39,850 nucleotides of DNA from Gemmatimonadota bacterium (GTDB lineage Bacteria > Gemmatimonadota > Gemmatimonadetes > Gemmatimonadales > GWC2-71-9). Below, piece by piece: positions 1-39,850 of the stretch. The DNA is taken from contig QHUJ01000123.1 in the NCBI GenBank assembly GCA_003221895.1, positions 1 to 39,850 of the forward strand. Reading direction: 5' to 3'. How positions within the stretch are numbered: position 1 is the stretch's first letter; every line of letters starts with the position of its first letter. Position numbers and translations under genes: made by a program. Under the pieces are notes generated by a model. That model was not told where the DNA came from, searched no databases, and worked only from the letters and a program-made list of their open reading frames with translations.

Positions 1-1842
1 TGGGGCATCGTGGGTCGCAACGGCTCCGGCAAAACCACGCTCTTCCGGCTGCTGACCGGCGAGCTCGCGCCCACTCGCGGCAGCATCGCGCGCGCGTCCA
101 GCCTGCGCGTCTCGCTGCTCGAGCAGCACCGCGACTATGGCGCCGCGACGACGGTGTGGGAGGCTGCGGCAGGGGAGCTCGCCGAGCTGCTGGCGCTGGA
201 GCAATCGCTGGTGAGGCAGGCCGCTGATCTCGCCCATGACGCCTCGCCCCGCGCGCTGGCAAAATACGGCGAGGACCTCGAGCGCTTCGAGCGCGAAGGG
301 GGCTACGCGGTGACGGCGCGCATCGACGCGGTGCTGCACGGTCTCGAGTTCGATCCCGCACAAGCCCGCGTCACGCCCCTCTCCGCCCTGAGCGGTGGTG
401 AGCTCGGCCGTCTCGGCCTCGCGCGCCAGCTGATGACCACCGCGGACGTCTTGCTGCTCGACGAGCCGACCAATCACCTCGATCTCGAAACCACGCGCTG
501 GCTCGAGGAGTATCTCGCGGCGAGCGAGCGCACCGTGTTGCTCGTGAGCCACGACCGCGCATTCCTGTCCGCGACCGTGGATCACGTGCTGCATCTCGAG
601 GGTGGCACAGCCACGCCGTATTCGGCCGGTTACACCGACTTTGTCGCTCAGCGCGCCGAGCGCCGGCTCGCGCAGCAGCGCGCGTACGACCAGCAGCAGC
701 GCGTCATCGCGCATGAGAAGGACTACATCGCGCGCAACATCGCGGGGCAGAACACCCGGCAGGCCAAGGGCCGGCGCAAGCGGCTCGAGCGGCTGCCGCG
801 GCTCAGCCCCGTGATCGGCGCGGAAGGAACGATGGCGGTGCGCTTCGAGGTGCCGGAGCGCGGCGGCGATCAGGTCGTGAGCGCGAAGAACGTGAGCCTG
901 GGCATCGGCACGCGCACTCTCGTCGAGCGCTTCAGCGGGACGCTGGAGCGGACCGGCGTGCTGGGGATCATCGGGCGCAATGGCTCGGGAAAGTCCACGC
1001 TGCTGCGCGCACTGCTGGGCGAGCATCCTACGCAGGGCGGCGAGCTGCGGCTCGGCTCGTCGATCACGGCCGGCTACTATCGTCAGGATCTCTCGCAGGT
1101 GCCATTGGATCGCACACTGTACGACGTGATCGCGGAGCTCAGGCCTAAATGGGAGCGCGGTCGCATCCAGGGACACCTGGGGCGCTTCGGCTTTTCTGGG
1201 CAGGAGGTGCAGCGGCGTGCCGCCTCACTGTCGGGCGGTGAGCGGGCGCGCGTCGCGCTGGCGATTCTGATGCTCTCAGGCGCGAATCTCCTGGTGCTCG
1301 ACGAGCCGACCAATCATCTCGACGTGGAATCGATCGAAGCGCTCGAGGACGCGATCGAGGCATACGACGGCACGGTCATCCTGGTGAGCCACGACCGCGC
1401 CCTCCTGCGCGCCCTCACGACGCGGATCTGGATCCTGCACGAGCGGCGTGTGACTGAATTCACCGCCGGCTTTGAAGAGTGGGAAGAAGTGAGCGCCGAG
1501 CGCGGCCATGCCGCGGCCGTGAGCGCCGCGGAGGAACAGGCGCTGCGGCAAGTCCATGAGCATCAGCGAGTCGCGCCTGCCACCACGAGCGACCCGCGCA
1601 AGGAGCTGCGCCGCGCGCAGCAGGAGCTTATCGAGGCCGAGGCGGGTGTAACGAAGCTCGAGGCAGAGGTCGCGCGCCTTGTCGCGGCGCTGGAGAACCC
1701 GGCGCTCTATACGCAGGCCAATGGCGCGCGGACGGCCCACGAGCTCGGCGCGCAGCTCGAGACGCTCAAGCGCGACCTCGACGCGGCGCTCGAGCGCTGG
1801 ACGCGTGCGACGGAGCAAGTCGAGATGCGCGCGCCGCGATAA
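1..1842 (+). CDS. ABC-F family ATPase (5'-truncated by window edge)
   Basis: The reading frame is open from base 1 and begins just before a Walker A motif (GRNGSGKTT), so roughly 20-30 N-terminal residues lie outside the window. Two ABC cassettes are visible. The first has its LSGGE signature at 388-402 and LLLDEPTNHLD at 451-483. The second has Walker A near 973-999, LSGGE at 1228-1242 and a second DEPTNHLD near 1300-1323. Between them is a charged, Arg/Gln-rich linker (about 650-800), the place where ABC-F proteins carry the tRNA-interacting linker. The C-terminus (after about 1580) is a predicted coiled coil, as in Uup. No membrane segment is present, so this is a soluble ABC-F protein acting on ribosomes (or on DNA branch structures in the Uup case) rather than a transporter. 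The exact subclass (Uup, YheS, EttA or a resistance type) cannot be decided here. Confidence 0.93.
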   Translation, partial: WGIVGRNGSGKTTLFRLLTGELAPTRGSIARASSLRVSLLEQHRDYGAATTVWEAAAGELAELLALEQSLVRQAADLAHDASPRALAKYGEDLERFEREGGYAVTARIDAVLHGLEFDPAQARVTPLSALSGGELGRLGLARQLMTTADVLLLDEPTNHLDLETTRWLEEYLAASERTVLLVSHDRAFLSATVDHVLHLEGGTATPYSAGYTDFVAQRAERRLAQQRAYDQQQRVIAHEKDYIARNIAGQNTRQAKGRRKRLERLPRLSPVIGAEGTMAVRFEVPERGGDQVVSAKNVSLGIGTRTLVERFSGTLERTGVLGIIGRNGSGKSTLLRALLGEHPTQGGELRLGSSITAGYYRQDLSQVPLDRTLYDVIAELRPKWERGRIQGHLGRFGFSGQEVQRRAASLSGGERARVALAILMLSGANLLVLDEPTNHLDVESIEALEDAIEAYDGTVILVSHDRALLRALTTRIWILHERRVTEFTAGFEEWEEVSAERGHAAAVSAAEEQALRQVHEHQRVAPATTSDPRKELRRAQQELIEAEAGVTKLEAEVARLVAALENPALYTQANGARTAHELGAQLETLKRDLDAALERWTRATEQVEMRAPR

Positions 1843-1846
1843 GGCG

Positions 1847-1852
1847 TAGCTT
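1847..1852 (+). promoter_or_regulatory. Candidate -10 element for the GH20 gene (leaderless start)
   Basis: TAGCTT lies seven bases before the ATG at 1860. There is no Shine-Dalgarno sequence in between and no clear -35 box. The spacing would put the transcription start on or next to the start codon. The same nine-base string TAGCTTCTC recurs with identical spacing before the gene at 4373. The role is inferred. Confidence 0.4.
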
Positions 1853-1859
1853 CTCTGGC

Positions 1860-4334
1860 ATGCGCAACCGACTGTTTCCCGTACTCCCCGCGCTCTTGCT
1901 GGCTGTCACGGCCGGCACCAGCGCTGCCCAGACCTCGTTGCAGCTCCGCTGGGAGCTGATGAGCGACAGCATCGCCACGAGCTGGGCCAGCTCGCGTGTG
2001 CAGTTCACACTCACAAATCGCGATACCAAGCCGCTCCCAAAAAGCGGCTGGGCCATTTACTTCAGCGCGCTTCACTCGGCCCAACCCGACAGTGGCGCGG
2101 CGTTCCACATCCAGGACGTCATGGCCGACCTGCACCGCATCGTTCCTGGCAGCGGGTTCGCCGGGCTCGCGCCCGGCGCGTCGATCAAGATTCCCTACCT
2201 TACTGACCTCCTGCTCAATCGCAGCTTCGCTCCGTCCGGCCCGTACATCGTGTTCGACAGCGCAAACGGTGTCAGCGTGCCCTTGAGCGACTACGTCGCA
2301 GCGCCATTCGAACGGACGGTGGGTGCCGTGACGCCCGATCTCCAGTACGCACGCGACTCGGTCGTGCGCGATATCCCGGTGGGCGAACTCCCACCCGTGT
2401 TTCCAACGCCGGTGCAGGTGACACGGGGGGAGGGCGCGGGACAACTTCGTCTGGCCGCGCTGCCGCCAATCGCGGCACCGCCCGATCTCGCCAACGAGGC
2501 GCGGTTCGCTGCCGAGTATCTCCAGCCGTACGTCAAGGAGGGGAAGACCAGCGCCGCCTTCCGACTCGAAGTGGGTCCTGTCGAGGGCCAATCCTCACCT
2601 GAGGCGTATGAGCTCGTGATCGATCCGGCGACAGGTGTGCGCATCGTCGGTGTCTCACCGGCGGGTGTCTTCTATGGCCTGCAGTCGCTCCGGACGCTGC
2701 TGACGCCGCCCACGAAAGGTTCAGGCGTGGTCTTGCCGGCGCTGCGCGTGGTGGACGCGCCCCGATTCGGCTACCGCGGTTTCATGCTCGACGTCGCCCG
2801 CAACTTCCACCCGAAGGCCGCGGTGTTGCGCACGCTCGACCTGATGGCGCGCTACAAGCTCAACGTCTTCCACATGCACCTCACGGATGACGAGGGCTGG
2901 CGCGTCGAGATAGCCGGTCTGCCCGAGTTGACGACGGTGGGCGCGCGACGCGGCCACACGCTCGACTCCAAAGCGTTCTTGCAACCGGCGTTCGGCTCGG
3001 GACCGCTAGTCGGGCGACCGTTCGGCAGCGGATTCTTTTCGCGTGCCGACTACATCGGGATCGTGCGCTACGCGGCGGCGCGACACATCGAAGTGATCCC
3101 GGAGATCGAAATGCCGGGTCACGCGCGTGCCGCGATCAAGTCGATGGACACTCGTGCGGAATACCGGCTGAGCGATCCGGAGGACCGCTCGGTCTACGAG
3201 TCGGTCCAAGGCTACCCCGACAACGTGATGAACCCGGGGCTCGAATCGACGTATCGGTTCATCGAGAAGGTCGTGACTGAGCTTGCGGCGATGCACCGTG
3301 AGGCCGGTGCGCCACTACGCCACATCCACATGGGCGGAGATGAAGTGCCCGCCGGCGTTTGGGCCGGATCGCCCGCCGTCCAGGCGTTCATGCAGGCGCA
3401 CAGTCTCACAAACGTGGACGATCTCTGGTTCGCCTTCTACGGCCGGGTAGAGCAGATCCTCAAAGCGCAGGGCCTCACGCCTGCGGGGTGGGAAGAGATC
3501 GCGGTCCGTAAGACGCGGCGCGATGGACGCGCCGTCAACATCCCCAATCCCCAATTCGCCGAGCGCGGCTGGCGCGCCTACGTGTGGAACAACGTCGCCG
3601 GCTGGGGCGCCGAGGACCTGGCGTATCGGCTGGCAAACGGCGGCTACGAAGTCGTGCTCAGTCCCGTCACCAACTACTACTTCGATCTCGCGTGGAATCA
3701 GAACCCGGAGGAGATCGGACTCGACTGGGGCGGCTACATCGACATGGAGAAGCCCTTCGAGTTCATCCCGTTCGACTACTACCGCAACACGCGGGTCGAC
3801 AGGCGCGGCAATCCCTTGCCCGCCGGGGTATTCGTCGGCAAGGACCGGCTCACCGACTACGGGCGCAGTCACATCGTCGGAATCCAGGGCAACCTGTGGT
3901 CGGAGACGCTTGGGGGTGACGGACGACTCGACTACATGATCGTGCCGAAGCTCTTCGGGCTCGCCGAGCGCGCGTGGGCGCCCGATCCGACCTGGGCTAC
4001 AGAGAAGGACTCGGCCAAGGCCGATTCGCTCTATCGCGAAGACTGGTCGCGTCTCGTGAACGTGGTGGGTAAGCGCGAGCTGCCGCGGCTCGATCGTGAA
4101 GTCGCCGGGCTCAATTACCGGATCCCGACGCCTGGCCTGCGAGTCCAGGGGACTGTCGTGAACACCAGCCTCGAGCTACCGGGGTTCACGCTGCGCTACA
4201 CGACCGACGGGACCGACCCGAGCGCGAAGAGTCCCGTGGTGCGCGGTCCGATTCCCTTGCGCGGGACAATTCGCGTCGCCGCGTTCACCGGGGCGGGGCG
4301 AAAGGGTCACACGGCGAGCGTGAAAGCGCCCTAA
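1860..4334 (+). CDS. Exported beta-N-acetylhexosaminidase, GH20
   Basis: This enzyme removes terminal N-acetylglucosamine or N-acetylgalactosamine from glycans such as chitooligosaccharides or peptidoglycan fragments. The 824-residue protein starts with a signal peptide (hydrophobic core, cut near TSAAQ). It continues with an N-terminal carbohydrate-binding CHB_HEX-like domain (about 25-190), a GH20b alpha/beta domain (about 195-300) and the TIM barrel from about 303 (RFGYRGFMLDVARNFHP). The catalytic Asp-Glu pair is D494-E495 in HMGGDEV. A small chitobiase C-terminal domain (RYTTDGTDPSAKSP) ends the protein. This is the full chitobiase-type architecture at normal length. The gene sits 17 bp after the ABC-F gene but has its own TAGCTT element, so it may be transcribed separately. 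It probably acts in the periplasm. Substrate preference between chitin and murein sugars is not decidable. Confidence 0.95.
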   Translation: MRNRLFPVLPALLLAVTAGTSAAQTSLQLRWELMSDSIATSWASSRVQFTLTNRDTKPLPKSGWAIYFSALHSAQPDSGAAFHIQDVMADLHRIVPGSGFAGLAPGASIKIPYLTDLLLNRSFAPSGPYIVFDSANGVSVPLSDYVAAPFERTVGAVTPDLQYARDSVVRDIPVGELPPVFPTPVQVTRGEGAGQLRLAALPPIAAPPDLANEARFAAEYLQPYVKEGKTSAAFRLEVGPVEGQSSPEAYELVIDPATGVRIVGVSPAGVFYGLQSLRTLLTPPTKGSGVVLPALRVVDAPRFGYRGFMLDVARNFHPKAAVLRTLDLMARYKLNVFHMHLTDDEGWRVEIAGLPELTTVGARRGHTLDSKAFLQPAFGSGPLVGRPFGSGFFSRADYIGIVRYAAARHIEVIPEIEMPGHARAAIKSMDTRAEYRLSDPEDRSVYESVQGYPDNVMNPGLESTYRFIEKVVTELAAMHREAGAPLRHIHMGGDEVPAGVWAGSPAVQAFMQAHSLTNVDDLWFAFYGRVEQILKAQGLTPAGWEEIAVRKTRRDGRAVNIPNPQFAERGWRAYVWNNVAGWGAEDLAYRLANGGYEVVLSPVTNYYFDLAWNQNPEEIGLDWGGYIDMEKPFEFIPFDYYRNTRVDRRGNPLPAGVFVGKDRLTDYGRSHIVGIQGNLWSETLGGDGRLDYMIVPKLFGLAERAWAPDPTWATEKDSAKADSLYREDWSRLVNVVGKRELPRLDREVAGLNYRIPTPGLRVQGTVVNTSLELPGFTLRYTTDGTDPSAKSPVVRGPIPLRGTIRVAAFTGAGRKGHTASVKAP

Positions 4335-4359
4335 ACTCGCCCGATTGGGGTGGCCACCG

Positions 4360-4365
4360 TAGCTT
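4360..4365 (+). promoter_or_regulatory. Candidate -10 element for the catabolic operon (leaderless start)
   Basis: TAGCTT is followed by seven bases and then the GTG start at 4373. The layout copies that before the gene at 1860 (TAGCTTCTC in both). No Shine-Dalgarno sequence is present, and the hexamer is not part of a stop codon, since the upstream gene ends at 4334. This would head the aminotransferase-to-hydrolase run. Function is inferred from position. Confidence 0.42.
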
Positions 4366-4372
4366 CTCCCGT

Positions 4373-5716
4373 GTGAGCAGCTATCGCTACCCCGACAGCC
4401 ACGTCTTCTACCGCAAGCTGTCGCATGAGTATCCCAAAATCGTGCGCGGCGAAGGGTGCTGGCTCATCGACGAGCGCGGCAAGCGCTACATCGATGCCGT
4501 CGGCGGTGCCTATGTCGCCAACCTGGGCCACTCGAATCCCGAGATCGCGAACGCTCTCGCCGAGCAAGCGCGGCAGTTCGGCTACATCTCCGGCACACAG
4601 TTCACCCACGGCCCCGTCGAAGACCTCGCCAGCGAGCTGGCCGAAACGCTGCCGGTCGATCTGTCCAAGCTCTACTTCCTTTGTAGTGGATCGGAGGCGG
4701 TCGAGGCGGCCCTGAAGCTCGCGCGCCAGTACTGGGTGGACCGCGGCCGGCCCAGCAAACACCGCATCATCGCCCTCGGCCCCGGCTATCACGGCAGCAC
4801 CCTGCTCGCCCTGTCGGCGTCCGCACGCGAGGCGCACAAGGCCCCGTTCCGGCCGTGGCTGGTGGACGTACACCGCATTCCCGCGCCCTATCCCTATCGC
4901 TGCGAGTGCGGCGGCCGCAGCGCTACGTGTCCCGTCTGCAGTGCCGGCGTGCTCGAAGCAGCGATCGAGCAGCTCGGCGCCGAGAACGTCGCGGCCTTCA
5001 TCGCCGAGCCGGTGGGCGGGTCATCGACCGTCGCATCGACACCGCGTCCGGACTACTTCAAGCGCGTCCGCGAGATCTGCGATCGCCACGATGTCTTGTT
5101 CGTGGCGGATGAGGTGCTCGTCGGCATGGGGCGGACCGGAACGTGGTGGGCGATTGAGCCGTACGGCGTGACCCCCGATATCCTGACGCTGGGTAAGGGC
5201 ATTTCCGGTGGGTACGCGGCACTCTCCGCGATTGCCGCGCCGGAGCGAATCGTGAATGTCGTGGCGAAGGCCGCCGGCAGTTTCATCCATGCGCAGACGT
5301 TTTCACACCATCCGGTGGGCTGCGCCGCCGGCGTCGCGACGGTCCGCTACCTGAAGCAACACAAGCTGGTCGAGCGGTCCGCGAAGCTGGGTCGAGTGCT
5401 GCACGAGAAGCTCGCCGCGATCGCGAAACTGCCCTACGTGGGAGAGGTGCGCGGGCGCGGCTTGCTGGCCGGGATCGAGTTCGTCGCAGACACGGGGACC
5501 CGCGCGCCATTCCCGCGAGCGAAGAAGTTCGCCGAACGATTCTCCGATGCGGCCATCGACGCGGGCGTAACGGTCTGGGCGAACGTGGGGCACGCGGACG
5601 GCACGAATGGTGACGCCGCGCTCATCGCGCCGCCGTTCATCATCACAGAGCAGGAGATCGACGAAATCGTGAGTCGGCTGGCTCAGGCGCTTGAAGCGAC
5701 GATCAAGCAACAATGA
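4373..5716 (+). CDS. Class III (omega) aminotransferase
   Basis: A PLP-dependent fold type I aminotransferase of 447 residues, the usual length for the class III family. The PLP lysine is K275 in LTLGKGISGG, the family's pocket Asp lies in FVADEVLVGMG, and a substrate/PLP region GSEAVEAALKLARQYW is intact. These enzymes transfer an amino group, often a distal (omega) one, from amino acids or diamines to pyruvate or 2-oxoglutarate. An insert before the PLP domain holds four cysteines (YRCECGG then TCPVCS) that could bind a metal. The start is GTG, because no other start fits after the upstream stop. It overlaps the dehydrogenase gene by ATGA, so the pair is almost certainly co-translated: aminotransferase product to semialdehyde to acid. 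The amino donor is unknown. Confidence 0.93.
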   Translation: MSSYRYPDSHVFYRKLSHEYPKIVRGEGCWLIDERGKRYIDAVGGAYVANLGHSNPEIANALAEQARQFGYISGTQFTHGPVEDLASELAETLPVDLSKLYFLCSGSEAVEAALKLARQYWVDRGRPSKHRIIALGPGYHGSTLLALSASAREAHKAPFRPWLVDVHRIPAPYPYRCECGGRSATCPVCSAGVLEAAIEQLGAENVAAFIAEPVGGSSTVASTPRPDYFKRVREICDRHDVLFVADEVLVGMGRTGTWWAIEPYGVTPDILTLGKGISGGYAALSAIAAPERIVNVVAKAAGSFIHAQTFSHHPVGCAAGVATVRYLKQHKLVERSAKLGRVLHEKLAAIAKLPYVGEVRGRGLLAGIEFVADTGTRAPFPRAKKFAERFSDAAIDAGVTVWANVGHADGTNGDAALIAPPFIITEQEIDEIVSRLAQALEATIKQQ

Positions 5717-7293
5717 CCGCAACAGCGCTGACAACCTCAAAAATCACCTACACGTCGGCGAACGTGGACTGGGAGCAATTCCATCGGCAGTTCGACGAGG
5801 CGCTCGGACTCGTCCGTGGCCAGTTGGGACGCGAATATCCGCTATACATCGGCGCTGAGGCCGTCAGTTCGACGGCCAACCCCATCGTCGACCGATCGCC
5901 GATCGACACGCGCGTGGTATTGGGACGATTCGCTGTTGCCACCGGCGAGCATGTGGACCGCGCCGTGGCGGCCGCCCGCGCGGCGCAACTCGCCTGGGCG
6001 CGCCGGGACTGGCGAGAGCGCGTCACCACGCTGCGTCGCGCTGCGGCGCTGATCCGGGAGCGCAAGTTCGAGCTCGCGGCGATCATGAGCCTCGAGGTGG
6101 GGAAGAGCAGGCTCGAGTCGATGGGTGACGCCGAGGAGTCGGCAGATCTCATCGATTATTACTGCCAGCAGGTGGAAGACGCGGGCGGCTTTGTGCGCCA
6201 GATGGCCAACGTTACGCCGGTCGAGCGCAACACCGATGTGCTGCGCCCCTACGGCGTGTTTGCCTGCATCGCGCCCTTCAACTTTCCGCTCGCGCTCTCC
6301 ACGGGGATGTCGTCCGCTGCGCTCGTCGCCGGCAACACGGTCGTCTATAAGCCGGCCGAGGACGCGCCGTGGACGGGGCTCAAGTTGTACGAGGTGTATC
6401 GTGATGCGGGGCTGCCCGCCGGTGCGTTCAATTACCTGTCAGGGCACGGCTCGGAAGCGGGTGAAGCCCTGTGGCGGCATCGGGGCGTCGACGGAGTGGT
6501 GTTCACCGGCTCAAAGGACGTGGGGCTGAAAATCCACCAGGGCCTCTCCAACCGGTGGATCAAACCGTGTCTGCTCGAGCTCGGCGGCAAGAATGCGGCG
6601 ATCGTCATGGAGACGGCCGATCTGGATGCAGCGGCGGAAGGCGTGGCGCGCTCGGCGTTCGGTCTGCAGAATCAGAAATGCAGTGCGACATCGCGTGTCT
6701 ACGTACACGAGAACGTCGCGCAGTCCTTCATCGCGAAGCTCCTCGAGAAAACGAAGGCGTTGCGCATCGGCGACCCGACCGAGCGCGATGTCTCCTTTGG
6801 TCCCGTGATCAACGCGGAGTCGGTCGCGAAATTCCAGCGTGCCGTTGCCCGGGCGCGCAAAGAAGGCGAAGTTCTGACCGGCGGCGACCGGCTGACCAGC
6901 CAGCCGTTGGCACGCGGCCACTACGTCGCGCCTACAATCGCGAAGCTGCCGCTCACCTCGACCCTTTTTCTCGACGAACTGTTCGTCCCCTTCCTCGCCG
7001 TCGGCATCGTTGCGGGGATAGAAGAGGCAATAGCCGAAACCAACAAGACCGAGTACGGTCTCACCGCGGGCATCTTCTCACAGCGGGACAGCGACATCGC
7101 GCGGTTCTTCGACGAAGTGGAGGCGGGCGTGTGCTACGTGAATAAGCGCACCGGGGCGACGACAGGCGCGTGGCCGGGCGCGCAGCCGTTCACGGGCTGG
7201 AAAGGATCGGGCTCGACAGGGAAGGGCGGTTGCGGTCCCTACTACGTCGCCCAATTCATGCGCGAACAGAGCCGCACGGTGATCGACACATGA
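5713..7293 (+). CDS. Aldehyde dehydrogenase, P5C dehydrogenase-like
   Basis: An NAD(P)-dependent aldehyde dehydrogenase of 526 residues. The general base E289 sits in LELGGKNAA and the catalytic C323 in QNQKCSATSR. The Q-K-C-S-A context and the C-terminal signature (QPFTGWKGSGSTGKGG) match L-glutamate-gamma-semialdehyde (1-pyrroline-5-carboxylate) dehydrogenases such as RocA and the PutA dehydrogenase domain. The NAD-binding region IAPFNFPLA is also intact. Family knowledge points to oxidation of glutamate semialdehyde or a close analogue to the acid. It overlaps the upstream aminotransferase by four bases, and the next aminotransferase gene by four bases. Ornithine aminotransferase followed by this enzyme would give glutamate, but lysine- or other diamine-derived semialdehydes are equally possible. 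Confidence 0.92.
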   Translation: MTATALTTSKITYTSANVDWEQFHRQFDEALGLVRGQLGREYPLYIGAEAVSSTANPIVDRSPIDTRVVLGRFAVATGEHVDRAVAAARAAQLAWARRDWRERVTTLRRAAALIRERKFELAAIMSLEVGKSRLESMGDAEESADLIDYYCQQVEDAGGFVRQMANVTPVERNTDVLRPYGVFACIAPFNFPLALSTGMSSAALVAGNTVVYKPAEDAPWTGLKLYEVYRDAGLPAGAFNYLSGHGSEAGEALWRHRGVDGVVFTGSKDVGLKIHQGLSNRWIKPCLLELGGKNAAIVMETADLDAAAEGVARSAFGLQNQKCSATSRVYVHENVAQSFIAKLLEKTKALRIGDPTERDVSFGPVINAESVAKFQRAVARARKEGEVLTGGDRLTSQPLARGHYVAPTIAKLPLTSTLFLDELFVPFLAVGIVAGIEEAIAETNKTEYGLTAGIFSQRDSDIARFFDEVEAGVCYVNKRTGATTGAWPGAQPFTGWKGSGSTGKGGCGPYYVAQFMREQSRTVIDT

Positions 7294-8636
7294 CGACGGC
7301 GACCGCCTCCCGGGACTACCCGCGCATCGTCGTTCCGCCCCCCGGTCCCAAGGCCCGCGCGATCGTGGAGCGCCAGGACCGCTTTGCCTCGACGTCCTAT
7401 CCCAAGGAATACGCGCTCGCGGTGGCCCGCGGGCAGGGGCCGATGGTCGAAGACGTCGACGGCAATCGCTTCCTCGATTTCATGGCCGGGATTGCGGTCG
7501 CGTCCACCGGCTACGGGCATCCCAAAGTCGTGAAAGCCGTGCAGGATGCGGCGGCGCGCTTCCTTCATATCTGCGGCAGTGACTTCTATTACGAGAGCTT
7601 TGCCGCGCTGTGCGAGCGGCTCGCGCAGCTCGCCCCGGGTACGAGTAAGAAACGGGTGTTCCTGGCCAATTCGGGGACCGAAGCGGTGGAAGGGGCCATC
7701 AAGCTGGCGCGACATTCCACCGGCCGGCCGGCGATCATCGGATTCCTCGGCGCGTTTCACGGCCGCAGTTATGGCGGCTTGAGTCTCACCGCCAGCAAAG
7801 CGGTGCAGCGCCTCGGCTTCGCGCCGTTCCTCCCGGAAATCCATCACGTGCCGTACGGGTATCGCTATCGCTGCGAGTACTGCCGCGGCGAGCAGGCCTG
7901 CAATCGACGCTGCGTGTCTTGGATCGAGCAGGAGTTGTTCACGAAGAAAGTCCCGCCCGAGAGCGTGGCGGCGATTTTCGTCGAGCCGATCCAGGGCGAG
8001 GGTGGCTACGTCGTGCCACCCGCCGGTTATCTCCGCGATCTGCGCGAGTTATGCGACCGCTACGGCATCCTGCTCGTCGCCGACGAAGTGCAATGCGGTG
8101 TGGGGCGCACCGGCAAGATGTGGGCGTGCGAATATGAAGGAATAGAGCCCGACATCCTGCTCTCGGCGAAGGGCCTTGGCAGCGGGATGCCGATCGGCGC
8201 GATCATCGCCAAAGAGTCGATCATGAAGTGGAAGCCGGGTGCGCACGGGACGACGTTCGGCGGGAACCCGGTCTGCTGCGCCGCCGCGCTCGCGACGCTC
8301 GACATCGTCGAGAAGGAGCTGCTGCCCAAGGTGAGCAAGATGGGCGAGCGGCTCATAAGCGGTGCGCGCAAGCTCCAGGACAAGTACGCCGTCATCGGAG
8401 ACGTGCGGGGGCGGGGACTGATGGTAGGCGTGGAGTTCGTGAAGGACCGCGAGACGCGCGAGCCCGCTCCCGACGTCCCGCGCGAGCTCGTGGACCGCGC
8501 CTTCAAGAAAGGCCTCCTGCTGCTGGGGTGCGGCAAGAGCTCGCTCCGGCTCGCGCCGCCGCTCGTCGTGGACGAGTACGACGTAGACACCGCCCTCCGG
8601 ATCATCGACGAGTGCCTGCACGAGATGTCGGACTAG
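7290..8636 (+). CDS. Class III aminotransferase (acetylornithine/GABA aminotransferase family)
   Basis: A 448-residue PLP enzyme with K294 in LLSAKGLGSG as the Schiff-base lysine and LLVADEVQCGVGRTG as the cofactor-binding Asp region. The N-terminus (PRIVVPPPGPKARAIVERQD) resembles archaeal-type GABA and broad-specificity amino acid aminotransferases. Four cysteines (YRCEYCRG then ACNRRC) form an insert comparable to the one in the upstream aminotransferase, though the two proteins are clearly different paralogues. An upstream in-frame start near 7170 exists, but it would overlap the dehydrogenase by more than 120 bases. The ATG at 7290, in an ATGA overlap with the dehydrogenase stop, fits the operon style and the family N-terminus. 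Two aminotransferases flanking one semialdehyde dehydrogenase suggests sequential removal of two amino groups. Confidence 0.93.
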   Translation: MTTATASRDYPRIVVPPPGPKARAIVERQDRFASTSYPKEYALAVARGQGPMVEDVDGNRFLDFMAGIAVASTGYGHPKVVKAVQDAAARFLHICGSDFYYESFAALCERLAQLAPGTSKKRVFLANSGTEAVEGAIKLARHSTGRPAIIGFLGAFHGRSYGGLSLTASKAVQRLGFAPFLPEIHHVPYGYRYRCEYCRGEQACNRRCVSWIEQELFTKKVPPESVAAIFVEPIQGEGGYVVPPAGYLRDLRELCDRYGILLVADEVQCGVGRTGKMWACEYEGIEPDILLSAKGLGSGMPIGAIIAKESIMKWKPGAHGTTFGGNPVCCAAALATLDIVEKELLPKVSKMGERLISGARKLQDKYAVIGDVRGRGLMVGVEFVKDRETREPAPDVPRELVDRAFKKGLLLLGCGKSSLRLAPPLVVDEYDVDTALRIIDECLHEMSD

Positions 8637-8647
8637 CGTCAAAAGTC

Positions 8648-9532
8648 GTGTCGCTGCGGGACGCTGTCGCGCGCCATGTGCACGACGGCGACGTTGTTGT
8701 CATCGAAGGCTTCACCCATCTCATTTCGTTCGCCGCGGGCCATGAAATCATCCGGCAGCGGCGCCGCGACCTCACGCTGTGCCGGCTGACGCCCGATTTG
8801 ATCTACGACCAGATGATCGCGGCGGGGTGCGCGAAGAAGCTCGTGTTTTCGTGGGCGGGCAACCCCGGGGTGGGATCGCTGCACGCCTTTCGCCGGGCGG
8901 CCGAGGGCGGCACGCTCGAGCTCGAGGAATACTCGCACTTCGGCATGGTGGCGCGTTTCTCGGCCGGGGCGGCGCGGCTGCCGTTCTGGTCGCTGCGCGA
9001 TTATGCCGGCACTGATATCCCGCAGGCGAATCCACGCATCAAGTCGGTCACCTGTCCGTATACGGGCGAAGCGCTGGCGACCGTGCCCGCGCTCAATCCC
9101 GACGTCACGATCGTCCACGCGCAGCGCGCCGATCCTCAGGGCAACACGCAGATCTGGGGCCTGCTCGGCGTCCAGAAAGAAGCGGCGTTTGCCTCGCGAC
9201 GCGTGATCGTGGTCGTCGAAGAGCTGGTCGATGAGACGGTCATCAGGTCCGACCCGAACCGAACGCTGATTCCGGCGTCCATTGTCGACGCGGTAGTAAT
9301 CGAGCCGTGGGGGGCGCACCCGTCATACGCGCAGGGCTACTATGACCGGGACAACGACTTCTACGTCGCCTGGGACGGAATCTCGCGCGACGGTCAGTCG
9401 CTGGACCGGTTTCTCGACGAATTCGTGTACGGTGTGCGCGATCGCGCGGAGTACATGCAGAAGCAGCCGGATCTCGCCGACCGGCTCAAGGCGCGCGCGC
9501 GGTTCTGCGCCGGAGTCAATTACGGGTTCTGA
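8648..9532 (+). CDS. CoA-transferase subunit A (glutaconate CoA-transferase family)
   Basis: A 294-residue family I CoA-transferase alpha subunit. The N-terminus (SLRDAVARHVHDGDVVVIEG) is the typical start of GctA-like subunits and precedes an alpha/beta CoA-transferase fold. Family knowledge: alpha and beta subunits form a heteromer that moves CoA between carboxylic acids, and the catalytic Glu is on the beta subunit. The frame is open far upstream inside the aminotransferase gene. The GTG at 8648, 11 bp after that gene's stop, gives the family N-terminus and is the best start. It is followed 19 bp later by the beta subunit. In this operon it would activate the acid made by the dehydrogenase and aminotransferases (glutarate- or glutaconate-like acids are candidates), but the substrate is not visible. 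Confidence 0.88.
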   Translation: MSLRDAVARHVHDGDVVVIEGFTHLISFAAGHEIIRQRRRDLTLCRLTPDLIYDQMIAAGCAKKLVFSWAGNPGVGSLHAFRRAAEGGTLELEEYSHFGMVARFSAGAARLPFWSLRDYAGTDIPQANPRIKSVTCPYTGEALATVPALNPDVTIVHAQRADPQGNTQIWGLLGVQKEAAFASRRVIVVVEELVDETVIRSDPNRTLIPASIVDAVVIEPWGAHPSYAQGYYDRDNDFYVAWDGISRDGQSLDRFLDEFVYGVRDRAEYMQKQPDLADRLKARARFCAGVNYGF

Positions 9533-9551
9533 TTCCTACAGTCCGGACGAG

Positions 9552-10250
9552 ATGATGACCGTCGTCGCCGCTCGAGAGCTGCGCGACGGCGAGGTCGTGT
9601 TTGTAGGCATCGGATTGCCGAACCTCGCCTGCAATCTCGCGCGCCGGACCCATGCGCCACACCTCGTGCTGATCTACGAGTCGGGGGCAGTCGGCGCAGC
9701 ACCGGAACGGCTGCCGGTCTCGATCGGCGACCCCGCGCTCGTGACGGGCTCGCTGATGGTGTGCGGGATGGCCGATGTGTTCCAACTCTTTCTCCAAAAC
9801 GGTCGCATCGAGGTCGGCTTTCTGGGCGGCGCACAGGTCGACCGCTACGCCAACATCAATACGACCGTCATCGGATCATACGAGCGGCCCACGGTCAGGC
9901 TCCCGGGATCGGGCGGCGCCGCGGAGATCGCGCTGCACGCGCAGCGCGTCGTGATCATCGCGAAGCTTTCACCCAGAGCATTTCCGGAACGCGTCGACTT
10001 CGTGACGAGTCCCGGCCGGCGGGTGAAGCGCGTGATCACCGACAGGGGTGTGCTCGAGCCCGACGGTCCCGGTGGAGAGCTGATGCTGACGGCACTCTAT
10101 CCAGGTGTGCAACAGTCGGACATCGAAGCAGGCGTCGGTTGGCAGCTGCGCAGCCGTCCGACGCTCGAGTGTGTGGATCCGCCCACCAGGAGTGAGCTTC
10201 AGTTGTTGCGTGAAGTCCTCGACCCCAAGCGGCTCTACCTCAAGGGATGA
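9552..10250 (+). CDS. CoA-transferase subunit B
   Basis: A 232-residue beta subunit of a family I CoA-transferase. The putative catalytic glutamate is E43 in LIYESGAVGA, the position that forms the glutamyl-CoA intermediate in this family. A glycine-rich LPGSGGAAEIA segment and the FVGIGLPNLA start are also typical. ATG codons occur at 9552 and 9555. The first is chosen, because the upstream extension would run into the alpha-subunit gene. It overlaps the DUF885 gene by ATGA. Alpha followed directly by beta is the standard gene order of glutaconate- and 3-oxoadipate-type transferases. No Shine-Dalgarno sequence stands out, so translation may depend on re-initiation after the alpha subunit. 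Confidence 0.88.
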   Translation: MMTVVAARELRDGEVVFVGIGLPNLACNLARRTHAPHLVLIYESGAVGAAPERLPVSIGDPALVTGSLMVCGMADVFQLFLQNGRIEVGFLGGAQVDRYANINTTVIGSYERPTVRLPGSGGAAEIALHAQRVVIIAKLSPRAFPERVDFVTSPGRRVKRVITDRGVLEPDGPGGELMLTALYPGVQQSDIEAGVGWQLRSRPTLECVDPPTRSELQLLREVLDPKRLYLKG

Positions 10251-11968
10251 TCCTCGCCGCCGCCCTCGCGCTGCTCGTGCAGGGCAAGACCGATTCGCTT
10301 GCTGCGCGCGTCAAGCAGCTCGCGGACTCGTATCTGGTGGCCTATTTCGAGCGTCACCCCGATGAGGCGACACTCGATGGCGTCGCCAACGGACCGCACG
10401 ATCGCCTGCCCGACAACTCGCCGGCCGCTCTCGCCCGCTGGCAGCAACGGGAGGACGCCTGGCTGGCGCAGCTCAAGGGCATCAATCCGGGAAAGCTCGC
10501 CGGGCGACCGGAAGCGATCTCGTACGGGATCATGCGCGACGCGATTGAAGGGTCGATCGCCACGCGCGTCTGTCGCTTCGAGCTGTGGAGCGTCGCGCAC
10601 ACGGGGGGCGGTTGGCTGGCGACGATCACGTCCTTGGCGACGCTGCAGGGCGTGGGGAGCGATGAGGCACGCCGCCAGACGCTGGCGCGCTGGCACGCCG
10701 TACCGGCGTACATCGAGACCGAGACGGCGAACCACCGTGAGGGTCTGCGGCGTGGCTACTCGGCCCCGCGCCACAACGTCGAGATCGCGCTGCAAGAGCT
10801 CGACACCCTCCTCGCCACGCCGACCGAACAGTCGCCACTCTATGACCCTGCGCGGCGTGACTCCACCCCTGAGTTTCGGGCCGAGCTGACGCGCATCCTC
10901 GAGATGGACATCATGCCGGCGATGCGGCGTTATCGCGAGTTTCTGGCCAACGAGTATCTCGGGCGCGCTCGAACCTCCATCGGGGTGTCGGACAACCCGC
11001 ACGGCTCCGACTGCTACCTGGCGAGCATTCGCGCGACGATCGGCCTTCCCCTCACGCCCGATTCCATTCACAAGCTCGGCGAGGCGACCGTCGAGGAGCT
11101 CGAGGACTCGATGCAGGCAATCGCGGTCCGCTCGTTCGGCACGAGCGATGTCTCGCGAGTCCTGCAGCACTTGCGCGTCGATAGCGCCTACACCTTCCAC
11201 ACGCGTGACGAGATGCTCGCCGCGGCGCGCGACGCGCTGCAGCGGGCGCGCGAGGCAATTCCGCGGTGGTTCGGGCGACTGCCGCGCGCGCCGGTCGTGG
11301 TGGAGCCGTACCCCGCATTTCGGGAGCGGCAGAGCGTGGGGGAATGGAATCCGCCTGCCGAGGACGGCAGCCGGCCGGGGATCTATTACCTGTCGACGTA
11401 TGATCCGCGACACAAATCGCGCGCCGACCTCGAGCCGCTGTCGTTCCACGAGACGATCCCCGGTCATCACTTACAGGGAACGATTGCGCTGGAGCGCGGC
11501 GACACCATTCCCGCCATCGCGCGCTACTTCTGGTCGCCCGGCATGGGGGAGGGTTGGGCCGAGTATGCCGAGCAGCTGGCGGACGAGATGGGGCTGTATT
11601 CGTCCGACACAACGCGCCTCGGCATGCTGGCCGACATCACGCTGTCGGCCACGTTGCTGGTCGTGGACACCGGGATCCACTGGTTCGGATGGACCCGCGC
11701 GCAGTCGATCGATTACATCCGGGAACACACGCGCGTGCCGCTGCTGCGGGCAGAAGTCGGCGTCGATCGCTACCCGGTCTGGCCGGCCCAGGGGTTGGCC
11801 TATGGAATCGGCCGGCTCGAGATCCGCCGGCTCCGCGCGTTCGCCGAGCGCAGGCTGCGGGGCAAGTTCGACATCCGCGCGTTTCACGACCATGTGTTGG
11901 AGAACGGCGCCGTCCCGTTGCCACTCTTGCGCGACAACATCGAGCGATGGGTCGCCGCCTCGCGCTAG
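10247..11968 (+). CDS. DUF885 family zinc peptidase-like protein
   Basis: A 573-residue protein of the DUF885 family, which has a gluzincin-like metallopeptidase fold. The metal motif H401-E402-TIPG-H407-H408 (an HExxxGHH variant of HExxH) is followed by GEGWAEYAEQL, which supplies the downstream glutamate. The N-terminus MILAAALALLVQGKTD looks like a short signal peptide or anchor, so the enzyme is probably exported, though the hydrophobic stretch is short. The ATG overlaps the CoA-transferase B stop (ATGA). The fold and motif are seen directly. Peptidase activity is family-level knowledge, and no substrate is known. In this operon it could release peptides or amino acids that feed the aminotransferases. 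It overlaps the next gene by 22 bases. Confidence 0.9.
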   Translation: MILAAALALLVQGKTDSLAARVKQLADSYLVAYFERHPDEATLDGVANGPHDRLPDNSPAALARWQQREDAWLAQLKGINPGKLAGRPEAISYGIMRDAIEGSIATRVCRFELWSVAHTGGGWLATITSLATLQGVGSDEARRQTLARWHAVPAYIETETANHREGLRRGYSAPRHNVEIALQELDTLLATPTEQSPLYDPARRDSTPEFRAELTRILEMDIMPAMRRYREFLANEYLGRARTSIGVSDNPHGSDCYLASIRATIGLPLTPDSIHKLGEATVEELEDSMQAIAVRSFGTSDVSRVLQHLRVDSAYTFHTRDEMLAAARDALQRAREAIPRWFGRLPRAPVVVEPYPAFRERQSVGEWNPPAEDGSRPGIYYLSTYDPRHKSRADLEPLSFHETIPGHHLQGTIALERGDTIPAIARYFWSPGMGEGWAEYAEQLADEMGLYSSDTTRLGMLADITLSATLLVVDTGIHWFGWTRAQSIDYIREHTRVPLLRAEVGVDRYPVWPAQGLAYGIGRLEIRRLRAFAERRLRGKFDIRAFHDHVLENGAVPLPLLRDNIERWVAASR

Positions 11969-14475
11969 CGCTCGCACTCCTCCCCGCCTGCCTGCAAGCG
12001 CAGCGCGAGGGGGTGCTCAAGCAGGTCGATGTGCCGCATCCCTATTACTGGCGCGAGATGTACGTCCCTCAGGTCACGAGCGGTCCCAGCTCGGCCACGT
12101 GGTCACCGGACGGAACCGAGCTGATCTACTCGATGCAGGGCACGCTGTGGCGGCAGCGGATCGGATCGGACACCGCGCGGCAGCTGACGTCGGGACCAGG
12201 GTATGACCATCAACCCGACTGGTCGCCTGACGGCCGGTCGGTGGTCTTCACCCGCTACGCGCACGACGCCATCGAGCTGCAGCTGCTGGATATCGCATCC
12301 GGCGACGTCACATCACTCACCAACAATCAGGCCGTCAACCTCGAGCCGCGCTGGTCACCCGACGGGACGCGCATCGCGTTCGTCTCGTCGGTCTACAACC
12401 GTCGCTGGCACATCCTTGTCCTGAGCCGCGAAGCGGCGAAGGATCTGCTTTTTGGTGAGCCCGTGCGGCTCACCGAGGACAACGACAGCAAGCTGCCACG
12501 GTACTACTACAGCCGGTGGGATCACTACATCTCGCCGGCGTGGTCGCCCGACGGCAGCGAAATCATGTTCGTGTCGAACCGCGGGCACATTCACGGCAGC
12601 GGCGGATTCTGGCGCATGGCGGCAAAGCCGGGTGCCCCGATGCGCGAGCTGCGCTACGAAGAAACGACCTGGAAGGCGCGGCCCGACTGGTCGCCCGACG
12701 GCAAGCGCGTGGTCTACAGCTCCTACCTGGGGCGGCAGTGGAATCAGCTTTGGTTGATGACGAGTGAGGGCGGCGATCCTTTCCCGTTGACCTACGGCGA
12801 ATTCGATGCAACCGCACCGCGGTGGTCTCGCGATGGTAAGAGGATCGCCTACATCGCCAACGACTCGAGCCCTGAAGGGCTCTGGGTCATCGATGTGCCT
12901 GGTGGCAGAAGGCAGCAGGTCGAGGCACGGCAGCGCGTTTATCACGGCGCGGTGGGAACGCTGCGGCTCGAGATTGTAGACCAGGCCGGGCGCAGAATCT
13001 CCGCCCGGATCTCGGTGACGGGCCCGGACGGCCGTGGCTATTCGCCGGACGACGCATGGCGACATGCCGACGAGGCATTCGACCGCTCCGAGCGACAGTT
13101 CGAGTATTCGTACTTCCATTCGAACGGCTCGTCCACGCTCACGGTGCCCGTGGGGCAGATGCACGTCGAGGTGTGGCGCGGCCCGGAATATCGTGTCGCT
13201 CGTGCCGATGTGAACGTGCCGGCGGGGACCGCTACAACGCGCCGGATCATCCTCAGTCGACTCGACAACCTGCCGGCGCGCGGCTGGTGGAGTGGAGATC
13301 TGCACGTCCACATGAACTACGGCGGCGCCTATCGCAACACGCCGAGCCATCTCGCGTTTCAGGCGCGTGCGGAAGATCTGCACGTGGTCGAGAATCTGAT
13401 TGTGAACAAGGAGCAGCGGATTCCCGACATCGGCTACTTCCGGGTGGGCCCCGATCCGGTGTCGGGCGCGACCTTCCTTCTTATGCACGGGCAGGAATTC
13501 CACACGAGTGTCTGGGGACACATGGGGCTGCTCGGGCTCAAGTCCCACTATCTCATTCCCGAGTACGTGGGCTATCCGAACACTCCCGCGGCCAGTCTCT
13601 ATCCGCACAATGCCGCCATTGCCGACCTCGCGCACGAGCAAGGCGCACTCGTGGGCTACGTCCACCCGTTCGACACGAAACCGGATCCGGCCGACACATC
13701 CCAGACCTTGAGCTACGAGCTCCCGGTCGACGTCGCGCTCGGCAAAGTGAATTACATCGAAGTCATGGGATACTCGGACCATCTCATCACGTCGGAGATC
13801 TGGTATCGCCTGCTGAATTGTGGATTCCGCCTGCCGGCGGGGGCGGGGACCGATGCGTTCCCGAACTTTGCGAGCCTGCGCGGGCCACCAGGGTTGGTGC
13901 GAGTCTTTGTGAAGTCGGGAGCTGAGCTCGATCACACCCGCTGGCTCGCGGGACTGAAAGCCGGCCGCACATTCGTCACCAATGCGCCGCTGCTCGAGTT
14001 CTCGCTCGGCGGGCATCAGGTCGGAGATGAAATAACGCTGCCAGCCGGCAGTCATCGGCTGTCAGCCCGTGTGGGTCTCCGTTCCGGCGTGCCGGTCGAT
14101 CATCTCGAAGTCATCGGCAACGGAAAGGTCGTCGCGACGATTCCGTTGCGCGGCGATCGCACGAGCGCGACGGACACGGTGTCGATCCTCGTAAACACGA
14201 GTGGGTGGTATGTCCTGCGGGCGTACAGCGATCGCGCCGCAATGCCCGTGCTCGATCTGTATCCGTTTGGTTCAACGAGCCCCACCTACGTCAGCGTCAA
14301 CGACGCGCCGATCCGTTCGGGCGAAGATGCGGAATTCTTCGTGCGCTGGATTGGACGGCTCGAGCAGGTCGCGGATACCAGCACGGCCTGGAACACACCC
14401 GCGGAGCGCGCGAGCGTGTTCCGCGCGCTCGCGGATGCTCGCGCGGTGTTTACGGCGCGGGTGCCTGCACGGTGA
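11947..14475 (+). CDS. TolB-type beta-propeller fused to CehA/McbA-family PHP metallohydrolase
   Basis: An 842-residue exported protein. The signal peptide (MGRRLALALALLPACLQAQ) is followed by at least six WSPDG-type PD40 propeller repeats (about residues 35-310). A linker leads to a PHP-type hydrolase domain with likely metal ligands D451, H453 and H455 (GDLHVHMN), H514 and E517 (HGQEF), H524, H573 (YVHPFD) and D636 (GTDAF). This matches the CehA/McbA branch, whose founders hydrolyse carbamates such as carbaryl. Other members are of unknown substrate, so carbamate hydrolysis is not claimed. A frame extension upstream to 11554 lies inside DUF885. The ATG at 11947 gives the signal peptide and a 22-base overlap suggesting coupling. 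The 3' end overlaps the convergent lipoprotein gene by 26 bases. Confidence 0.88.
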   Translation: MGRRLALALALLPACLQAQREGVLKQVDVPHPYYWREMYVPQVTSGPSSATWSPDGTELIYSMQGTLWRQRIGSDTARQLTSGPGYDHQPDWSPDGRSVVFTRYAHDAIELQLLDIASGDVTSLTNNQAVNLEPRWSPDGTRIAFVSSVYNRRWHILVLSREAAKDLLFGEPVRLTEDNDSKLPRYYYSRWDHYISPAWSPDGSEIMFVSNRGHIHGSGGFWRMAAKPGAPMRELRYEETTWKARPDWSPDGKRVVYSSYLGRQWNQLWLMTSEGGDPFPLTYGEFDATAPRWSRDGKRIAYIANDSSPEGLWVIDVPGGRRQQVEARQRVYHGAVGTLRLEIVDQAGRRISARISVTGPDGRGYSPDDAWRHADEAFDRSERQFEYSYFHSNGSSTLTVPVGQMHVEVWRGPEYRVARADVNVPAGTATTRRIILSRLDNLPARGWWSGDLHVHMNYGGAYRNTPSHLAFQARAEDLHVVENLIVNKEQRIPDIGYFRVGPDPVSGATFLLMHGQEFHTSVWGHMGLLGLKSHYLIPEYVGYPNTPAASLYPHNAAIADLAHEQGALVGYVHPFDTKPDPADTSQTLSYELPVDVALGKVNYIEVMGYSDHLITSEIWYRLLNCGFRLPAGAGTDAFPNFASLRGPPGLVRVFVKSGAELDHTRWLAGLKAGRTFVTNAPLLEFSLGGHQVGDEITLPAGSHRLSARVGLRSGVPVDHLEVIGNGKVVATIPLRGDRTSATDTVSILVNTSGWYVLRAYSDRAAMPVLDLYPFGSTSPTYVSVNDAPIRSGEDAEFFVRWIGRLEQVADTSTAWNTPAERASVFRALADARAVFTARVPAR

Positions 14476-14893
14476 CGCGCGCGGGTGGTGAGGCGTGCGT
14501 GTCCTCGTTAATCCAGCCATAGAGAGCATAGGTCCCTGGCAGCATGGCCTCGGTGTAAGCCCCGAACCAGGTGTACCGCAACAACCTTGACTCCCCCGGC
14601 TCGAAGTGCAGCGGGGGCAAGCCGATGGCAACGCAGCTCCCCGTCCGACTCCCCGACACCAAGTCTCCTTTCGAGCCCTGGACCCAGAAGTAGGCGGGAC
14701 AGCTATAGATGTCCACGGCGTGTCCTGTGGTATTGGTCAGCGTGAGCAAGATGTCCGCAGGGCTTCCAGCGACGACCGTGTCCGGAACGGCGCGGACGCT
14801 GATGCGGAGAGCGTCCAAACCGGTGCGGGGACTGGTTGCTTCCTGACAGGCCGCGATCACCAGGGTGACACCAATCCAACTCAAACGGCGCAT
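14450..14893 (-). CDS. Lipoprotein with BsuPI-like beta-sandwich domain
   Basis: A 147-residue lipoprotein. The signal MRRLSWIGVTLVIAAC places the lipidated cysteine at C16. The rest (ADILLTLTNTTGHAVDIYSC to PGTYALYGWINE) resembles the BsuPI intracellular proteinase inhibitor Ig-like domain, found in many bacterial lipoproteins of unknown role. The ATG at 14893 is preferred over an ATG 72 bases upstream because it gives the signal peptide and has a GGAG Shine-Dalgarno about six bases before it. The gene is divergent from the kinase gene (187 bp between them) and runs tail-to-tail into the PHP hydrolase gene. A role in protein-protein interaction at the cell envelope is likely but not shown. 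Domain similarity is weak at this length. Confidence 0.8.
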   Translation of the reverse strand: MRRLSWIGVTLVIAACQEATSPRTGLDALRISVRAVPDTVVAGSPADILLTLTNTTGHAVDIYSCPAYFWVQGSKGDLVSGSRTGSCVAIGLPPLHFEPGESRLLRYTWFGAYTEAMLPGTYALYGWINEDTHASPPARVTVQAPAP

Positions 14894-15086
14894 AGACGGC
14901 TCCGAGCGTGTGGTACCTACGACTGTCGCCGGGCGGCGCGCGTCTGTCAATCGCTTCCGCCCCAAGAGTCCTCACCCGCTTGAATCCAGCCCCGAACCGG
15001 CCTCATGACCAGATCGTTGCACAACGGAGGTTGGAGGCGGCCCCCGCGGTATTCGACAGTCTCGTGAACACGTAGATTGGGTGACC
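14894..15086. other. Divergent intergenic region between lipoprotein and kinase genes
   Basis: This is the largest non-coding gap inside the window. It must hold promoters in both directions. On the plus strand TAGATT at 15073-15078 fits a -10 for the kinase gene, with TTCGAC at 15052-15057 as a poor -35 (15-base spacer). On the minus strand the lipoprotein has a GGAG Shine-Dalgarno but no convincing promoter. I see no small gene, RNA or repeat here. Confidence 0.6.
15073..15078 (+). promoter_or_regulatory. Candidate -10 element for the Ser/Thr kinase gene
   Basis: TAGATT lies eight bases before the ATG at 15087 and two bases before an in-frame GTG at 15081. With this spacing, transcription would begin at about 15085-15087, which favours the ATG as the start of a leaderless message. 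No Shine-Dalgarno sequence is present. The role is inferred. Confidence 0.42.
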
Positions 15087-17111
15087 ATGCAACTCGGCTT
15101 CTGCACTCGCTGCGGTACGCCGCTCAGCGCGGGTGTATCCTTCTGTCCGCGCTGCGGTACGGGCGTTCCGGTGCCATCGGCCGAGACGGTGGCGACGGCG
15201 TCTGTGGATGCCGATTGGTCGCCAGAAACCGTCGAGGTTACGCTCCGCCGCGCCACGCTCGGCGAATACGAAATCCTCGGTGTGCTCGGGCGCGGCGGCA
15301 TGGCCACCGTCTACCTCGCCCATGACCTCTCGTTGGATCGCAAGGTGGCGATCAAGGTGCTCTCGCCGGCCTTGTTTCACATGGGCGCCGGCATGGTCGA
15401 GCGCTTCAAGCGCGAAGCGCGCACGGCGGCCGCGCTCAGCCACCCGCATATCATCCCGATCTACGCGGTGAAGGAGACCCATCAGACCCTCTACTTCGTG
15501 ATGAAGTACGTGGCGGGACGGCCGCTCGATGCGGTGATCAATAGCGTGGGCCGCATGCCGATCAAGATGGTGCAGACCATCCTCGGCCATGTGGGCGACG
15601 CGCTGGCGTACGCGCATCGCCATCGGGTGATCCATCGCGACATCAAATCGGCCAACATCATGATCGACGAGGACGGGTGGGCCGTCGTCACCGACTTCGG
15701 CATTGCGAAGGTCGAGGAAGCCCAGGGCCTCACGCTCACCGGCGTCACCGTTGGCACGCCCGCGTACATGAGCCCCGAACAGTGCGCGACGCGCGAGGTC
15801 ACGGGAGCGTCGGACCAGTACTCGCTCGGCGTCGTCGCGTACGAGATGCTCACGGGCAAGTTGCCATTTCGAAGCGAGTCCAGCATGTCCGTCATGTACG
15901 CGCATTTTAACCAGCGCCCCCATGACCTCACGGAGCTGCGTCCGGATTGCCCCCCGAATCTGGCCGCCGCCGTCATGCGCATGCTGGAGAAAGCGCCTGG
16001 TGATCGCTGGCCGACGCTGGACGACGTTGTCGCCTGCTGCGGCCGGCCATCGCTCCGGCGTGATGACCCGGTCCGCACGGAGATGATCACGCTGGCGAAG
16101 GCCGGCCCTGGGTCGCAGCTGCTCGCCGATCTGACCGTGCCGACCAGCCCGATCGCCATGACGAAGTCGCCCACCCCCGTCCGCACGACACGTCGCATCT
16201 TGCGATCGTGGTGGGGCATCGCCGCCGCGGGGATGGTGGTACTCCTCGGCGTGGGCGCGCTGGTCACTGCGCCGTGGCGCTTGCTACGCGACCGCGTGCC
16301 GCCACCGGCCGACAGCGCGAGAGCGCCGACGCAGCCGGCCGCGCTCGTGGGTGACGCGCCGGTACAACCGCAACATCACGACTCGACGGTCGTGCCGCCA
16401 AGGCGACAACCGGCTCCACGACCTGGCCCCTCCGGTGCGGTGACGGCAACGCGCGCGGATTCGATTCCGGTGGCCGCGCCAGCGCGTCAAGAGGACAGTG
16501 TGTTGAATTCGCTGCGAGGGGCGGCGCTCGCCGCGCTGCGTCGGGCGGTGGACGCAGGCGCGACGCCAGCCGATTTGGCGCGGGGCGACACGATGTTGCG
16601 CGGTGCAGATTCGCTCGTCACTCAGGGCCGGCGGGCTGATGCGATGGTCCAGCTCGTGAGCGCTGCGTCAGCCTGGACCGATGCCGAGCGGGTGGCGCGG
16701 GCGCGAGTCGCGCGCGATACGGTACGACCGGTTGTTGCGGCGCCGCCCCCGCCCCCCCCGCCCGCCGTGACGCTCCGGCCCGCTGACTCGCGGGTGCAGA
16801 TCGAGACGACGATCGCGGCCTACGCCCGGGCCCTCGAATCGCGCGACGCCGGCCAGGTCCGCCGCGTCTATCCGGGACTCTCGGCGAGCCAGCAGCAGGG
16901 TTGGGAAGACTTCTTCAAGGCGGTCCGCAACCTCAAAGCCGACCTGCGCGTCACCACGGTGGACGTGCAGGGCGAGACCGCTGATGCGGTGGTGGAGGGC
17001 GTGTATGTGTTCGACAATGCGACAACCGGGCGAGCCGAGCGCCGCCCGGTAACCTTCCACGCATCATTTGTTGCGGAGCCGGCTGGCTGGCGCCTGAACG
17101 CCATCCGCTAA
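15087..17111 (+). CDS. Membrane-anchored Ser/Thr protein kinase with zinc ribbon and exported NTF2-like tail
   Basis: A Hanks-type kinase of 674 residues. A zinc ribbon (C6, C9, C20, C23) precedes the kinase domain. The domain has the glycine loop GRGGMATV from G68, K90 (VAIKVLS), catalytic D185 (HRDIKSAN), D203 (DFGIAK) and the TPAYMSPEQ activation segment, so it looks active. One transmembrane helix lies at about 375-397. The exported part is Pro/Ala-rich, contains a proline run encoded partly by eight consecutive C bases (16752-16759), and ends in a roughly 110-residue alpha+beta domain resembling SnoaL/NTF2-like folds (IETTIAAYARALESRDAG). The likely role is transmembrane signalling, with the outer domain as a sensor. 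GTG 15081 is an alternative start. The stop lies four bases from the convergent barrel gene. Confidence 0.92.
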   Translation: MQLGFCTRCGTPLSAGVSFCPRCGTGVPVPSAETVATASVDADWSPETVEVTLRRATLGEYEILGVLGRGGMATVYLAHDLSLDRKVAIKVLSPALFHMGAGMVERFKREARTAAALSHPHIIPIYAVKETHQTLYFVMKYVAGRPLDAVINSVGRMPIKMVQTILGHVGDALAYAHRHRVIHRDIKSANIMIDEDGWAVVTDFGIAKVEEAQGLTLTGVTVGTPAYMSPEQCATREVTGASDQYSLGVVAYEMLTGKLPFRSESSMSVMYAHFNQRPHDLTELRPDCPPNLAAAVMRMLEKAPGDRWPTLDDVVACCGRPSLRRDDPVRTEMITLAKAGPGSQLLADLTVPTSPIAMTKSPTPVRTTRRILRSWWGIAAAGMVVLLGVGALVTAPWRLLRDRVPPPADSARAPTQPAALVGDAPVQPQHHDSTVVPPRRQPAPRPGPSGAVTATRADSIPVAAPARQEDSVLNSLRGAALAALRRAVDAGATPADLARGDTMLRGADSLVTQGRRADAMVQLVSAASAWTDAERVARARVARDTVRPVVAAPPPPPPPAVTLRPADSRVQIETTIAAYARALESRDAGQVRRVYPGLSASQQQGWEDFFKAVRNLKADLRVTTVDVQGETADAVVEGVYVFDNATTGRAERRPVTFHASFVAEPAGWRLNAIR

Positions 17112-17115
17112 CAGC

Positions 17116-18423
17116 TCAGAAATTGTACTCGAGCCCGACAGTCCACATGAGGTTGGGTCGCAAGCCGCCCTCGTTGATCGGCACGAGCGCATTGGTGACG
17201 ATCGTGATCCCGGAGCCCGTCAGGAATTTGAATCCGAACGAGGCGCTGATCAGATCGTCGCGCCGATTCGGGATGTTTGTCGGCTCGACGGTGCGATGGA
17301 ACGGGACGTCGTACGTAACGGTGCCCGGCAAGGTGACTTTGCTTTCCCCCACCTGAAGCTCGGTGACGACGTCGGCGGCGAGCGTGGCCCACGGCGCCAT
17401 CAGATGGTCGAACCCCACGGTGACGAGCACGGCATTGTTCAGCGAGTCGGTGTTGCGCAGCAGCACCCCGATGTTCGCATGAGGGGAAAAGGGGCCGAAC
17501 TGGGCGGAGAGGATGCCCAGGGCCCGCGCCGCGAAGTGGCCTGATCCCAGGAGGTCCTCCGCGCTTCCCGTGGGGAAGCGCGCGTCGCCGAGCAACGAGA
17601 AGCTGGTCCGGTCCGATTGCATCACGTTGACCTTCACGCGCAGCGCGATATCGCCCATGCCGGAGGCGGACCCCGTCGCGGAGCGTGAGGTGGAGAGTAT
17701 GGGGTTGCTGGGGGTGCCCCCGAAGAAGTGCGCCGCGGTCGACTCGGCAAACGAGATGATCTGCGCGTCGCTCGTGCCGGCGAGCGATGTGGACACCACC
17801 GGCAGGGTCACGCCGATATCCAGCCGGTCCAGCAGCCCGAAGCTGACGAAGAAGGACGTGACCGTCATGTCGAGATCCAGCGCCAGCCGCAGCGCGATCA
17901 CGTCGTTCTCGAGCCGCGGGACGCCGTAGGGGTCGCACGATCGTCCCTCGATGCTGTCGCAGGCCGCCCCAGTGACGTTCTCGTGGACGAAATTCAAGCG
18001 AATGTCGTTCAGCCCGACGCCGCGCAGCGACTCGAAGTGCAACCGATTGATGTTCACGCCGACGAACACGCGCCCTTTGCCCAGGGTCTGCGCGCGCTCG
18101 GCGAAGATGGGGCCCGGCGATACGGAGGTTCGGACTGGCGCGCCGCCTTCGAAGCGGAACGTCGAGCCACCGCTGGTAGCGCTCGCGGGAATACTGGTCA
18201 CGTTCGTGCCGACGGCGTTCCCGAGAAATGAAATCAGGATCCCGTTCTGAGTACTCGCCGACGTAATGAAATGGTTGGCGTGTGTGCCGGTGCCGCTGAG
18301 GAAGAGTGGTTGCTGGCCGGGCGAAAAGACGAAGAGTTCGGAGATCTTGTCGCGCAACGATTGGGCGTCCGCTGGCGCGGACGCAAGTACAAGTCCCAAG
18401 ACGCTCCACATCGTTCGCCGCAT
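17116..18423 (-). CDS. Predicted outer-membrane beta-barrel protein
   Basis: A 435-residue exported protein with signal peptide MRRTMWSVLGLVLASAPADAQ. It is rich in Gly, Ser, Thr and alternating hydrophobic strands, and ends in an aromatic residue after alternating positions (WTVGLEYNF), the usual outer-membrane barrel signature. The overall style resembles the family annotated as a transporter or MetA-pathway phenol degradation protein, but no specific motif confirms that. A frame extension to 18747 would overlap the MerR gene. The ATG at 18423 has a strong AGGAGGAG Shine-Dalgarno four to five bases upstream and yields the signal peptide. It is divergent from the MerR gene, so the regulator may control it. 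Pore or transport function is inferred only from the barrel features. Confidence 0.8.
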   Translation of the reverse strand: MRRTMWSVLGLVLASAPADAQSLRDKISELFVFSPGQQPLFLSGTGTHANHFITSASTQNGILISFLGNAVGTNVTSIPASATSGGSTFRFEGGAPVRTSVSPGPIFAERAQTLGKGRVFVGVNINRLHFESLRGVGLNDIRLNFVHENVTGAACDSIEGRSCDPYGVPRLENDVIALRLALDLDMTVTSFFVSFGLLDRLDIGVTLPVVSTSLAGTSDAQIISFAESTAAHFFGGTPSNPILSTSRSATGSASGMGDIALRVKVNVMQSDRTSFSLLGDARFPTGSAEDLLGSGHFAARALGILSAQFGPFSPHANIGVLLRNTDSLNNAVLVTVGFDHLMAPWATLAADVVTELQVGESKVTLPGTVTYDVPFHRTVEPTNIPNRRDDLISASFGFKFLTGSGITIVTNALVPINEGGLRPNLMWTVGLEYNF

Positions 18424-18425
18424 GA

Positions 18426-18433
18426 CTCCTCCT
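18426..18433 (-). promoter_or_regulatory. Strong Shine-Dalgarno site of the beta-barrel gene
   Basis: On the minus strand this reads AGGAGGAG, just upstream of the ATG at 18423. It fixes that start against the longer open frame to 18747. It is one of the few textbook ribosome sites in the window, in contrast to the leaderless-looking starts elsewhere. Confidence 0.7.
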
Positions 18434-18447
18434 CGGCCCCGAAGAGA

Positions 18448-18461
18448 CGCTCCGCGGAGCG
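18448..18461. repeat. Perfect 14-bp palindrome in the barrel gene leader
   Basis: CGCTCCGCGGAGCG is a perfect dyad between the probable promoter and the start of the beta-barrel gene. It could be an operator or a small RNA hairpin. Nothing ties it to a named regulator. Confidence 0.5.
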
Positions 18462-18499
18462 AGGCGTCAAGCAAGGCTCGTATTGTGTAGATCATCCGC

Positions 18500-18527
18500 A
18501 ACAAGTGGCGTTGCTGCCACAGTTGTT
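18500..18527. promoter_or_regulatory. Dyad element between divergent MerR and beta-barrel genes
   Basis: The core is a five-base inverted repeat GTGGC/GCCAC (505-509 and 516-520 of the 18-kb block) around six bases. It is flanked by AACAA and TTGTT, offset by one base from a perfect outer repeat. It lies midway in the 182-bp divergent gap, where a MerR-type dimer could bind. The dyad is seen directly; binding is inferred. No promoter with the long 19-bp spacer typical of MerR targets was found around it. Confidence 0.35.
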
Positions 18528-18568
18528 CTTTGGCGACAGAAGAGCTAAGCCTCTTGGTGACAACGCTC

Positions 18569-18599
18569 TTGCTCTTGGTCAATCGGCGAGGTATAGAAT
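18569..18599 (+). promoter_or_regulatory. Candidate promoter of the MerR gene
   Basis: TTGCTC at 18569-18574 and TATAGA at 18592-18597 (within TATAGAAT) are separated by 17 bases, an ordinary sigma-70-like layout. The -10 ends about eight bases before the GTG at 18606, so the message would be leaderless or nearly so. No Shine-Dalgarno sequence is present. Confidence 0.5.
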
Positions 18600-18605
18600 C
18601 CTCCT

Positions 18606-19055
18606 GTGATCGAAAGTTTACGGATTGGTGATGCCGCAACGCGCAGCGGCGTGACGCGCGACACGATTCGATTCTATGAACGCACTGGACTCCTCGATAA
18701 ACCCGGAAGGACAGCCTCGCGGCATCGGACCTACGATACGCGAGCACTCGACAGAATCCGCCTCGTCCGCCAGCTCCAGAATTGCGGTCTGACGATCAGC
18801 GACATCAAGGAGATCGTCTTTCTCGAAAAGGCCGATCGTCCCGTCGCATCTAAACGCCTCCTCGAGATTCTGCGCGCGCGACTGAATTTCCTGGAGGATC
18901 GGATCGCCGGCATGGAAGGCTGCCGCAGCCGTCTCATCGACGTCTTGCGTGATGTCGCCGCAGCTCGTTCGGCTGGGTATAGTGCGCTCCACAAGCTGCC
19001 GGACGTGGCGCTGCTGCCGCCATTTCGCTTCGGACGCCGCAGCAGGAGCTCATAG
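18606..19055 (+). CDS. MerR family transcriptional regulator
   Basis: A 149-residue regulator. The MerR winged helix-turn-helix starts at residue 5 (LRIGDAATRSGVTRDTIRFY), followed by ERTGLL and the wing (YDTRALDRIRLVRQLQNCG). A long dimerisation helix covers about 75-115. Only two cysteines are seen (C60 and C106). The C-terminal Cys pair of ZntR/CueR/CadR-type metal sensors is missing, so a metal ligand cannot be assigned. The gene lies head-to-head with the beta-barrel gene, and MerR regulators commonly control a divergent neighbour. The GTG start is set by the promoter immediately upstream. Its stop overlaps the convergent ispE stop by six bases. Confidence 0.88.
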   Translation: MIESLRIGDAATRSGVTRDTIRFYERTGLLDKPGRTASRHRTYDTRALDRIRLVRQLQNCGLTISDIKEIVFLEKADRPVASKRLLEILRARLNFLEDRIAGMEGCRSRLIDVLRDVAAARSAGYSALHKLPDVALLPPFRFGRRSRSS

Positions 19056-19940
19056 AAGTCCCGGCCCGGGCGCAGCGGCTGCCCGTGTCGCTGTCGCAAT
19101 CAGCTCCTGGTTCTTCGAGCCCAGCCGCTGCACGGCGTCGTCCCGCTCGCTTTCCTTCTTATAGACCGCAGCAATCGCACTCCCCGAGCCGCTCATCCGC
19201 ACCCAGACGGGGCCCGTCGCAGCCACCCTCTCGTAGAGCGACCGCAACTCGGGATGGTGACCGAACACCGGCTGTTCGAAGTCGTTGCCACCGAGCCGGC
19301 CAATGCTTCCCCACGTGGTGAAAGCCTCCGGATCCAGTGCGACGGGTCCGCGCGCGCTCGGTGAGGCATTCTGGTCGTCCCACCATTTGTACGCGTCGGG
19401 TGTCGCGACGGAAATCGCGGGAACTGCGAGGGCCGCCGGCATCACGGGTGGGGCAGGGATGCGGAACAGGCGTTCGCCCCGCCCCCACGCGACGGCGAGG
19501 GGCGCGCCGCTTGCAAAGAACGCGACGTCCGCGCCGAGCTTCGAGGCGAAATGGAGCAGCTCGTGTCGCGGCACGGCGTTGCCCGCCAACGCATTGACGG
19601 CGTGCAGTGCGGCCGCGGCGTCGCTCGAACCGCCACCCAGGCCGGCGCGGACGGGAATGCGCTTCGTCAACCCAATCGACACGCCGAATCGATTCCCCGT
19701 CGCCTCGAGCACCGCGCGGGCCGCGCGTACCGCCAGATTCTCGTCCGGTGGACCGAGATCCTGTCCTCCCGTGACTTTGAGCTGCACACCTGTCTCGATG
19801 CGACGCACGTCCAGCTCATCGGCAAGCTCGAGCAGCGCAAACGCGGTTTCGATTTGATGAAATCCGGAAGACTCTCGCGCCAGGATTCGGAGAAAAAGAT
19901 TGACCTTCGCGTGCGCCGCGACGCGCACCGCGGTCGTCAT
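19050..19940 (-). CDS. ispE: 4-diphosphocytidyl-2-C-methyl-D-erythritol kinase
   Basis: A GHMP kinase that phosphorylates CDP-methylerythritol with ATP in the MEP (non-mevalonate) isoprenoid pathway, in the cytosol. The 296-residue protein has the N-terminal AHAKVNLFL motif, the ATP-binding glycine loop at about 98-110 (VRAGLGGGSSDAAAA), LGADVAFF with its conserved Asp, and a C-terminal MSGSGSAIAAVY glycine loop. All GHMP motifs expected of IspE are present at normal length. The substrate-binding segment reads SSGFHQIET where many IspE proteins have DGYHE, a modest variation. The start overlaps the upstream membrane protein by ATGA, so the minus-strand genes probably form one transcript. It is the last gene of that run. 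Confidence 0.94.
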   Translation of the reverse strand: MTTAVRVAAHAKVNLFLRILARESSGFHQIETAFALLELADELDVRRIETGVQLKVTGGQDLGPPDENLAVRAARAVLEATGNRFGVSIGLTKRIPVRAGLGGGSSDAAAALHAVNALAGNAVPRHELLHFASKLGADVAFFASGAPLAVAWGRGERLFRIPAPPVMPAALAVPAISVATPDAYKWWDDQNASPSARGPVALDPEAFTTWGSIGRLGGNDFEQPVFGHHPELRSLYERVAATGPVWVRMSGSGSAIAAVYKKESERDDAVQRLGSKNQELIATATRAAAAPGPGLL

Positions 19941-20980
19941 GCGGCGCCCTGCGCCGCGCTCAATTCACGCAGGCGGAGGTGCAGCCGCGACAGCGACCAG
20001 AAGCCGAGCAGCGTGATCGGGATGAACGTCGTGACGTGGTAGGTGAGTGCATAGCTGACGGCCAGGCTGGAATCGACGCCGTAGAATTGAAGGGTGACCA
20101 ACGTGGCAGCCTCGAACACGCCGATATAGCCGGGCGTCGAAGGCACGGCGACACCGAACCCGATGATGCCTTGCAGCAGCAACGCCGCCTCGATGGGGAC
20201 ATCGATCCCAAAGGCTCGGAAGCAAATCGCGAATGCCGCGGCATTCTTGAGCCACAGCACGAGCGACCAGAACACGACACCGGCGAAGCGCGACGGGCTC
20301 TTCAGGACGACGAGACCGGCGATGATCCCTTCGGCCCCGGAACTGACGCGCTCGGCCAACCGCGCCGGCAGGAGTCGCCGGGCGGCGCGCTCGAAAACCT
20401 TGAGCCAGGGTGCCGGCCGGTGCACGACGATAAGGGCGACGAGCAGCAGGATTCCGAACAGCACGGCGGCTGAGGTGACGACCGCGGCCAGCGAGCGCCC
20501 GCCGACGTGCGCCTGTGCCGGGAATGACGGCGCGGCGATAGCGAAAGCCATCAACCCCAGCATGATGAGCCCATCAAACACGCGTTCCACGCCGAGCGAC
20601 GTCAACGCGGTCGAGAAGCGCACGGGCAGCTGTCGCGACGCGACGTAGGCGCGCGCGACTTCGCCCGCACGGGCGGGCAGCAGGTTGTTCGCCATGAAAC
20701 CGATCGTCGTCGCGTGCCACAGCGGTGTCCAGGGGAGGCGGCGGCCGTCCACGTCGCGCAGGATTACGCGCCAGCGAATCGTGCGAACGGGGAATGTGAG
20801 CGTCGCGATGACGACAGTGAGCAGGAGGAGCCATCCGTTGGCATGCTGAGCGTGCTCCCAGACCTCGCGGGGGTTGATACTACGCAGCACCCACACGAGC
20901 AGGGCCACGCTGACGATCAACCCGATCAGCGGAGCCCAGCGCCAGCGGGGTTTGTTACTCGGGTTCGATGGCGAGGACAA
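19937..20980 (-). CDS. UPF0104 / lysylphosphatidylglycerol synthase-like transmembrane protein
   Basis: An integral membrane protein of about 347 residues with roughly eight hydrophobic helices, matching the flippase-like domain shared by UPF0104 proteins, AglD and the N-terminal half of MprF. Family landmarks visible are MANNLLPARAGEVARAY and the GVERVFDGL, VPSTPGYIGVFEAA and FYGVDSSLAVSYAL segments. There is no C-terminal aminoacyltransferase domain, so it cannot make lysyl-phosphatidylglycerol. Lipid translocation is a family guess. The frame is open up to 21046, but an ATG there would overlap the preceding gene by 92 bases. The TTG at 20980 (26-base overlap) is the more likely start, and the choice is uncertain. 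It overlaps ispE by ATGA. Confidence 0.85.
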   Translation of the reverse strand: MSSPSNPSNKPRWRWAPLIGLIVSVALLVWVLRSINPREVWEHAQHANGWLLLLTVVIATLTFPVRTIRWRVILRDVDGRRLPWTPLWHATTIGFMANNLLPARAGEVARAYVASRQLPVRFSTALTSLGVERVFDGLIMLGLMAFAIAAPSFPAQAHVGGRSLAAVVTSAAVLFGILLLVALIVVHRPAPWLKVFERAARRLLPARLAERVSSGAEGIIAGLVVLKSPSRFAGVVFWSLVLWLKNAAAFAICFRAFGIDVPIEAALLLQGIIGFGVAVPSTPGYIGVFEAATLVTLQFYGVDSSLAVSYALTYHVTTFIPITLLGFWSLSRLHLRLRELSAAQGAA

Positions 20981-22610
20981 CGAGGTCGCAGACTTCGTCG
21001 ATGATGGCGCGAAGATCGTCGCCGCTCGCGCGCTTGGCCGCCTCACGGAGCTCCAGCGCGCGGTGACGGGCCCGATCGCCTTTATAGAGGAGGGTTCGGA
21101 TATCGACGGGCTCGGTAGCGGTTGCGCCTCCGTTGCCGCGCGGCGCGACCGCGGGGGTAGCGGATACGCCGCCTCTCAGCAACTCGTCCAACGACGCCGC
21201 ACCCACACCCGCGGCGACCATGCGCTGGTACACGGTCCACGACCCGGCGATATCAGTGGACGATTCCGCCGGTGCGGTGGCCGCCGGCGGCACCGGAGGC
21301 CGAGGAGGCGCAGCACGTTTCGGGAAGGTTGAGGGAAGGGGAGGGGGGGCCGGTGCTGCTCCACCCAGACGCCGAATCGCGAGTGTTACGGCGGCGAGCG
21401 CCGCGGCACTCGCCGTCTCATCACCTGACCCCGAGGCTGAAAGGATCTCGCCGGCCCTGCGCAGCTCGGCGGCGAACGCCGCGGGTTGGTTCACGGCGAT
21501 CCCGCTCGACACCGCTTCGCGCGCCGCCTGCGCGAACTCGGTGACGCGCTCCGCCACGGGGCCGCCGCCAACTCCAGCGGCGCCGAGCGCCCGGAATGTG
21601 CCGGCCAGTGTGTGCGCCCGGAGCTCGCGCTGCGTTGGACTGGGCGCGCGCTCCAGCGAATCGGCGGCTTGGCGCAGATACTCGCCGTGACTCACCAGCT
21701 CGAGACGGCCGAGTGAGGCGGGACGAGAGCCTGGCACCGGCGCGCCGCGCTGCACGATCGTCGCCACCGTTTCGATGGGCACGACCTCCGGCTCGCTGTC
21801 CATGAACTTGACGAGCAGGCTGGCGAACTTGCGGAACTCGGCGCCTTCGGGATCGGGACGGCCGCGCTCGGCAACCTCGCGCGCAGCGTGGGCGATCGAT
21901 GTCGCCGCCATCTGGAAGAGCTCGGCGATCATGTCGCCAAACCCGGCCGGCGGCGTCTCCCGGTTGCGCTCCATCTCGCCGATCGCGCGCTCGATGCCCT
22001 CCAGCAGGTCAGGCAACGGTGGCAGATCGTTCAGCGCGGCGAGACCGCGCAGCGGCTGCAGCGCTTTCAGCACCTGCTGCAGTGGCTCGAGCGCCGTCGG
22101 ATTGGTGCGCAGCACGCGGCCGGCGCGGTCGAGCGCGCTCGCAATGGCCGCTCCTTCACGCGCGACAAACGCCCGCGCGCCCGCGTCCAGTCCCATCGCT
22201 TCGGCGACGCGCACCTGACCCGAGGGGCGCCCGCCGAGCTGTTCGAGCTGGCTGGCGAGGGCCTCGGCTTTGCCGGAATCGGCCTGTGTCCAGGTCGCCG
22301 CTTTCCGCACAAAGATCTTGAGATCGTCGACGGCGCGGGTGGCGATCTGCTTCGTCCCGACGTCCCACGGACGCCGGCCTTCGCGCACACCGCGCGCGAG
22401 CGCCTCGAGCCCCATAGCAGCCCGGGCGATGCCTTGCTGGCTCGCCATCAGGGCGCTGCCGCGCAGCGCGCGCGCGAGCCGCACCAGCTCCTCGGGCGCC
22501 GGAGGCGCAGGTTCCTGCAACAGGGCGTCGAGTCGGTCGAGATACTCCCCCGCCTCGAGGGCGAAGAAGTCCGACATGCCGAGGGGCGGTGGAGCGCCAG
22601 GAGCGGTCAT
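20955..22610 (-). CDS. Hpt-like multidomain protein without kinase domain
   Basis: A 551-residue, mostly alpha-helical, Ala-rich soluble protein. The N-terminus (FFALEAGEYLDRLDALLQE) followed by LARALRGSALM reads like the first helices of a CheA-type histidine phosphotransfer domain. The phosphorylated His is replaced by Arg (R47 in RALRGSA). A second copy of the motif, AHTLAGTFRALG, keeps the His (H333). Between them lie further helical bundles, and after them a Pro-rich linker (about 435-465). No HATPase, CheW, receiver or membrane segment is present. It could be a phosphotransfer scaffold or a ChpA-like remnant. The match is by motif only, and no function is known. It lies 12 bp after pdxJ, and its 3' end overlaps the UPF0104 gene. 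Confidence 0.72.
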   Translation of the reverse strand: MTAPGAPPPLGMSDFFALEAGEYLDRLDALLQEPAPPAPEELVRLARALRGSALMASQQGIARAAMGLEALARGVREGRRPWDVGTKQIATRAVDDLKIFVRKAATWTQADSGKAEALASQLEQLGGRPSGQVRVAEAMGLDAGARAFVAREGAAIASALDRAGRVLRTNPTALEPLQQVLKALQPLRGLAALNDLPPLPDLLEGIERAIGEMERNRETPPAGFGDMIAELFQMAATSIAHAAREVAERGRPDPEGAEFRKFASLLVKFMDSEPEVVPIETVATIVQRGAPVPGSRPASLGRLELVSHGEYLRQAADSLERAPSPTQRELRAHTLAGTFRALGAAGVGGGPVAERVTEFAQAAREAVSSGIAVNQPAAFAAELRRAGEILSASGSGDETASAAALAAVTLAIRRLGGAAPAPPPLPSTFPKRAAPPRPPVPPAATAPAESSTDIAGSWTVYQRMVAAGVGAASLDELLRGGVSATPAVAPRGNGGATATEPVDIRTLLYKGDRARHRALELREAAKRASGDDLRAIIDEVCDLVVLAIEPE

Positions 22611-22622
22611 GGCGACTTCAAG

Positions 22623-23360
22623 CTAGGGATTTCGGGCTGCATTCACCAGCGTTTTCATGCGGCGCACCGCCTCTTCGAGGCCCCAGAAGACGGCATTACT
22701 CACGATCGAATGGCCGATGTTGAGCTCCTCGATCTCCGGGATGGCGGCCACGGGCTGGACGTTGTGATAGGTCAGACCGTGCCCGGCGTGAACCGCCAGG
22801 CCGATGTGCCGCGCATGTGTGGCCGCCTCACGCAGTGCATTCAACGCCTTGGCTCGACGCCGTTCGTTCGACCTCTCCTTCGACGCAGTTGCGTAGGCGC
22901 CCGTGTGCAGCTCGATCGCGGGGACGCCGAGCTCTCGCGCCACGTCGATCGTTTTCAATGAAGGATCGATGAAGAGGCTGACGCGAATCCCGGCCTTCGT
23001 CAATCGGGCGATCGCGTGCTGCAGGCGGCGATCGGTCTTCCGCAGTGCGAGTCCGCCCTCCGTCGTGATTTCCTGCCGCTTTTCAGGCACCAGCGTTGCC
23101 TGGAACGGCTGCACGCGCGTCGCGAGGCGGACGATCTCGTCGTTCGCGCCGAGCTCGAGATTCAGCACGGTGCGGACACGACCCGCCAGCGCCTTCACGT
23201 CCGCGTCCTGAATGTGGCGCCGGTCCTCACGCAGATGGACGGTGATGCCGTCGGCGCCCGCGCGCTCGCACGCGGCCGCCGCCTGCACAGCGTCAGGTTC
23301 GTCGGTCTTGCGCGCTTCACGGAGCGTCGCAACGTGATCGATGTTGACGTAGAGACGCAT
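22623..23360 (-). CDS. pdxJ: Pyridoxine 5'-phosphate synthase
   Basis: This enzyme condenses 3-amino-2-oxopropyl phosphate with 1-deoxy-D-xylulose 5-phosphate to form pyridoxine 5'-phosphate, the last step of the DXP-dependent vitamin B6 route. The 245-residue TIM barrel has the diagnostic start LYVNIDHVATLREARK, the active-site segment ITVHLREDRRHI, TLVPEKRQE, and the phosphate-binding C-terminus GHGLTYHN to NIGHSIVSNAVFWGLEEAV. Length and motifs are normal. It probably heads the minus-strand run pdxJ, Hpt-like gene, UPF0104 and ispE. Both pdxJ and ispE use DXP-derived chemistry, which may be why they stay together. It is divergent from the lipoprotein gene at 23403, with only 42 bp between the starts. 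Confidence 0.96.
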   Translation of the reverse strand: MRLYVNIDHVATLREARKTDEPDAVQAAAACERAGADGITVHLREDRRHIQDADVKALAGRVRTVLNLELGANDEIVRLATRVQPFQATLVPEKRQEITTEGGLALRKTDRRLQHAIARLTKAGIRVSLFIDPSLKTIDVARELGVPAIELHTGAYATASKERSNERRRAKALNALREAATHARHIGLAVHAGHGLTYHNVQPVAAIPEIEELNIGHSIVSNAVFWGLEEAVRRMKTLVNAARNP

Positions 23361-23402
23361 GGTGTCTTACCTTCGGATCATCCCGACCACAGGGCTTGCC
23401 TC

Positions 23403-23873
23403 GTGAAGCGACGGCTCGCGGTTCATGTTGTCCTGCTCGCCGCTCTGACAGCTTGTAGCAATGGGCAGGGACCGGCGACGCCGGTCCCGCAGTCGATGAA
23501 CGAATCGGTTGCGCAGTTTCTTGCGGCGGTCAAGGCGAACGATTTGAAACGCATGGGCGAGCTGTGGGGCACCGAGCGCGGCCCCGCAGCGCAGTCGATG
23601 AACGGCGACGTTCTCCGCCAGCGCCTCACCGTGATTCAGAAGTATCTCGACCACAGCGGGTACCGGGTCATCGAAGGACCGCTCCTCGTGCCGGGGCACC
23701 AGGAGCTGCGGACCTATCGCGTGGAGCTCCAGCGCGCGAGTTGCAATCAGGTGATGCCGATGGACTTGATCAAGACGCACAGCGGCGGCTGGCTCGTGTA
23801 CGACGTGCATCTCGAGGCCGCCGGGAGTCCGGCAGGTCGTTGCCAGCCGGCGGCGACGGGAACCCGGCCCTGA
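23403..23873 (+). CDS. Small lipoprotein of unknown function
   Basis: A 156-residue protein with a lipoprotein signal MKRRLAVHVVLLAALTAC (Cys 18), followed by SNGQGPATPVP and a folded part (SVAQFLAAVKANDLKRMGELWG to GGWLVYDVHLE). The helical start and later beta strands resemble small NTF2-like or DUF4878-like lipoproteins, but the match is loose. A longer frame reaches back to 23016, inside pdxJ. The GTG at 23403 is chosen because it gives the signal peptide directly. One cysteine remains in the mature domain (ASCNQV), plus one near the C-terminus. It ends 14 bp from the convergent epimerase gene. No function is proposed. Confidence 0.75.
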   Translation: MKRRLAVHVVLLAALTACSNGQGPATPVPQSMNESVAQFLAAVKANDLKRMGELWGTERGPAAQSMNGDVLRQRLTVIQKYLDHSGYRVIEGPLLVPGHQELRTYRVELQRASCNQVMPMDLIKTHSGGWLVYDVHLEAAGSPAGRCQPAATGTRP

Positions 23874-23887
23874 CGGTCGACGTTCCA

Positions 23888-24277
23888 CTAGTCCGTCAGC
23901 TCCAGCAGAATGCCGTTCGTCGATTTGGGATGAAGAAAAGCGATTCGCCGTCCGCCGGCCCCGCGCCGCGGCGTCTCATCGATGAGCTGATAACCGGCCG
24001 CGCGGCAGCGCGCCAGCGCGGCATCGAGATCCGTGACGCGGTAGGAGATGTGATGAATGCCGGGGCCGCGTTTCGCAAGAAACTTCGCCACGGGACTGGA
24101 TGGGTCGGCAGGCTCGAGCAGCTCGACGTCGACATCGCCGACATGCAGGCTGACGATCGTTGCGCCGTCCGCATTCTCCGGCTGTCCCGGAGCGAGTCCC
24201 AGGATGTCGCGATAGAACGGCAAGGCGTCACGAATGCTGGATACAGCAATGCCGATGTGGGCGACAGAAGGGTTCAT
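23888..24277 (-). CDS. mce: Methylmalonyl-CoA epimerase
   Basis: A VOC-superfamily metalloenzyme of 129 residues, normal for the family. It interconverts (2R)- and (2S)-methylmalonyl-CoA in propionyl-CoA metabolism. Metal-ligand positions are visible in AHIGIAV (His), VDVELLEP (Glu), GIHHISYRV (His) and the terminal ILLELTD (Glu). The paired beta-alpha-beta-beta-beta units and FLAKRGPGIHHISY are typical of Mce. It is divergent from thioredoxin over less than 40 bp. The CoA-ester chemistry matches the CoA-transferase operon upstream only in a broad sense; no mutase gene is in the window. The ATG lies six bases after a TAGTTT hexamer and lacks a Shine-Dalgarno sequence, so a leaderless message is likely. 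Confidence 0.92.
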   Translation of the reverse strand: MNPSVAHIGIAVSSIRDALPFYRDILGLAPGQPENADGATIVSLHVGDVDVELLEPADPSSPVAKFLAKRGPGIHHISYRVTDLDAALARCRAAGYQLIDETPRRGAGGRRIAFLHPKSTNGILLELTD

Positions 24278-24283
24278 ACGGGC

Positions 24284-24289
24284 AAACTA
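24284..24289 (-). promoter_or_regulatory. Candidate -10 element for mce (leaderless start)
   Basis: On the minus strand this is TAGTTT, followed by GCCCGT and the mce ATG at 24277, a six-base gap. No Shine-Dalgarno sequence fits in that space. It must share the very short divergent gap with the thioredoxin promoter, so the two promoters overlap back to back. Confidence 0.4.
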
Positions 24290-24314
24290 ACGTCATAGAA
24301 GGAGAATGGGGGAC

Positions 24315-24647
24315 ATGGAAGCGACGCATCTCGTCGAAATTACGGACGCAACCTTTCCCGCCGAGGTCGAGCAGCACAAGGGCCTGGCGGTGGTCGACTT
24401 CTGGGCGACCTGGTGCGGGCCGTGTCACATGGTCGCACCGATCATGACGCAGCTGGCCGGGAAGTACAACGGGAAAGTGAAGATCGTGAAGGTGAACGTC
24501 GACGACAATCAGGCGACCGCCATGCGCTTTAACGTCCGCTCGATTCCGAGTATTCTATTCTTCAAGGACGGCCGGCATGTCGATACGCTGGTCGGGGCTT
24601 ATCCGTCGCAGGCGTTCGAGCAAAAGATCGACCAACACCTCTCGTAG
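24315..24647 (+). CDS. trxA: Thioredoxin
   Basis: A 110-residue classical thioredoxin, a cytosolic dithiol-disulfide reductant. The WCGPC active site holds C34 and C37, the cis-proline is in RSIPSILFF, and VDFWATWCGPC and VKVNVDDN are standard. There is no signal peptide. Two starts are possible: ATG 24306 and ATG 24315. The AAGGAG at 24299-24304 is only one base from the first but ten from the second. I favour 24315, which also fits the family N-terminus; 24306 would add three residues (Met-Gly-Asp). It begins the long plus-strand run to 39699. Confidence 0.94.
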   Translation: MEATHLVEITDATFPAEVEQHKGLAVVDFWATWCGPCHMVAPIMTQLAGKYNGKVKIVKVNVDDNQATAMRFNVRSIPSILFFKDGRHVDTLVGAYPSQAFEQKIDQHLS

Positions 24648-24665
24648 CTTCCTCGCCGGAGGCCG

Positions 24666-25682
24666 ATGCGCGCGAGCACCGCTCGCCTGACGAATTCGCC
24701 GGTTCGCCTCGCGGATCTTCAATTCCCGCAGGTGAACCGGCTTATTCATCGCACCCGCCTCGCCTTCATCCATCTCGACAATCTGCTCGCCTACGCCAAA
24801 CGCGACCGCGACGGCCGTATCGACGGGTACATCGCCGCGCATTTGCCGGACGAGTGCGTGCTGCTGTTCTTCCGCAAGGGTGAGGCCGTCAATGCGGCGT
24901 CGCTCCACACCGCCGGACGGCACGTCATCACCATCACCGAGGCATTGAAACGGATGCGCGCGGAGGTCGAGCGCGCGGACCTTGAATACTGCGCCGCCCC
25001 AATGGAGCAGCTGGCGTGGATGTACGCGTCCTGCGCCGGCGGGCACCAACCGCGCGCCATCAACGTCAAACAGCCCGAGAAATTCTTTCCGCTGTTGCAA
25101 CAAGAAAAGGTGAGCGGCGTGCTGGAACTGATCTCGAATGGGCGGGTGTCGTACTTGAGGTTCGATCAGGGGAAGTATCTGACCGGTCACTTCTGTGATA
25201 AGCCCAGCTCCCTGCCGCCCGCTCGCTACCTCGAGTCGCTGTTCGACGCGCCGGCGGGCGGGGCCGAACCGGCGATGTCGGCCGGCACGTTCCCCGCGGC
25301 CGACGACCTTCCCGCGCAGGCCGCGACAGCGCTCGTCAACACCTATCGCGAGCTGTACTGGCGTATCGTCGACGCCGTCGAGCGGGAGTTTCCCGGCGAG
25401 GCGAAACGGCGCGCGCAGAAGGTGACGTCCGCCATCGTCGACACCCATCAGGCGCTCGCGTTGATCAGCGTGCCGCGCGGCACCGACACGCCGGACTCCG
25501 TCGTTCGGCCGGAAGAGCTCTCCACCGCGCTCACCGACTGGACCCTGCAGCTGCTCGAAGGAGCCGAAGTCATGATGCCGGGAGCGGCGCCCAAAGTCCT
25601 CAAGGACGCGACGCGCGAGCATCGCTATGTGCTGCAGGCGGCCGGTTTCTACGGGCGTCTCCCCTGGCGGGTGACGTGGTGA
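24666..25682 (+). CDS. Conserved hypothetical protein with two PATAN/DUF4388-like segments
   Basis: A 338-residue soluble protein I do not recognise as a named enzyme. Two stretches share the pattern of PATAN (DUF4388) domains, a basic strand pair followed by glycine and a hydrophobic strand: about 51-80 (RIDGYIAAHLPDECVLLFF) and about 148-175 (VSGVLELISNGRVSYLRFDQ). In known proteins PATAN domains occur with response regulators, roadblock GTPase regulators and gliding or pilus signalling. The C-terminal half is helical (TALVNTYRELYWRIVDAVE). A GGAGG Shine-Dalgarno lies three bases before the ATG. The stop is one base before the rsmI start. It is probably part of a signalling scaffold, but this is inference from weak motifs. 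Confidence 0.65.
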   Translation: MRASTARLTNSPVRLADLQFPQVNRLIHRTRLAFIHLDNLLAYAKRDRDGRIDGYIAAHLPDECVLLFFRKGEAVNAASLHTAGRHVITITEALKRMRAEVERADLEYCAAPMEQLAWMYASCAGGHQPRAINVKQPEKFFPLLQQEKVSGVLELISNGRVSYLRFDQGKYLTGHFCDKPSSLPPARYLESLFDAPAGGAEPAMSAGTFPAADDLPAQAATALVNTYRELYWRIVDAVEREFPGEAKRRAQKVTSAIVDTHQALALISVPRGTDTPDSVVRPEELSTALTDWTLQLLEGAEVMMPGAAPKVLKDATREHRYVLQAAGFYGRLPWRVTW

Positions 25683-25683
25683 C

Positions 25684-26511
25684 GTGGCCGGCACCCTCTA
25701 CGTCGTCGCGACGCCACTCGGGAACCTCGGCGATCTCTCGCCGCGCGCCGCCGACACGCTGAAACGCGTGGCGGTGGTTGCCGCCGAAGACACCCGCCAC
25801 AGCAAACCCCTGCTGCACCACGCCGGCTCCCGCGCGGAGCTGGTGAGTTTCCACGCCCATTCGTCCGAGCGCGCCCTCGAGCACGTGTTGCGCATCCTCT
25901 CGGATGGGAGGGACGTCGCGCTCATTACGGACGCGGGGACGCCGGCGATCAGTGATCCAGGCGCTGAGCTCGTGGCGGCGGCACGGGCACGGGGAATTCC
26001 GATCGTGACCATTCCAGGTCCCACCGCCGTGGCCGCCAGCCTGGCTGTCTCCGGCATCCCTGGCGACCGCTACGTGTTTCTCGGGTTCTTGCCCCGTAAG
26101 GGGAGCGATCGCCGCCGGCTTCTTTCGACCGCCGCCTCCAGCGAGTGGACCGTCGTCCTGTTCGAAGCGCCGAATCGCGTCACCCAACTCCTCGCCGATC
26201 TGATCGAGCTGTGTGGTCCCGAAAGGCAAGCTGCCGTCTCTAGGGAGTTGACCAAGGTATTCGAGGAGACGCGTTCGGGGACGTTGCAAGAATTGTCAGA
26301 GCACTATGCAGAGGCTCCCGTGCGTGGCGAGGTTACGGTAGTGCTCGCGGGAACAGGCAAGCCGCGGGTTGAAGAGCCCGCCGCGAATCCCACCGAACGG
26401 GCGCAGATGTTGCTGGCGCAGGGAATGTCCCGAAAGGATGTCGCGGATCGTTTGGTCGAGGAGACGGGGATTTCACGCAATGCGGCATATCGATTGGTGA
26501 ACGGGCTATGA
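25684..26511 (+). CDS. rsmI: 16S rRNA (cytidine-1402-2'-O)-methyltransferase
   Basis: RsmI methylates the 2'-O of C1402 in 16S rRNA using S-adenosylmethionine, in the ribosomal P site region. The 275-residue protein has the tetrapyrrole-methylase-type fold: TLYVVATPLGNLGD at the N-terminus, AAEDTRHS, DAGTPAISDPG (SAM-binding) and IPGPTAVAASLAVSG. The C-terminal about 40 residues (MSRKDVADRLVEETGISRNAAY) form the small helix-turn-helix tail found in many RsmI proteins. The GTG start lies one base after the previous stop. The stop overlaps the DUF4159 gene by ATGA. All family motifs are intact. Confidence 0.96.
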   Translation: MAGTLYVVATPLGNLGDLSPRAADTLKRVAVVAAEDTRHSKPLLHHAGSRAELVSFHAHSSERALEHVLRILSDGRDVALITDAGTPAISDPGAELVAAARARGIPIVTIPGPTAVAASLAVSGIPGDRYVFLGFLPRKGSDRRRLLSTAASSEWTVVLFEAPNRVTQLLADLIELCGPERQAAVSRELTKVFEETRSGTLQELSEHYAEAPVRGEVTVVLAGTGKPRVEEPAANPTERAQMLLAQGMSRKDVADRLVEETGISRNAAYRLVNGL

Positions 26512-27167
26512 GAGCACTTCTTGGGGTCCTCTTGGCTGCGCTGGTTCCGGTGGGCCCCACCCCACGCACGTCCTTAACCATCGGCCGCCTCCACTACGAT
26601 GGCGGCGGAGACTGGTACGCGAATCCCTCGGCGCTACCCAACCTGTTGACCGCGCTACGCGAGCGCACGACGCTGCCGGTCACGGACCGCGAGCGTGTTG
26701 TGACGCTGACCGGGCCGGAATTGTGGGACGTCCCTTACATCTATATGACGGGCCACGGCAACGTTCACTTCTCCGATGTCGAGCTACGCAATCTGCGGCA
26801 CTACCTGGAGCAGGGCGGGTTCCTGCATGCCGACGACAATTATGGAATGGACAAGTCATTCCGCCGGGAAATCGCGCGCGTGTTTCCGGACCATCCTCTG
26901 GTTGAAGTGCCGTTGAGCCACCCGATTTACAACCTGGTCTACGCCTTCCCGAAGGGGATTCCCAAGATCCACGAGCACGACGGGCTGCCTGCCCAGGGGT
27001 TCGGGATTTTTTTGGGAGACCGCCTTGTCGTATACTATTCCTATCAGTCCGACCTCGGGAACGGTTGGGAAGACCCTGAGGTCTACCATGACCCTCCTGA
27101 GCTACATGAGGCGGCGCTGCGCATGGGCGTGAATCTCTTCACCTACGCAGTAAGCGAGAGCAAATGA
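26508..27167 (+). CDS. DUF4159 domain protein
   Basis: A 219-residue exported or membrane-tethered protein. A short hydrophobic N-terminus (MRALLGVLLAALVPVG) precedes a DUF4159 domain: IGRLHYDGGGDWYANP, VPYIYMTGHGNVHFSD, LRHYLEQGGFLHADDNYGMDKSF and HEHDGLPAQGFGIFLGDRL. The fold resembles a glutamine-amidotransferase-like or ThuA-like alpha/beta domain, and no catalytic activity is established. DUF4159 genes often stand in MoxR-DUF58-BatA-type envelope clusters. Here the immediate neighbour is a DUF4175 gene (ATGA overlap), but MoxR and DUF58 are absent in this window. No catalytic motif was recognised. Confidence 0.88.
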   Translation: MRALLGVLLAALVPVGPTPRTSLTIGRLHYDGGGDWYANPSALPNLLTALRERTTLPVTDRERVVTLTGPELWDVPYIYMTGHGNVHFSDVELRNLRHYLEQGGFLHADDNYGMDKSFRREIARVFPDHPLVEVPLSHPIYNLVYAFPKGIPKIHEHDGLPAQGFGIFLGDRLVVYYSYQSDLGNGWEDPEVYHDPPELHEAALRMGVNLFTYAVSESK

Positions 27168-30100
27168 CAGAAACGGCGCGCCGGCTGCGTCGCTTGGGGC
27201 TCCCCCACGCGCGCGCCCGCGCGTTCGCCGTGGTGCTCGGTGGCCTCGGCGCGGCGCTAGCCTGGGCTGCCCTCGGCCTCGCGCTCGCGCCCGCCGTGCC
27301 CGGGGTGACGGTCGCCTGGGTGCTGATTGCGCTCAGCGCGGCTGCCGCCGTCTGGCTCGGACTGCGCGCGCGGCGCGAGGCCGCCGACGCTCCGGTCGCC
27401 AGGCTCGTCGAGTCGGCGACCGGCGGCCGCGCCGGCAGCGTGGTCGGTGTCGTCAGCCCCACCGCAGGCACTGGCGCCGGAATGAGCCCAGCCTTGCTGC
27501 TCGCCGCGGATGCGCGGGCCGCCGCATTCGTCTCATTCGCCGCACCAACCGTCGGCACTGCGCTGCGTCGCACCACCACCCAGCGCCTGGCATTCGGTGC
27601 GGGGGCTGCATTGGTCGGCGCATTGCTCTTCGTCGCGGCCGCACCCGCGTCCGGCCGTGCCGCGGCATTCTGGCATCCGGTGCGCGCATGGCGCGATGCG
27701 CACGAGCCGGTGCGGCTGTTTGTCGATCGGCAGCGCGTGCGCCGTGGTGGCACCGTCACGGCGACGATCACGGTTCCCGGTGCCGAGCGCGTGACACTGT
27801 GGACCCGCGGCCCTGGGGAGCCGTGGAAGGCGACATTGCTTTCGCTCGATGCCGCTGGACAGGCGGTAAAGCAGGTCGGCCCGATCGAATCCGATCTCTT
27901 TCTGCGCGCGGCGAGCGGTGGCCGTTCGAGCCGAGAGATCAAAGTGGACGTGGCTCTCCCTGCATTCCTCGCAGACCTGGCACTCACCGCGCGCTTTCCT
28001 TCTTATCTCGCTCGCTCCGATGAGCCGCTGCTCATTGGACCAGATCCGATTCCGTTGCCCGCCGGCACGACGGTGCTGAGTAACGGCACGGCAAGCGTGC
28101 CACTCGCGAGCGCGGCGTGGAGGCTCGAATCCTCCCCTCAGTCCGAAGCGCTGCGCGTGGCCGGCACGCGCATCGACGGCCGTTTCACGCCGGCGGTGAG
28201 CGGCACCTGGCACCTGCACGCCTTGAGCGCCGATGGCTCCGCGCTCGAAGGCACCGCACCAGAGCTGCACCTGATCATCGTCCCCGATTCCGCGCCCGTT
28301 GTGGCGCTGCCTGTCCCCGGCCGCGATACGACGCTGCCGATTTCGCTCACCCAACAGATCGTGGCGGACGTGCGTGACGATCACGGCATCTCGCGGCTTG
28401 CAGTCGTGAGCTGGCGCGTCAGTCGCACCGGGCGGATCGACCCCGCGGTGCGTGAGTCGCTCGATGTGAGCGGTGTGGGCGATCGCGCGATTGTCCAGGG
28501 CCGTCTCGATGCCGAGAACCGCAGCCTGCTGCCGGGCGACACGCTGCGGCTGTATGTCGAGGCGTGGGACAACGCGCCTGCGCCCCATATGGGCCGCAGC
28601 CAGGAAATCGCGCTGCGTCTGCCGAGCATGGAAGAGTTGCGCGCTCAGGCGCGCCAGGCAGCGCAGGCGGTGGCAGGCGCGGCCGATTCCGTTGCGGCGG
28701 CGCAGCGTGAGTTGAGCGATCGCACGCGGGACCTGGCGCAGGAGCGAAACCGCGACACGGACGCCCGGGCTGGCGCGCGGGCGGGCAGTCAACAGCAGAG
28801 CGGCGCCATGTCGTTCCAGGCCACGCAGCGTGCCGAAGAGATCGCGCGCGATCAAGCGGCCATGTCGCAACGCGTGCAGGAGCTGGCGCAGGCGGTCGAT
28901 GAGATCGCTCGCGCGGCGAAGGCTGCGGGCGTCGATGACACGGCCTTCCAGAACCGGCTGCGCCAGGTGCAGGACCTGCTCCAACGCGCGCTGACGCCGG
29001 AGCTCGAGCAGCGGCTGCGCGAGCTGCAGGAGGCGCTCGCCCGGCTCGATCCTGAAGCCACGCGCCAGGCGCTGCAGCGTTTGGCAGAGGCTCAGCAAGA
29101 GCTGCGGCGCGAGCTGGAGCGCAGCCAGGAGCTGTTCAAGCGTGCCGCCCTGGAGGGAGAGCTCGCGTCGCTTGCCAAAGACGCGGAAGATCTGCAGCGG
29201 CGCCAGTCCGAATGGACGAAGGCAGACGCGCAACGCGCCGACTCGGCCGCGGCCGCGGCGGAGCGCGATCTCGCCGGTGCCACCGATTCGCTCGCGCGTG
29301 GCCTCGACCGCGCCGGGGAGAGCGTGCCGCTCAAGCAATCGCAGGACGCCGCGCGCGGTGCCCAGCGCGCGATGCAACAGGCGGCCAATGCCGCGAGTCA
29401 ACGCGATTCCCATAGCGCGCGACGCTCCGGTCAGGAAGCGGCCGATTCGCTCTCCCAGCTCCCCGACCAGCTGCGGCAGCGACGCGATTCGCTGGTAACG
29501 ACGTGGAAACAGGAGACGCTCGACGCGCTCGATCGCGCGCTGTCGGAGACTGCGGCGCTCGCCAAGCGGCAGGAAGACATCGTCGACGCGCTGCGCGGTG
29601 GCGAAGCCGGTGCGGCGACTCGCGCCCGCCAGGCAGCCGTCGAGGAAGGAACGCACGCGATCGGGCAGCAGATCAGCGAGGCGGCGGGACGGCACGCCCT
29701 GGTCTCCCCGCAGCTCGAGGCTGCACTCGGCTACGCCCAGAATCAGATGCGCCAGGCTCGCGAACAGCTCGAGCAGGGCGATCCGAATCCGGCGACCGCG
29801 TCTCCCTTTGCCGAACAAGCGCTCGACGCGCTGAACGCGACCGCGCACGCGCTCGTGCGTACGTCGCAGCAGGTCGCCGGCGCGCAGTCCGGCTCGGGAT
29901 TCCAGGAAGCGTTGGAGCAACTTGCGCGGATGGCGCAGCAGCAGCAGGGCATGAACGGCGAGGCGCAGGGGATGCTGCCGCTGATGGCGTCCGGGGGCCA
30001 GGCGGTCCTGCAGCGGCTGCGTGAGCTTGCGGCTCAGCAGCGCGCCCTGGCCGAGCAGCTCGAGCGCCTGCAGGCCGAGGGCGATGCCAGTGCTGCCGGA

Positions 30101-30430
30101 GAGCTGGCGCAGGAAGCGCGCGATCTGGCCCGCCAGCTCGAGGCGGGCCGGCTGGATCGCCGCACCGTCGAGCGGCAGGAGCGTCTGTACCGCAAGCTGC
30201 TCGATGCCGGCCGCAGCCTTCAGGGCGAGGAGCCGGACGAGCAGAAGCAACGGGTCAGCAAGTCCGCCATCGGTGACAGCGTCCACATCCCTGCCGCCCT
30301 GCGTCCGGGGGCCACAGGCTCAGGGCCGAAAATGCGCTATCCGACGTGGGAAGAGCTGACCGGGTTGACGCCCGAGCAGCGGCGCATGGTGCTCGAGTAC
30401 TTCCGCCGCCTGAATGAGACGAAGCCTTAG
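27164..30430 (+). CDS. DUF4175 family membrane protein with long coiled coil
   Basis: A 1088-residue protein. Three hydrophobic helices (about 18-42, 47-68 and 138-160) anchor it. They are followed by a beta-rich stretch to about 480 that looks like exported Ig-like or DUF4175 repeats (EPVRLFVDRQRVRRGG, ALTARFPSYLARSDEPL). A very long Gln/Ala/Arg/Glu-rich coiled coil runs from about 490 to 1040, and the tail ends RYPTWEELTGLTPEQRRM. The pattern matches DUF4175 proteins found next to DUF4159 and MoxR/Bat genes in several Gram-negative phyla. The role is unknown, and an envelope scaffold is likely. It is coupled to DUF4159 by ATGA, and the TPR gene starts 17 bases before its stop. A long antisense frame exists on the other strand but is a composition artefact. 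Confidence 0.85.
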   Translation: MTETARRLRRLGLPHARARAFAVVLGGLGAALAWAALGLALAPAVPGVTVAWVLIALSAAAAVWLGLRARREAADAPVARLVESATGGRAGSVVGVVSPTAGTGAGMSPALLLAADARAAAFVSFAAPTVGTALRRTTTQRLAFGAGAALVGALLFVAAAPASGRAAAFWHPVRAWRDAHEPVRLFVDRQRVRRGGTVTATITVPGAERVTLWTRGPGEPWKATLLSLDAAGQAVKQVGPIESDLFLRAASGGRSSREIKVDVALPAFLADLALTARFPSYLARSDEPLLIGPDPIPLPAGTTVLSNGTASVPLASAAWRLESSPQSEALRVAGTRIDGRFTPAVSGTWHLHALSADGSALEGTAPELHLIIVPDSAPVVALPVPGRDTTLPISLTQQIVADVRDDHGISRLAVVSWRVSRTGRIDPAVRESLDVSGVGDRAIVQGRLDAENRSLLPGDTLRLYVEAWDNAPAPHMGRSQEIALRLPSMEELRAQARQAAQAVAGAADSVAAAQRELSDRTRDLAQERNRDTDARAGARAGSQQQSGAMSFQATQRAEEIARDQAAMSQRVQELAQAVDEIARAAKAAGVDDTAFQNRLRQVQDLLQRALTPELEQRLRELQEALARLDPEATRQALQRLAEAQQELRRELERSQELFKRAALEGELASLAKDAEDLQRRQSEWTKADAQRADSAAAAAERDLAGATDSLARGLDRAGESVPLKQSQDAARGAQRAMQQAANAASQRDSHSARRSGQEAADSLSQLPDQLRQRRDSLVTTWKQETLDALDRALSETAALAKRQEDIVDALRGGEAGAATRARQAAVEEGTHAIGQQISEAAGRHALVSPQLEAALGYAQNQMRQAREQLEQGDPNPATASPFAEQALDALNATAHALVRTSQQVAGAQSGSGFQEALEQLARMAQQQQGMNGEAQGMLPLMASGGQAVLQRLRELAAQQRALAEQLERLQAEGDASAAGELAQEARDLARQLEAGRLDRRTVERQERLYRKLLDAGRSLQGEEPDEQKQRVSKSAIGDSVHIPAALRPGATGSGPKMRYPTWEELTGLTPEQRRMVLEYFRRLNETKP

Positions 30431-32132
30431 CGTAGCGCTCGGTCTGCTGCTCGCCCTGCCGGCGCTCGCCCGGGGTCAGGCTATCGGCCCCGGGTTCGAA
30501 TTGGAGCGCAGCGGCAAATACGGCGATGCGGCGACCGTTTACTTCAATACACTGCGCACCGATTCGAACAACATCCCCGCGCTGCTCGGGCTCGAACGCG
30601 TACTCTTCGTGCTCAATCGAATGCCCGAGCTGCTGCCGCTGGTGCAGCACGCCCGCGCGCGCGCGCCCGAAAACGTGGCCCTGCGCAGCCTCGAGGTGCG
30701 CGTCTACGCCGACCTGAACCAGCAGGATTCGCTGGAAGCCGTCGTGCACCGCTGGGCTGCGGCGGCACCGCAGAGTGACGCGCCCTATCGCGAATGGGGC
30801 CTGGCGCTCGCCGACCGCCGCATGTACGACGACGCGCGCAACGCCTATCTGACTGGCCGCAAAGTGTTGGGAGGCGCGGGAACGCTGGCGATCGAGCTGG
30901 CGGAGGTGGAGGAGCGGGCAGGGAACTGGGAGGCGGCGGCGCGCGAGTGGGCGCGTGCCGTCGCGGAGTCACCCGACGTCGAGCCCAACGCCGCGAGCCA
31001 GCTTTCCGATGCGCCCAGCACGATGCGCGACCGGATCGTGCGAATCCTGATCGGCCCGGACGCGGGCGTCGCAGCGCGGCGGCTTGGCGCGGAGATGTTG
31101 CTCACGTGGGGCCAGCCGAGTGAAGCATGGGCCGCCTTCGAGCCGACCCTGGCGAGCGGCGACCCCGAGACGCAGGCCGCCTTGCGGCGTTTCAGCGATC
31201 TTGCCGCAGCACTCACGACACCTGAAGCGCATCGCGTGCGCGGCCTGGCGTTGGCCCGGTGGGCGGATCTCATACCTTCACCCTTGTCGGAGCGCGCGCG
31301 CGCCGAGGCGGTGCACGAGCTGCTGGAAGGCAATGACCGCGTTGCCGCTCGGCGCGTGCTCGAGTCTCACGGCGACCCTAACGGCGTCGGCCAGGCCGCC
31401 TTGCTGCAGCTGCTGATCGCTGATGGTCAGCTCGAGGTGGTGGAGCGGCGGCTGGCGAGTGACAGCAGCGCTGGGTTAGCCGCAGACGACCGCGCCGCCT
31501 TGCGCTTGTCGCTCGCGCAGGCGCGCATCGCGCGCGGCGAGCTCGACCGCGCGACCACAGCGCTGGGAGACGACTCGAGCGTCGCGGCCCTCGCGCAACG
31601 CGGCTGGATCGCGCTGTATCACGGCGATCTGAAGGGCGCGATGGACGCATTCCGCATTGCCGGTCCGTACGCGACGGACCGCGCAGCCGCCACCGATCGC
31701 ACCGCAATGATGGCGTTGCTCCAGCGCGTGCAGGAGCCGTCCAGCCCCGAGCTGGGCGCCGCTCTTCTGACGCTCGCGCGCAGCGACTCCGTCGCGGCCG
31801 TCGGCGCGCTGCGCCATGCTGCCGGGCGACTGCCGGTGCAGGGGGGACGCCTCGAAGTCCTCCTCCTCGCGGGACAGCTGGCGGCGCGGCTCGGACCGCA
31901 GCAGGAGGTCGCCGCTGTCGCGTTGTTCGACGAAATCGTCCGTGGCGGCGGTGAAGGTGCTGCGCCCGCGGCGGCGGAGCTGGAATGGTCGCGCCTCTTG
32001 ATCCGTCAGGGGCACTCGGCCGAAGCAATTCCGCACCTCGAGCACCTGATTCTCACGTATCCCAGCAGCGCTGTCGTTCCCCAGGCGCGGCGGGAGCTGG
32101 AGCGGGCGAAGGGGGCGATACCGAAGTCATGA
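30414..32132 (+). CDS. Exported TPR protein
   Basis: A 572-residue protein with a signal peptide (MRRSLSVALGLLLALPALARGQA) and repeated 34-residue TPR-like helical pairs, for example YGDAATVYFNTLRTDSNNIP, LGLERVLFVLNRMPELLPLV and WEAAAREWARAVAESPDVEP. It ends HLEHLILTYPSSAVVPQARRELERAK, a pattern close to outer-membrane BamD/YbgF-like TPR tails. It probably assembles other proteins in the periplasm. It starts 17 bases inside the DUF4175 gene and overlaps the Tat-signal gene by ATGA, so the three are one translational unit. Function in complex assembly is inferred from the TPR fold only. Confidence 0.85.
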   Translation: MRRSLSVALGLLLALPALARGQAIGPGFELERSGKYGDAATVYFNTLRTDSNNIPALLGLERVLFVLNRMPELLPLVQHARARAPENVALRSLEVRVYADLNQQDSLEAVVHRWAAAAPQSDAPYREWGLALADRRMYDDARNAYLTGRKVLGGAGTLAIELAEVEERAGNWEAAAREWARAVAESPDVEPNAASQLSDAPSTMRDRIVRILIGPDAGVAARRLGAEMLLTWGQPSEAWAAFEPTLASGDPETQAALRRFSDLAAALTTPEAHRVRGLALARWADLIPSPLSERARAEAVHELLEGNDRVAARRVLESHGDPNGVGQAALLQLLIADGQLEVVERRLASDSSAGLAADDRAALRLSLAQARIARGELDRATTALGDDSSVAALAQRGWIALYHGDLKGAMDAFRIAGPYATDRAAATDRTAMMALLQRVQEPSSPELGAALLTLARSDSVAAVGALRHAAGRLPVQGGRLEVLLLAGQLAARLGPQQEVAAVALFDEIVRGGGEGAAPAAAELEWSRLLIRQGHSAEAIPHLEHLILTYPSSAVVPQARRELERAKGAIPKS

Positions 32133-33430
32133 AGCGGCGGGACTTTGTTCGGGCGATCGGTGGGGGGGCCGGCGGGTTGGCGGTCGGCTGGAGCGTATTG
32201 GGTTTCCGCCCGCGAGCCCGCCTGCCGGCGAGCGCGTCCCTGTTGATCCCGATGGACGATGCTCAGACCGATCACCTCAAGGCCTACGGTCTCGCCTATC
32301 GCGCCATCCAGGCCGGGCTCAAGGCCGAGTGGCTGCTCAACTATCGCGGCGGCTCGTTCCTGATTCCCGACCTCGACGCGCTACGGCGCGACGCGGCGCT
32401 GAACGGGATTCGCGCCGAGCCGGTCGACAGCGCGGTGACGTCCATCCGCGGAGAAATCGAAGCCAACAACATGGACGCCGTGCCGCTCGAGAAGGCACCC
32501 AAGGTCGCCGTGTACGCGCCGCCCAACGCCGCACCATGGGACGATGCGGTCACGATGTCGCTGCAGTATGCCGGGATTCCGTTCACCAAGATCTGGGATC
32601 CCGAGGTCGTAAACGGATCACTGCGGGACTTCGACTGGCTGCATCTGCATCATGAGGACTTTACCGGCCAGTACTCCAAGTTCTTCCTCATCTACTCCGG
32701 TATGCCGTGGCTCGCCGAGATGGTGCAGCGCAACTCTGAGATGGCGCGGCGGCTTGGCTTCCAAACGGTGCCGGATTTGAAGAAGGCGGTCGCGCGGGGC
32801 ATCCACGGGTTTGTCGAGAACGGCGGGTTTCTGTTCGCGATGTGCACAGCGACCGAAACGATCGACCTCGCCCTCGCGGCGAAGAGCGTAGACATCGCCG
32901 CGACCTTCGCCGACGGCACCCCGATCGATCCGGACGCCGATTCCAAACTCGATTGGTCTCAAAGCTTTGCCTTCACCGGGGCGCATCTCGAGCCCAATCC
33001 GCTGGTGGCGAGCTTCTCCGATATCGACGGTCATCAGGTGAACGGCGGCTCCCGCCGCCAGCCGCTCGGCGCGTTCAAGCTCTTCAACTTCAGCGCCAAG
33101 ATCGATCCCGTGCCGACGATGCTGGTGCAGAATCATCGCAGTGTGATCCCCGATTTCTACGGGTTGACCACGTCGTTCATGCGCAATCGTCTCAAACCGG
33201 GCGCCACCATCATGGGCGACGAAGAGAGCGCGCCGTGGGTGAAGTACATTCACGGCGACCTGGGGAAGGGAACCTGGACATTCTTCGGCGGGCACGATCC
33301 CGAGGACGCACAACACCAGATCGGTGATCCTCCCACGGATCTGTCGCTGCATCCGCATTCGCCGGGTTACCGGTTGATCTTGAACAACGTGCTCTTTCCC
33401 GCAGCCAAGAAGCGCGAGCTCAAGACGTGA
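32129..33430 (+). CDS. Tat-exported protein of the family often labelled 'asparagine synthetase B'
   Basis: A 433-residue protein whose N-terminus (MKRRDFVRAIGGGAGG) is a twin-arginine signal, so it is exported folded. The mature part has LLIPMDDAQTDHLKAYGLAY, WLLNYRGGSFLIPD, KVAVYAPPNAAPWDDAVT and DWLHLHHEDFTGQYSKF. I recall this pattern from Bacteroidota proteins annotated asparagine synthetase B, but no N-type amidotransferase or AsnB domain can be seen, so that label looks like a misannotation. A glutamine-amidotransferase-like alpha/beta fold is possible (ENGGFLFAMCTATETIDLAL). The upstream frame to 31985 lies inside the TPR gene; ATG 32129 gives the Tat signal. No function is claimed. 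Confidence 0.75.
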   Translation: MKRRDFVRAIGGGAGGLAVGWSVLGFRPRARLPASASLLIPMDDAQTDHLKAYGLAYRAIQAGLKAEWLLNYRGGSFLIPDLDALRRDAALNGIRAEPVDSAVTSIRGEIEANNMDAVPLEKAPKVAVYAPPNAAPWDDAVTMSLQYAGIPFTKIWDPEVVNGSLRDFDWLHLHHEDFTGQYSKFFLIYSGMPWLAEMVQRNSEMARRLGFQTVPDLKKAVARGIHGFVENGGFLFAMCTATETIDLALAAKSVDIAATFADGTPIDPDADSKLDWSQSFAFTGAHLEPNPLVASFSDIDGHQVNGGSRRQPLGAFKLFNFSAKIDPVPTMLVQNHRSVIPDFYGLTTSFMRNRLKPGATIMGDEESAPWVKYIHGDLGKGTWTFFGGHDPEDAQHQIGDPPTDLSLHPHSPGYRLILNNVLFPAAKKRELKT

Positions 33431-35964
33431 GCGTCGAGCGCCTGGTGGCGGCCGCGCGAACCCTGATGCAGGACGAGATCGCCGCGGCCCACGGGCGCGA
33501 GGTGTCGTTCGTGGTGCGCGCCGACGCCAACGGCACGCTCGCGGACGCACGCGTCGTGGCACGGGGCACGATCGACGCGGTGCTCGCGCTTCCCGGGGTC
33601 GCCACGCGCGGCGAGATGTTGCTCCACAACCATCCCAGCGGCTTCCTCGAGCCCTCCGGCGCAGATCTCCACGTCGCGGCGCGGCTGCATGACGAAGGGG
33701 TTGGCTTTGGTATAGTCGACAACGCCGTGAACGCGTTGTACGTGGTAGTCGAATGTCCGCGCGCGCGCACGCTCACCCGGCTCGATTCCCTGGATGTCGC
33801 GAACCTCCTCACCGAGTCTGGTCCTGTCGCCCGGGTCCTCGGGTCGACGGCGTTCGAAGATCGTCCGGGGCAGCGCGACATGGCGGCCTACATCGCCGAC
33901 ACCTACAACGACGGCGGGATTGCGCTGCTCGAGGCGGGCACGGGGGTCGGCAAGTCGTTCGCCTATCTCGTCCCGGCGCTCGAATGGGCGCGCGTGAACG
34001 GCGAGCGCACGATCGTCTCGACGAACACGATCAATCTGCAGGAGCAGCTCGTCGGTAAGGACCTGCCGATTCTCGCGCGCGCCTTCTCCAGCGGCGAGCG
34101 CGCCGTGACCTTCGCGCTGCTCAAGGGATGGCGGAACTATCTCTGTCTCTCACGGCTCGAGCAGGCGCGCGCGGGCCAGGAGTCGCTGTTCGACAACGCG
34201 CGCGCCGCCGAGCTCGAGGCCATCGCAGGCTGGGCCTCCCGAACCGCCGACGGCAGCCTCGCCGATCTGGTGGAAGAGCCGTCGAGCGAAGTCTGGGACG
34301 CGGTGGCGGCCGAGTCGGACCTGTGCACGCGACTCAAATGCCCCCACTTCGATCAGTGCTTTGTGTTCGCGGCGCGACGCCGCGCCGCCGAGGCCGATGT
34401 CGTCGTCGTCAATCACCACCTGCTCGCCTCCGACCTCGCGGTGCGCATCGCGTCCGACAATTGGCAGGAAGCGGCGGTGCTGCCACCCTACCGCCGGCTG
34501 GTGCTCGACGAAGCGCACCATCTCGAGGACGTCGCCGCCCAGCATCTTGGCACCCAGGTCAGCATGATCGGCGTGCAGCGGCTGCTGGGCCGCCTGGAGC
34601 GCAACGGGCGCGGCCTGTTACCCACGCTCGCTCTGGAGCTCGGGACCCGCGATGACCTGCTGGCCTCGGCGAGCCGCGATCTGCTCACGCGCACGGTATT
34701 CGACGCGCTCGTGGCGGCGCGGCGCTGGGCCGATGAGCTGTTCGGCCGATTGGCAAAGCGGCTGGATGCGGAGCAGGGCACGGCGCCCGTGCTGCGATTG
34801 ACCGATGCGTTCTCGAGTGACGGCGTGTGGCGCGAGGGGCTCGATGTCGCCCTCGATAATCTGCTCGTCGCCTTCTCCAAGCTGCGCGACAGTGTCGAGA
34901 CGATCGCCGACCGCCTCTCGATCGACGATCCCGCCGAGATGCGCACGCGATTGATCGGCGAGCTGCGTGGCGTGGTTCGTCGCCTCGACTCGGCTGCGGA
35001 GGGTCTCAAGGCGACGTTGCAGCCTGTCGGGTTCAAGGTGCCTGCCGGTCCCGCGGTCCGCTGGCTGGAACGACGCGGACGCCGTACGCCCAACCTCACG
35101 CTCTCCGCAGTGCCACTCGACCTCGCGCCGGTCCTGAAGGACGCGCTGTTCGATCGCGTGGAGACGGTCGTCCTCACGAGCGCCACGTTGGCCGCCGGCG
35201 GCGAGTTCACATTCCTCGAGGAGCGCCTCGGCCTGTCGCTGCCGCCGTCGCGGGTCGTGGTGCGCGAGGTCCTGCCGTCGCCGTTCGATTTCGGCGCGCA
35301 ATGCGTCTTCGGGATTCCCACCGACATTCCCGAGCCGCGCGACGACGAGTCCGGACATGGAGCCGCGGTGTCGCGCGTGCTGCTCGAGCTGGCGCACGCG
35401 TCCGACGGGGGCATCTTCGCGCTGTTCACGAGCCACGGGGCGCTGCGCCGCACCGCCGACACGATCCGCGGGCAGTTGAGCGGGCGCTGGCCGCTCCTGG
35501 TCCAGGGTGAGGGGCAGCGCGACCAGTTGCTCCGCCGCTTCCGCGATGCCGGCTCCGCGATTCTGCTGGGAACCGATTCGTTCTGGGAAGGCGTCGACGT
35601 CCCGGGCCGCGCCCTGCGGGTATTGATCCTCGCGAAGCTTCCGTTCAAGGTGCCAACCGAACCGCTAACTGCCGCCCGGCTGGAGCGTCTCACGGAGGCG
35701 GGCGTCGATGGCTTCACGCATTACCTCGTGCCGCTCGCCGCGCTCAAGCTGAAACAGGGGTTCGGCCGATTGATTCGCACCAAATCGGATGTGGGCGCGG
35801 TAGTACTCCTGGACCGGCGAGTCGTAACGAAACGGTATGGGATCACGATGCTGGAGGGCCTCCCCCCCGCCACGAGAGCGATCGGCAACTGGCCGGATGT
35901 GCGGCGCGAGCTGGAAGAATTCTTTGCAATGCACAGCATCGGCGTGCCCGCGTCCTCGAGCTAG
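33427..35964 (+). CDS. JAMM-domain/DinG-type XPD-family helicase fusion
   Basis: An 845-residue fusion. Residues 1 to about 130 contain a JAMM (JAB/RadC-like) motif, H67-x-H69-x7-S77-x2-D80 (HNHPSGFLEPSGAD), with E24 as a possible catalytic Glu. The remainder is an XPD/DinG superfamily 2 helicase: Walker A with K176 (GTGVGKSF), DEAH box D361-H364 and four cysteines C240, C300, C305 and C311 placed as in 4Fe-4S XPD/DinG proteins. The C-terminal helicase motifs follow (LTSATLAAGGEFTF, GTDSFWEGVD, QGFGRLIRTKSD). Firmicute DinG carries an exonuclease instead; here a JAMM module takes that place. Expected role: 5'-3' unwinding of structured DNA such as R-loops, with the JAMM domain's activity unknown. 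The GTG overlaps the preceding stop (GTGA). Confidence 0.9.
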   Translation: MSVERLVAAARTLMQDEIAAAHGREVSFVVRADANGTLADARVVARGTIDAVLALPGVATRGEMLLHNHPSGFLEPSGADLHVAARLHDEGVGFGIVDNAVNALYVVVECPRARTLTRLDSLDVANLLTESGPVARVLGSTAFEDRPGQRDMAAYIADTYNDGGIALLEAGTGVGKSFAYLVPALEWARVNGERTIVSTNTINLQEQLVGKDLPILARAFSSGERAVTFALLKGWRNYLCLSRLEQARAGQESLFDNARAAELEAIAGWASRTADGSLADLVEEPSSEVWDAVAAESDLCTRLKCPHFDQCFVFAARRRAAEADVVVVNHHLLASDLAVRIASDNWQEAAVLPPYRRLVLDEAHHLEDVAAQHLGTQVSMIGVQRLLGRLERNGRGLLPTLALELGTRDDLLASASRDLLTRTVFDALVAARRWADELFGRLAKRLDAEQGTAPVLRLTDAFSSDGVWREGLDVALDNLLVAFSKLRDSVETIADRLSIDDPAEMRTRLIGELRGVVRRLDSAAEGLKATLQPVGFKVPAGPAVRWLERRGRRTPNLTLSAVPLDLAPVLKDALFDRVETVVLTSATLAAGGEFTFLEERLGLSLPPSRVVVREVLPSPFDFGAQCVFGIPTDIPEPRDDESGHGAAVSRVLLELAHASDGGIFALFTSHGALRRTADTIRGQLSGRWPLLVQGEGQRDQLLRRFRDAGSAILLGTDSFWEGVDVPGRALRVLILAKLPFKVPTEPLTAARLERLTEAGVDGFTHYLVPLAALKLKQGFGRLIRTKSDVGAVVLLDRRVVTKRYGITMLEGLPPATRAIGNWPDVRRELEEFFAMHSIGVPASSS

Positions 35965-35969
35965 ATTTG
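35962..35969 (+). promoter_or_regulatory. Candidate -10/-7 element before the ABM-like gene
   Basis: TAGATTTG lies at the end of the dinG-like gene (the TAG is its stop codon). It matches the Bacteroidota TAnnTTTG consensus exactly and stands four bases from the GTG at 35974. It may start a leaderless transcript, but the stop codon supplies three of the eight bases, so chance is a fair alternative. Confidence 0.3.
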
Positions 35970-35973
35970 TGGG

Positions 35974-36288
35974 GTGTACTGGATCGTATGGTCGTATGAC
36001 GTGAAGCTCGCGCATGAGAGAGCGTTCGAGCGGGCGTACGGTCCCGACGGCGATTGGGTCAGGCTGTTCCAGCGCGCGCCAGGATTCGCGGGGACCGAGC
36101 TACGGCACGGGACGGATAGCGCCTCCCACTATCTCACCATCGACCGCTGGCGCACGCGCGAGGATTATTATCGATTCAAGGACGCGTTCCGCGCTGAATA
36201 CGAGGCGCTCGACGCGCGCTGCGTCGGGCTGACCGAGTCGGAGCACAAGCTCGGCGATTTCGAAACGACGGCACAGGAGCAGCAGTGA
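35974..36288 (+). CDS. Small ABM/dimeric alpha-beta barrel-like protein
   Basis: A 104-residue protein with the layout of antibiotic biosynthesis monooxygenase-like (ABM) dimeric alpha/beta barrels: a first strand (YWIVWSYDV), helix (RAFERAYGPDGDWVRLFQRA), GFAGTELRHG, a strand ending HYLTIDRWRT, and a helix (DYYRFKDAFRAEYEALDAR). Such proteins range from heme-degrading and quinol monooxygenases to non-enzymatic ligand binders, and no catalytic residue can be named. The GTG start is nine bases after the helicase stop. It overlaps the aminotransferase gene by GTGA. The substrate is unknown. Confidence 0.78.
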   Translation: MYWIVWSYDVKLAHERAFERAYGPDGDWVRLFQRAPGFAGTELRHGTDSASHYLTIDRWRTREDYYRFKDAFRAEYEALDARCVGLTESEHKLGDFETTAQEQQ

Positions 36289-37454
36289 CGGCATTCAGTA
36301 AGCGGGTCGCACAGCTCCCGACATATCCGATGGCCGAGTTGCCGGCGATCAAGCGGCGGCTGATCGAGCAGGGCGTGGATCTGATCGACGTCGGGGCTGG
36401 GGACGCGGACTTTGCTCCCCCCGACATTGCGGTGAAAGCGCTGACGCGCGCGCTGCAGGATCCGGCGATGAGCCGGTACGCATTCCAGCTCGGCCTCCCC
36501 GCGTTCCGCGAATCGGCGGCCGCGTACATGCAACGCCGCTTCGGCGTGTCGGTCGATCCCTTCAAGGAGCTGCACCCGATTCTCGGCTCCAAGGAAGGCA
36601 TCGCGCATCTGGCGACGGCGGTGCTCGATCCCGGCGATGTCGCGATCGTTCCGGTGCCCGGGTACGCCGTGTACCACGGCGGCACGGTGCTGGCCGATGG
36701 CGAGCCCTACCTCGTCACTCTCACGCCGCGCACCGATTTCCTGCTCGAGCTCGACGAGATCCCGCGTGATGTCCTGAAACGCGCCAAGCTGATCTATTTG
36801 AACTATCCGAACAATCCGACGGCTGCCATCGCGCCGCGCGACTATTTGGAGCGCACGATTGCGGCGTGCCGCGAGTATGATGTCCTGCTCGCGTACGATA
36901 ATCCGTACTGCGAGGTCACGTTCGACGGGTACGTCGCGCCCTCGATTTTCGAGATTCCGGGCGCGATGGACGTCGCGGTCGAGTTCCACTCGCTCTCCAA
37001 AAGTTTTTGCATGACGGGGTGGCGGCTCGGCTGGGCGGTGGGGCGTCCGGACCGGATCGCGGCGCTGGCGCGCGTGAAGAACTACATCGACACCGGCGCG
37101 TTTCTGGCCGTGCAGTCGGCTGGCGCCGAAGTACTGAAACAGGCGGAGCGCCTGGCCGCCGGCTACGTGGCGCAGTTCAAGGAGCGGCGCGACGCGATCC
37201 TTCCCGTGCTGCGCGCGAACGGCTTCGAGGTGGAGACGCCGCGCGCAACGTTGTATCTGTGGGTGCCGCTCCCCGAGGGTCTCGCATCGGCGGCGTTCCA
37301 GAAGCGCGCGCTCGAAGATGTCGGCGTCATCACGCTGCCGGGCAGTGCATTCGGCGCTGGGGCGGAAGGATTCTTCCGCATCGCGCTCACGGTCGCCACG
37401 CCGCGCCTGCTCGAGGCGGCGGAGCGGCTGGGAAAGGTGCTGGCCGCTGTTTGA
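36285..37454 (+). CDS. Class I/II aminotransferase, LL-diaminopimelate aminotransferase-like
   Basis: A 389-residue fold type I PLP enzyme. K239 (SLSKSFCMTGWRLGW) is the Schiff-base lysine, NYPNNPTAA the Asn/Asp-binding region, and AYDNPYCEVTFDGY the Tyr-containing segment. The N-terminus (YPMAELPAIKRRLIEQGVDLID) and the D-x-G-x-G-D-A-D motif are those of DapL, which converts tetrahydrodipicolinate and glutamate directly to LL-diaminopimelate for lysine and murein synthesis. Other DapL-like class I aminotransferases exist, so the assignment is likely but not certain. It starts at GTG in a GTGA overlap and ends 40 bp before the next gene. Confidence 0.85.
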   Translation: MTAFSKRVAQLPTYPMAELPAIKRRLIEQGVDLIDVGAGDADFAPPDIAVKALTRALQDPAMSRYAFQLGLPAFRESAAAYMQRRFGVSVDPFKELHPILGSKEGIAHLATAVLDPGDVAIVPVPGYAVYHGGTVLADGEPYLVTLTPRTDFLLELDEIPRDVLKRAKLIYLNYPNNPTAAIAPRDYLERTIAACREYDVLLAYDNPYCEVTFDGYVAPSIFEIPGAMDVAVEFHSLSKSFCMTGWRLGWAVGRPDRIAALARVKNYIDTGAFLAVQSAGAEVLKQAERLAAGYVAQFKERRDAILPVLRANGFEVETPRATLYLWVPLPEGLASAAFQKRALEDVGVITLPGSAFGAGAEGFFRIALTVATPRLLEAAERLGKVLAAV

Positions 37455-37494
37455 TCGTCCGGTAACGGCGCCTCCGAGTGGTCGCGAGTGGCTC

Positions 37495-38361
37495 ATGGCC
37501 GCGGCGATCCACATCGTCGTCGTGGTTCTGTTTTTCACGGTGTCGTGGGAGGCGCCATGGCGCCACGCCAACTACATCGTCCTGCAGCCGGTGGACAGCG
37601 GCGAATCGCTCGTGTTCGTGCCCGGGACGCGGGAGGCGCGCGCGAAACGGCCTGCGCATCGCGTTTCCGATCATACATCGCGGTCGCCGGCTGCAGCGGC
37701 AGCCGCAGCCGCTGCCTCCGCTCCCACTCCTGCCCCCCCCCCGCCCCCTCCGCCACCGGCGCCTGCGGCGGTGATTGGCTCCACAGCCGCCGCGTCGCTC
37801 ACCCGACGCGATACCGGCGTGACGATGCCGGCCTATGACCCCAACGCCAGTCGAGTGGCGCCGTCGCCGCAAGTGGGTGACGGGCGGTTGTGGGTCAGCG
37901 CCCGCCCGGCACTGCCCGCGGCCGTCGCGTCTGCGCTGTACGGCGACACCGCTGCGCAGCACTCCGCGGCCATCGAGCGGTTGCGCGCGATGGTGGACTC
38001 GTTGAACCAGATCCTCGATCAGGTACAGCGCGAGAAGCAGCGGCCCAAGTGGACCACAGGCGGGACGCCGGAGAATCCGACGTGGGGAATCGATTCGGCG
38101 TACATTCACGTCGCCGGCATCAAGATTCCCACGCCGGCGCTCGCGTTGCTCGGTAATCTGCTGCCGCCCGGGAACTTCGACGAAGAGATGCGCATGCGGC
38201 AGCTCAACTACATGCGCCAGGACATCCTCCAGGCAGCCAATCGCGCGCAGTCGCTCCAGGAATTCAAGCGCTACGTCCACGAGCTTCGGGACCGGCGCCA
38301 GGCCGAGCACGAGGCCGAAGAGCGGCGGCGCGCCCAGGATACGGTCAAAGCGGTCCCCTAA
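37495..38361 (+). CDS. Membrane-anchored Ala/Pro-rich protein of unknown function
   Basis: A 288-residue protein. A single N-terminal hydrophobic helix (AAAIHIVVVVLFFTV) anchors it. An Ala run is followed by an eight-proline stretch encoded partly by ten consecutive C bases (37733-37742), and then by an exported, mostly helical C-terminal domain with a coiled-coil part (IERLRAMVDSLNQILDQVQ). This recalls TonB- or TolA-type linkers, but no TonB C-terminal domain is seen. The start is uncertain: the frame is open from 37318 inside the dapL-like gene with no ATG, GTG or TTG between its stop and 37495, so ATG 37495 is used. No name can be given. Confidence 0.65.
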   Translation: MAAAIHIVVVVLFFTVSWEAPWRHANYIVLQPVDSGESLVFVPGTREARAKRPAHRVSDHTSRSPAAAAAAAAASAPTPAPPPPPPPPAPAAVIGSTAAASLTRRDTGVTMPAYDPNASRVAPSPQVGDGRLWVSARPALPAAVASALYGDTAAQHSAAIERLRAMVDSLNQILDQVQREKQRPKWTTGGTPENPTWGIDSAYIHVAGIKIPTPALALLGNLLPPGNFDEEMRMRQLNYMRQDILQAANRAQSLQEFKRYVHELRDRRQAEHEAEERRRAQDTVKAVP

Positions 38362-39699
38362 GTGCAACGCCGCCGTCTCGTGACCAGCCTCGCCATTCTG
38401 TCGTTCATCACCGCCGGGGCCGGTGCCCAGTCGCTCGACCGCCAGGAGCAGGGCATCCGCACGACCATCGCGACTACGCGCGAGGCACAGATCGGCTACC
38501 TGCAGCGCGTGGTCGACATCCCCAGCAGCACTTTGAATTTCGACGGCGTGCGGAAAGTCGGAGCGGTATTCCGCGCATCACTTGACTCCCTCGGGTTCAC
38601 GACGAGCTGGGTCGCCGTGCCTGACGCCGTCGGTCGAGCAGGGCATCTCGTGGCCGAGCATCGCGGGAAATCGGGCGCCGTTCGTATGCTGCTCATCGGG
38701 CATCTCGACACGGTCGTCGAGCCTGCCGGAGCCAGCTGGGTGCGCCAGGATTCGACGGCGCGCGGCATCGGCGGCGCCGACATGAAGGGCGGGGACGTGG
38801 TCATTCTGTACGCGCTGAAGGCCCTGCAGGCGGCCGGTGCGCTGCGCGAGATGAACATCACGATTGTCTTCACCGGCGACGAGGAGCATCCGGGCGAGCC
38901 GCTCGCCGACGCCCGCCGCGCGCTGATCGAGGCCGCGCAGCGCACTGACGTGGCCCTGGCGTTCGAGGCCGGCAACCGGTCCGACGCGACCGTGGCGCGC
39001 CGGGGCGCCAGCGGGTGGCGGGTCATTGCGTCGGGCCGCCAGGCGCACTCGGCAGGCGTATTCAGTCAGAATGCCGGCTACGGGGCCATCTACGAGCTGG
39101 CCAGGATTCTCGACGCCTTCCGTACCCAGCTCGCCGGCGAGCAGTACCTGACCATGAACGCGGCGACGATCGTGGGTGGGACAGACGTCACGTATGACAC
39201 GGTGGCAATCAGCGGAACGACCGCGAGCAAGCTCAACATCGTGCCGTCACATGCGATCGCCCACGGCGATCTCCGTTTTATCTCCGCCGAGCAGCTCACG
39301 CGCATCCGCGAGCGCATGCGCGCCATCGTGGCACAGCACCTTCCCGGCACCGACGCGACCATCGTCTTTCGTGACGAGTACCCCGCGATGTCCCCGACTC
39401 CGGGGAACGCGCGGCTGCTCGCGGTCTACGATTCCACGAGCAAGGCACTCGGTTACGGCGCCGTCGCGCCGCTCGACCCCGGACGCCGCGGCGCGGGGGA
39501 CATCTCCTTCGTCGCGCCGCTGATCGACGGGCTCGACGGACTCGGCGCGTTGGGCGGGGGGACGCACGCGCCGGAGGAGCACGTCGACCTCGCTACGCTC
39601 ACGATGCAAACTGAGCGGGCGGCGTTGCTCCTGTATCGGCTGGGGCGGCGGCCGGCTTCACAGTTCGTCCGAAAACCCTCCAGCACCAGTCAGAATTGA
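38362..39699 (+). CDS. Exported M20 family metallopeptidase
   Basis: A 445-residue peptidase starting at a GTG directly after the previous stop. The signal peptide (MQRRRLVTSLAILSFITAGAGAQS) implies export. The two-zinc M20 site is intact: H114 and D116 (GHLDTV), bridging D140 (GADMKGG), catalytic E174 and E175 (GDEEHPGE), and H402 (GGTHAPEEHVD). The layout, with the dimerisation insert around 210-320 (RQAHSAGVFSQ, SKLNIVPSHAIAHGDLRF), fits glutamate carboxypeptidase (CPG2)-type M20 enzymes, which remove C-terminal glutamate, but other dipeptidase roles are possible. It is the last gene of the long plus-strand run. Confidence 0.92.
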   Translation: MQRRRLVTSLAILSFITAGAGAQSLDRQEQGIRTTIATTREAQIGYLQRVVDIPSSTLNFDGVRKVGAVFRASLDSLGFTTSWVAVPDAVGRAGHLVAEHRGKSGAVRMLLIGHLDTVVEPAGASWVRQDSTARGIGGADMKGGDVVILYALKALQAAGALREMNITIVFTGDEEHPGEPLADARRALIEAAQRTDVALAFEAGNRSDATVARRGASGWRVIASGRQAHSAGVFSQNAGYGAIYELARILDAFRTQLAGEQYLTMNAATIVGGTDVTYDTVAISGTTASKLNIVPSHAIAHGDLRFISAEQLTRIRERMRAIVAQHLPGTDATIVFRDEYPAMSPTPGNARLLAVYDSTSKALGYGAVAPLDPGRRGAGDISFVAPLIDGLDGLGALGGGTHAPEEHVDLATLTMQTERAALLLYRLGRRPASQFVRKPSSTSQN

Positions 39700-39711
39700 T
39701 GTCGCATTGTT

Positions 39712-39796
39712 CCCGTGGGCTGAAGCCCCGGCTCGGCCACTGCGCGCGCCCTTGAAGGGCGCGTGTCTTCGCCGAGCCGGTCCTTCAGGACACGGG
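39712..39796. repeat. Large imperfect palindrome (REP-like hairpin) after the M20 gene
   Basis: An 85-bp structure 13 bp after the M20 stop. Nested inverted arms pair CCCGTG (39712) with CACGGG (39791), CTGAAG (39720) with CTTCAG (39783), CCGGCTCGGC (39728) with GCCGAGCCGG (39771), and CGCGCCC (39745) with GGGCGCG (39757) around a TTGAA loop. No T-run follows, so it is a poor intrinsic terminator. Long GC-rich hairpins of this kind are typical of REP elements mobilised by RayT transposases. Copies elsewhere in the genome cannot be checked here. Confidence 0.6.
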
Positions 39797-39850
39797 AAAC
39801 GAACTGGCCGAGCGCTCCTCCTAACCTTCGTTGCAATTGGGGCGCCTCTT
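39797..39850. other. Non-coding end of window
   Basis: The last 54 bases hold no recognisable gene, promoter or repeat. They follow the palindrome and probably precede the next gene outside the window. Confidence 0.5.

Follow-up and report, generated by a model that had tools for sequence, protein, structure and literature searches.

A RadC-type JAMM domain joined to a DinG/YoaA-like helicase: conservation through the class Gemmatimonadetes, repeated loss, and a putative pseudo-JAMM in Fusobacterium

RadC is found very widely among bacteria and is not known to have an accepted function. Its canonical form (PF04002; structure 2qlc) shares with the protein described here the JAMM fold and an HNHPSG...PS..D signature, at 20-25% identity between our protein and solved RadC, whereas the present protein lacks the N-terminal HhH region, is fused to a helicase, and is encoded apart from the RadC of the same genome. 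Fusions of RadC with DinG/RAD3 helicases were noted in 2017 by Iyer, Aravind and colleagues (PMC5512222), and a subgroup was named 'RadC-like DinG', and called unstudied, in Cheng 2025 (PMC11981726), which reports it in Desulfuromonas and holds a Zn-site model for proteins of other bacteria. As in the Desulfuromonas soudanensis model of that paper, the present protein has an N-terminal RadC-like domain with an E/H/H/D site and a YoaA-like helicase with arch and predicted Fe-S regions, and HolC is lacking; a helix modelled at its C-terminus may correspond to the one described there. The architecture is hence already known, contrary to the novelty implied by the initial annotation; what is added here is the constraint across a whole class, the evidence that the module was lost or decayed several times over, and a putative pseudo-JAMM in Fusobacterium. 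The accessible main text of Cheng 2025 does not name Gemmatimonadota, and its available parts make no mention of module loss or degeneration or of the Fusobacterium case. Among other described systems, ExoDinG (DnaQ-DinG, e.g., Staphylococcus aureus DinG, 8zef) likewise carries an extra N-terminal enzymatic domain on DinG, there a DnaQ exonuclease and here a JAMM domain. The eukaryotic pair FANCJ-SPRTN, also an XPD-family helicase with a metalloprotease, offers a works-like analogy only, as it consists of two proteins and its protease fold is unrelated.

The gene was found in a 39,850-nucleotide stretch of contig QHUJ01000123.1 (hereafter the window) from a soil Gemmatimonadota bacterium, whose genome comprises 3.7 Mb in 250 contigs and whose closest relatives with a name are genomes assembled from metagenomes and assigned to Gemmatimonadetes. 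Its open reading frame encodes an N-terminal RadC-type JAMM domain joined to an XPD-family DinG/YoaA-like Fe-S helicase (Table 1). The interval first assigned to the fusion, 33427-33830, covers the JAMM half, while the full gene runs to 35964. A chance motif or pseudogene was ruled out by the profile match, the fold, the residue invariance, and the long open frame. A mobile-element origin was likewise rejected, with no relatives among viral contigs and with the phage and plasmid matches listed covering the helicase part only, Fusobacterium excepted. A defence or CRISPR DinG appears unlikely, as the PADLOC Csf4/typeIV_DinG matches were restricted to the helicase part from residue 132 onward.

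Table 1. Coordinates of the fusion gene, its domains and motifs, and the surrounding gene run in the window.
Feature	Position	Strand	Basis
RadC-like (JAMM) DinG/YoaA-like helicase gene	33427..35964	+	open 845-aa ORF, GTG start
RadC-type JAMM/JAB domain, residues about 5-112	33439..33762	+	Pfam PF04002, AF2 model, PDB fold matches
E25, JAMM catalytic glutamate	33499..33501	+	invariant in 128 distinct domains
H67-N68-H69, predicted zinc ligands H67 and H69 (RadC-type HNHPSG)	33625..33633	+	invariant in 128 distinct domains
S77 and D80 of JAMM motif	33655..33666	+	invariant in 128 distinct domains
XPD-family DinG/YoaA-like helicase, residues 127-832	33805..35922	+	NCBIfam YoaA/DinG; Foldseek 6fwr, 8zef
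Walker A AGTGVGKS (170-177)	33934..33957	+	motif
Putative 4Fe-4S cysteines C240, C300, C305, C311	34144..34359	+	four Cys
DEAH box (361-364)	34507..34518	+	motif
Helicase motif VI QGFGRLIR (777-784)	35755..35778	+	motif
C-terminal helix (822-835)	35890..35931	+	full-length AF2 model; position of alpha7 helix in YoaA/RadC-like DinG, no detailed alignment
Closely packed, mostly overlapping gene run with JAMM-DinG as last gene	25684-35964	+	ORF layout
Tat-like-signal protein (MKRRDFVRAIGGG), 433 aa	32129-33430	+	directly upstream of JAMM-DinG, overlapping

For the N-terminal half, the Pfam model PF04002 ('RadC-like JAB domain') matched residues 10-94 with 29.5 bits (cut-off 22.1), and the full-length RadC models, which comprise HhH plus JAB, scored low (NF000642, 26.9 bits against a cut-off of 180; TIGR00608, 22.2 bits against 133.85). 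The motif H-x-H-x7-S-x2-D is formed by H67, H69, S77, and D80, exactly as initially annotated, and the set is completed by E25, which had not been named and whose counterpart in JAMM enzymes acts on the catalytic water, not on the zinc. An AlphaFold2 model of residues 1-135, built from a 28-sequence alignment, reached a pLDDT of 85.6 and a pTM of 0.73; its top PDB matches by Foldseek were Chlorobium tepidum RadC (2qlc), followed by CSN5, the MPN-fold subunit of EMC, and archaeal Rpn11, and VIA-align gave Z values of 8.5-10.4 against Rpn11, PfJAMM1, BubCD, BRCC36, and RadC. The JAMM fold originally proposed thus recurs in the model, as matches to RadC, Rpn11, CSN5, and PfJAMM1. Judging by its HNHPSG motif and Pfam RadC match, the fused domain is a member of the RadC clade of JAMM, and the modelled MPN fold with a complete E...HxHx7SxxD is of the JAMM/MPN+ type, with a predicted zinc-hydrolase site that appears intact.

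The helicase half bore out its description as an XPD/DinG protein with Walker A, DEAH box, and four cysteines. It scored 547 bits against YoaA and 412-445 bits against DinG models of NCBIfam, all under the equivalog cut-offs; E. coli YoaA is thus the nearest helicase model, yet the protein remains below the cut-off of 680 of the YoaA equivalog (NF053712). HolC (PF04364), the partner of YoaA, was absent from all 61 genomes of the class searched, the source genome included, whereas it was detected in the control genomes of E. coli and Caulobacter. The full-length AlphaFold2 model was weaker than that of the JAMM half (pLDDT 73, pTM 0.66), and its best Foldseek matches were E. coli DinG (6fwr) and S. 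aureus DinG (8zef). In families f4-f6 (L197-L202 and L207-L212), which lie outside the order of the window's genome, a serine aligns to C240 and the three other Fe-S cysteines remain.

The fusion gene closes a run of genes encoding, in order, an RsmI-like methylase, DUF4159, a 1088-aa protein, a TPR protein, the Tat-like-signal protein, and JAMM-DinG, whose GTG start overlaps the stop of the gene before it (GTGA). Much of this order is kept over the class. The 433-aa Tat-like protein shows about 59-75% identity to homologues sampled across the class, and more in close relatives; it had no match in Pfam, NCBIfam, or PDB. No hint of a repair pathway was found among the neighbour genes, so that the synteny speaks for orthology and not for function.

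Substantial matches to the window protein were found at 32 genome loci, all in Gemmatimonadota, and its first 210 residues were matched in 247 of 298 genomes of the phylum, helicase-only matches included. In all, 169 N-terminal regions were gathered and scored as intact when E25, H67, H69, S77, and D80 were all present, which applied to 146 rows, or 128 distinct domains; the remaining rows were truncated where a contig stops or were masked, were without the domain, or fell into the degenerate set. In the 128 intact-scored domains the five residues are by definition kept in full, N68 and P70 are likewise kept in 100%, and the same five residues are invariant among 31 close relatives. This invariance across 128 domains argues that selection acts on the metal site itself. 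Searching the two halves separately and predicting the structure, as had been proposed, therefore upheld both the fold with its zinc site and the expected conservation of the fusion across a clade, and close homologues had not lost the His/Asp ligands.

The fusion is carried by families f1-f6 of the class. Most of f7, and those members of f8, f9, and f11 that were checked, gave no match to the first 210 residues. In most sampled families JAMM-DinG sits at one locus with the same upstream neighbours, indicating that the fusion is not an accident of assembly or annotation; it is vertically inherited at one syntenic locus through the class Gemmatimonadetes. (In genome G049 the JAMM-DinG gene appears split, probably because the contigs end there.) Most fusion-bearing genomes, the window's own included, also hold a canonical RadC as a separate gene, seen as a second PF04002 match of about 1e-40, and some (e.g., genera g64 and g74 of family f5) have the weak fused PF04002 match only and no match for a canonical RadC. 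With canonical RadC encoded elsewhere or giving no match, a stray RadC does not account for the fused domain. That a genome's RadC was recently captured by the helicase was likewise rejected, given the separate canonical gene together with the class-wide fusion at one locus.

Against this constraint stand several natural losses. The JAMM core is missing and the helicase present in family f2 (g31, g33, and g36) and family f5 (g65 and g71); in genus g33 (L069-L071) the first helix remains and leads directly into the linker, which looks like a precise internal excision of the core. In three further genomes, G110 and G122 (both g78) and G132, the domain can still be aligned and its site has decayed, the E/H/H/S/D positions reading R/L/Q/S/E, S/I/H/S/E, and K/H/R/L/E, respectively. 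When module states are mapped by parsimony, with Fusobacterium in the count, onto a tree inferred from residues 1-230 of the helicase, at least seven changes are required; the well-supported (starred) branches alone force only two. About four deletions and about two losses of metal ligands may be counted, a figure that relies on moderately supported branches, and the direction is read as loss rather than gain because the intact form is spread through the class. In orthologues without the module or with a decayed site, the helicase motifs persist (Walker A, a DEAH or DEGH box, and motif VI), and the same upstream gene precedes the helicase in G026, G132, G110, G070, and G035, indicating true orthologues. 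Since deleted and ligand-less orthologues exist, the module is not required by the helicase: it is dispensable for helicase survival.

Outside the phylum, Fusobacterium vincentii (NZ_CP084075.1) encodes an 822-aa DinG (L089, 3818-6286) with 31% identity over residues 59-830 of the window protein. A broader HMM built from the domains of Gemmatimonadota gave its N-terminus 18.8 bits, compared with at most 2.0 bits in 300 shuffles, and this N-terminus bears S, R, T, S, and E at the five JAMM positions. An earlier profile (A1) gave a hhalign probability of 2% against it, and the A1 model did not detect it in NZ_CP084075.1. On the alignment, the Fusobacterium N-terminus is taken to be a degenerate, ligand-less pseudo-JAMM. 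The 2.1-Mb record NZ_CP084075.1 is labelled a plasmid and resembles a chromosome. In Pseudomonadota, 30 of 398 genomes had a domain match, none of the 30 in a DinG-sized frame.

The protein is best read as a RadC-like DinG, and its JAMM module is probably a catalytic accessory module, whatever its substrate (probability roughly 0.7). The helicase would load on single-stranded DNA, travel along it, and unwind the duplex, and the JAMM module would hydrolyse something that the motor exposes or meets, as an accessory activity in DNA repair. The deletions in g31/g33, g36, g65, and g71 and the decayed sites in g78 and G132, all with helicase motifs retained, weigh against this reading, as do neighbour genes that give no repair context. 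The same losses lend themselves to a structural, docking, or regulatory domain in which the zinc site would serve folding or binding instead of catalysis: recognisable domains with decayed sites persist in G110/G122, G132, and Fusobacterium, the helicase is complete after whole-domain deletions, and a pseudo-exonuclease subgroup, pExoDinG, occurs in the same helicase group according to Cheng 2025 (PMC11981726). We nevertheless consider such a role unlikely, because E25, for which a purely structural zinc site would have no need, is conserved just as strictly as the zinc ligands, and because most of the sequences sampled across the class retain all of EHHSD.

As to what a catalytic module would cut, the computed evidence does not separate peptide from nucleic-acid cleavage. 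All biochemically characterised JAMM enzymes are, to our knowledge, amide hydrolases. FANCJ, a eukaryotic helicase of the XPD family, unfolds DNA-protein crosslinks and thereby allows their cleavage by the metalloprotease SPRTN (PMC12279946). From these two points, and by analogy, a protein bound or crosslinked to DNA may tentatively be preferred as the target; the more specific picture of a single-chain machine for DNA-protein-crosslink repair, in which the helicase pulls or unfolds the adduct and the built-in JAMM protease cuts it, as FANCJ plus SPRTN in one polypeptide, seems improbable. A metal-dependent nuclease or nucleotide-processing domain, making the protein a helicase-nuclease like ExoDinG (DnaQ) or EndoDinG, is somewhat less likely than a protein-directed activity, although it has been argued for by Aravind's group: Iyer, Aravind and colleagues proposed it from the nuclease-equivalent position that the domain occupies in DinG and other fusions and from the lack of a ubiquitin-tail groove in the RadC clade (PMC5512222, PMC3482391). 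Other N-terminal partners of DinG are nucleases according to Cheng 2025 (PMC11981726), where, however, a DALI search gave no similarity to nucleases. Here too the best structural matches were MPN/JAMM proteins, with no nuclease among the top PDB rows of Foldseek or VIA-align, and the mild acidity of the fused domains (mean net charge -3.7, pI 5.6) weakly disfavours a nucleic-acid substrate, yet canonical RadC JAB domains look alike. The proximity of the fold to Rpn11 and CSN5 could recall an isopeptidase that removes a ubiquitin-like tag where DNA unwinds, one of several possibilities raised in the initial annotation. This is the least likely reading, and a very improbable one, given a RadC-clade domain in which the ubiquitin-tail groove is reported absent (PMC5512222) and the absence from the source genome of Prok-E2_B, the one E2 family tested, which exceeded its cut-off in 2 of 61 genomes of the class. 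Those two matches (G067:C44:7114-7422 and G032:C4:194886-195188) possibly mark bacterial ubiquitin-like conjugation systems.

In this protein the catalytic domain of RadC is carried on a helicase with full active-site constraint through most of the class, and it has also undergone several natural deletions and inactivations. This natural mutant set could help to show what the RadC-type JAMM site hydrolyses, DNA or DNA-bound protein.
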